NCBI RefSeq assembly: GCF_029962835.1
Contig: NC_080582.1
Span: 23,382,032-23,446,031, forward strand
DNA: 64,000 nucleotides
Direction: 5' to 3'
Origin: Magnolia sinica
Lineage: Eukaryota; Streptophyta; Magnoliopsida; Magnoliales; Magnoliaceae
The notes under the pieces are model-generated. The model was not told the DNA's origin. It worked only from the letters and a program-made list of their open reading frames with translations, and did not search any database. This document shows, piece after piece, positions 1-64,000 of the stretch. The position numbers were made by a program, and so were the translations under genes. The first letter of the stretch is position 1. Every line of letters begins with the position of its first letter.

Positions 1-325
1 AATCTTGTCACATGGAAGAGTAAAAAGCAACCGGTTGTTGCTCGGTCCTCGATTGAAGCAGAATATTGTGATATGGCTCATGCGACGTGTGAGCTCATAA
101 CCCTGTTTTCCATGAGCACACCAAACATAGAGGTTGACTGTCACTTTATTCGGGAGAAAGTTGCCTCTAAGGAAATATCACCCCTTTTGTTCGATCCAGG
201 GATCAACTTGTTGATGTTCTTACAAAGTGTTTAAGTCGAGATGCTCTTCATTGTGTTCGTGACAAGTTGGGCATGATCAACATCTATGTTCCAACTTGAG
301 GGGGAGTCTAAAGAGTGTTAGTGTA

Positions 326-365
<40 letters not shown>

Positions 366-505
366 TAAGTGGCTCATTTAATGGTAAGTGCATGTGCACA
401 ACATTTTCCCAAAACTCCCTTCTCTTCTTCTCTCTCACTCTTCTCCACACCCTAGTCATCAAATCATCTCCTACTTTCATACTCTCTCTCTGGACATCAT
501 GAAGA
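1..505 (+). mobile_element. Ty1/copia fossil: RNase H tail plus 3' LTR remnant
   Basis: The first ~295 bases read as the end of a copia polyprotein: the RNase H block WKSKKQPVVARSSIEAEY, then a block ending near KLGMINIYVPT. A purine tract near 297-307 marks the usual junction with the 3' LTR. The LTR-like stretch that follows contains a TG microsatellite. The element is cut by the window edge, is broken and looks old. It is a fossil, not a gene. Confidence 0.8.
329..363. repeat. (TG)n microsatellite
   Basis: About 17 uninterrupted TG units lie just inside the presumed LTR of the adjoining copia fossil. Confidence 0.95.
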
Positions 506-2600
506 ATGCTCCTTTGCCGACAGGCAACAGGTACTAACAGTGTTCTTACTCGTTTGCCTACTTATACTAATCCATATTTAGACTCTTCCTTAGATGTACC
601 TATTACTGATAAAAAATTGAAAAGACTGTGTACTTTCTCATCACATTCAATGTTTTCTCTCCCATCACTCTGTCTCCTCAACACAGGTCATTTGTTTCTA
701 CTCTTGAGTGTTCTTCCTCCACTTCCTAAAGATATTAAGGAAATTCTTATTTCTCCTCTACGGCAACATGCTATGAAGGAAAATATGGTAGGTTTTGAAA
801 AAGAATAAAAATCATGCATGTGAGATAACTGAGTTACCAGTTGGGAAGAATCTTGTGACTTGTCGTTGGGTATATACTCTAAGGTAAAATCCTAATGGCA
901 GTAAAGCTCGACATAAAGCCTGCGTTATAGCTAAGAGATTTATACAACTTTAGATGAGGATTACTCTGAGACATTTACTCATGTTGCTAAGATGAACTTT
1001 GCATGTGTGATCATTTCTCTTCCTAACAATCTACATTGGCCCCCATATCAGTTAGATATTAAGAATGTTATTTTAAATTGTTATTTTACTAAAGAGATCT
1101 ATATGCTTCCTTCTCTTGGATTTGCTCGAAAGCGAAAGTAAATAACGGTATGTCATCTTAAAAAGGTAATATATGGATTGAAGCAGGCCCCTCGAACTTA
1201 GTTTGAGAAGTTTAATGGGGCCTTGATTCGCGTTGGATACATTCGTATTCACTCTGATCATTTTGTTTTTTGAAGTATGTGCAAAGGACCATTTTTAAGA
1301 GGCATGTGTAGATGATATCTTTGTTATAGGATATGTTGATGTATTTCTAAGGTAAAATTATATCTGAGCAAGGTGTTTGACATCAAAGATTTAAAACCAC
1401 TCAAATCTTTTCTTAGAAATGAAGTCTTTCATTCTAAGAAGGGCATTAGTTTTGTTTTAATGAAAATATGCAATTGATTTGTTAACTTCAACTGGTAATC
1501 TTGGTGTCAAACCTATTAATTCCCCATTGAAAGTTAATAAGAAGCTCAGAACAAATTATGGGAACTTCTTGATGATCCTCGCATGTACCAGCGGTTGGTT
1601 GAAAGATTGATATATTTGACGATTACTCGCTCAGATCTATCTCATGTAGTGAGTTTGATTAGTTAGTTCATGCAAGCTCCCCGTTATGGTCACCTTGAAG
1701 CAGTTCATTGCATTATGCACTTCATTAAAACATCTCCGACACGTGGCATCTTATTTAGTTGTCATAATAATCTTGATATTGAAGGATACTCTTATGTAGA
1801 TTGGGCAAGTTCACAAGATGATTGACGATCTACAATAGGCTATTATACTTTTTTCCTCGGTAATTTAGTTACCTAGAACACTAAGAAGCAAATAGTTGTT
1901 GTTTGATTTAGTGTTAAGGCAAAGTACCGTGCTATAGCAAATATGTTACATGAAATTATGTGGTTGAAAAGCTTTGTTATTGAAATGGGATTTCCTATGG
2001 AGACACATAAGCCAATATATTGCAACAATTAAGATGTCATTCACATAACTTCTAATCCAGTTTTTTATGAGCGAAAAAAACATATTGACGCTAATTGTCA
2101 CTTTATTCATAAGAAGGTTGTTGTTGACATTATTTCAACTCCTTTTGTTCCATCCTCTACACAAATGGCAGATATCTTCACTAAGGCTCTTATTGTTGAA
2201 GTTAGACCAAGTGTTCTTGGCAAGCTAGGCATGATCGATATCTATGCCTTAGCATGAGGAGAGTATAGGTGTGTGTGCATGTGGGCCCTATTAAGCCTAT
2301 GAGCTATCTGCTATAGTCCTTGTCTTTTAGGCTGTAATAGTTTATTTCTTATTTCCTTATTTGCCCTCTCGTCTCTCTTTAACCTCTCATCTTAAGGGCA
2401 TAGATGTAATTGTACCACGGACGTCCAACCCTAGGTACTCTTTTCTTCTCTCTCAAATTCTTTTCTTCTTTAAGAAAGAAAAAGCCAGAAAACCCTCATT
2501 CTCTTTTTCTTTCACAAATACCATCTCCTTTTGGTTCCATAAGAATTGCCCTAATTACCTTCTTTAAAAGAGTAAGCGTGTCTCTATTCTCTGTAGTCAT
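506..2600 (+). mobile_element. Ty1/copia fossil: reverse transcriptase-RNase H region with 3' LTR
   Basis: Conceptual fragments follow copia pol order: the block before RT with CRWVYTLR, an RT core including YQLDIKN, a stretch resembling the RT-RNase H linker, and an RNase H end with ADIFTKAL near 2170. A purine tract near 2255 leads into a T/C-rich LTR that ends around 2570-2600. The coding part is heavily broken (many breaks), so the insertion is old. No 5' LTR or gag is seen. It directly follows another copia fragment, so the area is a pile-up of insertions. Confidence 0.8.
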
Positions 2601-2809
2601 AATATCATGGGTTAAATCACGTAAAGAGGTGTGTCTGTGCATGAGTTTTATAGTCATATAGAGTACAACACTCATGACTACAGAAACTCATGGGTGCAAA
2701 CATAACGCATATACCTATGTACACTCCCATGCATGTTATAACCGAACTTGGAGCATTTAATTGCATTAGCCCTTGAGAGAAAATCTTATAAAAGCCTAAT
2801 AGTCATCTC

Positions 2810-3480
2810 CATATTGAAAGGTTACTGGGCTGCAGATTGGGCTAGATCTCCATCTGAAATGTGATCTAAAATTCAATGCGGTACATTTGTGGGTGGAATT
2901 AGCCACATGGAAAAGTAAAAAAAGATAAGTATTGTGGAGTGGTCTTATGCAGAAGAAAAGTACAAGACGTCAAGGCCATGGCACTATTTGTGAGCTAGAG
3001 TGGTTGAGAATCATGTGGCATCAAATATTTCCAGTATAAGTGAAAGAAACAACCATAACGAGGTTGACTTTCACTTCATCAGTAAGGTCTCCAACAACAA
3101 AATTTCGACTCATATCTTAAATCTCAAGATCAACTTGTAGATATGTTCACCAAAGAACTTGGATGCAAATCAATTTAATCAAGTTTACTACAAGCAGGAC
3201 ATCAATGATATCTACACACCAGCTTTAGCGTAAGTGTTAAAGTTGATGTATTATGGGTCATACAGCTATATGACAAGTTTGGTGAGCAATGTGGAACATA
3301 TGGTCCACACTATGTATACCCGAGCATTTTGTATTATGGGGGAAGTTCTGCCATTATGTATTTTATTAATAAAGCATGGGAGTGGGAGCATGTGACCTAA
3401 CTAATCACACTTTCCCTTCTTTTCGTCTCACTTTCTTCCTTTCTCTTCCCTTTCTCTATGCCATGATCTCTATAGACTAC
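2810..3480 (+). mobile_element. Ty1/copia fossil: RNase H end plus LTR
   Basis: The start reads like the copia RNase H motif YWAADWARSPS, followed near 3120 by the terminal DMFTKEL block. From about 3236 the sequence becomes LTR-like, with AATAAA near 3368. It is short, broken and old, and separate from the copia fragment before it. It sits downstream of (beyond the last visible exon of) the minus-strand SAWADEE-like gene and probably lies in one of its introns. Confidence 0.7.
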
Positions 3481-3727
3481 TAGCAATTGACCATTTCCAT
3501 TGGATGGCTAGGATCATCTGATAAGGGAGGTATATAGTATGCTTCATTCGGTCATGGACCCAGCCAAATCAGCAACTTATTACCCCACAAGGTGAGTCCC
3601 ACTTGTACCATTACATAAAAAATAAAAATAAAAAAATTTTGCTGTTTCCTTCAACCCAATCATATAAATTTGCTGTTTCCTTCAACCAAATCATATAGTA
3701 ACTCATTATTAATACTGCAAAGGAAAC

Positions 3728-4068
3728 CTTAGGCAGAACAAGATAATACCTTCCTCTTGAGGACATGATGAGATGAGCGGGATTGTGTAAAAACCTAGAT
3801 AACTTCTCAAGCTTCTCTTGACCATCCAAAAAGATAGTTCCCCGTGTATATGATTCTGATAATAAGCTGGGGGTTACATAGGCGTGTGATGAAACAGAAG
3901 TTTGTTGATATATGAAATCCACAATGACCGACGATGGTAAATCTGTTTCCATGTTCTCAATCAAGATATAATGGTAATTTCTGGTTTCCTTGAGACTCTT
4001 TGTAAAAAAATATTCACCACCTCCCAAGTCCATATCCTGTCCAATCTTTTTCCGAACATTCCTATACC
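3728..4068 (-). CDS. Exon 4 of the SAWADEE-like gene
   Basis: The acceptor is CACAATGCAG and the donor is AAG followed by GTTTCC. It encodes 113 codons including [40 protein letters not shown] and a closing [15 protein letters not shown]. The exon ends in phase 0 at a plausible donor, so coding should continue beyond 3728. No further exon is recognised between 3728 and the copia fossils. Confidence 0.7.
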
Positions 4069-7067
4069 CTGCATTGTGAAAATTTAAACAGAAAAAAAAA
4101 GGGCGCGTTAGGACAGATCTCGCCTTCTTGTACTTGAGACAAATTTAACTGCAAATAGAAGATAACCTTTAAATGTTTGCGTTACATGGCCCTGCCTAGG
4201 ATTCTTCTTTTCCTACAAAGACATAAGAGACCGCATGAGGCAATTATCAGTTGATCGCATGAAGAAACTCCAGAAACTGAATACTCAAGCTGCTAGACAA
4301 AGACAACCATATGATGTGCCATTTAATTCTAGAGGACTAGACAACTATGTGTTATCTCCCGCCATTTTCTAAATGGTGGTGACTCATCCAACATACATGC
4401 AGTGCATGTGCAAGTCAATACCAACCATCCAAATCATATGCCCCACTGTGCATGGACCATATCCAGTATCTTGACAATTTAGTATCAGGCTTACAATTTG
4501 GACAGTGACCATTCTCTTGTAACTCTTCATTTGAGGCCACCAATTGGATAGCGAGGATCACTTGATTAGTAAGTCGTCCCCAGTTAAGAAATGGTGCAAA
4601 ACCAAGTATTCCCATCTTATTTCCAGATATATCTACGTTATTCTGGAAAAATGCAGAAGAATAAGTCCATGATTGTGTGGAAATTCTAGAGAAACCTACC
4701 TTAGAATTGAATGTTTGAGGTTTGTAAGGCATGTTGGGCTCACATTTGACAGCAGATCCACAGGTTTCATTAAAACATGCAGCACATGCATTTGCTGAAA
4801 TTTCATGTTCAGTGACGAAAGAAGCACGATGTGAACCCAATTCAAGTTTCTTTCTTGATATTTCCAAAAAGAAATCCAGATTTGGATCATTTTGTGCACT
4901 TCCAGGCTGTATTAGGCAAATGTGTTCAATACTCGTTAATGTCTTTGTCCCCGCAATTGGACCATGTTGCCAGAAAAGAACAAACTCGCACAAACACTGT
5001 TCTTCTCCTTTGTCAAATGTATGTTCTGAATAGTATACCTGAGATAACAGACCCATCAGAACAGTTGAATATCCAGCACAGAGAAGCTAGATATGGCCAC
5101 CATATACAGAAGAATTCTTCTAAGCCCACATGCACCAGTACACATGCCCACACATGTCAACAAGGCAAATGTGGCATGGGAGTGTTCAGGAGGTGGGCCA
5201 ACCATATAGATGACCTTGACCAGAAATCAGATCTGCCAACTCATCTGGTGGGCCTCATCTGTACATTGACTGTGGAGAGTTGGCTCATTTTTTTTCTAAA
5301 TATGTCCCTTGTCTTCATAAACATGAGGCTCACCTGATGAGCTGACTGGCCTTATTTTTCACGCCAGGTCATCCACACATTTCAGCCCATCTGATCAACA
5401 GATTGTATGTCTGCCAAACATTCCAGAGCCACAAATAGAGGCACATGTGGGCTTAGCAAGGTTCTCTAAATAAAGACTTTTACGCCTATCAGAATCATCC
5501 AGTAATGTCCAGAAAGATGACAAAGAAAATTGAAAAGCACTCAACTTTGCCAAGCCAAGCCAATTATCAATGTAGCAGAATGAAGGATGTGTTTGTAGAG
5601 GGAGAAGGCAGCCATTTTCAAAAAATTGGAAGTGCATGTGCATGTGTTAATAGTTTTTGTGACCATTTTTTAATGTTTACAAGGAGGTTGACCATTAATG
5701 TTGTTATAAAAAATTTTAAGAAAAAAAGAAAAAAAAACTTTCTCCACCAGACAATCTTAATTGCTGCAATTCCAAACACTGGTACTGTTACAGGTGATGC
5801 AGGTAATGGGGATAGAACTACCCATTTACCAAAGTCAAATATGCAGATATGATTGTTTGTACCGCTTGTAACATGTTATTTAGGTTGACTTTTAAACTTG
5901 AATGATTTTACTCAAAATAATATGTCAATATTATTATGTTTTAGTTTTATTAATGTTTTTTCAGGTCGTTCTAGCAGGATATATTTTTATAATCATCAAG
6001 GCCTCATCCCAACTAATTGGGATCAGCTACACAAATCCTGTTTCACCATTCCACTCTATCACAGACCATATCCTCAATTAAACCATGAGTCCTTGAGTAT
6101 TTTCTTACATACCTCCACCCACGTCCTTTTGGGCCTTCCCTTTGCCCTTCTAGAGCCCTCAACTTGAGCCAACTCACTTCGAGGTGGCCCCACGCGGCTC
6201 GTCCAAGCTTGAGCCAACTCACTATTTCTAACCGGTGCAGTTCTTGGTCTCCACTGAATATGGACAAACCATCTAAAGCTATGTTCCCTCATCTTATTAC
6301 CTATTTGTGATACTCCTAAGTTCCCTCAAATGCATTCATTCCAAATTCTATCCGTCTTTGTCTTACCAATCATCCATCTCAGCATCCTCATTTCCGCTTC
6401 ACTCATACTGTGAACATGTTGTTCCTTGGCTGCCCAACATTTTGTCCTATAAAGCATAGCTGGTATTATAGCCATCCTATAAAATTGTCTTCAATTTTAT
6501 TGGTTTGCAGCGATTACATAAAACTCCAGAGGCACATCTCCACTTCAGCCACCCAGCTTTAATTCTATGATCAACATCTGGTAGAGACAGTGTAGTGTGT
6601 GTGACTGATCCAAGGTCCACCATCTCTTGTATAGCATTGACACTGGTACGCTGAGCATATGAGTGTCTAGACCAGTGTTTTCAGTAGCGCTAGCGTAGCA
6701 TAGCGAAAATGCTACATAACGTACGCGAGTAGCATAATTCCCTAGTAGCGTAAGCTACAGTGCATGTAACGTACGCTACATGTAGTGCAGTGTAGTGTAG
6801 TGTGTAGCGTGTATAGCGTAAGCTACCTAAAATCTCTTCTTCTTTTTTTTAAAGTGTTTTTTCTATGTTAGTTTAACACGTATTTTAAAATGGTGATGAC
6901 TTATACCTATGACACATGGCACTACATTAAACTAATCCGGACCATCCAAATTGTGGTCCATATCATAGATAGAGCACTTGGATCAATCCGGACCATCCAA
7001 ATTGTGGTCTATATCATGAATTTGTGGTGTTTCAATAAATAAATAAAAAGAAGTAACACTTAGAAAT

Positions 7068-7114
<47 letters not shown>

Positions 7115-10100
7115 GCATGGAATAAGTGGTTGATGATCCAGATTCGTAGTCAAGAACTCATAGAAATTATGCATTTTGTAAAATTTATCATATTTTCTAT
7201 TATTTTAATTAAAAATATTAAGGATTGTGTAGCTCACGCTACACGCTATAGAGGGCCAAACGCCACGCTATATGCTACACACTATTTAAAACACTAGTCT
7301 ATAAAAGACCCACCGAGAAAACAGATCTAATAATATATATGACTATGATTCTCTCAGTGAGGTCATCTCCTACAATCCTTCCAAAATGAGAGATCTTCCC
7401 AAAGACGTTCAAAGAACCAGCAGTATTCGAGAAGATTCCAAATACCAGGAGATCGGACCAATGTTCAACCCAATCCGACTTTGGTTCGAACCCCAAGTCA
7501 GGAGGGACGAACACATTGGCTCAAGCAGGTCTAGCCTTCCGTACATTAATCGGAATTAAAAGAATGGGAGAGCTGGATGAGAAGGCACGTCCGTCCGATA
7601 ACAAATCAGCATCGGACATATCCGGACGATCCTACGCCGCAGAGATCGGAAAAGACAGAAGGATTACCCAGACATCCCAAGGCAAGCTTTGATCGGGATT
7701 AAGATATTGCGAGATCAGGATCTGGTGATCCAGTGCATCTATCCCCACTAGCATTCCAAACCATCAAGGAACGGGACCTCTTAAAGTCAACAAGGTGGGC
7801 CGTTAAGAGACGTTGAGTGGCCATGATCGACCTAGATCAACCCTTGAGGTTCCCAGATCTTTAGCCTGGTTGTCTTCATTACAGGAATCTTTGGTGGTCC
7901 CAGGCCAGATCTTTAGTGGGCCACGAACATCTCTATAGTGGGACTAGCTAATGGAAGAAGATCCGAGAAGCCAACAAGCCCGGATCTAACTGGAGTCCTT
8001 CCTTTCCAATGTAAGTTGGCAGTTCTAGATCAATCAAGGAAATACCCATATTCGTAAATGCAACGTGAGTGAGAAGGACCTAGAAGCAGCAAGGAAGCCT
8101 AGCGAGGGGTTTTCACCGCCTCAGCAAGCTATAAAAGGAGCACACAAAGATGAGATCGAGACCCCACGCCAAACACATCTATCTACATTTTATCTTTCTT
8201 TTATCTTAGTTTAGCCTAGCCTAGTTCTAACATAGATAGCTACTGCATAGCGACTCCCGCTACAGTACCATAGAAGTAGAGTAAATATCATCAACCTGAA
8301 GTCGTAGGATCATGATCTTCTAAGTTCTGATTTAGTTGATCATACCAATCCGGTCATATCCTGCTAACCACCTGCCTTGATCGTCAGTTCTGATATACGC
8401 ATCAAGTATTTATCTTTCCTGTTTTTGGTTATTTTTTTGGTTATTAATTGTTCCGTCGATTGTAATGGGCCATACATTCAAACATTAATAAAGTCGGCAG
8501 TTATTAGCCTTTCTTTCAATTTATCTGTACACTCTTGTTCATTTGAGATATACAAAAACCTAAAGATTGGTGGAAGAAAAAGTCCTTAAGGTTGTAGACA
8601 CACGTCTATTGTCACAAGGCAAAAGGAACTTATTTGGTAGGGCTAAACCCTACCCTTTCACAAATCGCTTGAACGGGGAGCAATACCAGTGGTCGAGAGG
8701 ACTCTGGATCCTGTCCAATCTCCAATCTGTCCGTCTCGGCACAGGGGACACCAGCAATTCAGTCAAACCCTTGAATCGAGTAGGTTCTGGCACACCCAAG
8801 CAATCATACCCACACACGACTTCCAAATACAAGCCCTCAATCACACATGTGGCCTTGTTTGATTGAATTGGCGGCAAGAACGACGTAATGGGTATTTTTG
8901 CTTTTGTTATTAATGGCGTTCTTGTAAATATTGACAATTGTGTTAATAGACTCAAGAGAAGTGAGGACGTGTGACCCTAATCCTCATTCTCTCTCCTCTT
9001 CTATGTCTTCTCTTTCCTCCTTTCTCAATCTATCCATAGATAAAAAGATTAAATAAGTTTTAATATCCTACACTTTTAGATTTTCATAACATGTTGGTTC
9101 ATATGGATTAAAAGGAACATATCGGGTTATGCATCATTGTAATGGATAGTATCAGTCAATGCATCCAATGGTCTAAGGGGCAAATGCTCAACACAAAAAA
9201 GCACCAACATGACCTTAAAGCAAGTAGAGATAGAACCATCCATACATGCTGACATATAGCACTTTGTTAAAAACTTAGTTAAATTGTATGAACTAGGAAA
9301 CTATAGACTATGCAAACAAATAAATAAATAATGTGTAGGGTATCAACTGTCTACACTCCAAATCCTGGATTCACACAATCTGCCACAATGTCTGGCTTAC
9401 TCTGCTATGCAAAAAGAGAAATACAGCCACGAGAGAACCTCACAATGTAGAAACTGATGATTGGGCTCAACCCATTTGGAGCAATGGCATATGCAATGCG
9501 GAGCTTGCCAATCATAAGTTTTTAAAATTGTTAACCAGCTAATCCCACCAAACAAAGCTCAAGGGATCGATTGGCACAAATTTTCAAATTTTCAAATGAA
9601 ACATTGGTATGTGTGAAGAGAGTAGCCATCCAAATACGCTGCTTTGTATTGCCCATGTCTCCCAAATAATTACCAATCTCAGTTTATGACCACTGAACAG
9701 ACAATCCTAGATCAGTTGTAACAGCAGAGGTCTAACCATCCATCTAAATTGTTCATCTTGTGTGCCCCACAATGTCTCTCAGGAGTCACATTGACCAGCC
9801 AATGCTAATCATTCAGTAAATGGCAGCAAAACCCAACCATGATTGAAACTAGCTTCGACGCAATCCACAATTTGCAAATTCCCAAATCTGTACTTTGCAA
9901 CTGAGAGAGCGCTGTGCATTTCCAAACAAAACTGCAAAAGGGAATCTTTTAAGTTTGCACATCAAATAGAGTAAAATGAAGTTAAAAATCCATCCAAGCA
10001 TATTCTAAGGGCCTGATTGGTAAATGCCTAAAAATGAGTTCATCTCCTATTAGTTAATCATAACTATGTATTAGAGATCATGATTGTTGGTTATCAAGAG

Positions 10101-13100
10101 TATTTTCAATCTTTACCAAAAAGAAAAATCATCTCTAATCCAATAAACCGAATTCTCCTAACAATTAGGTAGTGGCTATTCGAATAGAGATATATCAGCA
10201 AAGTAATGATTACCCTTATGCAGAATCATGATTCTTGTGTGTTGGGGGACCGCAAAAGCAAACTCCGAATTTGAATCCAAGACGCAAAAGACAAACACAA
10301 CAAAGCATGCACAGGAACACATGAATTTTACATGGAAAACCCTCAAGGGAAAAAACCATGGTACAAAGCGATAGCAAAATCCACTATGAAACGATATTAC
10401 AAGAGATAAATCTACTTACAGATATGAAACCCTTCAAAAAACCCTAGTTTCCCTTCAAAACCGTTTTAGAAATGTTTAAGCTATTCCCTCATTGCTCTAA
10501 CCTCGTATTACACCCATATTTATAGTAAAACACCCAGAACAAAAAATTAATCACGTGATTATGCAAAATTGCGCACATTATCGATCTAAGCATCAATCGA
10601 TTGACATCGATCAAGCAACCCTCGATCGATCGACGGCCAAATGTTCAAACTCTCGAACATGCTTAAAAGTGTCCAAAGAGTTGACAAGTATTTTCCAAAT
10701 TTCCTCGATCAATCAACCCGACCTGTCGATCAATCGATTATGTCCAAAATTGTCCAGAGACCAATCTATATAATCTGGGGCTCACTCATTCGATCAATTA
10801 GCCTGGTCGATTGCTCGAGACCCCTATTTCATGTACAGATTGAAAACATCAGACAACATTGTGTTTATTGTTAGGTAATTAATCTGAGATTTCCACTTGC
10901 TATATAAACAGAACCCATAAAATGGAATCCATTTTTCTACAATTTTGACAAGAGTAATAATTAAATAATAATTACCTTTTCCATATCCGCACCTTAGATT
11001 CCCTATATTCAAATATGATGGAGAAAGCTCATGTGCTACCCAAGTGCTTTTAAACAAGAGCACAATCAACGATCTAGGCCATCTAATAAGTTCCCACACC
11101 ATTCATGGACTGCCGCGAATAACTCATGTTGATTAGAGGATGCTTACCTTCCAAACAACTCCTTTTTTTTTTTCATAATTGTTGATTCTCCAAGCATGAT
11201 AAGCCAAACAGTTACATAACGGCCATAATGGTAATGGTGAAACCATTACGAGTTATAGGGCCAAAATACAGTTATAGAAAAAATGGCCCATACCATCCCG
11301 TAACGGTCTGAAACCATTTTTTTGAAAGGCAATAACTGCCACACAACCGTTATGGAACAACTAGTTTCCAAGACACAAATGGTATGGTCATGGTCATGCT
11401 ACCAAAATGGTACCTTGGTTATTCAGAGTGCAATCTCTCGAATGAACTATTTATAATGATTTTCAGAACTTTGATCCAACCGTCCATATTTATATGACAC
11501 TGATCAGATGGAAAAATTCCTCTAATCGGTGAGAATCATTTTAGGGTGCCCCATGAAAAACGGGGCGGGCCAACCCGGTGGATTGTTCAGGTTGACTACT
11601 TGACGGTCCACGTATCTAAAAACATATGGCAGGGTTAAAAAGAAGGAAAATAAGATGTTGACACCAATCATAACAATGCCATTTTCTTGTTCTTCCTTTC
11701 TCAACCAAAGTGAGAAGAGGTATCAATGCATGCGCTCCAGTAGCGCATTCTAGATCGAATGAATCAATCTAGACTGTCCATATGATGGACCCATGGTGGA
11801 TGAGGCATACTGCTAGAAAAGCATATTTGTCCATTACGTGGCCATCAAACGGCAAAATAGGAAAAAATTATTAAAGGTACAATTTCTACCAGTCGAATTC
11901 AACTGCAAGAATCATTGTGCTTTTGGGGCCATCCAGAATAGGACCCTGAATTGGACGGTATGGATCTAGTAACGTTATGCCAAACCGCATCATTGGACGG
12001 CACAAGCATATCATCCAACCTAATCCGCAGAGTATGGTACCATATTATCCCATTTTGAAACGAGAAATTTGCGACTGTACGACCCATTTATGGCCCATTT
12101 ACGAGACCAAGCCCACCTTATTTTACCTTGGTTTGCCAAAGGTCGAAAATGCCCCTGCTTTTTCCTTCAAGCGGATCGGTGGTGCTCGAAGACGAGCGCT
12201 GACACTCCTCGAACTCCGAGTTGTACGAACGGTTCAAAAGATATCAAAGTTACATGGGCCCCACAGTTACGTATTTATTATATCCACAACGTTCATCCAC
12301 ATTTCGAGATCATTTGGGAGCATTATCAAAAAAAAAAATTCATATCCAAAGATCAACTGGACTAAAAATTTTGTAGGGCCCACCATAACATTTATTTTCC
12401 ATCCAATCTATTCATAAGGTCACAAAGACATGGATGAAGAGGAAAAACAAATTTCATAATAATCCAAAACTTCTGTGACCCCTAAAAGGGTTTCAATGGT
12501 AGACGTTTAATCCGCCACAGCCTTTTACAGTGTGGTCCACTTAATAGCTAGATCTATCTTATTTTCCGTCTCCAGCCTTAATACGAGTTCGTCGAATATA
12601 TGGACGGTTTGGATTATAACACATACCTCATAATAGGACCCACAAAAAGCGGTGGGGATTACAATAGTAAAAAATAAAATAATAATAAATAAATACGCTA
12701 GGAACTTATGGCTACGGTGTTTTCTATAGCTACGGATTATAACCATAGCTATAGCCGTAGCCCCTGCCGTTTTGATATGTCCTTTTATATGTATTGAAGG
12801 TCATTCGATATGTCTTTCGATATGTATCGAAGGTCTTTCAATTAATTGAAAAAGGTCTAGAACTGTCCAGTGAGTTTGTCTCAAAAATCCTGCAATTTTC
12901 GATACATATCGAAGAGTATTCGATATGAATCGAAGGTGATATGACCAACAGCTACGAATTATAACCGTAGCCATAACTGTAGTCTGTGCCAGTTTATTAA
13001 ATTTTTTTATTTTCATTGTTTATTTTTTATTTTTTTACATGGATAAATTTATTCTACCTACAATTTTCTCTAATACATATTTATATAAATATGTATATAT

Positions 13101-16100
13101 AAGCATATAAAAAAAAATGTCTCTCTTTTTTTCATTTATTTCTTTATTCATTTAACAAGAATATCTTCTAAACCAAAATTAGTTACCTGACATACCCTAT
13201 ATGATTTTGGGGTAGGAGAAGCTACTTTAGCCAACCAACCTGGTTATTTTTCAAGATTCCATCAGATCTATGGTCGAAAATCCATTTCATTCACTTCGCG
13301 GTCAATTTCAATCAGTTCGTGGTCAATTTCATTCATTTCATTTACTTCGCGATCAATTCCATGCATTTCACGGTCAATCCCAGCGATTCCGTTTTGATTC
13401 ACGATCATTTCCATGCATTTCACGGTCACTTCCCTTCACTTCACGGTCATTTCCATGTCATTTCCATGCATTTCAAGGTCAATCACTTCCCGTCACGGTC
13501 ATTTCCATGCATACCACGGTCATTCCCACCTATTCCGTGTTGATTCACGGTCATTTCGGCGCATTTCACGATCATGCCCCTTCACTTCACGGTCATTTCG
13601 GCGCATTTCACGGTCCAATCGCCTCACTTCACGGTCATTTCCATTCATATCACAATCATTCCAGGCTATTCCGTGTTGATTCACGGTCATTTCGGCACAT
13701 TTCACGTCATGCCCCTTCACTTCACGGTCACTTCCACGCATTTCACGGTCCAATTGCTTCACTTCACGATCATTTCCATGCATATCACGGTCATTCCCGC
13801 CTATTCTGTGTTGATTCACGGTCCTTTCGGCGCATTTCACGGTCATTTCGGCGCATATCACGGTACAATCGCCTCACTTCACGGTCATTTCCATGCATAT
13901 CACGGTCATTCCCGCCTATTCCGTGTTGATTCACGGTCATTTCGGCGCATTTCACGGTCATGCCCCTTCACTTCACGGTCATTTCCGCGCATTTCGCAGT
14001 ACAATCGCCTCACTTCACGATCATTTGCATGCATATCACGGTCATTCTCACCTATTCCGTATTGATTCATGGTCATTTCGGCACATTTCACGGTCCAATC
14101 ACTTCCCTTCACGGTCATTTCCATGCATATCACGGTTATTCCCGCCTATTCCGTGTTGATTCATGATCATTTCGACGCATTTCACAGTCATATCCCTTCA
14201 CTTCATGGTCATTTCCACGCATTTCACGATCCAATCGCTTCACTTCACGGTCATTTCCATGCATACCACGGTCATTCCCGCCTATTCTGTATTGATTCAC
14301 GGTCCTTTCGGCGCATTTTACGGTCATGCCCCTTTACTTCACGATCATTTCCACGCATTTCACAGTACAATTGCCTCACTTCATGGTCATTTCCATGCAT
14401 ATCACGGTCATTCCCACCCATTCCGTGTTGATTCACGGTCCTTTCCGCGCATTTCACGGTCATTTCCACGCATTTCGCGGTACAATCGCCTCACTTCACG
14501 GTCATTTCCATGCATATCACGGTCATTCTCGCCTATTCCGTGTTGATTCACGGTCATTTCGGCACATTTCACGGTCATGCCCCTTCACTTCACGGTCATT
14601 TCCGCGCATTTCACGGTCCAATCGCCTCACTTCACGGTCATTTCCATGCATATCACGGTCATTCCCGCCTATTCCGTGTTGATTCACGATCATTTCGGCG
14701 CATTTCATGATCATGCCCCTTCACTTCACGGACATTTCCACGCATTTCACGGTCCAATCGCCTCATTTCACGGTCATTTCCATGCATACCACGGTCATTC
14801 CCACCTATTCCGTGTTGATTCACGGTCATTTCGGCGCATTTCACGGTCATGCCCCTTCACTTTACGGACATTTCCACGCATTTCACGGTCCAATCACCTC
14901 ATTTCACGGTCATTTCCATGCATACCACGGTCATTCCCGCCTATTCCGTGTTGATTCACGGTCATTTCGGTGCATTTCACAGTCATGCCCCTTCACTTCA
15001 CGGACATTTCCACGCATTTCACGGTCCAATCGCCTCACTTCGCGGTCATTTCCATGCATACCACGGTCATTCCCGCCTATTCCGTGTTGATTCGCGGTCA
15101 TTTTGGCGCATTTCATGGTCATGTCCCTTCACTTCACGGTCATTTCCATGCATTTCACGGTCCAATCGGAGCTACGGTTATGGCTACGATTATGGCTATA
15201 GTTATGGCTACGGTTATAATCCGTAGCTATTGGTCATATCACCTACTCTTCCATATGTATTGAAAATTGCAGGATTTTTTAAGGCAAACTCGACCTTTTT
15301 CGATTAATCGAAAGATCTTCTATACATATAAAAGGACATATCGAAACGGCCGGGGCTATGGCTATGGCTACGGTTATAATCCGTAGCTATAGAAAACACC
15401 ATAGCCATAAATTTCTGACGTATTTATTTATTATTATTTTATTTTTTTACTGAAATCCCCGCCGCTTTTTCTGGGTCCTATCATGAGGTATGTGTTATAT
15501 CCAAACCGTCCATATATTCGACAACCTCGTATTAAGGCTTGAGACGAAAAATAAGACAGATCTAGCTATAAAGTGGACCACACCGTAAAAGGCTGTGGAG
15601 GATTGAACGTCTACCATTGAAACCCTTTTAGGGTCACAGAAGTTTTGGATTATTATGAAATTTGTTTTTCCTCTTCATCCAGGTCTTTGTGACCTTATGA
15701 ATAAATTGGATAGAAAATAAATGTTATGGTGGGCCCTACAAAATTTTCAACGGTGAAAATCAATTTTCCCATTGCTCTTTGTGGTGAGGTCCAGTTGATC
15801 TTTGGATATGATTTTTTTTTTTTTTTTTGATAATGCTCCCAAATGATCTCGAAATATGGATGAACATTGTGGATATAATAAATACTAACTGTGGGGCCCA
15901 TGTAACTTTGATATCTTTTGAACCGTTCGTACAACTCCTAACTGTGGAGTGTGGAGTTAGGAGTGCCAGCGCTCGTCTTCGAGCACTACCGATCCGCTTG
16001 AAGGAAAAAGCAGGGGCATTTTCGACCTTTGGCAAGTCATCCGTACAACTGGGGCTTATTTTTGCAAAGTAAAATAAGGTAGGCTTGGTCTCGTAAATGG

Positions 16101-17978
16101 GCCATAAATGGGTCGTACGGTGGCAAATTTCTCAAAAAAGAGGGACGCGGATTGCACGGGATCTGCAGCCATAAGCTCTGTGGAGTCCACCGCAATGTAC
16201 GTGTCATATCCCCTCCGCTCATTTTTTGAGCGTGGGAAGGCCGGTTTGGCTGGTGACCCCGACACCAGCCAGCTAGCTGGTGTCAAAGCTGTGGGCCCCA
16301 CCATGATGAGTTTGTTTTATCTACTGCGTGGATACATATTACCAGCTCGTGCATATTTGCCAATATCAGGTGGACGACATTCCATGAAACAGTGGTGATT
16401 GAATTCCCACCATTAAAAACATCCTAGGGCCCAATGTAATGTTTAATCCAATGCGTTGATTAGGTGGGATGAGGACAAAACACAAATATAAGCTTGATCC
16501 AAAACTTCCGTGGCCCTAAGAAGTTTTCAATGCTAAGCGTTCAATCCCACTGTAACATATGGTGTGGTCCACATGAGCTTTGAATCTACCTGATTTTGTA
16601 ATTATGCCTTGAAATGAGCTGACAAAATGGACGGACGGCGTGGATAAAACACATACATCATGGTGTGGCCCACAGAGCTTTGACACCAGCTAGATTGCTG
16701 GTGATCCCGCGCCCATGGGGAAGATACAAAGCTCAAGTGGACCCCACCAACAGTGAGAATTGAACGCCCACCATTAAAAGCTTCTTTGAGGCCACATAGG
16801 TTTTGAATCGAGCTTACACATGTGTTTTCCCTTCATCCAGATCAGAATCATCTTACCAATGAGTTGGATTGTATATAAAAATCACGGTGGGCCCTTACGA
16901 CAGTTTCAACGGTGGGCGTCTTTATATCCGACTCTTCCCTCGAAAGGCTTTCGCATAAAGTTCGTGGGCAAGGACGCTGGGTGGGGCCCACCACCATGTT
17001 TGTAAGAAATCTACCCCGTTCATCCGCTTTGCGAGCTTATTTTAGGCTATTCAACCAAAAATGAGGTGGATACAAAACTCAAGTGGGCCACACGAGAAGA
17101 AACGGTGGGGATTCAGTGAGAACCATTGAAACGTATAAAAGCTCTTTGTTTTTATGTATTTTCACTTCGTCCTTTAATAATGACCTTATAAACGGTTTGT
17201 ATGGCACATAAACATCAAGGTAGAGCCTAAGAAGATTTCAACGGTAATTATTTCTTTCCCCAATTTTTCCTCTCGTGTAGCCCACTTGAGTTTTGGATCC
17301 ACCTCATTTTTACTGGCTAGTCCTAAAATGAGCTCGCCAAACGGATGAACGGAGTAGATTTCCCACAAACATGGCTGTGGGCCCCACCCAGCATCCTTGC
17401 GAATGAAATCCGCATCCTCTTTCCGGTATGTAGCCACGTGAGCTTTGAATCTGCCCGGTGCGAAATGAGCTAATGAAACAGATGGACGGAGTGGATATAA
17501 CACATATATCACAGTGGCCCCACAGAGCTTAGGGCCGCATGAATCCGCGACCGAAAAAAGCAGCTGTCATTTCAGAAATTCAAATTTCCAAAAATAAAAA
17601 AATAAAAAAAAGAAGAAGAAGAAGAAACGGAAAACTCGCCGTTTCAACGACGGCGTCGTAGAACCTAACGTCGTTATCTCCGAACGTGTGCGAAGCGCAG
17701 ACGGTCTTCCCTTCGATCAGTCTCCGGCACTCCCCGTCCTGTAACTGTACAGATATTGGCCGAAACCGTTCCGCGAAATCGTCCAACGCTTTCGGGTCCT
17801 CGAAATCGGACGGCCCCAATCGCTTGTCGGACTCGTCTCCGAAGTCTAAGAACTTCACCGTCAGCGTCTCGCCCTCCAGGACGAGACGGACGCCGTACCA
17901 TGCGTCGTCGTCGTACTCTCGGAAATCCAGAACGGAGGGAGGGAGATCGGCGGTAATATCGGGCGGTTTGGAGGACAT
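3728..17978 (-). CDS. SAWADEE/Tudor-like chromatin protein gene (4 exons visible, 3' end outside)
   Basis: The coding sequence is a join of 17978-17640, 5038-4700, 4642-4495 and 4068-3728. Exon lengths 339, 339, 148 and 341 give consistent phases (0, 0, 1, 0) and 389 codons. The N-terminus [14 protein letters not shown] is followed by an acidic Tudor-like segment with [20 protein letters not shown], then [19 protein letters not shown], then the next exon with [20 protein letters not shown]. That pattern (AWY, a beta-rich segment, VRFYDA, C-x-C-x-F, WQHGP) resembles the SAWADEE fold of SHH1/SHH2, which bind histone H3 tails in RNA-directed DNA methylation. The assignment is inferred from pattern and could be a sister family. 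Later exons carry [15 protein letters not shown] and [15 protein letters not shown], which I do not recognise. Intron 1 is 12.6 kb. The last visible exon ends at a donor, so more exons lie to the left or are lost. The reading frame shows no breaks. Confidence 0.7.
4495..4642 (-). CDS. Exon 3 of the SAWADEE-like gene
   Basis: The exon follows a pyrimidine-rich acceptor ending TTTTTCCAG and ends AATT followed by GTAAGCC. It encodes [15 protein letters not shown], then [20 protein letters not shown]. The 148 bases leave one base that pairs with exon 4 to make a tryptophan codon. Confidence 0.7.
4700..5038 (-). CDS. Exon 2 of the SAWADEE-like gene
   Basis: The exon starts after an acceptor reading TTATCTCAG and ends at AAG followed by GTAGGT. 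It spans 113 codons in phase 0 and contains [30 protein letters not shown] and a cysteine-bearing stretch [11 protein letters not shown]. The 57 bases that follow are also open in the same frame, so exons 2 and 3 may be one exon of 544 bases. A 57-base intron would be near the lower limit for plants. Confidence 0.75.
5120..5456. mobile_element. MITE with 13-bp inverted termini in intron 1
   Basis: CTAAGCCCACATG at 5120-5132 is matched by CATGTGGGCTTAG at 5444-5456. The interior contains the GGTGGGCC/CATCTG core that recurs across the window. No convincing target duplication is visible. It lies about 80 bases upstream of the acceptor of exon 2. Confidence 0.6.
5950..6560 (-). mobile_element. 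RTE-clade LINE, 3' end
   Basis: On the minus strand the sequence reads as the C-terminus of plant RTE reverse transcriptases: an AEMRMLRW-like start, then [32 protein letters not shown] and ADPN.LGW just before a TTGATGATTATAAAAA-type tail at ~5985. It is 5'-truncated, as most LINE copies are, and several frame changes are present, so it is old. It lies in intron 1 of the SAWADEE-like gene. Confidence 0.75.
6672..7296. mobile_element. hAT-like MITE rich in GTAGC/GCTAC words
   Basis: The ends CAGTGTTTTCAGTAGCG and (reverse complement of the right end) AGTGTTTTAAATAGTG are inverted matches extending into GTAGC-rich subterminal sequence. The flanks GTCTAGA (6665-6671) and GTCTATA (7297-7303) suggest a 7-8-bp target duplication with one difference. 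The interior holds a partial 56-bp duplication around ATCCGGACCATCCAAATTG (near 6936 and 6990) and a GA microsatellite at about 7078-7111. Confidence 0.65.
7310..8870 (+). mobile_element. Possible LTR of an old LTR retroelement
   Basis: The composition is LTR-like: a TATA-like CTATAAAAGGAG at ~8130 followed by C/T-rich sequence and no coding. The ends, a primer site and an internal region were not found, so neither family nor boundaries are secure. The open frames here are short and unconvincing. Confidence 0.3.
8871..10013. other. Intron 1 sequence, nothing recognised
   Basis: AT-rich single-copy-looking sequence without a supported gene, terminal repeats or an extended tandem array. A C/T-rich patch at 8980-9030 could be LTR debris. 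Confidence 0.4.
10014..11162. mobile_element. Candidate Tourist-like MITE split by a solo LTR
   Basis: The left side begins TAA then GGGCCTGATTGG, the start of the Tourist-type MITEs elsewhere in this window. The right side ends near CCAAACAACTCC at 11162, an imperfect inverted match. Between them, after removing the LTR at 10240-10858, about 520 bases remain. The right boundary is weak. Confidence 0.35.
10240..10858 (-). mobile_element. Solo LTR, copia-like, with 5-bp target duplication
   Basis: On the minus strand the unit starts TGTTGTCTGATG and ends CCCCCAACA, the expected TG...CA with short TGTTG/CAACA inverted ends. It is flanked by TTGTG at 10235-10239 and again at 10859-10863, a perfect target duplication. 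No internal region is present, so it is the product of LTR-LTR recombination. It contains CGATC/TCGATT-rich sequence. The LTR at 43462-43962 has the same ends and similar words, so they may be related. Confidence 0.85.
11163..12061. other. Intron 1: repeat debris
   Basis: Around 11200-11360 a stretch rich in TAACGG/CCGTTA words in both orientations (for example ACGGCCATAATGG and AACCGTTATGG) looks like a degraded inverted-repeat element. The rest, up to the foldback element at 12062, shows no supported feature. Confidence 0.4.
12062..12990 (+). repeat. Left arm of the foldback element
   Basis: In order: the Mutator-like terminus; a 140-base segment with GCTTTTTCCTTCAAGCGGAT; the palindromic-MITE core (12260-12640) also found at 21120-21610 and 57100-57540; and an inner part with paired GGCTACGG...CCGTAGC words near 12708-12757 and 12950-12985. 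Confidence 0.8.
13270..15169. repeat. Hierarchical minisatellite, 21-22-bp monomers in a 136-bp unit
   Basis: The monomer is close to TTCACGGTCATTTCCRYGCA. Six variants form a higher-order unit tagged by TATTCCGTGTTGATTC, which recurs at 13531, 13668, 13802, 13917, 14053, 14147, 14283, 14419, 14533, 14669, 14806, 14942 and 15078. Most spacings are 134-137 bases, with shorter ones of 94, 114 and 115, as expected from unequal exchange. The first ~250 bases are older, less regular monomers. Because 21 is a multiple of three, all six frames stay open for long stretches. None of these frames is a gene. Confidence 0.95.
15170..16133 (-). repeat. Right arm of the foldback element
   Basis: Reverse complement of the left arm, about 90% identical by eye with a few short insertions, for example ~35 bases near 16035-16070. 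It abuts the minisatellite directly at 15169, whereas the left arm is separated from it by ~280 bases. Confidence 0.8.
16240..16715. mobile_element. Palindromic GGGGCCCACCATGATG MITE
   Basis: Left GGCTGGTGACC...AGCTAGCTGGTGTCAAAGC then GTGGGCCCCACCATGATG; the right end is its inverted copy with GCTTTGACACCAGCTAGATT. The length is about 475 bases. This subgroup, with an AGCTAGCTGGTGTC terminus, recurs at 62625-63130 and, altered, at 19880-20360. Confidence 0.75.
16716..17552. mobile_element. MITE fragments next to exon 1
   Basis: A truncated core occupies 16716-16934. A fuller copy at 16935-17425 runs from GAAAGGCTTTCGCATAAAG and GGTGGGGCCCACCACC on the left to GGGCCCCACCCAGCATCCTTGC and AAATCCGCATCC on the right. 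A short terminal fragment lies at 17430-17552. These occupy the donor end of intron 1. Confidence 0.65.
17640..17978 (-). CDS. Exon 1 of the SAWADEE-like gene
   Basis: The exon has 113 codons from an ATG at 17978. It is GC-rich compared with its AT-rich surroundings, as expected for a first exon. I chose this ATG because homology-like sequence starts there; upstream in-frame codons (to 18128) read like untranslated leader. The frame runs on past 17640 into low-complexity [12 protein letters not shown], so the exon must end earlier. The only donor that keeps phase with exon 2 is ACG followed by GCGAGT, implying a GC-AG intron. Joined there, DAVVET runs into VYYSEHTF. Confidence 0.75.
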
Positions 17979-18279
17979 TTGCTGGTGTTTGAAGAAGAAG
18001 ATGAGGGGTTTCGGGCGGGAAGGGTTGCATTGATGGGACGAAAGAAGAGTAATTATTTGGAGAAATACTATGATACTCTGGCGGACTGTGATGGATGATA
18101 CACAGGTAGTTAGAAACTGAAATTGCATGGTTCAAACTGAACTGTCCAGATTATAGGCTCCGGTTTAGATGTATTATGAACTGAAATCTACGCTTATTTG
18201 ATTATCCAACTATTAGATCGCTGGACGTTTATTGGACGGTTAAAAATGAACAATAACCAAGACCCAACTAGAGACGGCT

Positions 18280-19200
18280 GATCTTGTCAGGGGACGCGGA
18301 TGACTTACTGACAGGTTAGAGCACCGAGTCTCGCTACTCACGTGCATTCGGAGAGATCCAGCAAGATCCAAAGAAAGGGCTAAATCCAAAGCTCCATTGG
18401 ACTAGTAGACTCCTGCAGAAAAAACAGCGAGGCCAGTGACGCCACTATTAAAAACTTCTAAAAAGCTATAAAAATTTTAGATCATGTCTTTTCCCTTCTC
18501 CCGTGTCTTTTTAAACTTTTGAATTGGTTGGATTTCAAATAAACATCCTGGCTCACTGTAGGATAGTTTCAACGGTGGAAATCACTCTCCCAGTGGGAGT
18601 TCACTGCATATTTTTATCTACCTCATTATTTGTATAATAACCTAAAATAATATATTAAAATGGACAAACAACATGGATACAACCTATACTAGCTAATCCA
18701 CGTCGCTTGTGTGTGCTCTGTGCGGTCCGACGCAGATCAGCGACTCACAGGTTGAGCGGCGAAAATGGTGGAGAGAGTGAGGCTTACCATTAAAAACTTC
18801 GAAGGTTATAAAAGTTTTCGATCAAGCTTATATTTGCTAATTTATGGACTGGTTGAATCTCAAATAAACATCATGACGGACCTTAAAGAAAGTTTCAATG
18901 GTGGGCGTTATTCTCTCAGCTGTTTTTTGTAACAGAGTTTATTATGACTGTAGATCTGCCTCTTTTTTTATTATGTCCTAATATAATCTTAACAAATGTA
19001 TTAACAGTACAGATACAACAAATATGTCACGGTGGGACAATAGAACTTGGTGAGGACCGTCATATATAAATATTATGGGAGAGCTTAAGAAGTTTTTAAG
19101 GGTGGATTGTTCAACCACCATTGTCTCCTGTAACATGTTCCATCTGACATTTGGATATGCAAAAAGGATAAACATCGTAGATGTACAATAGATTCTTCGG
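18280..19200. mobile_element. Two diverged palindromic-MITE copies
   Basis: GGGACGCGGATGACTTACTG at ~18293 is a typical left end. Core words follow (ATTAAAAACTTC, TCAAATAAACATC, GTTTCAACGGTGG) through ~18680, and a second series runs from ~18710 to 19200. Both are degraded. They lie upstream of the first exon of the SAWADEE-like gene and could overlap its promoter. Confidence 0.55.
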
Positions 19201-19204
19201 TGGG

Positions 19205-19880
19205 CGGCACCGTAAGAGCCGTACCAAAGTCACCCGGCCCTGTGCCTCTGCGACGTAAGCTCGTATCACGCGAAATTGATATTTTCGTCAGATAGCGGAG
19301 CTTTTTTGAAAGGCGGAAGACTGTGCAGTGCGCTGCTCAGTCACGCTGACGTCCACGTGTAGCGTTGTCAGGCTGCGGTGTACTTAAATCTACTACGATT
19401 TGACACGTGTCATGCAACGTAACTATACTCCAAGCATGACGTGACTGCTAGGCTTGAGAGACGATACGATAGACGATCCTCCCACTGCCATCCACGTGGT
19501 TCGGTATGTATGGAATTATGGTCGTTCATCCGATGAGAACAACCGTGGATGGTCCATGTTCGGAGATAATAACCGTTGGATCTGACCATATGCTACTGGT
19601 TTCTATCCTGTACCTTCAGTTTGAAGGCCACTGATCAAATGGCTAGAATTAGCCGATCAGAGTAATTTCCGAAGATCAGTAATCCGACACATTGGTCTCT
19701 TGGGCCCCACCGTCAATGGACCATGCCCCTGGAACCAGATGGTCCAACTGAAATATTTGGGTTCTTTTCAGTTTAACGTCGACGGTTGCTGTATCTCTCT
19801 TCCTAACCGTCTATTTGTAGGCCATAAAGCGAAAGGTTAGATGGTCCTTTGGACGAGAAATTTCGAAAATGGTTCGCCCT
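19205..19880. other. Non-repetitive stretch, no gene seen
   Basis: Higher-GC sequence with several CACGTG or ACGTG words (for example near 19355 and 19492) and no long open frame. It may be a remnant of unique intergenic DNA. Confidence 0.4.
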
Positions 19881-20360
19881 CGGTGGTGCAGACATGGATT
19901 TGCTGGTGACCCCTGCATCAGCCAACTAGTTGCTGGATAAGCTCCGTGGCCCCACCATGATGTGTTTTATCCATACCGTTCCGTCCATCCGTTTCACTAG
20001 TTCATTTCAATGCATGATCTGATTAGTGAGGCAGGCCCAAAGTAAAAGTAGACCACACCACCCAACCTCATGGAACATTGAGAATTGAAAGAATACAGTT
20101 GAAAACTTATCATGGGCAACGAAAGTTCTGGATAAGCCTATATTTGGCCATGGGTTAGGTGACTTTATGAACTGATTGCATGGCAAATAAACATGGGGTG
20201 GGCTCCAATAAGTTTCAACGTATAAGCGTTCAATGTGGCCCACCTTAGCATTTGATCTGCTTCATTTTTACCCTCGTGTTTTAAAATAAGCTGCCTAAAT
20301 AACGGTGGGAGCCCACGTAGCAGCTTTTCCACCAGCCAAACCTCGATCCAGTGGCGTGCA
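19880..20360. mobile_element. Palindromic MITE copy
   Basis: The left side has TTTGCTGGTGACCCC...GCCAACTAGTTGCTGG then GGCCCCACCATGATGTG. The right side has an inverted GGGAGCCCACGTAGCAGC and CCACCAGCCAAACC. About 470 bases with the usual core between. Confidence 0.65.
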
Positions 20361-20370
20361 ACATGCCAAT

Positions 20371-20496
20371 GATATGGAAGTGGATTGGCTGGTGTAACAC
20401 ACACTTAGGGTTGTACACGAACCGGGTTAGCTTGATATGGAAGCAGATTGGCTGGTGTAACACACACTTGGGGTTGTACACGAATCGAGTTAGCTC
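20371..20496. repeat. 63-bp tandem duplication spanning a transposon end
   Basis: GATATGGAAGTGGATTGGCT at 20371 and GATATGGAAGCAGATTGGCT at 20434 begin two copies that continue through CACACACTT and into GGGTTGTACACGAA. The duplicated unit therefore includes host flank, the presumed target site and ~25 bases of the terminus of the element at 20468. Confidence 0.8.
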
Positions 20497-21068
20497 GGTT
20501 AGTTTGCTCGACTCGACTCGAAAAAACTCAATTCGGCTCGGTTCAAAATTGTGTTCGAGCTGAGTCAAGCTGATTTTTTTAGCTTGAAAAAATTTCGAAC
20601 GGAGTTCGAGCTTGCCCGAGCTCAACTCGAACCCCAACTCGGATCGAACTAGTTTGGCGACTTCAGTTACCTTGATATTGATGTTGCTCACCAAGTGTTT
20701 GATGAAATGACTCAATGAAGTGTCAACTAGTTGCAAGGAAGGTATGTATATGAAACAAATATATTTTTTTTCTTGATTTTGATGTTGCCTACAAGGCATT
20801 TGATTAAAACCTGTAAAACTGTTTTTGTAGTTTTACCTGTAATGAGAATTTGAAGGTGCAGTTCATGTGTTTATGAAAATGCTACATAGGCAAACTCGGC
20901 TTGATCTTGGCTCGAACTCGGCTTGAACTGGCCCAAGCTGTTGACCGAATTCAGCCGTGCTGGCCAGTCAAGCTCAAGGACCAAGCCGAATTCAAGTTGA
21001 GGTCAGCTAGTGGTCGGGCCGAGTTGAGCTATGCCAAGCTCGACTCGATTTGACTCGTGTACACCTCT
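20468..21068. mobile_element. hAT-like element rich in CTCGAACTCG words
   Basis: The ends are GGGGTTGTACACGAATCGAG and, inverted, GAGGTGTACACGAGTCAAAT. It is flanked on both sides by ACACACAC (20460-20467 and 21069-21076), fitting an 8-bp duplication, though this is low-complexity sequence. The interior has many CTCGAACTCG/GAGCTCG words. A fragment of the same family lies near 58905-58985. Confidence 0.6.
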
Positions 21069-21109
21069 ACACACACCAGCAAACTATCTAGTGTGAGTAC
21101 GTGTCGTGC

Positions 21110-21615
21110 GAAGAGGAGTGATGACAGTCCTCGAGATCTAAGTTGTACAAACGACGACTCAAAGGAGATCAAAGTTACATCGACCCATAATAATGTATTT
21201 ATCATATCTACACCGTTCTTCCATTTGGCGAGATTATTTTAGATCTTTATCTAAAAAAGGAATAATTTCCAAGGTTCAATTGGATCACACTACAAATAGC
21301 AATAGGACAATTATTCTCACCGGTAAAACATTCATAGGACCACTGTAACTCGTATTTTCCATCCATTTTGTTCATAAGGTCACACGGACCTAGATGAAGA
21401 GAAAAAACAAATATCATATTGATTTAAAATTTCCGTGACCCCTAAAAGGGTTTAAATGATAGGCGTTCAATCCTCCCCTCTAAAATACAGTGTGGTCCAC
21501 TTGATTTTTGGATCATTCTTACTTTTCGGCTCAAGCCTTACTACAAGCTCACCAAGTGGACAGACCGTTTGGATATAACTCATACCTCATGATGGGACCC
21601 ACGGAACTTGGTGAT
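21110..21615. mobile_element. MITE of the foldback-arm family
   Basis: TCAAAGTTACATCGACCC, a poly-T/A-spaced core, CCTAAAAGGGTTTAAATG and GGATATAACTCATACCTCATG match the middle of the foldback arms at 12062-16133. It lacks the outer Mutator-like terminus. Confidence 0.65.
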
Positions 21616-21631
21616 ATCAACGAAAAGTCGA

Positions 21632-21901
21632 TCACCCTCTTCCTATCACTTGGAGACAAATATTTCCAATGCATACCTCTAGAGGATTCTTGGGGGTTCC
21701 AAGGTTGCCCACTTCAAAATCATCAGGTGCAACGTTGACTTTTGAATCAAACTTATTGAGGAGATCCTCGGGTTCGGGAGCCGGGTCATCGTTTCCCTCA
21801 TCCTGGACTTCTTCTAAATGCATAAGTTCGAAGTCTAGTTCTATATCAAAGTCATAAATGTCAATTTTGGCTTCATGCAACTCTTTACATGAGTCTGACA
21901 C
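21632..21901 (-). mobile_element. Possible Ty3/gypsy pol fossil fragment
   Basis: An 89-residue open stretch, acidic, with LMHLEEVQDEGNDDPAPEPE and DDFEVGNLGTPKNPLEV. The wording is like the linker before reverse transcriptase in gypsy polyproteins (an LGTP-type motif). It stops at the edge of the neighbouring MITE. The assignment is tentative; a host gene fragment is possible. Confidence 0.35.
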
Positions 21902-21904
21902 TTT

Positions 21905-22135
21905 ATTGCATATGGTTTTTGAAAAGTTTTCTGATTTTTGAGTATTTTTATTTTAATGTTGTTGGTTTTTGTAGGTTTTATTCTATTTTAGGTTTTGTAG
22001 ATTTTCTATCGTTTTTTTTTTGTTTTGAGGATTTTCTATTGTTTTTAAGTTTTGAGAATTTTCTATTTTTTGGGGATTTTGATAGTTTTCAATTGTTTTT
22101 GGTTTTTGAGGGTTTTTTAGATTTTTTGTAATAAC
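21905..22135. repeat. T/G-rich cryptic tandem repeat
   Basis: Imperfect ~28-base units around GATTTTCTATTGTTTT and TTTTGAGGATTTT recur about seven times. The open frames here are by-products of composition. Confidence 0.65.
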
Positions 22136-25100
22136 TTGAATTAATCTTGACCATCCAATTTTAACCATTGATCGACATACCAAACTAATCCAATATGAGC
22201 ATTGATTTACATGATCAACCTATCCAATCTTAATTGTTGACTTGAACAAATCCAAATCCAACCTTCCATTAATTAATAAATTCAACTATGCATCTGACCA
22301 TCCTCCAATGATACACCCATCTAACCATCTACATGCTTAGAACATTCACCCATCCATACATCCCACCCCCAAATTGACCATCCATCGTCCGAAGTTGGAT
22401 GGCCACCTAGAATCCTACCCCTTTATTTGACCACATACCTAACGTGGGGTCCATACTAAAGATGTGCACACCACTTCTTTTGAAAATGACCATTCATCAC
22501 CATTTTTGTTTAACCCATCCTCGTATACTACCTGTCCATCTCACCACCAATTAACATGTATATCATAAAATCTAGCCCTTGATCACACACGAGCCCATTT
22601 AACCGTATATTTATCCATCATCTATTTGTACATCCATCCGTCAATGCATGCATCATAGCTAACACACCATGTATAACCATCACATGCATACACCTTTCAC
22701 TCATGTGGCATGTATGCACCATATGCATACACCTCATGTCCACACACGTGGCACACATATGGCACACGTGTAGTGCAAAACATGTTCATGAAAAACAAAG
22801 CCATGTGGAGCATGTGATCTAAATGGAATGAAAAATGTAACATATGAAAAAGGAAACATAAGAGGTGCCTATTTCACATGTGATACGTATGAAAGTAGCT
22901 TATAAAAGAGAGAGAAGAAAGAGAGAGAAATAAAAAAAATAAAAAATTCTGGTTACTCACATGAGAAAGAGAGGAAGAGAGAGGGGAGAGAGACTGAGGA
23001 GTGGAGACAGAAAAAGAAAAAGGAAGAATGAAAAGGAGGAGAGAGAAAAAGAAAGAGAGAAGAAGAAAAGAAAAGAAAAATAAGAGGAAAGAGAAAAGGG
23101 AAGAGGGAGGAAAAAAAAAGTTTTTCTTTTATAAAGTGAGTTTTCTCTCAATTAAATGTCATATAAGAGGTTCTCATTGTCAGGCTAGGTAATATTGTAT
23201 TGCCGCAGGTATTAGCCAACCTGTGTAAACTGGCCTAAACTAGTGACTAGTAGTTCCCCACTGGAATCGACATTCTGTGAACACCTCCTCCCATACAAGC
23301 GTGATGGTGCCCTCACTTCCTTTGCTTTAGTATTGATTTGTTGGTGTAGCTAAAGTATGTTATTGATTCGGGTGTAAAAAATGTAATTGATTCAGAGTCA
23401 CCACTATCCAAATGAAGCTTAAAATTTATGGCTGACTAACAACCGTAGAATCGCTTAGGGGTTCGGGAATCTCACGATTTCCTAACTCAAAGTGACTTCC
23501 ACGGTTGATTTGCGACCATAAATTCTAAGTAAACACTTCAGTAACGAAAAAGAAAGGGATTAAGTACCATTTTTTGCTCGCACAATGTGCGGTCTCTACT
23601 TCATAAGATTTTGTAGTTTTGAGAGATTCAACAGAATTTCAACATTTTAATATTTGGTTGTGCTTCACATAACTTATAAGAGTCGGGCAAGCAAAAATAA
23701 GAAAAAAATATTCATCCTTACATCACAGAGCCAAGTGGACCTAAGTAGGCAAATAAAGTAAAAATGCAAAGGGTAAAATGAAATGCCAACTAGCCTTTCT
23801 TTATAGGATTTAAGATCCTGGGCAGGAAAATAAAGTATGAGAAAATTGAAGAGGGAAAATAATGTAGAATAAAATAGAAAGAACTGTGAATATAATTGAT
23901 GCACTTAGAATGTGTGGAATGAAATGTGAATTAAATAGAGGTAGATAAACTCTTAGCTACAATAACTTTTTTAATGGGCTTTTTTGTCTCATATGTTGGG
24001 TAGCATATTTGCATGTTGGAAATCTTTAAGGTACCTTCGGCAGCATCTCCGGATGAATTCCAACCCTCAGACCCTTTTTGTATTTTCCTATCTCTCTTTC
24101 TGCTCTCTCTCTTTTTCTTTTTCTTTTTCTATTTCGCTCTCTGTTTCTTTCTCACTTTCCTTTTTTCATCTCTATCTCACTTTTCTTTCTGTCTCATTTT
24201 CCTTCCATCTCCTCTCGGTAATGGGTTCCTTATATAAGCGTTGGTAGCTGTAACTCATTTTGTTTCGTTGTGGGCGCCGGTCATTTAATTCATAAATTTA
24301 TATATATATATATAACATAATGATTAATTTTTGTTTTTTCTAGAAATTATTTAAATGGTTGTATCATGTTCGTTGTTTGTTCATTATCTTAGTCTTGTTG
24401 GAAAGATAATTAGATAAGCTTATTAAAAAGACTAGAATCATTTCGATCGGACTCCGTTTGACTTGTCGAAAGTACAAATGTTTAGTATATAAAATCAGTT
24501 GCCTGTAATTTGACCAATTATCTTTTTTCGATGATCTTAGGCTCATTGGAAATGTCGCTTGATGAGCTTTTCAATTGAACTGAAATTACTTCAATTAGAT
24601 CACGCTTGATTAGTCTAAAGTGTGGTCATAGTTTTTACAGTTTTGGCTGTGTAGCACTGCATGGTCTTGCTAAACGGGCTGGATCTTCCTAATCATAACT
24701 TGGATTGGAGGAAACTTAAGTTTGTTAGGAGAATCATTTGAACACTTTTCCAATGAATTATAGATCATCTTGATTGGTCAAATCTTTTTCTCAATAATAC
24801 CATGGCTACTTTGTGTATAAGGACAACTGTACTTTTCTCAATCTTAAAGATATGACCTCTCATGTCTCAACACAACATTATTTGAGAAGATTAAGTAGTA
24901 CAGAGAGTGATCCTTGGGTAGAGAGTTCATTTTATTATTTTTCGTGCATCAATTGCTATGCACAAAGAGTTTCTAAGGTTCTAGAGTTCAGATTCACGAT
25001 CGTGAATGAATAGTTACTAGATTTGAAGCTAGATGATTAGGTTCATTAATTGTTTGTGGGACGTGCCGAGTATATTCCCAGTTTGACCCGTTTGGATTTT

Positions 25101-25195
25101 CAATAATTTCTAAATTAGTGTAAGATAATTTATTGAAGTCAAGCTGAAGCTCAAAGAGTGGCTTATCCTTATTTTAGATAAAGTGTCTACAATAT
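22136..25195. other. 3 kb without a supported gene
   Basis: A purine-only tract at 22900-23125 and a pyrimidine-rich tract at 24060-24215, each next to a TATAAAAG/TATATAAG-like word (22900, 24230), give an LTR-like impression, but no ends, primer site or coding were found. The intervening sequence is AT-rich. Confidence 0.4.
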
Positions 25196-25199
25196 GATA

Positions 25200-26060
25200 T
25201 TTGTATTTTCCGTATATATAGGCCTGTGTGACTTTATAAATAGGTTAGATGGCATGGGGGGCCCTATAAAGCTTTTAATAGTGGTCATTCAATCACCACT
25301 ATTTTCTGTAGTGTGGTTTAGTTGAGACTTGGATTTGACTCATTTTTGAGCTCATGTCCTAAAATGGTCTGAAAAAAATAAATGGATAGTGCGGATATAA
25401 TACGTCATGGTCGAGACCACAGATGTTTGCCATGTCAACATAGTTAGGAGAGATTAAATACGTATGCAAACAAGAAATATATATGCATTTCGAGTTGATT
25501 TTCTTAAATTGGGCATATGCCCCGAAACGATCACAAAATGAATAGACGGTAGAGATATAACACATACTTCATGGGAGCTTACAAAAGTTTGCCACATCAG
25601 CATAGTGAGGAATTAAAAGGAAACACACATACTTCATGGTCAAGCCCATAGATGTTTGCCATGTCAACATAATCAGGAAAGATTAAATACGTACATGACC
25701 AAACATAGAATATGTATGCATTTCGAGTTGATTTTCTTAAATTGGGTTCATGCCCTAAAATGGTCCGAAAAATAAATGGACGGTGTGGATATAACACATG
25801 AAGTTCATGGGAGCTGACAGAAGTTTTCCACATCGGCATATTGGGGACTAAAAAACAATATAGGTAAATGACGAAATAAGAAATATGTATACATTTCGAG
25901 TTAGTCTTCTTAAATTGGGCTCATGCTCTAAAATGATCTAAAACAAATGAATGCACACGAACAGTGTGAATATAAAACATACTTCATTTGTGGAGCCAAC
26001 GGAAGGTCGCTACGTCAACATAGTCAAAGTAAGATGAAATAATATACAAGGAAACAAGGG
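25200..26060. repeat. MITE-derived tandem array, ~170-235-bp units
   Basis: GCATTTCGAGTTGATTTTCT recurs at 25484, 25718 and (diverged) 25890, and GTTTGCCATGTCAACATA-type words recur near 25427, 25587, 25655, 25825 and 26008. Each unit contains one arm of the palindromic MITE core (CCTAAAATGGTC...GGACGGTGTGGATATAACAC). About three units follow a partial MITE at 25200-25370. Confidence 0.75.
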
Positions 26061-26069
26061 GACACGGAT

Positions 26070-26895
26070 TTCCTGCTAAAGCCTTTCGCATTAAGTTTCT
26101 GCGCGAGAAACTTAGGTGGGGCCCACCGTGATGTTTGTGAGAAGTCTATCCTGTCCATTTGTTTAGGCTCATTTTAGGACTTAAGACCAATAGTGAGCAG
26201 GATCTAAGACTCGAGTGTGCCAGACTAAAAGAAAAGGTCAGTAGAGGAAAATTCCTATTTAAATCTCCCTGGGTTGACAGTGATGTTTACATGCCATCCA
26301 TTTCATTCATAACATCATTCCTATTGGGATGAACTGAAAAAATAAATATTAGCCATATTCAAAACTTTTGTGGCCCCACAAATATTTCAAGGACTTTCAA
26401 TCCTCACATTTTCAGCCCACGTGAGTCTTGGAACCGACTAATTTTTGGCCCATGTCTTAAAATGATCTTAAAAAACAGATGGATAGAGTGGATCTCTCAC
26501 AAACATCATGTTGGGCTCTACCTAAGTTTGAGGGCAAGAACTTCCTATGAAAGGCTTTAAGGGCCTGTTTGGTTTTTACAATTTCCTCATAAATACAAAA
26601 TAAAGAGTTATTATTATCATTTCCAAGTGTTTGTTTAAATAGGAATTATGACTTATAAATCGATAGTGAAATATACTTATCATAGGTATAAAAAATTGTA
26701 ACCAAAACATTTTCACATTATAAATTTACCAGTTTTACAATCATTTATGAATGAAACAAATAATGTAACAAAATCATCAATGCATATAAAAATATAAGTG
26801 ATGTCACCCTACAATTACAAAAGCAATCATTACCCATTTATAGCCATTTCCCATTATAGGAAAACCAAATGAGCCCTAATAGGAAATCCGTGTCC
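26070..26895. mobile_element. Mutator-like palindromic MITE, interrupted
   Basis: Left end GGACACGGATTTCCTGCTAA at 26070; right end GGAAATCCGTGTCC at 26882-26895. After removing the nested Tourist element at 26561-26876 plus one TAA, the right part reads AAAGGCTTTAATAGGAAATCC, the usual terminus. Net length is about 510 bases. Confidence 0.75.
26561..26876. mobile_element. Tourist-type (PIF/Harbinger) MITE with TAA duplication
   Basis: Termini GGGCCTGTTTGGTTTTTACA and, inverted, GGGCTCATTTGGTTTTCCTA, flanked by TAA at 26558-26560 and 26877-26879. It is 316 bases, AT-rich, and inserted into the MITE at 26070-26895. Confidence 0.85.
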
Positions 26896-27440
26896 GAACC
26901 TTATTTCCTGGAAATCAAGTAAGTTCCTGTGATGGGATGCCAAGTGAGGCTCACTGTAAGTCTGTTAGAAATCTAACCTCGTCCATCTGTGAAATCATTT
27001 TAGAACATGCGAATGAAAACTAGGTGAATCCAAAACTCAAGTGGGCCACATGAGAGGTAACAGTGGAGATTCCGTGACCACTGTTGAAACATTTTTTTGG
27101 CCACAAAAATTACCTATCAAACTAAATTTTTTGTGTTTTCACTTCATCCCAATGGGAATTACTTCATAAACGGTTTGAATGGCATATAAACATTAAGATG
27201 AAGCCCAGAAAAGTTTCAACAGTAAAAAACACTTTCCCCAGTTTTCCCTCTGGTGTGGCCCATTCGAGTTTTGGATAAATTTCATTTTCTATAGCATATC
27301 CTGAAATTACCACGCAAAACGGATGAACAGGTGGATTTTTAGCCAACATCACCGTAGGCTCACATGACATCCAGCGTAGGAACTTCGTGCGACATGCTTT
27401 AGAAGGAAATCTGCGTAGATATGAGTCCGGATCGTTGCAT
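26896..27440. mobile_element. Palindromic MITE copy
   Basis: Left CAAGTAAGTTCCTGTGATGGGATGCCAAG then core; right TGACATCCAGCGTAGGAACTT and GAAGGAAATCTGCGTAG. No target duplication seen. Confidence 0.65.
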
Positions 27441-27451
27441 TGAAGCACACA

Positions 27452-27999
27452 TGCGGATTAGCTACTGACTGGTTGAGTAGCAATCTCCCTACTGAAGTGA
27501 CGTCATCAGGTTAATTAGGCCGCACCATGATATATGTGTTATATCCACACCATCCATCCATTTCCAGAGACCATTTTGGAGCATGAAACAAAGATTGAGG
27601 CAGATCCAAAGATCAAGTGGACCCACCACAGAAAACAGTGGGGACTTAAGGTGTACCATTAAAAACTTATTGGGGCCACAAAAGTTTTCGATTAAGCTGA
27701 TATTTGTGTTTTCCCTTCATCCATGCCCTAAACGCTAAACCCTAAACTCATAAACAGGTTTAAAATCAAATAAACGTCATGATCGGCCTAGGAATGAATC
27801 AACGGTGGGTGTCACTATCTCTACTGTTTTCTGTAATGTGGTTCACTTGAAATATAGATCAGCTTCGGTTTTTAACTCGTGCTCTAAAATATCTCTCCAA
27901 ATGGATGGACGGTGTTGATACAGCACACATCATGGTGGGGCCTACAAAATCTGGTGACGTCACTTCAGTAGCGAGATTCGCTACGGAACCAGTCCGTAT
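27452..27999. mobile_element. Palindromic MITE with GACGTCA ends
   Basis: The left side CGGATTAGCTACTGACTGG...CTACTGAAGTGACGTCA is matched inverted on the right by TGACGTCACTTCAGTAGCG and CGGAACCAGTCCG. About 550 bases, with the standard core between. Confidence 0.75.
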
Positions 28000-28054
28000 T
28001 TAATTCGCCTCCTTGAAGCGGCCGTTGTCGTCACGTGTCATTGGTCCACGTCAT

Positions 28055-28560
28055 TGTGGAAAAAGTACTATGCGCTCGAGCTGTGTGGGCCCCACCGTGA
28101 TGCGTTTCGAACATCTAGCCCATCAGTTAGATGCACCATTCCATCGTGGGCCTAGGCCTCAAAAATCAAGTCAATCCGTGACTTGTGTGGGCCACACCAC
28201 ATACAGAAGTGGGGAGGGGCCGTGCACCATTAAAATATTCATAATCATTTTTTGGGCCCACCGAGATGTGGTTTGCAAATCCAGCCCATCCATTATCTGT
28301 GTCCCACTTGGATGAGGGTTCAGCAGCATTCAAAACTCAGGTGGGCCCCACAAAGTGCTTTTATATGTTTTTGGCATGTCTTCACATGATTTTAGATGGT
28401 ATTGCCCACCTGAGTTCCTTATACGGCTGATTTTTGGGATATCTCATAATTTAGAGGGGACCCATCAAATGCATGGTGTTGATGGTCGACACGCATCACG
28501 ATGGGGCCCACACAACTCAACCTCACGGGAGCTTATCGTGAGGTTGAGCGCATAGTACCT
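28055..28560. mobile_element. Palindromic MITE ending AAAAGTACTATGCGCTC
   Basis: Left AAAAAGTACTATGCGCTCGA then GTGTGGGCCCCACCGTGATGCG; right inverted copy GAGCGCATAGTACCTTTTCC after a CTCACGGGAGCTTATCGTGAG hairpin. About 505 bases. Confidence 0.75.
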
Positions 28561-28563
28561 TTT

Positions 28564-28565
<2 letters not shown>

Positions 28566-28626
<61 letters not shown>
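28566..28626. repeat. (TA)n microsatellite
   Basis: About 30 uninterrupted TA units immediately after the MITE, a common insertion and slippage site. Confidence 0.95.
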
Positions 28627-28629
<3 letters not shown>

Positions 28630-29470
28630 CTTATGTGAACTTTGAAGAGATTGGATGGCAAATAAAAACTATGAAAACATTAAGGTGCATGCTAAGAAGT
28701 TTTTAATGGTAGTGGAGTATGGTCTACCTCATAATTGGATCTTCTTAATTTTTGGTACCAGGCTCTAAAATAATCTGAAATAATGGAGGAATATGGTGCA
28801 TTTAGAATACACACGTCAAATGGGCCCCATGGCAAGGGCTGCATAGTCTTGGGTGAGGCCGGGGTCTCACATAATCCGCTCCCCTACGCCACATAGTAAG
28901 CAACGGAATTTCTTGACGTGTGAAATTTACATAGCCCTTTAGATGGTGTATTTCTTAGATCCACACCAATTATCTATTTTACCAGATTATTCTAAAATAT
29001 GAACCCCCAAAAAATGATCTTAAACTAAAGTGGACTACACCACTGGAAACAGTAGAAATTGATGCTACTGTCGAAAACTTCTGGGAGCCACGGAAGGCTA
29101 TGATCAAGCTGATATTTGTATCTTACCTTCATTCAGGTATTTGTGATCTTATGAGAAGGCTAGACAGAAAATAAGCCGTTGGGTTGGCCCCCAGGAAAGT
29201 TTAAATCGGAAATTGTTCAATCCCCACTCCTGGCTGTGGTGTGATCCACTTGAGCTTTGGATGCATCTCTTTTTCTGGCTCATGCTCTAGAATTATCTGG
29301 AAAAAATGATGACTGTGTAGATCTAACACAAAAGTCATGGTAGGACAACTATCCAGAATCCCCCGTGTCTTCGACAATAAAATAAAAATAAAAATCACGG
29401 TGACTCTTCCTCTGACATGTGTCACTGTACAGCCACTCAGACGGTCCAAATACATAACAGGTTCATTTGA
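28627..29470. mobile_element. Truncated palindromic-MITE copies
   Basis: 28627-28820 resembles one arm of the core. A second, more complete copy at about 28875-29445 contains CCAGATTATTCTAAAATATG, a GGTTGGCCCCCAGG centre, TTGAGCTTTGGATGCATCTC and GTAGATCTAACACAAAAGTCATGG. Both ends are poorly preserved. Confidence 0.55.
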
Positions 29471-29996
29471 GCAGCTTCCTGGGTATAGGGTATCAGCTTA
29501 ATTAGAAGATGCGGAGTCTGTCATAATCCTGTTTCTCTGTCTGTAATTAGCATCTGCCGTGGTTGACTTCATCTTATTTATTTTATTTAAATCTTGCATT
29601 TTAATAAAGTTATAGGTGGAGTGTTACTGTTTTCTTTTTAAAAAAATAATAATAAAAGAAACTATACTTGGACCGTTTCATTTTGGACTGGCTATAAAAC
29701 AGACTATTAAGTGTAAAATATTGAGTGGTGGTGGGAAGAATCAAATGGTTAATATATATTAAAATTTTCAGCCATACTCCGTCCATAGTTACGTCATCAA
29801 TTTAGAATATTTGGACTACCATAAAATTGTTTCACGTGAAGTGTAAGAAGCCACTTCCATTTTTAAAACGTGAAGTGTAAGAAGCCACTTCCATTTTTAA
29901 AATGCATAAACACAAAGACACAAGTGTAGTCTCTTCAAGGCTTCCATGCAGTTAGCATTTAAAAAGAGTGGAAGGAGTACTTGAAAGAAAAACAAC

Positions 29997-30049
<53 letters not shown>
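29471..30049. other. Sequence upstream of the CYP719-like pseudogene
   Basis: AT-rich. A 36-base unit, CGTGAAGTGTAAGAAGCCAC plus TTCCATTTTTAAAA, occurs twice in tandem at about 29834-29903. A GA microsatellite at 30001-30048 lies directly before the ATG, in what would be the 5' untranslated region. This is probably the former promoter; no TATA box was assigned. Confidence 0.5.
30001..30048. repeat. (GA)n microsatellite
   Basis: About 23 GA units just before the P450 start codon. Confidence 0.95.
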
Positions 30050-30050
<1 letters not shown>

Positions 30051-31549
30051 TGGACATAAACCTGTGGATAATAGTTTCCATGATGGTGGGAGTGATGTTC
30101 GTTGCATCGGAAAGACTACGAAGGCCAAAATCAACAGTGAAATTGCCGCCAGGACCGCCTAAATTGCCGATAATTGGGAACTTGTACCAGAACCTGCGCC
30201 AGCTCGGTGGTGGTAATGAATTGATCCACATCACCTTATTCAAAATGTCACAGAAGTATGGTGGGGTTATGACAGTGTGGTTAGGCATGAAACCGACTAT
30301 TATCGTAAGCAATCATGAAGGAGCTTGGGAGGTTCTTGTAAACAAGTCCTCCGACTATGCATCACGAATGGTCCCTTACATGTCTAAATATGTCACTGCT
30401 AACTGGACAACGCTTTTCTCCTCCGATCATGGTCCATACTGGCAATCCCTTCGAAAAGGCGTCCAGGCCTTTGCTATGAATCCATCAGCCATCTCTACTC
30501 AAACAGTGTCTCAAGAAAATGAAGCGGTTGTCATGACACAAACAATCCAAGAACAAGCTATGACCAATGGCGGAATTATCCGCCCCTTGGTCTACATTCG
30601 ACACAACACAATACGGGTGGTTGGGCGCCTTTGTTTTGGCCCTGACTTCAACAATGAGGGATTTGTTATTGGCATAGACCCTCTTATCGACGATGTCATC
30701 AGCCTATCCAGTCTTGCCCATTTTTCCGATGCTTTTCCCTTCATTCGCTACATCCCGGGCCTGCGGGGTTCATTTTGACAAATGTTTGAAATTCGTGATC
30801 GTTTCATGTCGATGATACAGCCAGAAATCAGTCGCTACCAATCATCGAAATTGCCATGCACCACTTGCTACTTGCATTTCCTCCTCTCACATGATTATCC
30901 GATGGAAACCATCATATTTTGCTTATTCGAAATTTTCTCTCTCTGTTGATAGCACATCGTCTGCGACTGCTTGGGCTCTAGCATTCCTTATATGAAATCC
31001 AGAAATCCAACAGAAGCTCTTTAAAGAAGTGGAGGAGATGAGAAGAGAGAGAGGGTGAGTGTAGATCAAGTGAGTAAGATGCCATATCTTCAAGCTGTAG
31101 TGAATGAAGTGTTACGGATGAAGCCGATTGCACCTCTCGCCATTCCCCACAAGACGGTGAACGATACCACATTGATGGGTTTGAAGATCGACAAGGGTAC
31201 TGCTGTTATGGTAAATATCTATGCTGTCCATCATGATCCAAAGGTCTGGGATCATCCAGAGAGGTTTATGCCAGAGCGGTTCATGAACGAAAATGCACGT
31301 AATGTAAGCATGGCCATGGAACAGTCATTTCTTCCGTTTGGAGCAGGTAGGCGAATCTGTGCAGGAATGGAGCTGGGAAAGGTTCAGGTGGGCCTCACCC
31401 TAGCCAATCTGATTAACAGGTTTGAATGGGTTGCTGCTGATGGGGATGGGCCTGACATGACCGATGATTTTACTGCTCTTCTCAGGATGAAAGAGCCCCT
31501 CGTGGCAGGTATCACGCTTCGTACTAACCTTGGAACCACCTTCTCTTGA
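30050..31549 (+). pseudogene. CYP719-family cytochrome P450, broken
   Basis: The total span fits a ~495-residue P450. In order: an N-terminal membrane segment (NLWIIVSMMVGVMFVA), proline-rich hinge KLPPGPPKLPIIGNL, VNKSSDYASR, WQSLRKG, the I-helix DSTSSATAWALAFLI, ExxR as VVNEVLRMKPIAPLAIPHKT, VHHDPKVWDHPERFMPERF, and the haem loop FGAGRRICAGMELGK. The unusual DSTSS I-helix and the LRMKPIAPLAIPHK block are how I remember CYP719, enzymes that form methylenedioxy bridges in benzylisoquinoline alkaloid and lignan pathways (ER-anchored). It looks dead: an in-frame stop at 30776, a frame change before the I-helix, a stop just after it, and a frame change in a GA run near 31040. I start at 30050 because the upstream in-frame ATG at 29981 would encode the GA microsatellite. 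No intron was needed to explain it, though one between 30778 and 31055 cannot be excluded. Confidence 0.8.
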
Positions 31550-31734
31550 AGGTTTTGTGACCATGGATGCTGAATACCACCCAATAAGAAACTTCGTGTG
31601 TTTTAGTTAGTTACTTTTTTGACTTTGAATAGTCTGGTAAGCACCGTTGTAAAATTTACTCATGTATGAAAGTTATTTATCCAAGTTGTTTTTTTTTTTT
31701 TTTCCCAACTTTCAAACTTTTCTACCTCTCTCCC

Positions 31735-32760
31735 TCCCCCATGTGATGTATGGTCCATATCAAATGAGGCTCCACATGGTCCACATAAGAGGTGGGCCCA
31801 CATGATGGATGGTCGAAATCAAAGGAGGGCTAGCTCCACATTATGGATGACCCACGTCTAGGTAAGCCCACATAATGGATCATCCACATTAAAGGTAGGC
31901 CCCTATCCATGAATGGCCTACAATATCTAAAGCAACCTCACATGATGGACAACCCATGTTGAAGGCAGGGCCTACATAATGGACTGGTCAATATCAAAGT
32001 GGGGCTCGACATGAGGGGCAGTGGATATGGGAGGTGGCCCAACCAGATGGACAATAACATTTAAGGCGGATGATGGATGACTCACAACAAGGTGTTCCCC
32101 AGATAGTGGACAGACCACATCAAAGGTTGACCCCTGATGATGAATAGCCTACATCCAAGAAGGGCTCCACATGATCAACGTCCAACATTAAAGGTGAAGC
32201 CCACACAATGGATGGTCCACATCAAAGTTGAGCTCCACATGGTGGACATTGAAGGTAAGCCCCAAATGTTGGGTAATTTATTTTGATAGTGGGCTCCACA
32301 TAATGTATGGTCCACAACAAATGTGCTAATGATGAAGGGCCCAAATCCAAGGTAAGCCCAGCATGATGGATGGTCCAAGATCTAAGGTGGGCTCCACATG
32401 ATGGGCGGTGGATATTAAACATGAGTTCCCCATGAGGACAATTCATGTCAAAGGCAGGCCCCTAATGTTGAATGACCCCAAATCCATGGAAGGCCTTACT
32501 TGATAGATGTCCCACTTTGAAGTTGGGCCCTGGATGATGGATGGTCCACATTAATTGTGGGCCCACATCCAAGGTAAGACCCTCATGATGAATAGCCCAT
32601 ATTGAATGTGGGCCTCACAAGGTGGAGGGTCCACGTTGAAGGTAGGCCCCACACGTTGGATAGTTCACATTGAAAATAGGGTCAAGGTAGGCTCAACATA
32701 ATGATAAGTCCACATCAAAGGTTGGCCCACATGATGGGTGGTGGATATTAAAGATGGATT
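31735..32760. repeat. Diverged minisatellite, ~35-45-bp units
   Basis: More than 20 imperfect units of the form CACATGATGGATGGTCCACA + TCAAAGGTGGGCCC. Unit length and spacing vary, so the array is old. It lies between the CYP719-like pseudogene and the CACTA element. Open frames within it are by-products. Confidence 0.85.
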
Positions 32761-33243
32761 GAATAAACTTGAGAGATAAGTACTTATGTAATATTTAAAA
32801 CCAAACATACTTTTTTAGTTTTTCTTTGATAAATATATTGTTTATCAAACAAATTTATTTATTGAATAAGTAAAAATCAAGATAAGTTGCTTAAGTGAAG
32901 TGTGAACTAACAGTGGGGTCACTACAACAAAATAGTACTTTACCGGCGGTCAAAACATAAAACCGCCGGTAAAGGATTTACTGGCGGTTATTACATGGGG
33001 CGAAAATGAGAAAAGGCTACGAATGAAATCCGTAGCAAGATATCTTAGGTTACCAACAATCCGTAGCCTTTGGAAGTCCTGCTGTTTCAGTTTTTCCTGC
33101 CCACTTTCACCACTGGGAAAAAAAACAAAAAAAAAACGATTGCAGGTAAATCTGGCCTGATGCCATTTGAATGCTGTAACTCACCTACTGTAAAGCAGCA
33201 TACATACCACCAATCTAGACTGTCCAAAACACAGGCCATGTTG

Positions 33244-33366
33244 TGCAGAGTAAGTCAGGTTCCTCAGCCTTGCAGCCTTTGGGAACAAAGTTGCACTTTC
33301 TCCATCCGACTCCATCATCATAGGTTTGCTCAAGTACATTTGGCCAAAGCCGATTCTGTAGATTGT
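33244..33366 (-). pseudogene. NRPB2: Captured exon of RNA polymerase II subunit 2 (RPB2)
   Basis: After an acceptor (TTCGATGCAG) come 41 open codons: TIYRIGFGQMYLSKPMM, then ESDGESATLFPKAARLRN, ending LTYSA. This matches the N-terminal protrusion-lobe region of plant RPB2 (TIYKISFGQIYLSKPMM / ATLFPKAARLRNLTYSA as I remember it). The family sequence continues APLYVDV, but here homology stops abruptly at 33244. It is far too short to act as a polymerase subunit (~1,190 residues). Captured host fragment inside the CACTA element. Confidence 0.85.
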
Positions 33367-35747
33367 CTGCATCGAATCAAATACATTTACATAGATATTA
33401 ACAATGTTAGCAGCAAAAGAGGACCTCCAAAACCTTAAGAGCTGATGAAGGTGTTCAGATCTAGTAACCATAAGAAAACATTGTACTTTAAATGGTTGAT
33501 TTAATGTTCATTGCCATCAGCAAGAGCTACCTCCCAATGATGGATTCATTTGTTGCAGAAAATCTCCCTAGTATCATACATGAGATGTACCAACAGTAGT
33601 ACTATTGAAAAAACAAAGAAATCAAATAAATATTTATCATATATACTTTAAATGGGCATGAAGAAAGCCAACGTTGGTATCTCCTGATCAAAAGTTTGGT
33701 CCTTAAAAGTTTAAAGAGGCATGAAGTGAGGCCGTGCCTTAGTTGCAGGAAACCATCTACAAAGCAGGAAACATGTTTCCTAGGAAAATATGGGTTTGAT
33801 TTTCATTTTATGAAAGAGGTGGAACTGGACAGAAACTCAAAGAAACATCAGGGAATAATATTTCCCTGGGGGCACTAGAAAAGATATTTCATTTTAAAAG
33901 GTATCCTCTCTCATCTTTGATTGATTTCTTCCATCATTACTTACAAGTAAATCATCAATGGGTTCTAATTTAGAGCTTTTAATAGAAAATTAGAAATCTC
34001 AAAAAGAAGGCATAGTTAAAACTCCAAGAAGTTCCAAAGCAGCTCAAGAGACTTTTATGAGTTGTCTCAAATGGGCTGGACACTTCATACCAGCAAAAAT
34101 CATAGATCCAAAACTTTGATTGGACGAGGAAAACCTAGAAGAAAGAAAAATTCCTCTTCTATTTTGATTTTTTTTATTTAAAGAAAGGTAACAGAAGATT
34201 GAGTTCATGATTACACTTGTGCATCCTACAAACGTTGGTAGGAACCTGCTCCAACCTATCATTGATGAGGCTACGGGGAGTTGATGGCATGTCAAGTGTT
34301 CAGTGCAGATGTTTTGGGCAGCCAGTAATAGAACTCCCAAAGGAAAAATCATTAACAATATGATATAACGTTGAAAAGATGTGTTTGACAAATTGAATTC
34401 TTTATCAGACATGATATGCTAAAAGAGATTTCATAAAGAAAATACGAGGTGGAGAATAACAGAATCTGCTATTCTGCCACTTATATACTTGAAAGTGGAG
34501 AATAACAGAATCTGCTGTTCTGCCACTTATATACTTGAAAGTAGGGAATCTTGCTTGCTTGCATTTTGGCTGTCATTGTACTCAACCTGAAATAAATCTC
34601 TATGTTAATATCAAATTAGAAGATATAAAAAAGAACAAAAGAGGTGTATTCATTTCTAGGAAAGAAGAAGATCACTAGGAAACAAAAATTGATGTTTCAA
34701 GAATCTTAGAGATGAATAGTTTTCGCTTTTTAGTAGGTACATGGGGCAGTTGTAAGAAGCAGGAATTATTCTAAATAAGTTATGTGAGCTAATCAAAGCA
34801 GGCATTGCACCATTCCCCACCTGGACATGGGAACAACATTAAGAAAGAAAAATAAGAACCCTATTCAAGTAAGAAAGAAATTCTGAATCAACTGTAGAAA
34901 AATCAGAAGATAAGAGAAACCCATCTCAGAAATATTAAGAAAACTCTAGCTATGGGATTGTGTGCTTTCCTTCAATCTTGGAGCAAGGTTTTGTCTCTTT
35001 GCTGGTTGGAGAGGTTATCCCTTTCCCCATTTTCATATTGACAAGATCGTGGGTCTCATCTGATGATCAGCTTGGATCTTGTACGTGTGCCATGTTCACA
35101 TATATGGCTTGTTACCTGTAACAAGCCGTGTATTGGATTTAACCAATGTCTAGAAGATCCTTCTGAAAAAAGAAAAAAAATAAAAGAAAAAAGAAGTGTA
35201 TTGGATTTAAAAATTTTGTAGAAGCAATCCAGGAGCAATGTTCTTGACCCAGAAAACAAACCTGCAAATGTTGTAGGGAAATTGTTTTCAGAAAAATGGT
35301 TTCACTACTTCCGAACTTCAGTTGGGAAATCTGTAAATACAAAGGGAAAAATAAAATAAAATAAATAATTGTGTGGCTGGAAGAAAGGGCACAAGACACG
35401 GTCCCAAGGTTTCCTCGGGTTCATATGCCATGTAAAAGGTCAACGCTTTCTAAGAAAAATATGAAATGGCAGTGTTGCTGAGTTAACAGACAGTTGAAAT
35501 TCCTAAGGGACAAAACCTCGATTTGACAGCGAAGTTAGTAACCACCTAAGTTTCTCATCTTTTTCTACGAAGTCCATTTTAGGGGAAAAAAAAAAAAAGA
35601 AAAAAAAAAGGAAGACTACAAAGGCTGAGACTGAGCTTTTTACATCATAATTTTCTATATTAACTATTGGAAGAGACTGAGCTTCAATGAGGATGACCAT
35701 TGAAAGAGACAAAAAATTCAACGCCTTGAACAATTACAGCAGCATAG

Positions 35748-35930
35748 TTGAGTACTCGCCATCCAAATCGGATTTAAGGTACGGAACAATGAAAGATGAG
35801 GAGTTCACTTGATCAAGGTAGCGCTATCCAGCAACGTGTCAACACATTCAAAAGCAGCTTTCCTAAGCTCAAGGCCATCGTCTACAATGTGCTTAAAAGG
35901 ACCAAGATCGACTGTCCTGATCAATTCTTG
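35748..35930 (-). pseudogene. CAND1: Captured fragment of CAND1 (cullin exchange factor)
   Basis: After an acceptor (CTGATGCAG): [36 protein letters not shown], then in the next frame [20 protein letters not shown]. These fit the C-terminal HEAT-repeat region of CAND1, the TIP120-type regulator that exchanges substrate receptors on cullin-RING ligases. One extra base after LLDS shifts the frame and creates a stop, so it cannot encode even this piece intact. Captured by the CACTA element. Confidence 0.85.
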
Positions 35931-36245
35931 CTGCATCAGAAACAGTAAATTACCAAAAGGTGACCATCATATTTCTAAATTGTTCACTAAAAGAACTGTT
36001 GGGGGTAAGATGGAAGAGTCAATGAGAAGGAAACTAAGCCAGGCCTCTGGGTCAGCCCATACCTGGCTGCCCAATTTTAGCAAGAATCAAGCATGTGACG
36101 GGCATAGACATCTAAAGCTCATGCCTGGTTCAGTTCATACTCTATAGGAACATAAGCTAGCAAAAACAATGAAAGCACCTCATCTCAATAAATGTTGCAG
36201 CTCATTTTCTTGTAGTATAGACAGGAAAAGAAAATCTCCTGTACC

Positions 36246-36330
36246 CACTACAACGAAAAAAGGCCTTTAGCCTCAGTTCAAAACCATGGCTAAAAATGTT
36301 AAAAACTGAGGCTAAAGCCTTTAGGTTGGC
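36246..36330 (+). mobile_element. Second CACTA-like terminus inside the element
   Basis: CACTACAACGAAAAAAGGCC followed by TTTAGCCTCAG and its inverted copy CTGAGGCTAAAG look like a CACTA 5' end with subterminal repeats. The nearest opposite end would be a degraded TTTCTTGTAGTA at ~36208-36219, which faces the wrong way to close a nested copy. It may be a remnant of an earlier insertion. Confidence 0.55.
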
Positions 36331-37101
36331 AATCAGCTGATTCTCTAAAACTAGATAATTGAGGTCTCCACATCACAAATATGCCAAATTTCTGTCAGAT
36401 GAAAAGAACTTATTCCACAAAAAGCCAAGTAGACCTAGCTACTAATTGCATTGAAATAATCACTCCAATGTCAATTAACCCATCAATATCTCAGGATCAA
36501 ATCCTAAGCAAAAAAATCCAAATAGAGTTGTGAGCAAATCCAAAGCAAATCAATGCACAAAACAATAGAAAGGGAATCAAATGGATAGAACTAACTCCTA
36601 ATTATACTATCCATCTCACCGTAGAAATTTTTCGGTTAAGTACAATTTGGTTTGGGACTATTGACCATACATCAATTCTCATATCACAAACAGTCATTCC
36701 TTTAAGGAATAATCTACCCCAGCTTTCATAAATCAATACTGAGTGATGAAGATATGCCTCAACTCACTGGAGATGGTTCACATTTCTGGGTCCAGAGATT
36801 ATGAGTCTTATGACAAAGGATGGGGATTTCACCTTTTTCATCAGGCGAAAAAGGTTGCTGTAGCAACCGAAAAAGACATGAAGTCCCATCTCGATGTGAT
36901 TCCCACACTTATCTACAAATGAGCCCACTTTTCCACCAATGAAAGACCGTGAATCGTAAATATGAACCTAGGAAGAAAAGTTAAATTAGTTCTAAAATGA
37001 AGCTAGGAAGAAAAGTTAATGCAGAAAAAGAAAAGACAGCAGGTATGGGCTTGAAGGAAGAAGGCTTTACAGTAGAAGCAAGCATGCCATCCAAGCATAT
37101 T

Positions 37102-37165
37102 TATCAATCTATGCAACTCGAAGACTTGGACAGCAAAAACCCTCTGTTGACTAGCAGAAGTAATA
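37102..37165 (-). pseudogene. ELF3: Captured fragment of ELF3 (evening-complex protein)
   Basis: The 16 residues QQRVFAVQVFELHRLI match the strongly conserved block of plant EARLY FLOWERING 3, which normally continues with KVQ. Homology ends at the isoleucine, possibly an exon boundary. ELF3 is the scaffold of the clock evening complex. The fragment is short but the block is distinctive. Confidence 0.75.
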
Positions 37166-37609
37166 AGAAACTCAGGCCAAAATCCTAATCTTGCTAAATT
37201 ATTTAAGACCAAAAGAAGAATGTCACAGACAATGACAAACAGATATAATGAGTAATCACACATTAAACTAATGAAAACTTTGGGTGTACCTGCTGATTTT
37301 TTCCAGGAATTCCTTGGGACATTAGTCTAGGACCCTAGATTTAGGAGGAACTGAAATTCATGGAGAAAAAGAAAAACAGATGGTCTAGTAATCCAATTAG
37401 TGTGGTTTCTTTTGCTATGCTCCATCTTAAAAGGGCCCATGACTGGGACAATCTGGATTGATTTCCATAGTCCATGTGTGTCATGTGTAGCTCCCAGTAA
37501 TCATAATTCACAAAAGGCACTTTCTTTCCCTTTTTTTTTTTTTTTTTACTAATGTGGATATCAGGTCAGAAAAATAAAAATAGCATAAATCGCAAAAACA
37601 GTTAAACAC

Positions 37610-37696
37610 CTTGAAAATCTCCTGCACAGTCTCATAGTATAAACCAGTTTTAGCCCATCCACCAGTAAATAGCACACTGTTCACCAGGTTGAGCTT
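37610..37696 (-). pseudogene. GGH: Captured exon of gamma-glutamyl hydrolase
   Basis: Twenty-nine open codons sit between an acceptor TCTACTGCAG and a donor AAG/GTGTTT: KLNLVNSVLF, then TGGWAKTGLYYETVQEIFK. The FTGGWAKTGLYY block is typical of plant gamma-glutamyl hydrolase (folate polyglutamate trimming in the vacuole). The exon appears complete, with usable splice signals, so it could be exonised in a transcript. The active-site cysteine region is absent. Confidence 0.8.
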
Positions 37697-38029
37697 CTGC
37701 AGTAGATGAACATTGTACGTCAAAGCTGAAATTCATGCCACCTATTTATCATAAAAACTAGTGCAAATAGAAGGAGAAGCCAACCAGCATCTTCAAATAA
37801 TAACTATTTAATGAAAGAACATTCAAGAACCTAAGATGTGGTTGCACACACAACTAAATTGGATTTCAATAGTGAGGTAATCAAATTGCAACAACCTCCG
37901 TTAGTATTTGTATGAGGAAGTAGCCCCCAAACTGCAATTATGCCCTGTTCAGCACGGTGGATGTTTGGATGTTGAATCTGTCAGTGTTGTACAATTCCGC
38001 TTCTCCATAGTTTTGGTTTCCTTTTTCCT

Positions 38030-38105
38030 GCAGGCTAAAGGAATTTCTGGGAGGTTTGCGATCCATTTCAGGACAGAGCCAAAGGCCTCCACTTGCTTGT
38101 CTGTT
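38030..38105 (-). pseudogene. Unidentified exon-like piece in the CACTA element
   Basis: After an acceptor-like CACCTTAACAG the minus strand reads DKQVEAFGSVLKWIANLPEI, then PLAC. The residue make-up is gene-like, but I cannot name the family. By analogy with its neighbours it is probably another capture. Confidence 0.4.
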
Positions 38106-38512
38106 AAGGTGTCAAACAAAACAGTCAACAGATATAGATAAAAGGGAATGAGTTCCCAATAGAAGGAGCTCAGCTATGCCCACAGCCATACATACCATGG
38201 CAATAACATTTGTTTCTCATCCAACATGGGCAAAAAGAAAAAAAGAAAAAAGTTTAGCCTAGAGGCAATACTCCAAAACTCATTGTATGCATGTGTTACA
38301 TACCCACAGCTATAATTCACTGAAGCCATACTATTTCTCTAATGGCCTTCAATAATAACCTTGCGAGAGACCTCAATGTTGGCAGTTTTTCACCCAAGAC
38401 ACAAAAATAAGTCCTAACTATGCTACGAAATCAGGACATCCAGAAACAAAGATATTATCTTTCCTTCTAGAGATAGGTAGCACCATACCTCTTCCCATTG
38501 ATGGTGTCCTCT

Positions 38513-38600
38513 GAGGAGAGTGCCAGCGGCACTGTTGCAGTACATATTCAGTTCAGGAGAGTGCCAATGGCACTGTTGTAGTACATATTCAGTTTTGCAT
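38513..38600. repeat. ~44-bp tandem duplication
   Basis: GAGAGTGCCAGCGGCACTGT + TGCAGTACATATTCAGTT occurs twice in a row with a few differences, inside the CACTA element. Confidence 0.8.
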
Positions 38601-39039
38601 CCATCAGTAACGAGAATTTTGAGAATTACATATCTCCATTCTTTATGGGACTTCATTTATGTTGCTCATCAGATATTTCCATATAAACTTAGTAAAACCA
38701 TTGATAAATGAAATGAAACATCTAACTGAATAGAGAAAAATCCGGCAGCAGACCCTCCCCACACATAAGAATGGATCAGTGCAAATGGAGGAATTGATTT
38801 ATTTTCAGCAACGAGATAAACAGAACGAGCATGTTTAGATAATAGGAAAGGCAAGCTTCACAATCAAAGGACTTACTGTTGTCACAGCTAGCAAATGGAC
38901 CGCATCGAGTCAACTCAACAAGTCTTCCTGAGGTGGTGCAAGAACAGGGCCTTCACCCTCACCTACAATAACAAAGAGCGGAGCTCTGCTCTGATTGTCA
39001 GTCCACCACCGTCGCAGATCGCAAAATCACAGGGCCTTC

Positions 39040-39430
39040 TTCTTTGTTGGCTTCTGTCTTCGATCCTCCATTAAATCCGGCAACCCTCAGAAATCAGCGA
39101 CCCATGCGCCTCAGGCAGCCATTAAATCCGTCATCCTATGACGTGGCTTACTCAAATCCTCGATCCAGACCTTCGGCCACCATCTTCTACGGTTGCTCCC
39201 AGTCTCGACTTCCACCCCTGCTCCATCGGGCGTACGCTACTTCCACGCTTCCTACCGTGCTAGGGTTTCAAAAACCCCCCTTTCTCCAAATGATGACACT
39301 GATCTGCCGTTCCAATCGGCGAAAAAGTGGATGGCAATGAGAGCCCGAACCACCTGCTGGAGAAATATCACCTTTGACAATGGTGAGGCGCTCATGCTCA
39401 AGGCAGTCGCCCTTGATCGCAAACAGGTAT
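39040..39430 (+). pseudogene. Unidentified gene-like segment at the CACTA right end
   Basis: A GC-rich stretch unlike its AT-rich surroundings, with open frames on the plus strand. One reads ARVSKTPLSPNDDTDLPFQ and then SAKKWMAMRARTTCWRN before a donor-like CAGGTATTG at ~39425; a CTAGGGTTT leader-like word lies inside. It could be a captured first exon. The product was not recognised. Confidence 0.35.
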
Positions 39431-40315
39431 TGTCAAACTCCTATATAGGGTTTGGAAAAGACAATAAAAGGGATTTGAAATCCCCGTTTATGCACTGGAA
39501 AATTGCAGAAGAAGAGAGATTAGGGATTTGAAATCCTCGTTTACGCACTGGAAAATCGCAAAAGAAGAGAGCTCCCTAAAAACTAGTGAAGTGGGAAAGG
39601 CAAAAAGAGTTCCCGTAACACCATTGGATCGTCATCGGCAATTAATGATTCTTACATTTGCTGGCAGTTCGTGCTGGTCATCGGCAAAAAAAGTGCCGGC
39701 AATGGCCCACTTTCTTGTAGTGGGTGTCCTAACAAGCTAACAAAAAAAAAAAAAAAAAGATAAGCTGCTTAAGGCACAAGTAACTTATGTAAAGTAACTT
39801 CCGATCCAAACATCTCATAAGTATACACTCTCACGTGTACTTTAAAACTGTTACTTGCCTCCCAGGTGGTAAGGAGGCATTTGTGCGCGAGATTGGAACT
39901 GCCTATCTTCATTTTTTATAGTTCTATAATCATGTGGGCCACATGCATAAAAAAGTAAATAAACGTGGATGAGAAATTGGCTAATTGGTCCGTATATGAT
40001 CAGACAAACTTGTTTTTTAGATCATGATGATTACACGTGTCACTAAAATAGCCGTACGTTTATATGTAGTGGCTTTTATGTTGTTCATGTCCACAGTGTC
40101 CTTGTGGACGCATAAATAAAACCTTCTTATATTACATGGATTTGAAAATTGCTCAGTTTAAGTCCTCTCCATGATCGAGTTCACTCCGTTTTTATTAATA
40201 GGCAATTACCTTTGCTTGCTGTATTAAATCTACATTTTTCGATTGACCCTTTCAAAAGAATTCACACGCCAAAAGGGCCACCAGCTTTACTTGACTAATC
40301 TCAATTTGATATTTA

Positions 40316-40529
40316 GGGCGCGTTTGGATGCCACTAAATAAGTTAATTTTCCTATTTACAGCAGTAGATAAGTAACTTATTTGAGATAATAAGTTTGATT
40401 TATTATCAATTATAAGTACTTTTTTTTTAATTATTATTTAAAGTTACTCATTTCAATTCAATAACTAAAAATCAAGATAAGCTATTTAAGGTATAAGTAG
40501 TTTAAGTAACTTATGATCCAAATGCCCCC
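40316..40529. mobile_element. Tourist-type MITE with TTA duplication
   Basis: Ends GGGCGCGTTTGGATGCC and, inverted, GGGGGCATTTGGATCATA; TTA at 40313-40315 and 40530-40532. It is 214 bases. Similar inner sequence (AAGATAAGCTGCTTAAG-like) flanks the CACTA element on both sides (32878-32900, 39759-39800), so the CACTA probably landed in or beside a relative. Confidence 0.8.
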
Positions 40530-41640
40530 TTATAGTTAAATTATTAAAATACAAAATTTCTTTAAAGATTTCTACACCATATAAATCATATAGAATTAAC
40601 AAAGGTAAGTAAAAATATGGTGGTTGCTGTTAAGGTAGATGAATTTGTTGAAACCTTAATTGATTTTGTATCCTAGCACCTGGCATATCTCCTTTACAAA
40701 TTTAAAAAGTTTGGCTGGTTGACTCAGCGAGTGAGTCCGTTTAGGTCACAGTGAGACTCAAGCTAGTTACCAGAGACTAGGTTAAAATATGGCTGAGTTT
40801 GGTTGACTTCGCTGATGTTTTAGTCAACCCATGGTCTTTTAGAACTATGTTCGTAGATATAGACCATCCATCACAACGGACACTCTAAAGGATTATCTAA
40901 TAAGTCATGAGACGAGAGAAAGTAGACTTTGATGGTGAGGTCAGGTGCAGTAGAGACAAAAAAGAAGAAGAATGAGTTGGTATATGTTGAAGGCTTTAAA
41001 AGAGACAAGGAGAAAAGACTTGATGACTTATGGTCTTACCAAAATTAATACCCTTTGTAGAATGAAAGGGTGGAAAAGAATTCATGTAGTCAACCCTAAA
41101 AAACTATCTGTTTCTTTCTTCTTCTTCTTCCTTTTTTTTTTTTTCCTAAAAAGATGCCATTTTCTGAAGAGAGAAGCTAATACAACTAAAACATATTAAG
41201 ACAAGTATCTGCACTTAAATGCAAATCTCACCTTTCAGTGCCTAATTTTAGTGCAATGCTATACAACAAGCATTAGTGCCAATGCTATACAACAGGCATA
41301 ATCTGGTGGAGGAATCAGTGGAGGAATAAATAAATAAATACATGCATTACCTACATCCACACTATCATCTTTCTTTTCAACTAATGGAGAAACTAATCTT
41401 GTACTTTTATATAGTGATCATTTAAGTGTTATGAGAGGACAAATGCCTTGTGCCGAGTATGACGCAATTAACCTCCTTTTTTTTTTTCCTAAAAAAATGG
41501 ATGAGCTGTTGCAGGAGGCGACAATATAGCAAGTTGATTTTTTCTTCTGTTTTTAGAAAGGTGGAGATCACCACGTGCAGGAGGCTACAATATCAAGTTT
41601 AATGAAGGTTACTTGTTTCAGAAGGATGAGCACAGGAAAA
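40530..41640. other. No gene recognised
   Basis: AT-rich sequence with a 25-base duplication around AATGCTATACAACA (41256, 41280) and poly-T runs. Short open frames here lack gene-like features. Confidence 0.4.
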
Positions 41641-43962
41641 CGAACAAATTAGTGATTGATGTTGAAACATACAAATGTGAAACACTTGAAAAAGTTGAGC
41701 GGTAGATAGAGATACAAGAAGAAGTAGTTGCACCACCTATCAGGAGAATCCACCAAGAAATCGCAGGGTACCGTCGAGATACAAGGATGATTTAAATGTT
41801 GCATTTGCTCTCATTACGAATGAGGGGGACCTATTTACTGTTCAAGAACCATTAGAAGATAGAAATGAAGAGAAGTGGATGGCAGCAATACATAATGAGA
41901 TGGACTCTTTGTATAAGAATAAAATGTAGGAGTTGGTAGAGCTGCAGGGGCGGAAAGCGATCGGGTGAAAGTAAATTTACTAGAAGAAACTGAATAGGTA
42001 CAAGGTGAGATTTGTAGTGAAGGGTTATATATGCTCAAAAAGAATGTGTCGACTTCGGTGAGATATTCGCGTCAATGGTAAAGTAAGTATCTATTAGATT
42101 TGTATTGGTATTGGTTGCCCGATACAATCTGGAACTAGAATAATTAGATGTGAAGACTACTTTTCTACACGGGGGAACAAGAAAAAGTAGATATAGATGA
42201 AACAATCTGAAAGGTTTGAGGTGAAAGGAAATGAGAATATGGTTAGTAGGTTAAAAAGGTTGTTGTACGACCTAAAACATTAGCTTCATTAATGTTACAA
42301 GAAGTTTAATTCTTTCATGTTAAGTCAGAGGTTTATCATAAGTGAAATCGATCATTGTGTTTACTTTAGAGCACTTAGTGACATGGAATTCATTATTCTG
42401 GCATTGTATATTTATGATATGCTTATCGCTAGCCATAGCATGTCTGACATCAGCATACCAAAAGCTCAATTATTAAGGACATTTGAGATGAAAGATATAA
42501 GGGCTGCAAAGAAGATTCTCGGGATTGATATAGAAGAGACAAGGAAAGGAGCGGGATATGGTTGTCTCAGGAAGAGTATTTTTAAAAGATCTTTATCAAG
42601 TTTGAACTAAAAAAGGCTAAACCGGTTAACACACCCCATGCTGCTCACTATAGACTTTCTTCAGGGCAATGTCTAACGTCAGATGAAGAAAAGTGGTACG
42701 TCTCGTGTGCTTAGCGCGAGCGTAGTTGACAGTCTTATGTAGGTCATTATCTTTACTATATTAGATATTTCATATAAGGTTGGTGTTGTGAGCAGATACA
42801 TATCAAACCTCGACTAACAACATTGGAAAGCAGTAAAATGGTTACTTCGTTACATATAGGTACGACGGACTACATCTTGACATTTGAAAATTCTAAAGAG
42901 AAATTTATACATTATATGAATGTGGATAATAGAAGGCCGCCTTTCGATTACTCGTTTGTATTAGTGGGTATATTTATCAATTGGATGTCGAAGCTTCATT
43001 CTGTGGTTGTACTTTTCACAACTGAAGCTGAATATATAACAATGAATGAAGCATTTAAAGAAGTTGTTTGACTAAAAGGAATGATGAACGAGTTGGGGCT
43101 TCAGCAAGAAGCCATGCCATGCATTGTGATAGTGAGAGCGCTATCAATTTGGCAAAGAACTCGGTATATAACTCCCGGACTAAACACATTAACGTGCGTC
43201 ATCATTTTATCCAGTAGATGCTAGAGGAAGACAGTGTTACTCTTGAGAAGATTCACACAAGTGAGAATCTGGAGGATATGCTTATGAAGGTTATTCCTGT
43301 AGAGAAGTTCAAGTTTTACTTGACTTCTCTAGGCTTGGCAAAGAAGAAATGAAGATAAAGTGTGCACGAGAAGCGACGATGATGTTGTTACTATTGAAGA
43401 TGAGAGATGGCGATAGCATCTTGAAGCAATGGAGCTAGAGGATTGAAGCCACGGTGAAGACTGTTGGTCAAGTAACTTCAATCCTAGTGCTAGAACAGAG
43501 TTTTTGATTCGATCAATAGGGTTGTCAATTTGATTGAAATATTCCCAAAAATTTCAGTTTGCTTCCTAGATGTTTTTTGACGTTATCAATTTGCTCGATA
43601 GAGGTGTTGATTTGATCGATAGTATGCGCAGGTCTGCGTAAGTGCAAGTTTTGTTTCTAATTGTGAATAAGAGAATTTATATTATGATTAGGGCATGGTG
43701 AGAGGAACTAAAGAGGGTTTTGAAGGGGATCTAAGATTTTCCATCTATAGGTTGTTCCATCTCTTGTATTCTTCTAATTATAGTAGATTGATCGTCGCTT
43801 TGTGTCAAGTTTGTTTTTCCGCAAGGGTTTTCCACATAAAAATCTCCATATCCTTTATGTTTGTTTGTTCTTTTTCATTCTCTATTGTATGTTTAATTTG
43901 TTCTAAGGTTTCTTCAGCGCTCATTAAGGGGTTTCAACGCCTAACATTAACAGGATGCAACA
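41640..43962 (+). mobile_element. Ty1/copia fossil with 3' LTR
   Basis: Pol fragments in order: the pre-RT block EKWMAAIHNEMDSLYKNKM, RT-like LDVKTTFLHG, LYIYDMLIA (42410), and RNase H-end words ESAINLAKNSVYN, TKHINVRHHFI, SLGLAKK (43345). A 501-base LTR follows (43462-43962) starting TGTTGGTCAAG and ending GATGCAACA. Gag and the 5' LTR are absent. Many breaks; old. The LTR shares its ends with the solo LTR at 10240-10858. Confidence 0.8.
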
Positions 43963-44879
43963 ATTGAAATGCAAATTTAAAAATTAAAATTTCACATTTT
44001 GAAAGTGGATTCAGCTCGAGTACTGAACTGGGCATTTAAATTTTCACATTTTACAAGCCTTATAGATTCTAAATTGGATTAAGCTCGAGTTAGTGAGCTT
44101 AATAGAGGGGAGATGTTATAGACTCCTGATGTACTGGTTTACATCTCTTGCCTAAACCAAGTATAATGTAATTCATCAAAAAAAGAAAAAGAAAAAGAAA
44201 ATTCTAGCTTTCTACCAATCGGTGCACTGTTTCTTTGCGCTCACTGGCCACATTGAAGTCATGCTCATTTTTCAAATAAACGTTCTAAAATGTGCTACTT
44301 CTCTGTCTAGCATTATTCGATGGGGAGAGATAGGTGAAGCCCACACTGTCCACACCATACTCTTACAAAGATTTTCAAATGATCATTCTTAAGTGTTAAG
44401 ATCCCATCCAACATCATTGGGCAGTGGGAGATGCATTAGCATCAGTGCACACAATCATTTCTCTATTTTAGAATACACAAAGTTCAAGCGTAGCTGAGCA
44501 CAATTCCATCTCTCATAATCATCTCCGCATGCAGCCACATGTATGACATTTGACTTACATAGATAACCAAGCCCAAAAATAAGCCCCACTCCACACATTA
44601 GGTGGCCCAGCAGATTACAAATCGGTTCCAGCTAGGACTGAAACTAGCATATATCAGCAAGACACGAGCTGAGGATACTCCCTCAGGCCTAACCGATTTA
44701 ACCATCAACTGCTAAACCTACCCATTTTTGGGTCAGCAGGTCATCAAATGCACATATCAGATATCTCACATGGCTGCTTGGGCTTCACAAACTCATAAAG
44801 CCATGCAAAGGAGGCAGAATGCTATTTAAAAAATGAGAAATGACATGCCGACAAACCAAAGAGAAAAAGAATTAATAGA
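43963..44879. other. No gene recognised
   Basis: AT-rich; a direct repeat around AAATTTTCACATTTTA / AAATTTCACATTTTGA with GCTCGAGT lies at 43970-44095. Nothing else is supported. Confidence 0.4.
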
Positions 44880-45145
44880 GCGTGGCACATCTCATGGGTT
44901 AGGACTTCGGCCGAACCCGGTGTGAAAATGCCCTTGCATTACGTGGCACATCCCATGGGTTAGGACCTTTGCCAAACCCACCCCGAGTGTGTCCCTGCAT
45001 TAATCTTCAAACCCACCCCGAGTGTGCCCCTACATCCCAGGGGCCACCCCACTCGAGCCCGGTGTGAAAATGCCCCTGCATTGCATGGCACATCTCATGG
45101 GTTAGGACCTTGGTTGAACCCCCCTCGAGTGTGCCCCTGCATGTT
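44880..45145. repeat. GC-rich tandem repeat, 3 imperfect units
   Basis: GTGGCACATCTCATGGGTTA + GGAC recurs at about 44882, 44942 and 45088, with CCACCCCGAGTGTG and GTGTGAAAATGCCC blocks between. Unit order is scrambled by partial duplication. Confidence 0.75.
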
Positions 45146-46460
45146 TAAAAATAGTTTCTTTTTTAACAATCATTTAAAATAATAATTAAAAAAGATCTTT
45201 AAAAAATGATTTATAAAAGGTAAATTATTATATTTTGTTCTTTATAAGAGATTAAATAATATGTATTCTCTTAAACGTTAAATCGTAGAGGTTTTTTTTT
45301 TTTTTTAATGATTTCTTTCTTCTTAATTGGTTAAAATGAAAAATTAATGTATGACCTATACGGAATGTTTTTATGGATGGTTATGATAATGTTGACTTAT
45401 ATGTGTTGTGGAATGATGGTCAAAAATCAAAATATCTTTTTTCATTGGTTATAGAATCAAATGCTGCTTTTCCAATGTGATTCTACATTCAAGAAAGGTA
45501 CATGAACATAAATTAATAAAGCATTCCTGTTCATTTTTCAAGGAAAATTTCTTAAAAGACAAGAAAAAAAAGAAGAAGGAAAGATAAGAATCCCTTAACA
45601 CTATCATGACATGACATTACTTGGTGCATATAGATGGCAAAAGCATGATTGCTAAGATTTTAATTTTTTTCTGATTTATTTATATTTTTTTCAAAACTTT
45701 GAGAAAATCATAAAAAAAATCTTGTGATTTATGATTCAATACGATCCAACCTAAATAATGATTTGCAATACGATAACGATTTTGATAAAATTGGTCCTAA
45801 TTAGTTCCCAAAATCAACTAAGAGGATGGATCGTAAGGAAGACCACATCAATTTGATGGCCCATGTAGATCCACAAGCAATTGGATGGCCCACATGATGC
45901 TTAGGGGGCGTGGTTCACCTATGGTGAGGGGCATCAGATCAATGGCTTGGATAAACCAACTGTCCTAACTCCTAACTAGGTACGATTCCCACTTTGAATC
46001 TCAGTTTGCAATCATGCTCACTTCCTAGCAGCTTATACTTGATAAGATTTTGAGATGCTTCCCCACTTCGTGCAACAATAAACCAATCATGGGCCTACAT
46101 GCACAAACTCAGTGCAGAATAGGGAAGATCCCTCCTTGTTCACTAAAAATGGGGTTCCGAGGACCATGTGACTGTGCCACATGCATGTAGCAATATATGT
46201 TTTATGAGAGCGAAATAGTCCATCAACAAGCTGAAGTCTACACTGTAGTCATCCCTAGAAATTTCACAATTCCCAATAGAGGAAAAGTTGTTGCATGTTC
46301 CCACTATAACACGTGAGATGATGTACCAGTTAGTTCCCATTTACCCATTAATGGGGAGTGGGAATCCCAACGCACAGAGAGTGGGAGCTACCATTCACCC
46401 ATTAATGGGGAGTGTGAATCCCAACGCACATAGAGAGTGGGATTCCCATCAAATCCCATT
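45146..46460. other. No gene; short duplication near the end
   Basis: AT-rich DNA. At 46343-46436 a ~50-bp unit with ACCCATTAATGGGGAGTG and AATCCCAACGCAC is present twice in tandem. Confidence 0.5.
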
Positions 46461-46469
46461 TTGAATTGC

Positions 46470-48440
46470 ATATGTTAGTGCACTGATTCATGCACTGTAT
46501 TTGTCAATCACGTGAATCCTTGTGTCACATAGTCGATTGAGCCCTTGGAAAGTGAAGACCAAAGACAGAAGCAAAGGTAGAGCATCAAGGAGTAAAGAAC
46601 ATGTAGATAAGGTGCCTTTGTAACCCTAACTCTTGGCCCAAAACAACTTTGAACCTCTAGATGAATTAGAATTAATAGGTAAAACTTTTTTTTTTTTTTT
46701 AATTATCCCTCAGACTTATGAACTTAATTGGAACATGATAAGAGAGGCTAGAAGAAGTGTAGAGCTACTTCAAGTGGTGCTCGATCCCATTGAGCAGACC
46801 TCGAGGGGATCTTTGATGCTCAATTGCATTGAATGGAGTTGGATATGACCAACAATAAATTCACACTTTATTTTATTTTCTCGATGGCATTGAGGTCTTC
46901 TTCGATGGCATAAAAACTTACTTTGATGGCATCGAGTAGATAAGTCAGATATGTCTAGTGATAAATTCACATTGTATCTGATTTTCTTGACGGCATTGAG
47001 GTACCCTTCGATAACATCGAAAGTCACCTTGATGCCATCATGTCACCTCAATGTCATTGAAGGCTACTCGATGGCATCGACAGAGCCGTTAACTGCCCAT
47101 CTTTTTACTATTAAAAGACAAACTTCTTATAAAGGGCATTCGGTTCTTGGGCATTTGTATGGATTTTTTGGTGCAATAGAAGCTTAGATGATTCCACATT
47201 CATAGCCATTATTCCAAGCCTCTAAACCTATGAGTTTAATACATATTCCTTGAGATTAACTCTCTAATGAGGATTCCAACCTCCACATTGAGGATATTTT
47301 GAAATCCACTATTCTCTGAAGTTTAGACTTAAGCAATCTTGGCATACCATTATCTAAATCTTCAAGAAGATCCATATATGTGAATTTCTCTAGGATTACA
47401 ACACCCACACTAGTTGTAGGAAATTCACTAACCTCTCATCACATTGGTCACCTCGAAGGAGCATCATATGCAAGGTATTTAATCTTGTAGTTGAAGCCTT
47501 GACAAAGCATCGACATCATGATCAAGGAAGCATCAGGGAGCTGATTGAAGCACGGGATAACGACGATCAAGCAACCCAAGACTGAGTTGCAAAAGAGACT
47601 CAATCCGACAAGTAAATATCAATTAGTAAGAGTCTAATTACTCTCTTTCCTTGTGTAGGATTAAGGGTAAGAGTTTCTGACCCAAACTCGAACTATGTTC
47701 TTGTGTAAGACCTTGGCTCTTAGAACATATATTATAGGTTCTTGTGTAAGGCCTAAATTCCAGGTTCTTGTATAGGACCTTAGCTCTCGTGTAGAGCCTA
47801 AATCTCAGGTTGTTGGTTAGCTCAAGGAAAACCAATTAAGTCTCTCGCAAGAGCCTCCGGGAGGAGTGTACGTAACCAGGTTTTTGTGTAGGACCTTGCC
47901 TCTTGTGTAGGGCATAAATCTTAAGTTCTCGTGTAGGACCTTGACTCTTGTGTAGGGCCTAAATCTTAGAGTCTTTGTGTAGGGTTGTAAATGTTAGAAG
48001 TTAACCTAATTTAAAACCTCTGATAGTGAAATTTGTTACACTCATGAGTTGAGTGTGTCCGCCAGGAGTGGAGAATGCAAGTAGCCGAACTACTATAAAT
48101 GATCGTGTTTAGGATTGCTATTGGCACATCTGTTTGATTATGCTTACATGATTGAATGCTTAACTATATGAATGCATGATTAGATGAGTGCTGGGAGTTG
48201 ATAGTTAGTACATCCCATATACACATGTACACTATCATATTATAGAGTAGTTGCTTTATATGCATATCATTTATAGTCCTTATGATTGGACTCTCTAATG
48301 GCTCAGAAGCCTTATAGTTAATTGTCTTACTTAGTTTAAGTTGCATACTTATTTAAGTTAGGCAATTGGATTTAAAATAGGCAAAATTGTAAATTGGTAC
48401 TAATCACCCCCTCCCTCCTAGGATATAGCCATCATTGCCT
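46470..48440 (+). mobile_element. Large LTR, probably copia SIRE/Maximus type
   Basis: Starts TGTTAGTGCACTGATTC. The 3' part has CCGAACTACTATAAAT (48078) and a CACCCCCTCCCTCCTAGG end block (48405), wording I associate with SIRE/Maximus LTRs. It holds an internal tandem array at 47690-47990 and a GATGGCATCGA-rich patch at 46780-47085. No coding region accompanies it, so it may be a solo LTR. The ends are approximate. Confidence 0.5.
47690..47990. repeat. ~45-60-bp tandem array inside the LTR
   Basis: Units of GTTCTTGTGTAGGACCTTG + GCTCTTGTGTAGGGCCTAAA repeat about five times with variations. Confidence 0.8.
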
Positions 48441-48760
48441 AGCTTCGCCAAGCTTCCACACGTAGTCATGGTATCCAATTCCATACAATTTCATTGTACA
48501 AAGTAAGAAATTAAATGTAGTACACAATGGATGAAGTGAAGAAATATGAGACAAATATTATATTTGTAGATTCAAGTTTGGACTTAACTAATCAATATCT
48601 TAAGACAAATTTGCTGCCATTTTCTAGATATTCTAGAAATGCAAAAGAAAGGAGATGGCAAATTGTCCTTATGATACAATGAACTCACATATCCGAAATT
48701 CAACACAAAACTTACACCTATAAGTGTTGAATAGATCTCCAAAAGTAAACACTGATACGT

Positions 48761-49320
48761 TGATGCAACCAAATGGCCATATAAACCGATTGATCAAGAT
48801 TTGAAAAAAAAAAATGCCCACATCTCACACATGCACGTTCTTACATGTGTACAAGAAAAGGACCACTTTTCCTTTTTAGAGCATCACTACTTTCATTTTC
48901 TTTCAAATCTCTAAATTAGGAAATTTACTTTTGCTTTCATATCTTTATATTAGGTAAGGAGTAATTTTAAAATTTTCTTATTTAGACACTTTCTTAATTA
49001 CATTGCTTTCTGATTTAGGTAATTTCCTATTTTCTTAAATTTTAGATAGCTAGGAATTCTATTTTTAGATTTTATAGCATTTACTGCAGATTGTAAGAAT
49101 TGATTATAAATAAAGCCTATGGCATACGGAATAAGACAAGTTTAATGATATTTCATTTGAGTAAATTCTTGTTTTCTCTATGGTAGTTGCCGAAAGACAG
49201 TGGGGGGGGGGGGGGGGAGGAGGGATGTGGATAATTTGTAGTTTATGATTAGAGGATTGTTGAGCATGTGCATTCGGCTAGAGGATTGGTCGGTCCTTTC
49301 CCACAACATCTTTTTTCTTT
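48761..49320 (+). mobile_element. LTR-like repeat, copy 1
   Basis: Begins TGATGCAACCAAATGGCC, holds ATTATAAATAAAGCCTATG near 49103, and ends near CCTTTCCCACAACA. A 16-base run of G at 49202-49217 interrupts it. It lies tail to tail with copy 2 and forms a large inverted repeat centred near 49350. Fossil, non-coding. Confidence 0.65.
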
Positions 49321-49380
49321 TCTTTGATCTAATTTCTTCCCCTTTCAGGGTTTACATTATCAATAAGAAAAGAAAGAGAT

Positions 49381-51508
49381 TGAGGGAAAGGACCCAATAA
49401 TCTTCTCGCCAAATGCTAGAGATCACGAATGCAATACTATGAGCAAGCTCAGCGGTTCTTTAGTCTTGAACTAGAGATTACTTTCCCCATTTCAATAGTA
49501 AGGAAAATAAAAGAATTTCATAAAAGAGAATATCATTCAACTTGTCTTATTCCATAGGCTATATGCCTTATTTATAATCAGTCCTTACAATCTGCAGTAA
49601 AAGTTATGAAATCTAAAAATAGAATTCCTAGCTATTCAAAAATCTAAGAAAATAGGGAACTACCTAAATAAAAAAAGCAATGTAATTAAGAAAGTACCTA
49701 AATAAGAAAATACTTAAATATGAAAAATCTAAAACTACTTATTGCCTAATATAAAGATATGAAAGAAAAATAAAAATTTCTAATTTAGAGATTTGAAAGA
49801 AAAAAGTAGTGATGGGCTAAAAAGGGAAAGTGTTCATTTTCTTGTACACATGTGCGGAGCATGCACGCGTGAGATGCGGGCATTTTTTTCAAATCTTGAT
49901 CAATCAGTTTGTGTTGCCATTTGGTTACATCAATCCCAACCGGCTACGAAAAAACTCATCCTTGAGTTTAAATTGGAAGTTATAATTTCCTGCAACAATC
50001 CTTGTTTTTAACGTGTCTTCTTCGGCTTCGCTAGCCATTGATGGTGGATAGTTTGGAGACCTACACACCTAACGATTAGCTTGTGCATAATACAATGTTG
50101 AAATACACACCATCTTTTCTTTTGCTTATTGTTAGTCCTCTACAATCTAGATGTTGATTGTGTACCCTTGGTCATAGTTGGATTCTGATATGCATACCTT
50201 GATTGAAGTTGAGATGGTACTATTGTGTTGACATCTATACAGTTAGCTACTATGATTGTAGCACTATCCATCTCTTTGACCATTAGATTGTCCATAAATG
50301 TTAAACCTTCGGTCTCTTCAATTGGATCATCCATCAATTGATCTTTTGGTTTTACTTGAATTTCCTCCAATCTGACCATTGATACATCAACTAATCCAAA
50401 GGAGGAGTCGTTTTCAATTGCCACACAATCTATAACCACATCATTCCTTGGAACGCTAGATAAAATAGATTGAAACCCATAAAGCTTTTCCTGTTCGATC
50501 AAGGGCTCAAAGCAAGCTCTCACCAACTCTTTGAGTTCCTTAAATTCATTTGCGATACCTTTCTTGAAAGCTTTACTCTCCTTGACTTCCTGCAAATTCT
50601 CTTCCCATGTCTCTTGAACATTTTTTGTCATCATTGATATTTTCATGCAATGGGATGCTTTCGAGTAGCTGACATGTGCTTGTCATTGCTCATAACATCT
50701 GGAGGGCCATTGAAATCCTTAGAAGATCCATATAAAGATGAGCAAGACTCGAGAGAATATGCGTGATGATCGTGATAGTCAAAATGAGCTGGATAAGAAT
50801 AACGCGATAGATATGGGCAGGTAGGGATTGAGGAAGGGGAAAGATGAAAAGGTAGGATTGAGATGAGAAAATTACCTTTTTTAAGTTTCCGAAGTGCTCT
50901 AATGCTAATTTAATGCAAATCCTGAAAAAGGAAGCAAATTAATCAATAAGAGAATAAAAAGATTACAGGAAAAGACCCAACAATCCTCTTGCCGAATGCT
51001 AGACATCATGAATGTAAGCCTGTGAGCAAGCTCAGCAGTCCTCTAGTCTTAAACTAAAGATCATTTTTTCCTCCCATCAACAACTACCGTAGAGGAAATA
51101 AGAGAATTTCATAAAAGAAAATATCATACAACTTATCTTATTACATAGGCCATAGGCCTTATTTATAATCAGTCCTTACAATCTGCAGTAAAAGTTATGG
51201 AATCTAAAAATAGAATTCCTAGTTATCCAAAATCTAAGAAAATAGGAAACTACCTAATTAAAAAAGCAATGTGATAAAGAAATTGGCTAAATAAGAAAAA
51301 TCTAAAATTACTCATTGCCTAATATAAAGATATGAAAGAAAAATGAAATTTTCTAATCTAGAGATTTAAAAGAAATGGAAAGTAATGATGAGCTAAAAAG
51401 GGAAAGTGGTACTTTTCTTGTACACATGTACGAAGCTTGCACGCATGAAATGTGTGCCTTTTCTTCAAATCTTGACCAATCAGTTTGTGTGGCCATTTGG
51501 TTGCATCA
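49381..51508 (-). mobile_element. Small non-autonomous LTR-type element
   Basis: Two direct copies of the ~550-base LTR-like repeat (49381-49932 and 50963-51508; roughly 90% alike by eye) bracket about 1.03 kb. On the minus strand each starts TGATG and ends near TTTCCCTCA. The size suits a TRIM or LARD-like element. Homology continues ~25 bases past the putative 3' end in all copies, so the true LTR end is uncertain, and no clear primer site or target duplication was found. Looks nearly whole but not able to move on its own. Confidence 0.5.
50140..50646 (-). CDS. 168-residue ORF inside the small LTR-type element
   Basis: An open frame from an ATG at 50646. The N-terminus is charged and helical (ETWEENLQEVKESKAF, NEFKELKELV), the middle is acidic (VRLEEIQVKPKDQLMDD), and the end is polar. 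No zinc knuckle, protease, RT or other known domain was recognised. It may be a gag-like remnant or captured host sequence. It is the longest non-repetitive open frame outside the host genes, but there is no direct evidence that it is expressed. Confidence 0.35.
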   Translation of the reverse strand: MKISMMTKNVQETWEENLQEVKESKAFKKGIANEFKELKELVRACFEPLIEQEKLYGFQSILSSVPRNDVVIDCVAIENDSSFGLVDVSMVRLEEIQVKPKDQLMDDPIEETEGLTFMDNLMVKEMDSATIIVANCIDVNTIVPSQLQSRYAYQNPTMTKGTQSTSRL

Positions 51509-52190
51509 TATGCATTCACAAAAAGGTCTCAAAAGGGCAATTGCAAGAGGGCATAGATATGACTTTAATACATGGAATCAGCCCAACTGTCGCAACATGT
51601 ATGATATGTGTTACCAATGTCATATGTACAATTATGTGTCAGGCGCACCGAACCAACACGTACCATGAATAGAATCTTAAAGACTAGTGGGTTAAACCTT
51701 TGGTTAGACCCTAGTTCACACCCGAGGTGCAACATGGCTCAGACCCATCTGAGCCAAGTGCCAGATGTGCAAAGTACGCATAGTGCCAAAAAGTGCCCAA
51801 GCAGCCCTACAGCCCACGTAGGACGTTCATGGTTGTTGTGGAGATTTGAACCCAAGTTCCTATAGCAAAACCCCTCCTTACCACTAATCGTATTAGTACT
51901 TTTTAAAAAGTTCCCAAATATAATATGTATTACTTTCTAAAAGTAAATATATTATTTTTGAAATTTATTTTTCTTATAAAAACACAACAGAGAGTGGGAC
52001 GTAGAAAAATAGATCTACAACTAGTATCTTTCGACCAATCAGCCAGAAAAAAAAAAAAAAATCTAGCTCGAATTGCATGGAATTGAAAGAGAGATACTGA
52101 CCTCTTGATGAAAGAAGCTCCTTCCATTTCCGTCTTCTTGTTCTTGTTTTAATTCCTCTTTTTGAGAGAGCGTTGACAGAAGCAGCAGAG
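51509..52190. other. No gene established
   Basis: Short open frames only. On the minus strand at 52127 an ATG starts MEGASFIKR and meets a donor-like GTCAGT after nine codons, with a purine-rich leader upstream. This could be a tiny first exon, but no second exon was found. Confidence 0.3.
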
Positions 52191-52191
52191 A

Positions 52192-52593
52192 GTTTTTAAA
52201 GCGGTGAGATTTGAAAACGCAGAGACGCATTCTATATCAATGCGCACCGGATGAGAGGTTCACCCGGAATGCGGATTTCCTGCGAAAGCCTTTCGCAGGA
52301 AGTTCCTGCGCAAGAATGCTGTGTGGGGCCCACCATCATTTCATCCTTGTGTTAATAACCTTATAAACGGTTTGGATGGCATATAAACATCAAGGTGGAG
52401 CCTAGGAAGCTTTCAACGGTAGGTAATTCTTTCCCTCTCGTGTGGCCCACTTTGGTTTTGGATCCACTTCGTTTTTGGTCAATTTTCCTAAAATGAGGTC
52501 ATCAAACGGATGAACGGAGTACTTAAAGCGGAGAGATTTGAAAACGCAGAGACGCATTCTATATTAATGCGCACCGGATGACAGGTTCACTGG
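52192..52593. repeat. 77-bp direct repeat flanking a partial MITE
   Basis: TTTAAAGCGGTGAGATTTGA...ATGCGCACCGGATGAGAGGT (52192-52268) and its near-identical copy (52515-52593) enclose ~245 bases of palindromic-MITE sequence beginning GCGGATTTCCTGCGAAAGCC. Confidence 0.85.
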
Positions 52594-52611
52594 CCCCTCG
52601 GACGGAAACGG

Positions 52612-53113
52612 ATTGGCTACTCCCCTGCCACTATCCAATGGCTGATAGTCGGTGCTCTGTGAACCCCACCATGATGTATGCGTTTCATCCATGCCGTCCA
52701 TCTATTTTTATAGATCATTTTATGGTACGAGACAAAAAATGAGGTATATCAAATTCTAAAGTGGACTACGTTACAGGAAACAATGTTGAATGAAGGTCGG
52801 CCATTAAAAACTTTTTGGGGGCCATAAAAGTTTTGGATCAAGCTGATGCTTGTTTTTTCCCTTCATCTGGGTCTGTATGACCTAATCAACAGATTGGATG
52901 TCAAATAAACAGTACAGTGGGCCTTAGGGAGATTTTAATGGTGACTATCCAATCACTATTATTTTCCTTTGGTGTGGTCCACCTGAGATTTTTTTGGATC
53001 AAGCCCTAAAATGATCCGTAAAAATAGATGAGACACATACATCATGCGGGACCCATAGAGCACCGACCATCAGCCACCGGGCTGGTGGCAGGGGTAGTAG
53101 CCAATCCGTGGTG
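52612..53113. mobile_element. Palindromic MITE
   Basis: Left CGGATTGGCTACTCCCCTGC and GTCGGTGCTCTGTG; right inverted copy with GGTGGCAGGGGTAGTAGCC and CAATCCG. About 500 bases. Confidence 0.8.
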
Positions 53114-53134
53114 GTAAATGGAGACCGACTCAAG

Positions 53135-53548
53135 GGACGCGGATTACGTACTACCCCCGCCCGTCCCTACCTCCGAACGGACAGTTCTGTGGGCGGGCCC
53201 ACTGTGATGTATCTGTACATCCAAGCCGTCTATCCCTTTTCACAGATTATTTTAAGGTACTAAAACAAAAATGAAGAAGATCCAACGATCAAATGGACCA
53301 CATCACAGATGACTCTTGCATTTAATGCAATTGACATTTAATGCTTTGTGCATTTTAATGCAACCAAGCTTATTATTTGGTGTGGTCCACTTGAGCACTC
53401 AATCTAGCTCATTTTTGTACTCACGTCTTAAAATAATCTGAGAAAAAGGATTGACGGCTTGGATGTACAGATACATCACGGTGGGCCTGCCCACAGAACT
53501 GCCCGTTCGGAGCTAGGGACGGACGGGGGTAGTACGCAATCCGCGTCC
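53135..53548. mobile_element. Mutator-like palindromic MITE with 9-bp duplication
   Basis: Ends GGACGCGGATTACGTACTAC and, inverted, GGACGCGGATTGCGTACTAC; the inverted termini stay ~93% alike for about 90 bases. The 9-bp CGACTCAAG flanks both sides (53126-53134, 53549-53557). It is 414 bases and comparatively young judging by terminus identity. Confidence 0.9.
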
Positions 53549-53810
53549 CGACTCAAGCGTGTTAAAATCCTTTGGTTGAGCATCATTGATGTCAGCATGA
53601 AAATGAAATAAACTCAGACTTAAAGAATCGTCAGGCCGTTTTTAAATCTGTCAGCTCATTTATCCGTGTGGCCTAAAAATCAGCCTCATTCTGGATTCAA
53701 TAGACGGGAAACGACCCGAGAGAGGATGCCTACTCCTCTTTTTTTTTTTTTCTTTTTTTTTTTTAAGTACGATGATTATATGAAATCCATTACAGCGTTT
53801 ACATACAAGG

Positions 53811-54312
53811 GGACCCGGATTTCCTGCTAAAGCATTTCGCAGGAAGTTCCTGCACAAGGATGTTGGGTTGGGTCACCATGATATTTGTGATAAATCTACT
53901 CGGTCCATCCGTTTTCGGAGCTCATTTTAGGACACCAGAATACAAATGAGGTGGATCAAAAACTAAAATGGACCACACGAGAGGAAACATTGGGGATTAA
54001 GTGAGCACCGTTGAAACAATCTTATGGCCTTAAAAGTTTTGCATTAGGCCTTTCGTTTTGTGATTTTACTTCATCCCAGTGGGATTGACCTTATAAACGG
54101 TTTGGATGGCATATAAACATCAATGTGGAGCCTAGGAATGTTTCAACGGTAGGAATTCCTTTCCTCAATTCCCCCTCTCGTGTGACCCATTTGAGGTTTG
54201 GATCCAACTCTTTTTATATTGAATGTCCTAAAATAAGCTCTAAAAACGGATGGACAGGGTGGATTCCTCATAAACATCACGGTGGGCGCCATCCAGCATC
54301 CTTGCTGCGTCC
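53811..54312. mobile_element. Mutator-like palindromic MITE with 9-bp duplication
   Basis: Starts GGACCCGGATTTCCTGCTAA and ends CAGCATCCTTGCTGCGTCC, flanked by CATACAAGG at 53802-53810 and 54313-54321. It is 502 bases with the GGTGGGCC core. The right terminus has lost part of its GGAAATCCG block. Confidence 0.85.
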
Positions 54313-54420
54313 CATACAAGGCTAAAATTTCTTCATGACTAAAAGCCAAGTTCCTTTAAATAATTCACACAAAATGCCTACCTAAATCAAGGATTGAGTT
54401 GATGAACCCAGTGATCGTGA

Positions 54421-54742
54421 TGTATTTCACATAAACATAACAGTAGACCACACGTGAGAATTCATTGAATCCATCTTATGCATGCAAGAATACGTTAAAC
54501 ACAAAATTAATTCACATAGAATTCATATGCATAGTGACAAACACTACTAAAGATTTCAATGCACATAAAATCCATGATAATTGTATTTCACATAAACATA
54601 ACAGTAGACCACACGTGAGAATTCATTGAATCCATCTTATGCATGCAAGAATACGTTAAACACAAAATTAATTCACATAGAATTCATATGCATAGTGACA
54701 AACACTACTAAAGATTTCAATGCACATAAAATCCATGATAAT
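54421..54742. repeat. 161-bp perfect tandem duplication
   Basis: TGTATTTCACATAAACATAA begins copies at 54421 and 54582. I see no difference between the two units over their full length. Confidence 0.9.
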
Positions 54743-54837
54743 TATGCTTTTGATTTTATTTCATACTAAGTATATGCTACCAAATGACCCATTGGCATGC
54801 AATGTCAATTTCTCACCAAAACTATATAGTTTTACGC

Positions 54838-54913
54838 CAATCCAAACCATCCAAATATCTAATCGGTTGCAATGCGACAATCCAAACCATCCAAATCTCT
54901 ATTCTGTTGTAAT
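54838..54913. repeat. 38-bp tandem duplication
   Basis: CAATCCAAACCATCCAAATA and CAATCCAAACCATCCAAATC start two neighbouring copies that diverge slightly. Confidence 0.75.
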
Positions 54914-55274
54914 GTAGTATAGCCCAAAATTTTACATGGGAAGAATGTTTACACCCAATTGATATGGTCAAAATCATATAGCTTAAACGACTAACATGAT
55001 AGTACTATCTCAACTGTTAAGGCATTGATGTGGTGAGATTTGATTTGTCCAGCCCAAAAATGAAGTAGATGAAAATCTAAGCAAGACCACACTAGAATAG
55101 GATTTTTGTTTTTCTTTAAATGTGGGCGTACAACCACCACTAACAGCGTGGTATTTATTTTTGGGCATGCCCTAAATAGGTAAATCAGATACACCTCGGC
55201 GGTCGCCGGGATCCATTGAATCCACGTCCTTTCGTGGAGAGGGGAAAGAATTGTATGAGTTTTGCACAGTTATA
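54914..55274. other. MITE-core debris, no gene
   Basis: Weak core words (GGGCATGCCCTAAATAGG) are visible; no boundaries. Confidence 0.4.
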
Positions 55275-55766
55275 GTTATAGATGACGTGGATGTCTTAAG
55301 AAAGCCTTGACATGAAGTTCCTGCGCTGGGATGATAGATGGGCCCATGATGATGTTTGTGAGAAATTCACTCCGTCCATCTATTTTTAGAGCTCATTTTA
55401 GTGTGGACAAGAAAAAATGAGGTGGATCTAAAACTCAAGTAGGCCACACGATAAGAACCAATAGAGATTCATTGACCACCGTTTGAGATATTCGTAGGGC
55501 CAAGATGTTTTGTATCAAGCTAAGTTTTTAGTGTTTTCACTTCATTTCATTGAGAATGACCTTCTAAATAGTTTGGATGGCATATAAGCATCAAGGTAGA
55601 GCTCAACAAAGTTTCAACGGTAAGAAATTCTTTCCTAAGTTTTCTTCTGCCCTGGCTTCCTTAGTTTTAGATCCACTTCCGTATCGTTTCCTAAAATGAT
55701 CTGTACCAATGGATGGACAAAATAAATTTCTCACAAAGGCTTCGAAGGAAATCTACGGTGACCTGT
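55275..55766. mobile_element. Palindromic MITE copy
   Basis: Left GACGTGGATGTCTTAAGAAAG then TTCCTGCGCTGGGATGATAG; right GGCTTCGAAGGAAATCTACG. Degraded ends. Confidence 0.6.
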
Positions 55767-55767
55767 G

Positions 55768-56308
55768 AGGCGGATTTCCTGTTAAAGGCTTTCCCCTAAA
55801 GTTTATGTGATGGGATGTTAGATGGGGTCTACTTGATGTTTGTTAGAAATCCATCCCGTTCATCACTTTTTCGAGCTCATTATAATATAAGTTATGGAAA
55901 ATGAGTCGGATCCAAAACTCAAGTGGGCCACACAAAAGGAAACAGTGGAGATTCAGTGACCACCGTGGAAACATTTGTATGGCCACAAAATTTTCATATC
56001 AGGTTAAATATCTTTTTATTTTTTTTATTTTATAAATTTCACTTCATGACAGTGGGAATAACCTTATAAACTGTTTGGATTACATATAAACATCAAGGCA
56101 GATCCCACGAAGGTAACTCTTTCCCCAGTTTCTCCTCTTGTGTGGTCCACTTAAGGTTTGGATCCATCTAATTTTTGTTTACATAGCCTAAAATGATCTC
56201 GCAAAACGGATGGAAAGGCTAGATTTCTTACAAACATCATGGTGGGGCCCACCTAGCATCCCAATGCAGGAACTTCCTCCGTAGGCGGTTTTGCAGGAAA
56301 TCCGCGTC
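55768..56308. mobile_element. Palindromic MITE copy
   Basis: Left GGCGGATTTCCTGTTAAAGG; right TTTTGCAGGAAATCCGCGTC with GGTGGGGCCCACCTAGCATC inside. About 540 bases. Confidence 0.75.
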
Positions 56309-56330
56309 GTGTGTCGTTCCCCCAAAAGTG

Positions 56331-56850
56331 GCACGCGCGGATTAGTTACTGCCCCGCCGGTTCGGAGCTCGGGGACAGGCGGAGGCTCCTAGGGCTGCTG
56401 AGGGGCGACCGTGATGTATGAATTATATCCACACCATCCATCTATTTTCATATATTATTTTAGAGTAATGGATAAAACATAATGTAGATTCAACTCTTAA
56501 GTGAACCACACCACAGGAAGCAAAGGTGCTAAGGATGCCCACCATTGAAACCGTTTTAGGGTTTAACTTGTTGATTATTTCCAATCCAACCTTTTGAGAT
56601 GGTCATATACGCCTGGGTAAGTGAAAAAACAAATATAATCATGATCCAGAACTTCTAGAACTTCTGTGGCCCCAAGAATTTTTCAGTAGTAATTAATCCC
56701 AACTTTGTGGTCTGTTTGAGCCTTGGATATTTTAAATTTTTGGGTTCATAATATAAAATGATATGTAAAAATGGATGGACAGTGTAGATAAAATTTATAC
56801 ATCGCGTTCTCCCCTCAGTGACCCTTAGAGCCTCAACTTGTCCTTAACTC
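56331..56850. mobile_element. Palindromic MITE copy
   Basis: Left GCACGCGCGGATTAGTTACT and GGGGCGACCGTGATGTATG; right TACATCGCGTTCTCCCCTCAG. About 520 bases; the right terminus is poorly preserved. Confidence 0.65.
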
Positions 56851-57102
56851 TGAAATGTGGGGTCCCACTGTGGATAGAGCTAGGCATTGACTGAGTCGGA
56901 TCGAATTGGGTCAAACTCGATTCGGTCTGAAATCTACATGTGCTGACCCAAACTCGATCTGATCCGGGACCAAGTCTGGGACATCTGACTTGAACCGATC
57001 CGATGCACGGTTAGCCTGAGCCGAACTAAGTCTGACTCGCTCAGGGAAACTGAGTTGTATCGGATTGGGTACGGTTTAGATCGGGTTAGGTCTGTGGGTC
57101 AA

Positions 57103-57600
57103 ACTATGAGGTATGTGTTATATCCAAACCGTCTTAAGGCTTGAGCCAAAAAATAAGACAGATCTAAAGATCAATTGGACCACACTGTAAAAAACAGTGG
57201 GGGATTGAACGTTTACCACTGAAACCCTTTTGGAGATCACGGAAGTTTCAAAATTATATGAAATTTGTTTTTCCTCTTCATCCATGTATTTTTAACCTTA
57301 TTAATAGATTAGATCAAAAATAAACGTTATGGTAGGCCCTACGAATTTTTTAACAGTGAAAATCATTATCCTCGCTGCTATTTTTGGTGTGATCCATTTG
57401 AGCTTTAGATATGATTGAAATTTTTTTTTTTTTTCAAATGCTCTAAAATGATCACGAAAAATGGATAAACGGTATGGATATAATAAATACATCATTGTGG
57501 GGCCCATGTAATTTTGATATCATTTGAGCCATTCGTACAAATCGGAGTTCGAGGCATGTCTATGCTCGTCTTTGCACGACACGTATCTATACACCAACTG
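57103..57600. mobile_element. MITE of the foldback-arm family
   Basis: AACTATGAGGTATGTGTTATATCC through CATGTAATTTTGATATCATTTGAG and TCGGAGTTCGAGGCATGTC matches the middle of the 12-16-kb foldback arms, in the orientation of the right arm (plus strand 15488-15970). It ends before the Mutator-like terminus. Confidence 0.7.
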
Positions 57601-57635
57601 TAACTTATAGCCTGTAAGCTGTTGGAAATCGGATT

Positions 57636-58153
57636 GCGTACTGAGTTACTCAGTATGCTCTCATTGTACTGAGTAAACTCAGTTGGGCCCACCTTGAATG
57701 TATGTAGTCTATCCATGACGTGCATCCGTTTTTCCATCTAATTTAAGGGGTTGATCCCAAAATTGAAGCATATCCAATGATCAAGTGGATCACACCACCG
57801 GAAACAGTGGAGATGATGATTTCCACCGTTGAAACCTTTCTAGGCCCACAATGATGTTTATTTGTCATCCAACCTGTTCATAATATCATAAATACATGGA
57901 CGAAGGGAAAACACAAATATAAGCTTGATCCAAAACTTCTGTGGCGCTCAAGAATTTTTCAACGGTAGATGTTCAATTCAACTGTTTACTGTGGTGTGGT
58001 CCATTTGAATATTGGATATCTCTAATTTTTAGGCTCAAGCCCTAAATTTATTTGGTAAATGAATGGACAGAGTGGATAAAATACATAAATCATGGTGGAC
58101 ACCACAGACTTCATTGTGTACGCTAAGCGTAGTGAGTTACTTACTACACAATC
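57636..58153. mobile_element. Palindromic MITE copy
   Basis: Left GGAAATCGGATTGCGTACTG and CTGAGTAAACTCAGTTGGGC; right inverted AGTGAGTTACTTACTACACA and ATCCGCTTCC. About 518 bases. Confidence 0.75.
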
Positions 58154-58189
58154 CGCTTCCAAGCTGCTGACTGCTGTGTTGACGTGCAC

Positions 58190-58460
58190 AACAAGAAATT
58201 GCACGAAATTGCTCGATGGCCTCTTATCATACGGAGTAAACTCTGTTGGGGCCCACCGTGAATGCACGTGGTTTATCCACGCTGTCCATTCAATTTTTTA
58301 AATCATTTTAGTGGTTGAACTTAAAATTGATGCATATTTAGAGCTCAAGTGGACTATACCATAGGAAAAAGTAGAAGTATTGATTTCCACCATTGAAAAA
58401 TTTATAAGGCCCTAGTAATGTTTATTTGTCATCCAACATGTTCATAAGATGATAAATATT
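58190..58460. mobile_element. Half copy of a palindromic MITE
   Basis: CGGAGTAAACTCTGTTGGGG and CCCACCGTGAATGCACGTGG lead into one arm of the core; the other arm is missing. Confidence 0.6.
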
Positions 58461-58623
58461 CATAAGAATCACTCTGGATTTGATCCATTCGGTTCGGATC
58501 AGTCTGGATTAACCATGATCCGAACTCGATGTGATGAATGGTCGGATCTGACTGATCCAATTCGAACCGCACCGATCCAGGTCTTCGGATCGGGTCAGTT
58601 TGTGCCCAGCTCTAATTGTGGAT

Positions 58624-59249
58624 ATATCTATACAAATATGGATTATGGATCTGAACAATCAATCCTAACCGTCCTTTTATCACTAACAAATGAAAGGTTA
58701 GAGGTAAAATAATCAGTGTTGCAAATTTATAGAAAAATCAGATGCCTAGTGTTGTCTTCTCAGTATTGGCTATGCTGCATTCACAGCGGGTCAAAAATTT
58801 GAATGGTCCAGATTTTCGTAAAACTGTGTTGGTTTTGAGAGTCACTGGCATTTTTAAATGGTGCCGCTTAAGGTCCTCACAGTACGGACGTGACTGAAAT
58901 GTAGGGCTGTTCATAAGTCAAGCTAGCTCGAAAAACTCGCTCGACTCGACTTGAGTTAGGTCGGATTGACTTGGCTTGAATGGTCCTTTGTGAAGGAGGT
59001 GCTCATATGAGGTCCCGTCTAATATCATTAGATGTATCCTTTCAAGAGGTAATTAAAAAAATGCATAAATGTTTCATGAATCATTTTAAATATAATATGA
59101 TTGTTATGACTTTAATCAGGACAATGAAGAGTTATAAACAGTATTTAGAGAATTAAATATTTCCAAAGGGTTTTATAATGGAATGATATCTCATGGAAGA
59201 AGTAATGATTTATTCCATGCATTACATGTTAGATGGTTTACGTAAATTA
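58624..59249. other. No gene; fragment of a CTCGA-rich repeat
   Basis: 58905-58985 (AAACTCGCTCGACTCGACTT) matches the family of the element at 20468-21068. The rest is AT-rich. Confidence 0.45.
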
Positions 59250-60240
59250 GGAAGTCACTAGTAAGGAGACATGGAACGTTCATGGATGATGATGGTGAAC
59301 TTGCATACCATGTTGATAAAAATCGAAAGCCCTACATTCTAACTCCAGTGCAATACTAACAAGTGTGCAAATGGGTACTCAGGCAGTCTGCTTCAAACAT
59401 TGAGTAAGAGAAGTATGTTTTCATCTAATATTTTTCATTTATATTGAATTTACACATGCAAATGTGTATGCTTACGTCTCAAAAGCACACTCACATTAAG
59501 ATACATGAAAAAGTATCAAGAATATGTTCAAAGTCTTATGCTTCAAAGATACACATTAAGGGTTTATAATTGGAAGGTCACTCACAAATGGAGAAGCCAA
59601 TAAATTAGTTTACATAGGTTAGACAACAATTAGAAGATGAATCCAGTACTTCGATCACAAAGTGGCTTGCCGATGGCCCAATGTTAGTGTCACTTCATAC
59701 AATGCTTACATGATTAATTGATATGTTTTCTATATATCGGAATATGAAATGAAATCGTTGACACAAAACTCTAAGATCTTTATAAAGATTGTAACTAGTT
59801 TCAAGTAAAGTGTTAGGGATACCAATTTGATGGATGAAGAAGTCACTTATTACGACATTATCAAACCAATACTTGAATTGGACTACATTGACTTCAAGGA
59901 GACGATCATGTATTGTATTGGGTACGTATAGATGACTCAAATGGGTATTTAGTTGATCTAGAGACGAATTTGATATAAGTTAAACCTAAAGAGATTAATG
60001 CAAAATACTAAAGAAGATGACAAGCCTTTTATTTTTACATCACAAGAAAATCAGGTCTTCTATTGCAAGGATTACAGTAGACATATGGATTCTTGGCATA
60101 TTGTCTCAGAAACTCCAAAGACATTGAACCGGGATGTCTATGTTTATGAAGATCGGTTAATTTTTATGGTAATGATGAATACGAGCCCTTTAATATAAGC
60201 ACTACGAGAATATGTCATAAAAGACAATGATGAAATTTAT
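59250..60240 (+). mobile_element. CACTA (En/Spm) TNP2-type transposase remnant
   Basis: Frames broken by several stops read FMDDDGELAYHVDKNRKPYI near 59280, LADGPNVSVTSYNAYMIN near 59665 (typical of the block that precedes the DUF4216-like region), YYDIIKPILELDYIDFKETI near 59850, and the open stretch PFIFTSQENQVFYCKDYSRH at 60025-60090. The order and wording fit the C-terminal part of CACTA transposases. No TIR pair was found. It is decayed and cannot make a working transposase. Confidence 0.65.
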
Positions 60241-61575
60241 TGTATTACATCAAACATGTAACCGAATTTACTTAAAAAAGAGATGTGGAAATGGAAATGA
60301 ACTACAATGACTTGATTTTATCATGATGCATAATAAGTATGTAGGCAGTTCTCTCATTATTTACAAAGTTCAGGAAAAAAAAAAAAAGAAAAACCATTAC
60401 CACTTGAATGGCTAGATTAATCTAGGTATTATTGTAATGAATACATGTAATATCTACTAGTTCTTATTGCTTCTAAAAGATGATGCTAACAATTTATCTT
60501 TTTGTTTTAGGCAATCATCTGGAATGGATAATGTAGGAAAAAGCTTGAAGAAGTCAATCTTCTCATCTTATGTTCACTTCTGTTACCACAACAGTCTTGG
60601 AAAGTATATTCAATTGTACTTTATTAGATCTTTTTTATAGAAATTTTTGTAGATTTTTGTTTTATGTTATGATGATCTAAGATACTAACAAAAAAATATA
60701 GTTGTTCATAATCGAAAAATAAGTATAGAATTCAATACTAGTTTGGCTCAAGTAGTCGTTGAAGGATTGCTTCATGGCATCTTCAAGTCTGCAAGCACCA
60801 GATGGATGAATATTGACTTACATGGATAGATAGAAGATGGATTATAAATAACACCATGTACATGTACTGCTTGTAAGTCCGTGAAAGAAAAATAATCTTT
60901 TGGAATTTCAATATACTTTAATTGCATTGTATTTTATTTGATTTAAAAAAGAAAAAATAGTGGATTATTGTGATTTGAGATTATATATACAAAATGCGTT
61001 TAATAGGTGTATAGTGGATTATGTATTTATGGATTTTTGATTAGATATTTTGGATTTTTGATTTCTCTTTTTCCAAACGTGTCTTCTAGTTCTTTACTGT
61101 CATTTTAAAGCAAATTACAATTTATTTTAATAGTGAGTATGTGGTTTATGAAAAATGTATGAATAATGGCGTGTATCATCTTCCACTAACGAAATAGATA
61201 ATAATAGTTCTTATCATTCATTCCTTCACTAAAATATAGTTGACGTCTTCCACTGCAGATCCATCATTGCCATTAATGGTAACCGGCTTTGAATTGATAG
61301 TTGAGAAATACGAAGGCATGTCTAAAAAAGAGAAAGATGAACTACAATGATTTAATCTTATCACAATGATAAGTATATGGGCAGGTTATAGAGAGTCTAG
61401 TTAAAATAAAAAATTAAAACTTAAACCCTCACTATTAACTAGTTACACTAAAATTGCATGTCTTTTCTGTTGCATTTGGGTGCACTGTTTGGATTGAATT
61501 GTATTAATTAATTTGTGAAAATGACCAAATTGTAAATACTTGAGCATTCTCATTATTGGACCCTTTACTTAACAT
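60241..61575. other. AT-rich, possibly further CACTA debris
   Basis: VVHNRKISIEFNTSLAQVVV near 60700 reads gene-like and could belong to the same decayed transposon. Otherwise nothing supported. Confidence 0.35.
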
Positions 61576-61578
61576 TTA

Positions 61579-61904
61579 GGGGATGTTTGGTTTTCCAATT
61601 ACAACCGTAATTGTAAATGGGTCATGATTATTTACTTTTGCTATTTGATTGCCATATCATATGCATTTGATTATAATGATGATTTTGTTATATTATTTGT
61701 TTTACTTTAAAATCACCCTTAAAATGGTGGTTTTGTAAGGTAAAAAATGTAATGATTACATTTTACTTTACCTCCTTTTGTAAGTGTATTTGACACTTGA
61801 TCCATGGGCCATAATTCCTTATTAAATAAATGCCTATAAATTAAATGGTAATAATTTCTCATTTACCTTACATTTTACCGAAAATTGAAAAATCAAATAG
61901 GCCC
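61579..61904. mobile_element. Tourist-type MITE with TTA duplication
   Basis: Ends GGGGATGTTTGGTTTTCCAA and, inverted, GGGCCTATTTGATTTTTCAA; TTA at 61576-61578 and 61905-61907. It is 326 bases and AT-rich. Confidence 0.85.
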
Positions 61905-62620
61905 TTAATGTATGAGTTTGTGTCATTTCTGAATGTCCGTATAAGAAAAGGAAACTTTCAAAATTTGGATATACTCTAATTGTACTATATTTTGTTTGAT
62001 TTGAAAATGAAAAAGCAATGTAATATAATTATTTTAGATTGTATAAAATGTGTTTATCAAGTATATAGTGAATTATAGTAATTTTATATAATATAAAAGT
62101 TGTTTATTAGGTATATGGCCATATCCACCAGCCTGGTACTTAAACTTCAGCAAAATTTCATCATTTCTTTTCAATATCCAAAAAAGATTCAACGCCCTTG
62201 AGCCATTGACTATGAAAAATAAATAAATAAAAAAATCAGCCCAGAATGACGGGTCGTCAAATAATGAGCCATGAACGACGACTTCAGATCGTCAAATTTA
62301 GTCCCCACCAACACATTCAACGACTCTAAGCTGCAGAAAAATAATTGGTGGCTTATCAACGTTTCCGAACCACTGAATTATTTCTCCTTCGAGAATTTTA
62401 TTTGACAGATTATCCGATTTGACAAAAACAATAAGGTGGTTTTGAGCTGTCGAATTTCGTTTTCAAACTCAAAATTTTCGACGGCCCTTCTCGATGCCCA
62501 TATCTATCGAATTTCTACAAATTCAATGGTGGGCCCTTTTCACATAATATCTACTTCAGAATGGCATACCAGAATCCTATGCAACATCAACCTAGCGCAT
62601 CTCCTAAAACAAAAAAGGTT
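61905..62620. other. No gene recognised
   Basis: AT-rich sequence; two short similar stretches around GTATATTTTGTTTGATTTGAAAA also occur at 60920-60950. Confidence 0.4.
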
Positions 62621-62624
62621 TGGT

Positions 62625-63130
62625 TAGTGATCTAGCACCATCCAGCTAGCTAGTGTCAAAACCCTATGGGCCCCATCATGATGTATTGTTTTATTCATGA
62701 TCTCCATCCAATTTTCCAAGCGCATGTAAGGCACGAGCCCAAAAATAGGTAGATCTAAAGTTCTAGTGGACCACACAAGAAATAGTGGGGATTGAACGCT
62801 TACTGTTGAAAACTTCTTAGGAGCGGCAAGTTTTTTAGTTCGAGTCGGCATTTGTGTTTTCCCTTCATCCAGGTCCGTGTGACCTTATGAACTTATTGAA
62901 TGACAAATAAACATCACTATAGGCACTATAAAGATTTCAACGGTGGACATCATTCTCCCATTGTTTCATATGGCGTGGTTCACTTTAGCATTGAATTGGC
63001 CTCATTTTGGCTCATGCCCTAAAATAAGCTAGAAAAATGGATGGAGGGCGAGAATAAACATATACATCATGGTGGGGCCCACAAAGTTATGACACCAACT
63101 AGCTGGTTGGTGTTGGGATCACCAGCCAAA
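62625..63130. mobile_element. Palindromic MITE, AGCTAGCTGG subgroup
   Basis: Left GGTTAGTGATCTAGCACC...AGCTAGCTAGTGTCAAAACC then GGGCCCCATCATGATG; right inverted copy with GACACCAACTAGCTGGTTGG and GATCACCAGCC. About 505 bases; same subgroup as 16240-16715. Confidence 0.8.
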
Positions 63131-63585
63131 TTGCATCTTCCTGAAACACCTAAGCTCTATGGGTTTAACAATATGTTGCACATGTAAAGTAATCCACTTT
63201 GCCCATCAAGTGAGCTTCTTGATTTCGGGTAATGGGGCAAACAAAAATTAGCAAAATCCACAACTTAGGTGAACCACACCAGGGAACAATGAGGATGGGG
63301 TAGAACCAATTGTTTAGTCATAGGGCCTCTTACGATTTTTTTAAACACAACATAATAAACAAGTTTTTAAGATTCTAGATTTCAAAATTTCGAGTTTTTA
63401 TAAAAATAAAAATAACTCATATTATCTACTTTAATCAAGTCATTGAGAAAACTATTGGATTATCAATTCCAACCCTTCAAAGTCTCTCCCAAATTATCTT
63501 AGATGAAGGAGAGGTTGAGAGACAACATGTCAACCTTAGACTTAGGCCAAGGAAGACATAGTGAGCCATCTATGTATGGACCCCA

Positions 63586-63644
<59 letters not shown>

Positions 63645-64000
63645 AGGTGACACCCAAGGGGTGAGCAAGCCAAGGCTCTCTCTACCCATCATCTTACTCT
63701 AGGATAGTATTTATGCATAAGGAGTTATAGTTTCAAGAAGATACCAATTGTGGTACTCTACTACCCTATAATCTTCCTATAACCTCATTTTTAATCTAAT
63801 CATTCTAATAGCATCACCATCCATCATTGATCCAATACTGATGCAAACCATTGTCTTCCACCCTAAGTGACAATCATAGGGTAGGACCTATACATAAGGA
63901 GTCATGGTTTCAAGAAGACACCAATTATGATATTTTGCTATTTTATAGTCTTTCATATGCCCACTACCTTAAAAATATAATTTTGCCTTCCCATATACTT
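63131..64000. other. No gene; microsatellite and a dispersed duplication
   Basis: A TC microsatellite of ~28 units spans 63586-63642. A ~75-base unit with ATAAGGAGTTATAGTTTCAA + GAAGATACCAATTGTG (63707-63755) recurs with changes at 63885-63955. Confidence 0.7.

Follow-up and report, generated by a model that had tools for sequence, protein, structure and literature searches.

The stretch from 32920 to 39722 of the Magnolia sinica window analysed here (64,000 nucleotides in total) raises the question of whether one transposon carries pieces of several unrelated host genes and, if so, how its parts came together. CACTA termini CACTACAA stand on both sides of it: the left end at 32920 reads CACTACAACAAAA (terminus 32920..32932, plus strand) and the right end at 39722 reads CACTACAAGAAAG on the minus strand (terminus 39710..39722), while the GGT copies at 32917..32919 and 39723..39725 match each other as a target-site duplication. 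Element coordinates (q) are used below as window positions minus 32919, the element being q1-6803. The flanks joined with one GGT are found elsewhere in the genome as an empty site, its junction being spanned by 17 of the 46 genome matches listed (40 of 909 candidates scored); 13 of these 17 have no net gap, and the two that were fetched give an ungapped alignment and are continuous, with one GGT. Because sequences elsewhere run across the site with one GGT, a single target sequence was split once, and 32920-39722 is one CACTA insertion of 6.8 kb, whose target is a short repeat with a poly-A tail. The matching CACTA ends and GGT duplication named in the preliminary description are thus borne out by the ends, the GGT copies and the empty-site matches, and the last of these exclude that the ends come from different insertions, yet the ends resemble two element types.

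These two end types, together with a third type of CACTA-like left end that lies inside the element without a partner, at 36246..36322 (plus strand, with a TTTAGCCTCAGTT hairpin), were what led to two independent insertions being considered, that is, two adjacent CACTA elements each deprived of one end and flanked by GGT by chance, a three-base match having a chance of 1 in 64. The empty-site search rejected this candidate: for the outer ends it is ruled out by the continuous sequences elsewhere with one GGT, which makes such an origin extremely improbable. By eye, the subterminal motifs of the left side (ACCGGCGGT/ACCGCCGGT) differ from those of the right side (GCCGGCA and ATCGGCA), as they would in a hybrid.

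Further copies of the whole element, which the preliminary description proposed to look for, amount to one (L002, about 446 kb away), with 6669 of 6755 aligned sites alike. Its flanks match as well, at 441 of 464 sites on the left and 1359 of 1464 on the right; two independent transpositions of the element are therefore rejected in favour of a segmental duplication, and both copies count as one insertion (40 of 980 candidates scored). A Pfam scan of all six frames, with E values up to 1 allowed, found no transposase domain and returned donor families only. With CACTA ends, a 3-bp duplication, host coding pieces and no transposase found, the insertion is a Pack-CACTA element. Inside its right end a GC- and CpG-richer block (38923..39322; 53-54% GC vs 39% for the element) may be a promoter or first-exon region.

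Host exons captured by the element belong to five genes, and all five pieces lie on the minus strand. The RPB2 piece (RNA polymerase II subunit 2; 33245..33410) comprises exon sequence 33245-33366, its acceptor and 44 bases of intron, and ends within the exon; the CAND1 piece (35392..36118) contains one complete exon, 35754-35930, and part of the intron on either side; the ELF3 piece (37100..37280) holds a small exon to about 37151, the acceptor and upstream intron, and stops just short of the gene's donor site; the piece of gamma-glutamyl hydrolase (GGH; 37485..37955, its right limit being 12 bases away from where the fetched sequence ends) includes an entire exon, 37610-37696, between acceptor ctgcag and donor gtgttt. 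The four identifications proposed earlier are real, each piece matching the named gene, and loci for all four were found by the host-genome search that the preliminary description had proposed: RPB2 on C5 (78% identity), CAND1 on C4 (90%), ELF3 on C1 (94%) and GGH on C3 (91%). RPB2 and CAND1 were also recognized by Pfam (RNA_pol_Rpb2_1, E 1.2e-8, and TIP120, E 1.7e-15, respectively) and by PDB matches to the same proteins. For ELF3 and GGH neither Pfam nor PDB returned a match, and their identity rests on loci of the same genome with further exons of those genes; a Peptidase_C26 family search returned one locus, C19:11921996, away from every GGH copy. The fifth donor, overlooked earlier, is zeta-carotene desaturase (ZDS), with an exon at 36809..36967, acceptor cctag and donor gtgaaa. 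Its donor gene was not pinned down among nine non-element copies, eight of which have a stop within the matched stretch, the stop-free one being C3:89006601, and four of which have a second exon close by. Since matches of these nine copies end at 36967-36970, about the exon start, the acceptor ahead of the ZDS exon in the element is perhaps not that of the gene itself. No PDB match was obtained with the plus strand, and further PDB rows with E values of 0.8 or higher were attributed to chance. Exon-like stretches 38028-38111 and 39370-39427 had no match above cut-off (for the former the best was DUF2835, E 0.048, 14 bits vs a cut-off of 25). A short multi-copy repeat separates the ZDS and ELF3 pieces at 37030..37090 (28 of 35 match rows).

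The acceptor dinucleotide AG precedes all five exons, that of ZDS as read in the element itself. The earlier remark that the RPB2, CAND1 and GGH pieces begin at a splice acceptor holds to this extent, the CAND1 and GGH pieces being in fact longer and including introns. CAND1, ELF3 and GGH were taken as genomic stretches of exon plus intron, and capture via retroposed cDNA is rejected for these three by the introns included. Homology of RPB2 to its gene also extends 44 bases beyond the acceptor, 14 of which differ. A majority sequence drawn from 12 of the 15 long RPB2 element copies departs from the gene at 6 first, 1 second and 13 third codon positions, suggesting that the donor diverged while it was still a gene. 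Recent capture from the C5 gene was rejected on this pattern and the 78% identity; no other RPB2 gene appeared among 26 candidates, all of them scored, in a DNA search that would miss a more diverged one.

Such an arrangement could be read as a functional chimeric gene, with all five exons being spliced and translated: the pieces share one direction, an acceptor stands ahead of each, the GGH exon retains both splice sites of its gene, and exons of this kind are described as spliced in the soybean element Tgm-Express1 (PMC1947982). We regard this as very improbable. The CAND1 piece differs from its gene by a 2-bp frameshift and a donor changed from GT to GC, which spoils its donor site and its reading frame alike; donor sites are absent from ELF3 and RPB2 because the captured stretch stops short of them; every one of the three frames of the CAND1 exon contains a stop, and which frames are open varies among the remaining four exons. 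Besides, variation among the same 12 RPB2 copies affects 10 first, 11 second and 14 third codon positions, as though no selection acted on them. The exons could be spliced into a transcript started at the right end or outside the element, but its present role is most likely none, that of a passenger.

Comparison with related loci reveals that the element is a mosaic. Its part q1-2026 (32920..34945, plus strand), carrying RPB2 and lacking 83 bases near the left end as compared to L002, resembles A-type relatives: its matches to loci L019, L020 and L021, which begin at q1 or q69, and to L023, which come in pieces from q97 onward, reach q2026 and break off there. The part q2506-6803 (35425..39722, plus strand), carrying the CAND1, ZDS, ELF3 and GGH exons, resembles R-type relatives, whose matches start at q1243 (L011), 1872 (L014, L015), 1954 (L013) or 2503-2506 (L016, L017, L018, L026, L028) and have no counterpart to the left of these starts save for 50 bases in L009. 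Alignment of ends groups the left terminus with L019, L021 and L022 and the right one with L010, L012, L013, L014, L018, L027 and L028, although left ends of both types are related (CTTTACCGGCGGTCAAAAC in the element, CTTTCCCGGCGGTCAAAAC in L019 and L021, CTTTACCGGCAGTCAAAAC in L010 and L012). The latter seven loci are the non-duplicate fetched ones with the exact R-type right end (L015 being counted with L014); they have seven different flanks, and relatives with this right end have thus moved to several sites. Two of the seven, L010 (TGG/TGG) and L012 (with L044, TTA/TTA), show matching duplications and possess a left end of their own that is unlike that of the element. In the A-type loci showing both ends the flanking triplets do not match (L021 cat/tca; L022 tct/gat; L024, with the flanks of L021), their right ends differ from one another, and no intact A-type element was present among fetched A-type loci with both ends in view. 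Identity is 90-93% to A-type relatives and 93-96% to R-type relatives right of q2506, levels that do not tell which type came first.

Taken together, these relations make it probable that we are dealing with a non-autonomous hybrid Pack-CACTA: one 6.8-kb insertion with single exons of five unrelated host genes, which is most likely a passenger today. An A-type left end and body with RPB2 was probably joined to a related R-type body and right end with CAND1, ZDS, ELF3 and GGH, the direction of the fusion being an inference. It might have proceeded by loss of the facing ends of neighbouring elements or by recombination in a block common to both lineages, the joined unit being then mobilised by a transposase acting in trans from elsewhere. 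The switch may lie in q1243-2026 (34162..34945), which matches relatives of both types, but a clean switch point could not be placed within it: of 18 diagnostic sites, 14 agree with the A type and 4 with the R type, in scattered positions, and one or two sequences represent the R side there. A-type and R-type elements side by side were not seen. The same block, matched in both types, would also suit the opposite order of events, in which one long five-piece element came first and both types are its deletion derivatives, which are common in CACTA families. The R-type locus L009, where 50 bases of the A-type part (q871-920, 100% identity) adjoin q3310 directly, speaks for this as well and implies that the history was more complex. 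Nevertheless, the ancestral composite is unlikely: among the scored candidates the full structure occurs at two places only, whose shared flanks reduce them to one insertion, and exchange of ends would be needed anyway for L010 and L012, which with their matching duplications have another left end.

The inferred hybrid fits the model of Catoni et al. (2019), as outlined in later accounts (PMC13317346, PMC8616336), where neighbouring Pack-CACTAs are stripped of the ends that face each other and those left over come to bound a new hybrid element, although neighbours were not seen here, and while that model adds chromosomal DNA between the elements, here the parts meet in or at the end of the common block. 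In maize, the captured pieces are reported to stem frequently from more than one locus, above all in Pack-CACTA (PMC8903248). Like the Arabidopsis and maize elements as they are described, the present one combines CACTA ends and host coding pieces with no transposase found; unlike them, it is accompanied in one genome by candidate parental types, four donor loci and an empty site. The kind itself is already known: Tgm-Express1, a CACTA element of the soybean wp allele, is reported to contain, within 5.7 kb, exon and intron sequence taken from five unrelated host genes (PMC1947982), so four or more donors, earlier deemed unusual, are not exceptional. By that report it has a similar size and number of gene pieces but other donors, and it lies in an intron of an expressed gene with its exons demonstrably spliced, whereas the Magnolia element was analysed at the level of DNA. 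In the literature searched for CACTA, gene capture and magnoliids, no account of such elements in magnoliids came up. The initial view of capture from several unrelated donors in one Pack-CACTA was right but missed the likely hybrid origin; the value of the case lies in a probable hybrid, its donors and the empty site being seen together.

Eight of nine donors in the element and two relatives lie on one strand (RPB2, CAND1, ZDS, ELF3 and GGH; Argonaute in L012; kinase and PCNA in L021), the exception being SecE in L021, whose match is weak and falls short of the cut-off. One might imagine this CACTA lineage as a one-way exon collector, with a promoter-like GC-rich right end, single sense exons gathered behind it and left ends swapped with sister lineages; we consider this distinctly doubtful, but if true, each hybrid would be a ready multi-exon transcription unit. 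The one-strand bias, should it hold family-wide, would point to a transcription-linked rule of capture or survival. With candidate parent lineages, loci for four of the five donors and the unoccupied target in one genome, the hybrid Pack-CACTA model of gene acquisition becomes testable base by base.

The element at 32920-39722, from a window (C10:23382032-23446031) of a 1.84 Gb plant genome, has CACTACAACAAAA at its start, CACTACAAGAAAG in reverse complement at its end and GGT on either side. CACTA-like ends alone are not rare here: CACTACAA occurs five times in the window versus 2.2 expected, a count of five also being attained in 8 of 100 shuffles. The query for an empty site joined both flanks with one GGT; with 40 of 909 candidates scored, at least 17 of the 46 resulting rows spanned the junction (13 of 17 without net gap), and two matches fetched from C9 and C2 aligned ungapped at 94% and 98%. 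Since such sequences run continuously through the junction with a single GGT, the two ends belong to one insertion, as the preliminary description had held. The target was a short, poly-A-tailed insert lying within another repeat; the insert is bordered by a 17-base near-duplicate (32879-32895 and 39757-39773), and the outer repeat occurs on C8 without it. The near-duplicate suggests three nested insertions, namely repeat, poly-A insert and CACTA element.

Six-frame Pfam scans of the element detected domains of RPB2, of CAND1 (TIP120) and of amine-oxidase type. Each lies on the minus strand; the plus strand gave none, and no transposase turned up. PDB searches with its pieces returned CAND1, RPB2 and phytoene desaturase (E 0.002); the phytoene-desaturase-like piece is matched by TIGR02732, the zeta-carotene desaturase model (E 5.5e-20), therefore the fifth donor is ZDS. 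It had been overlooked in the preliminary description, whose RPB2, CAND1, ELF3 and GGH were all matched and traced in the host genome to C5, C4, C1 and C3, respectively. The GGH and ELF3 pieces gave no Pfam or PDB match and were identified via these genomic loci instead. The GGH exon copy at C3:118693937-118694137 (95%) lies 4 kb upstream of four ordered matches (C3:118698017-118714251) to a plant GGH query; four of the five rows for that query fall in order on C3 and the fifth on C4, and the first row contains stops. Introns included, 440 of 485 aligned columns are alike between the GGH piece and C3, and 674 of 747 between the CAND1 piece and the C4 locus, which has two TIP120 stretches; in the latter, differences fall at 6 of 175 sites in the exon and at 37 of 542 elsewhere. 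The ELF3 piece matches C1 at 171 of 181 bases, and the matching stretch is followed there by an exon reading QVQKLIAGSPHLMLED, presumably ELF3. For RPB2, 130 of 166 bases match the C5 gene locus, where RPB2 exons adjoin, with differences at 22 of 122 sites in the exon and at 14 of 44 in the intron.

The captured pieces differ in condition. Both GGH splice sites are intact and the same as at the gene locus, and ZDS has an acceptor and a donor, read in the element alone; CAND1 carries a 2-base insertion and a donor changed from GTGAGT to GCGAGT, ELF3 ends immediately before its donor site and RPB2 is broken off within its exon. Variable sites among 12 copies of the RPB2 piece number 10, 11 and 14 at codon positions 1, 2 and 3, which gives no sign of selection inside elements.

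All 26 places found with the RPB2 query were scored: besides the gene there are 15 long copies, one piece of intron alone and nine places with a 58-base part (33243-33300; 95-98%). These nine have a common starting breakpoint, by which this part may belong to another mobile family. The CAND1 query gave 17 places (17 scored): eight in elements (the present one and its duplicate among them), the gene, two C7 pieces and six short ones. For ELF3 (35 of 35), five places are in elements, one is the gene and one a 79% locus on C13; the other 28 rows belong to a 61-base repeat adjoining the piece. One of 31 GGH places, all scored, is the gene. Five of the 14 ZDS places (14 scored) are in elements; at C2:41307443, C1:57650057, C7:49551632 and C6:5539290 two ZDS stretches are separated by about 0.9 kb and the second contains a stop, as would fit a longer ZDS piece carried by a separate family. 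Further copies of the whole element, which the preliminary description had proposed to look for, came to one other among the matches scored (40 of 980 candidates): L002 (C10:23861308-23868152), about 446 kb away. Since its flanks match those of the element, it is a segmental duplication.

Window-by-window identity to 19 relatives, with q standing for window position minus 32919, divides the element in two. Relatives of its left third (A-type) match from q1 or q69 (L019, L020, L021) or in pieces from q97 (L023), and all four end at q2026; L022 and L024 end near q1650. Relatives of the remainder (R-type) match up to the right end from q2506 (L018), q3310 (L009), q3782 (L010) or q4320 (L012-L015), some with internal gaps; stretches within q1243-q2630 are also present in L011, L013, L014 and L015. 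Terminal alignments group the left end with L019, L021 and L022, and the right end with L010, L012, L013, L014, L018, L027 and L028 but not with those of L021, L022 and L024, in agreement with two element types. Complete R-type elements with left ends of their own are L010 (TGG duplications, 5876 bp) and L012 with L044 (TTA duplications, 8774 bp). The element thus probably is a hybrid of an A-type left and an R-type right part. The reverse order, with the full element preceding both groups of relatives, is rather unlikely. The following points count against the hybrid and temper our preference for it: where both ends of an A-type locus are visible, its duplications do not match; A-type and R-type left ends are related to each other, the element sharing one base with R-type there; 14 of its 18 diagnostic sites are A-like and 4 R-like, so that no single switch point is placeable; and R-type L009 holds at 4996-5045, next to q3310, 50 bases identical to A-type q871-920, which is beyond what a simple hybrid account explains. 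A third type of CACTA left end, lacking a partner, lies inside the element at 36246-36322 and is shared with L002, L009 and L018; a similar end is seen in L017 at 2759 (oriented).

Related lineages likewise collect genes: L012 (1-8559) has an Argonaute piece (Argonaute linker 2), and L021 (2112-8184) has protein kinase and PCNA pieces next to RPB2. In the shared orientation these three and the five donors, eight of nine pieces, lie on the minus strand, the exception being a weak plus-strand SecE match in L021 (E 0.0048, under the cut-off); the tally comes from both-strand scans covering the element, L012 over its right 8559 bp and L021 at 2112-8184, L018 having been scanned on one strand. In all four profiled elements with R-type ends (L001, L010, L012, L018), a GC-richer block lies at varying position no more than 1.4 kb from the right end; the profile of L021 shows none. 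As a guess, this block could hold a promoter.

Gene capture by CACTA elements is already known, and ours adds another example: it is described in grapevine (PMC2528002), in Chenopodium (PMC8978399) and for soybean Tgm-Express1, where fragments of five unrelated genes within 5.7 kb are spliced into transcripts (PMC1947982); Tgm-Express1 and this element are alike in having five unrelated pieces each. The hybrid fits a published model in which closely spaced Pack-CACTAs drop their facing ends and the outer ends bound a new element (PMC13317346; PMC8616336). Recombination within a block common to the A-type and R-type lineages would be equally sufficient. For movement, the transposase of a putative related autonomous element would act on the CACTA ends. 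At L026 two CACTA right ends, the first R-type and the second 75% like the reversed left end of the element, stand 585 bases apart (5518 and 6103), and this is the kind of neighboring pair that the hybrid model requires.
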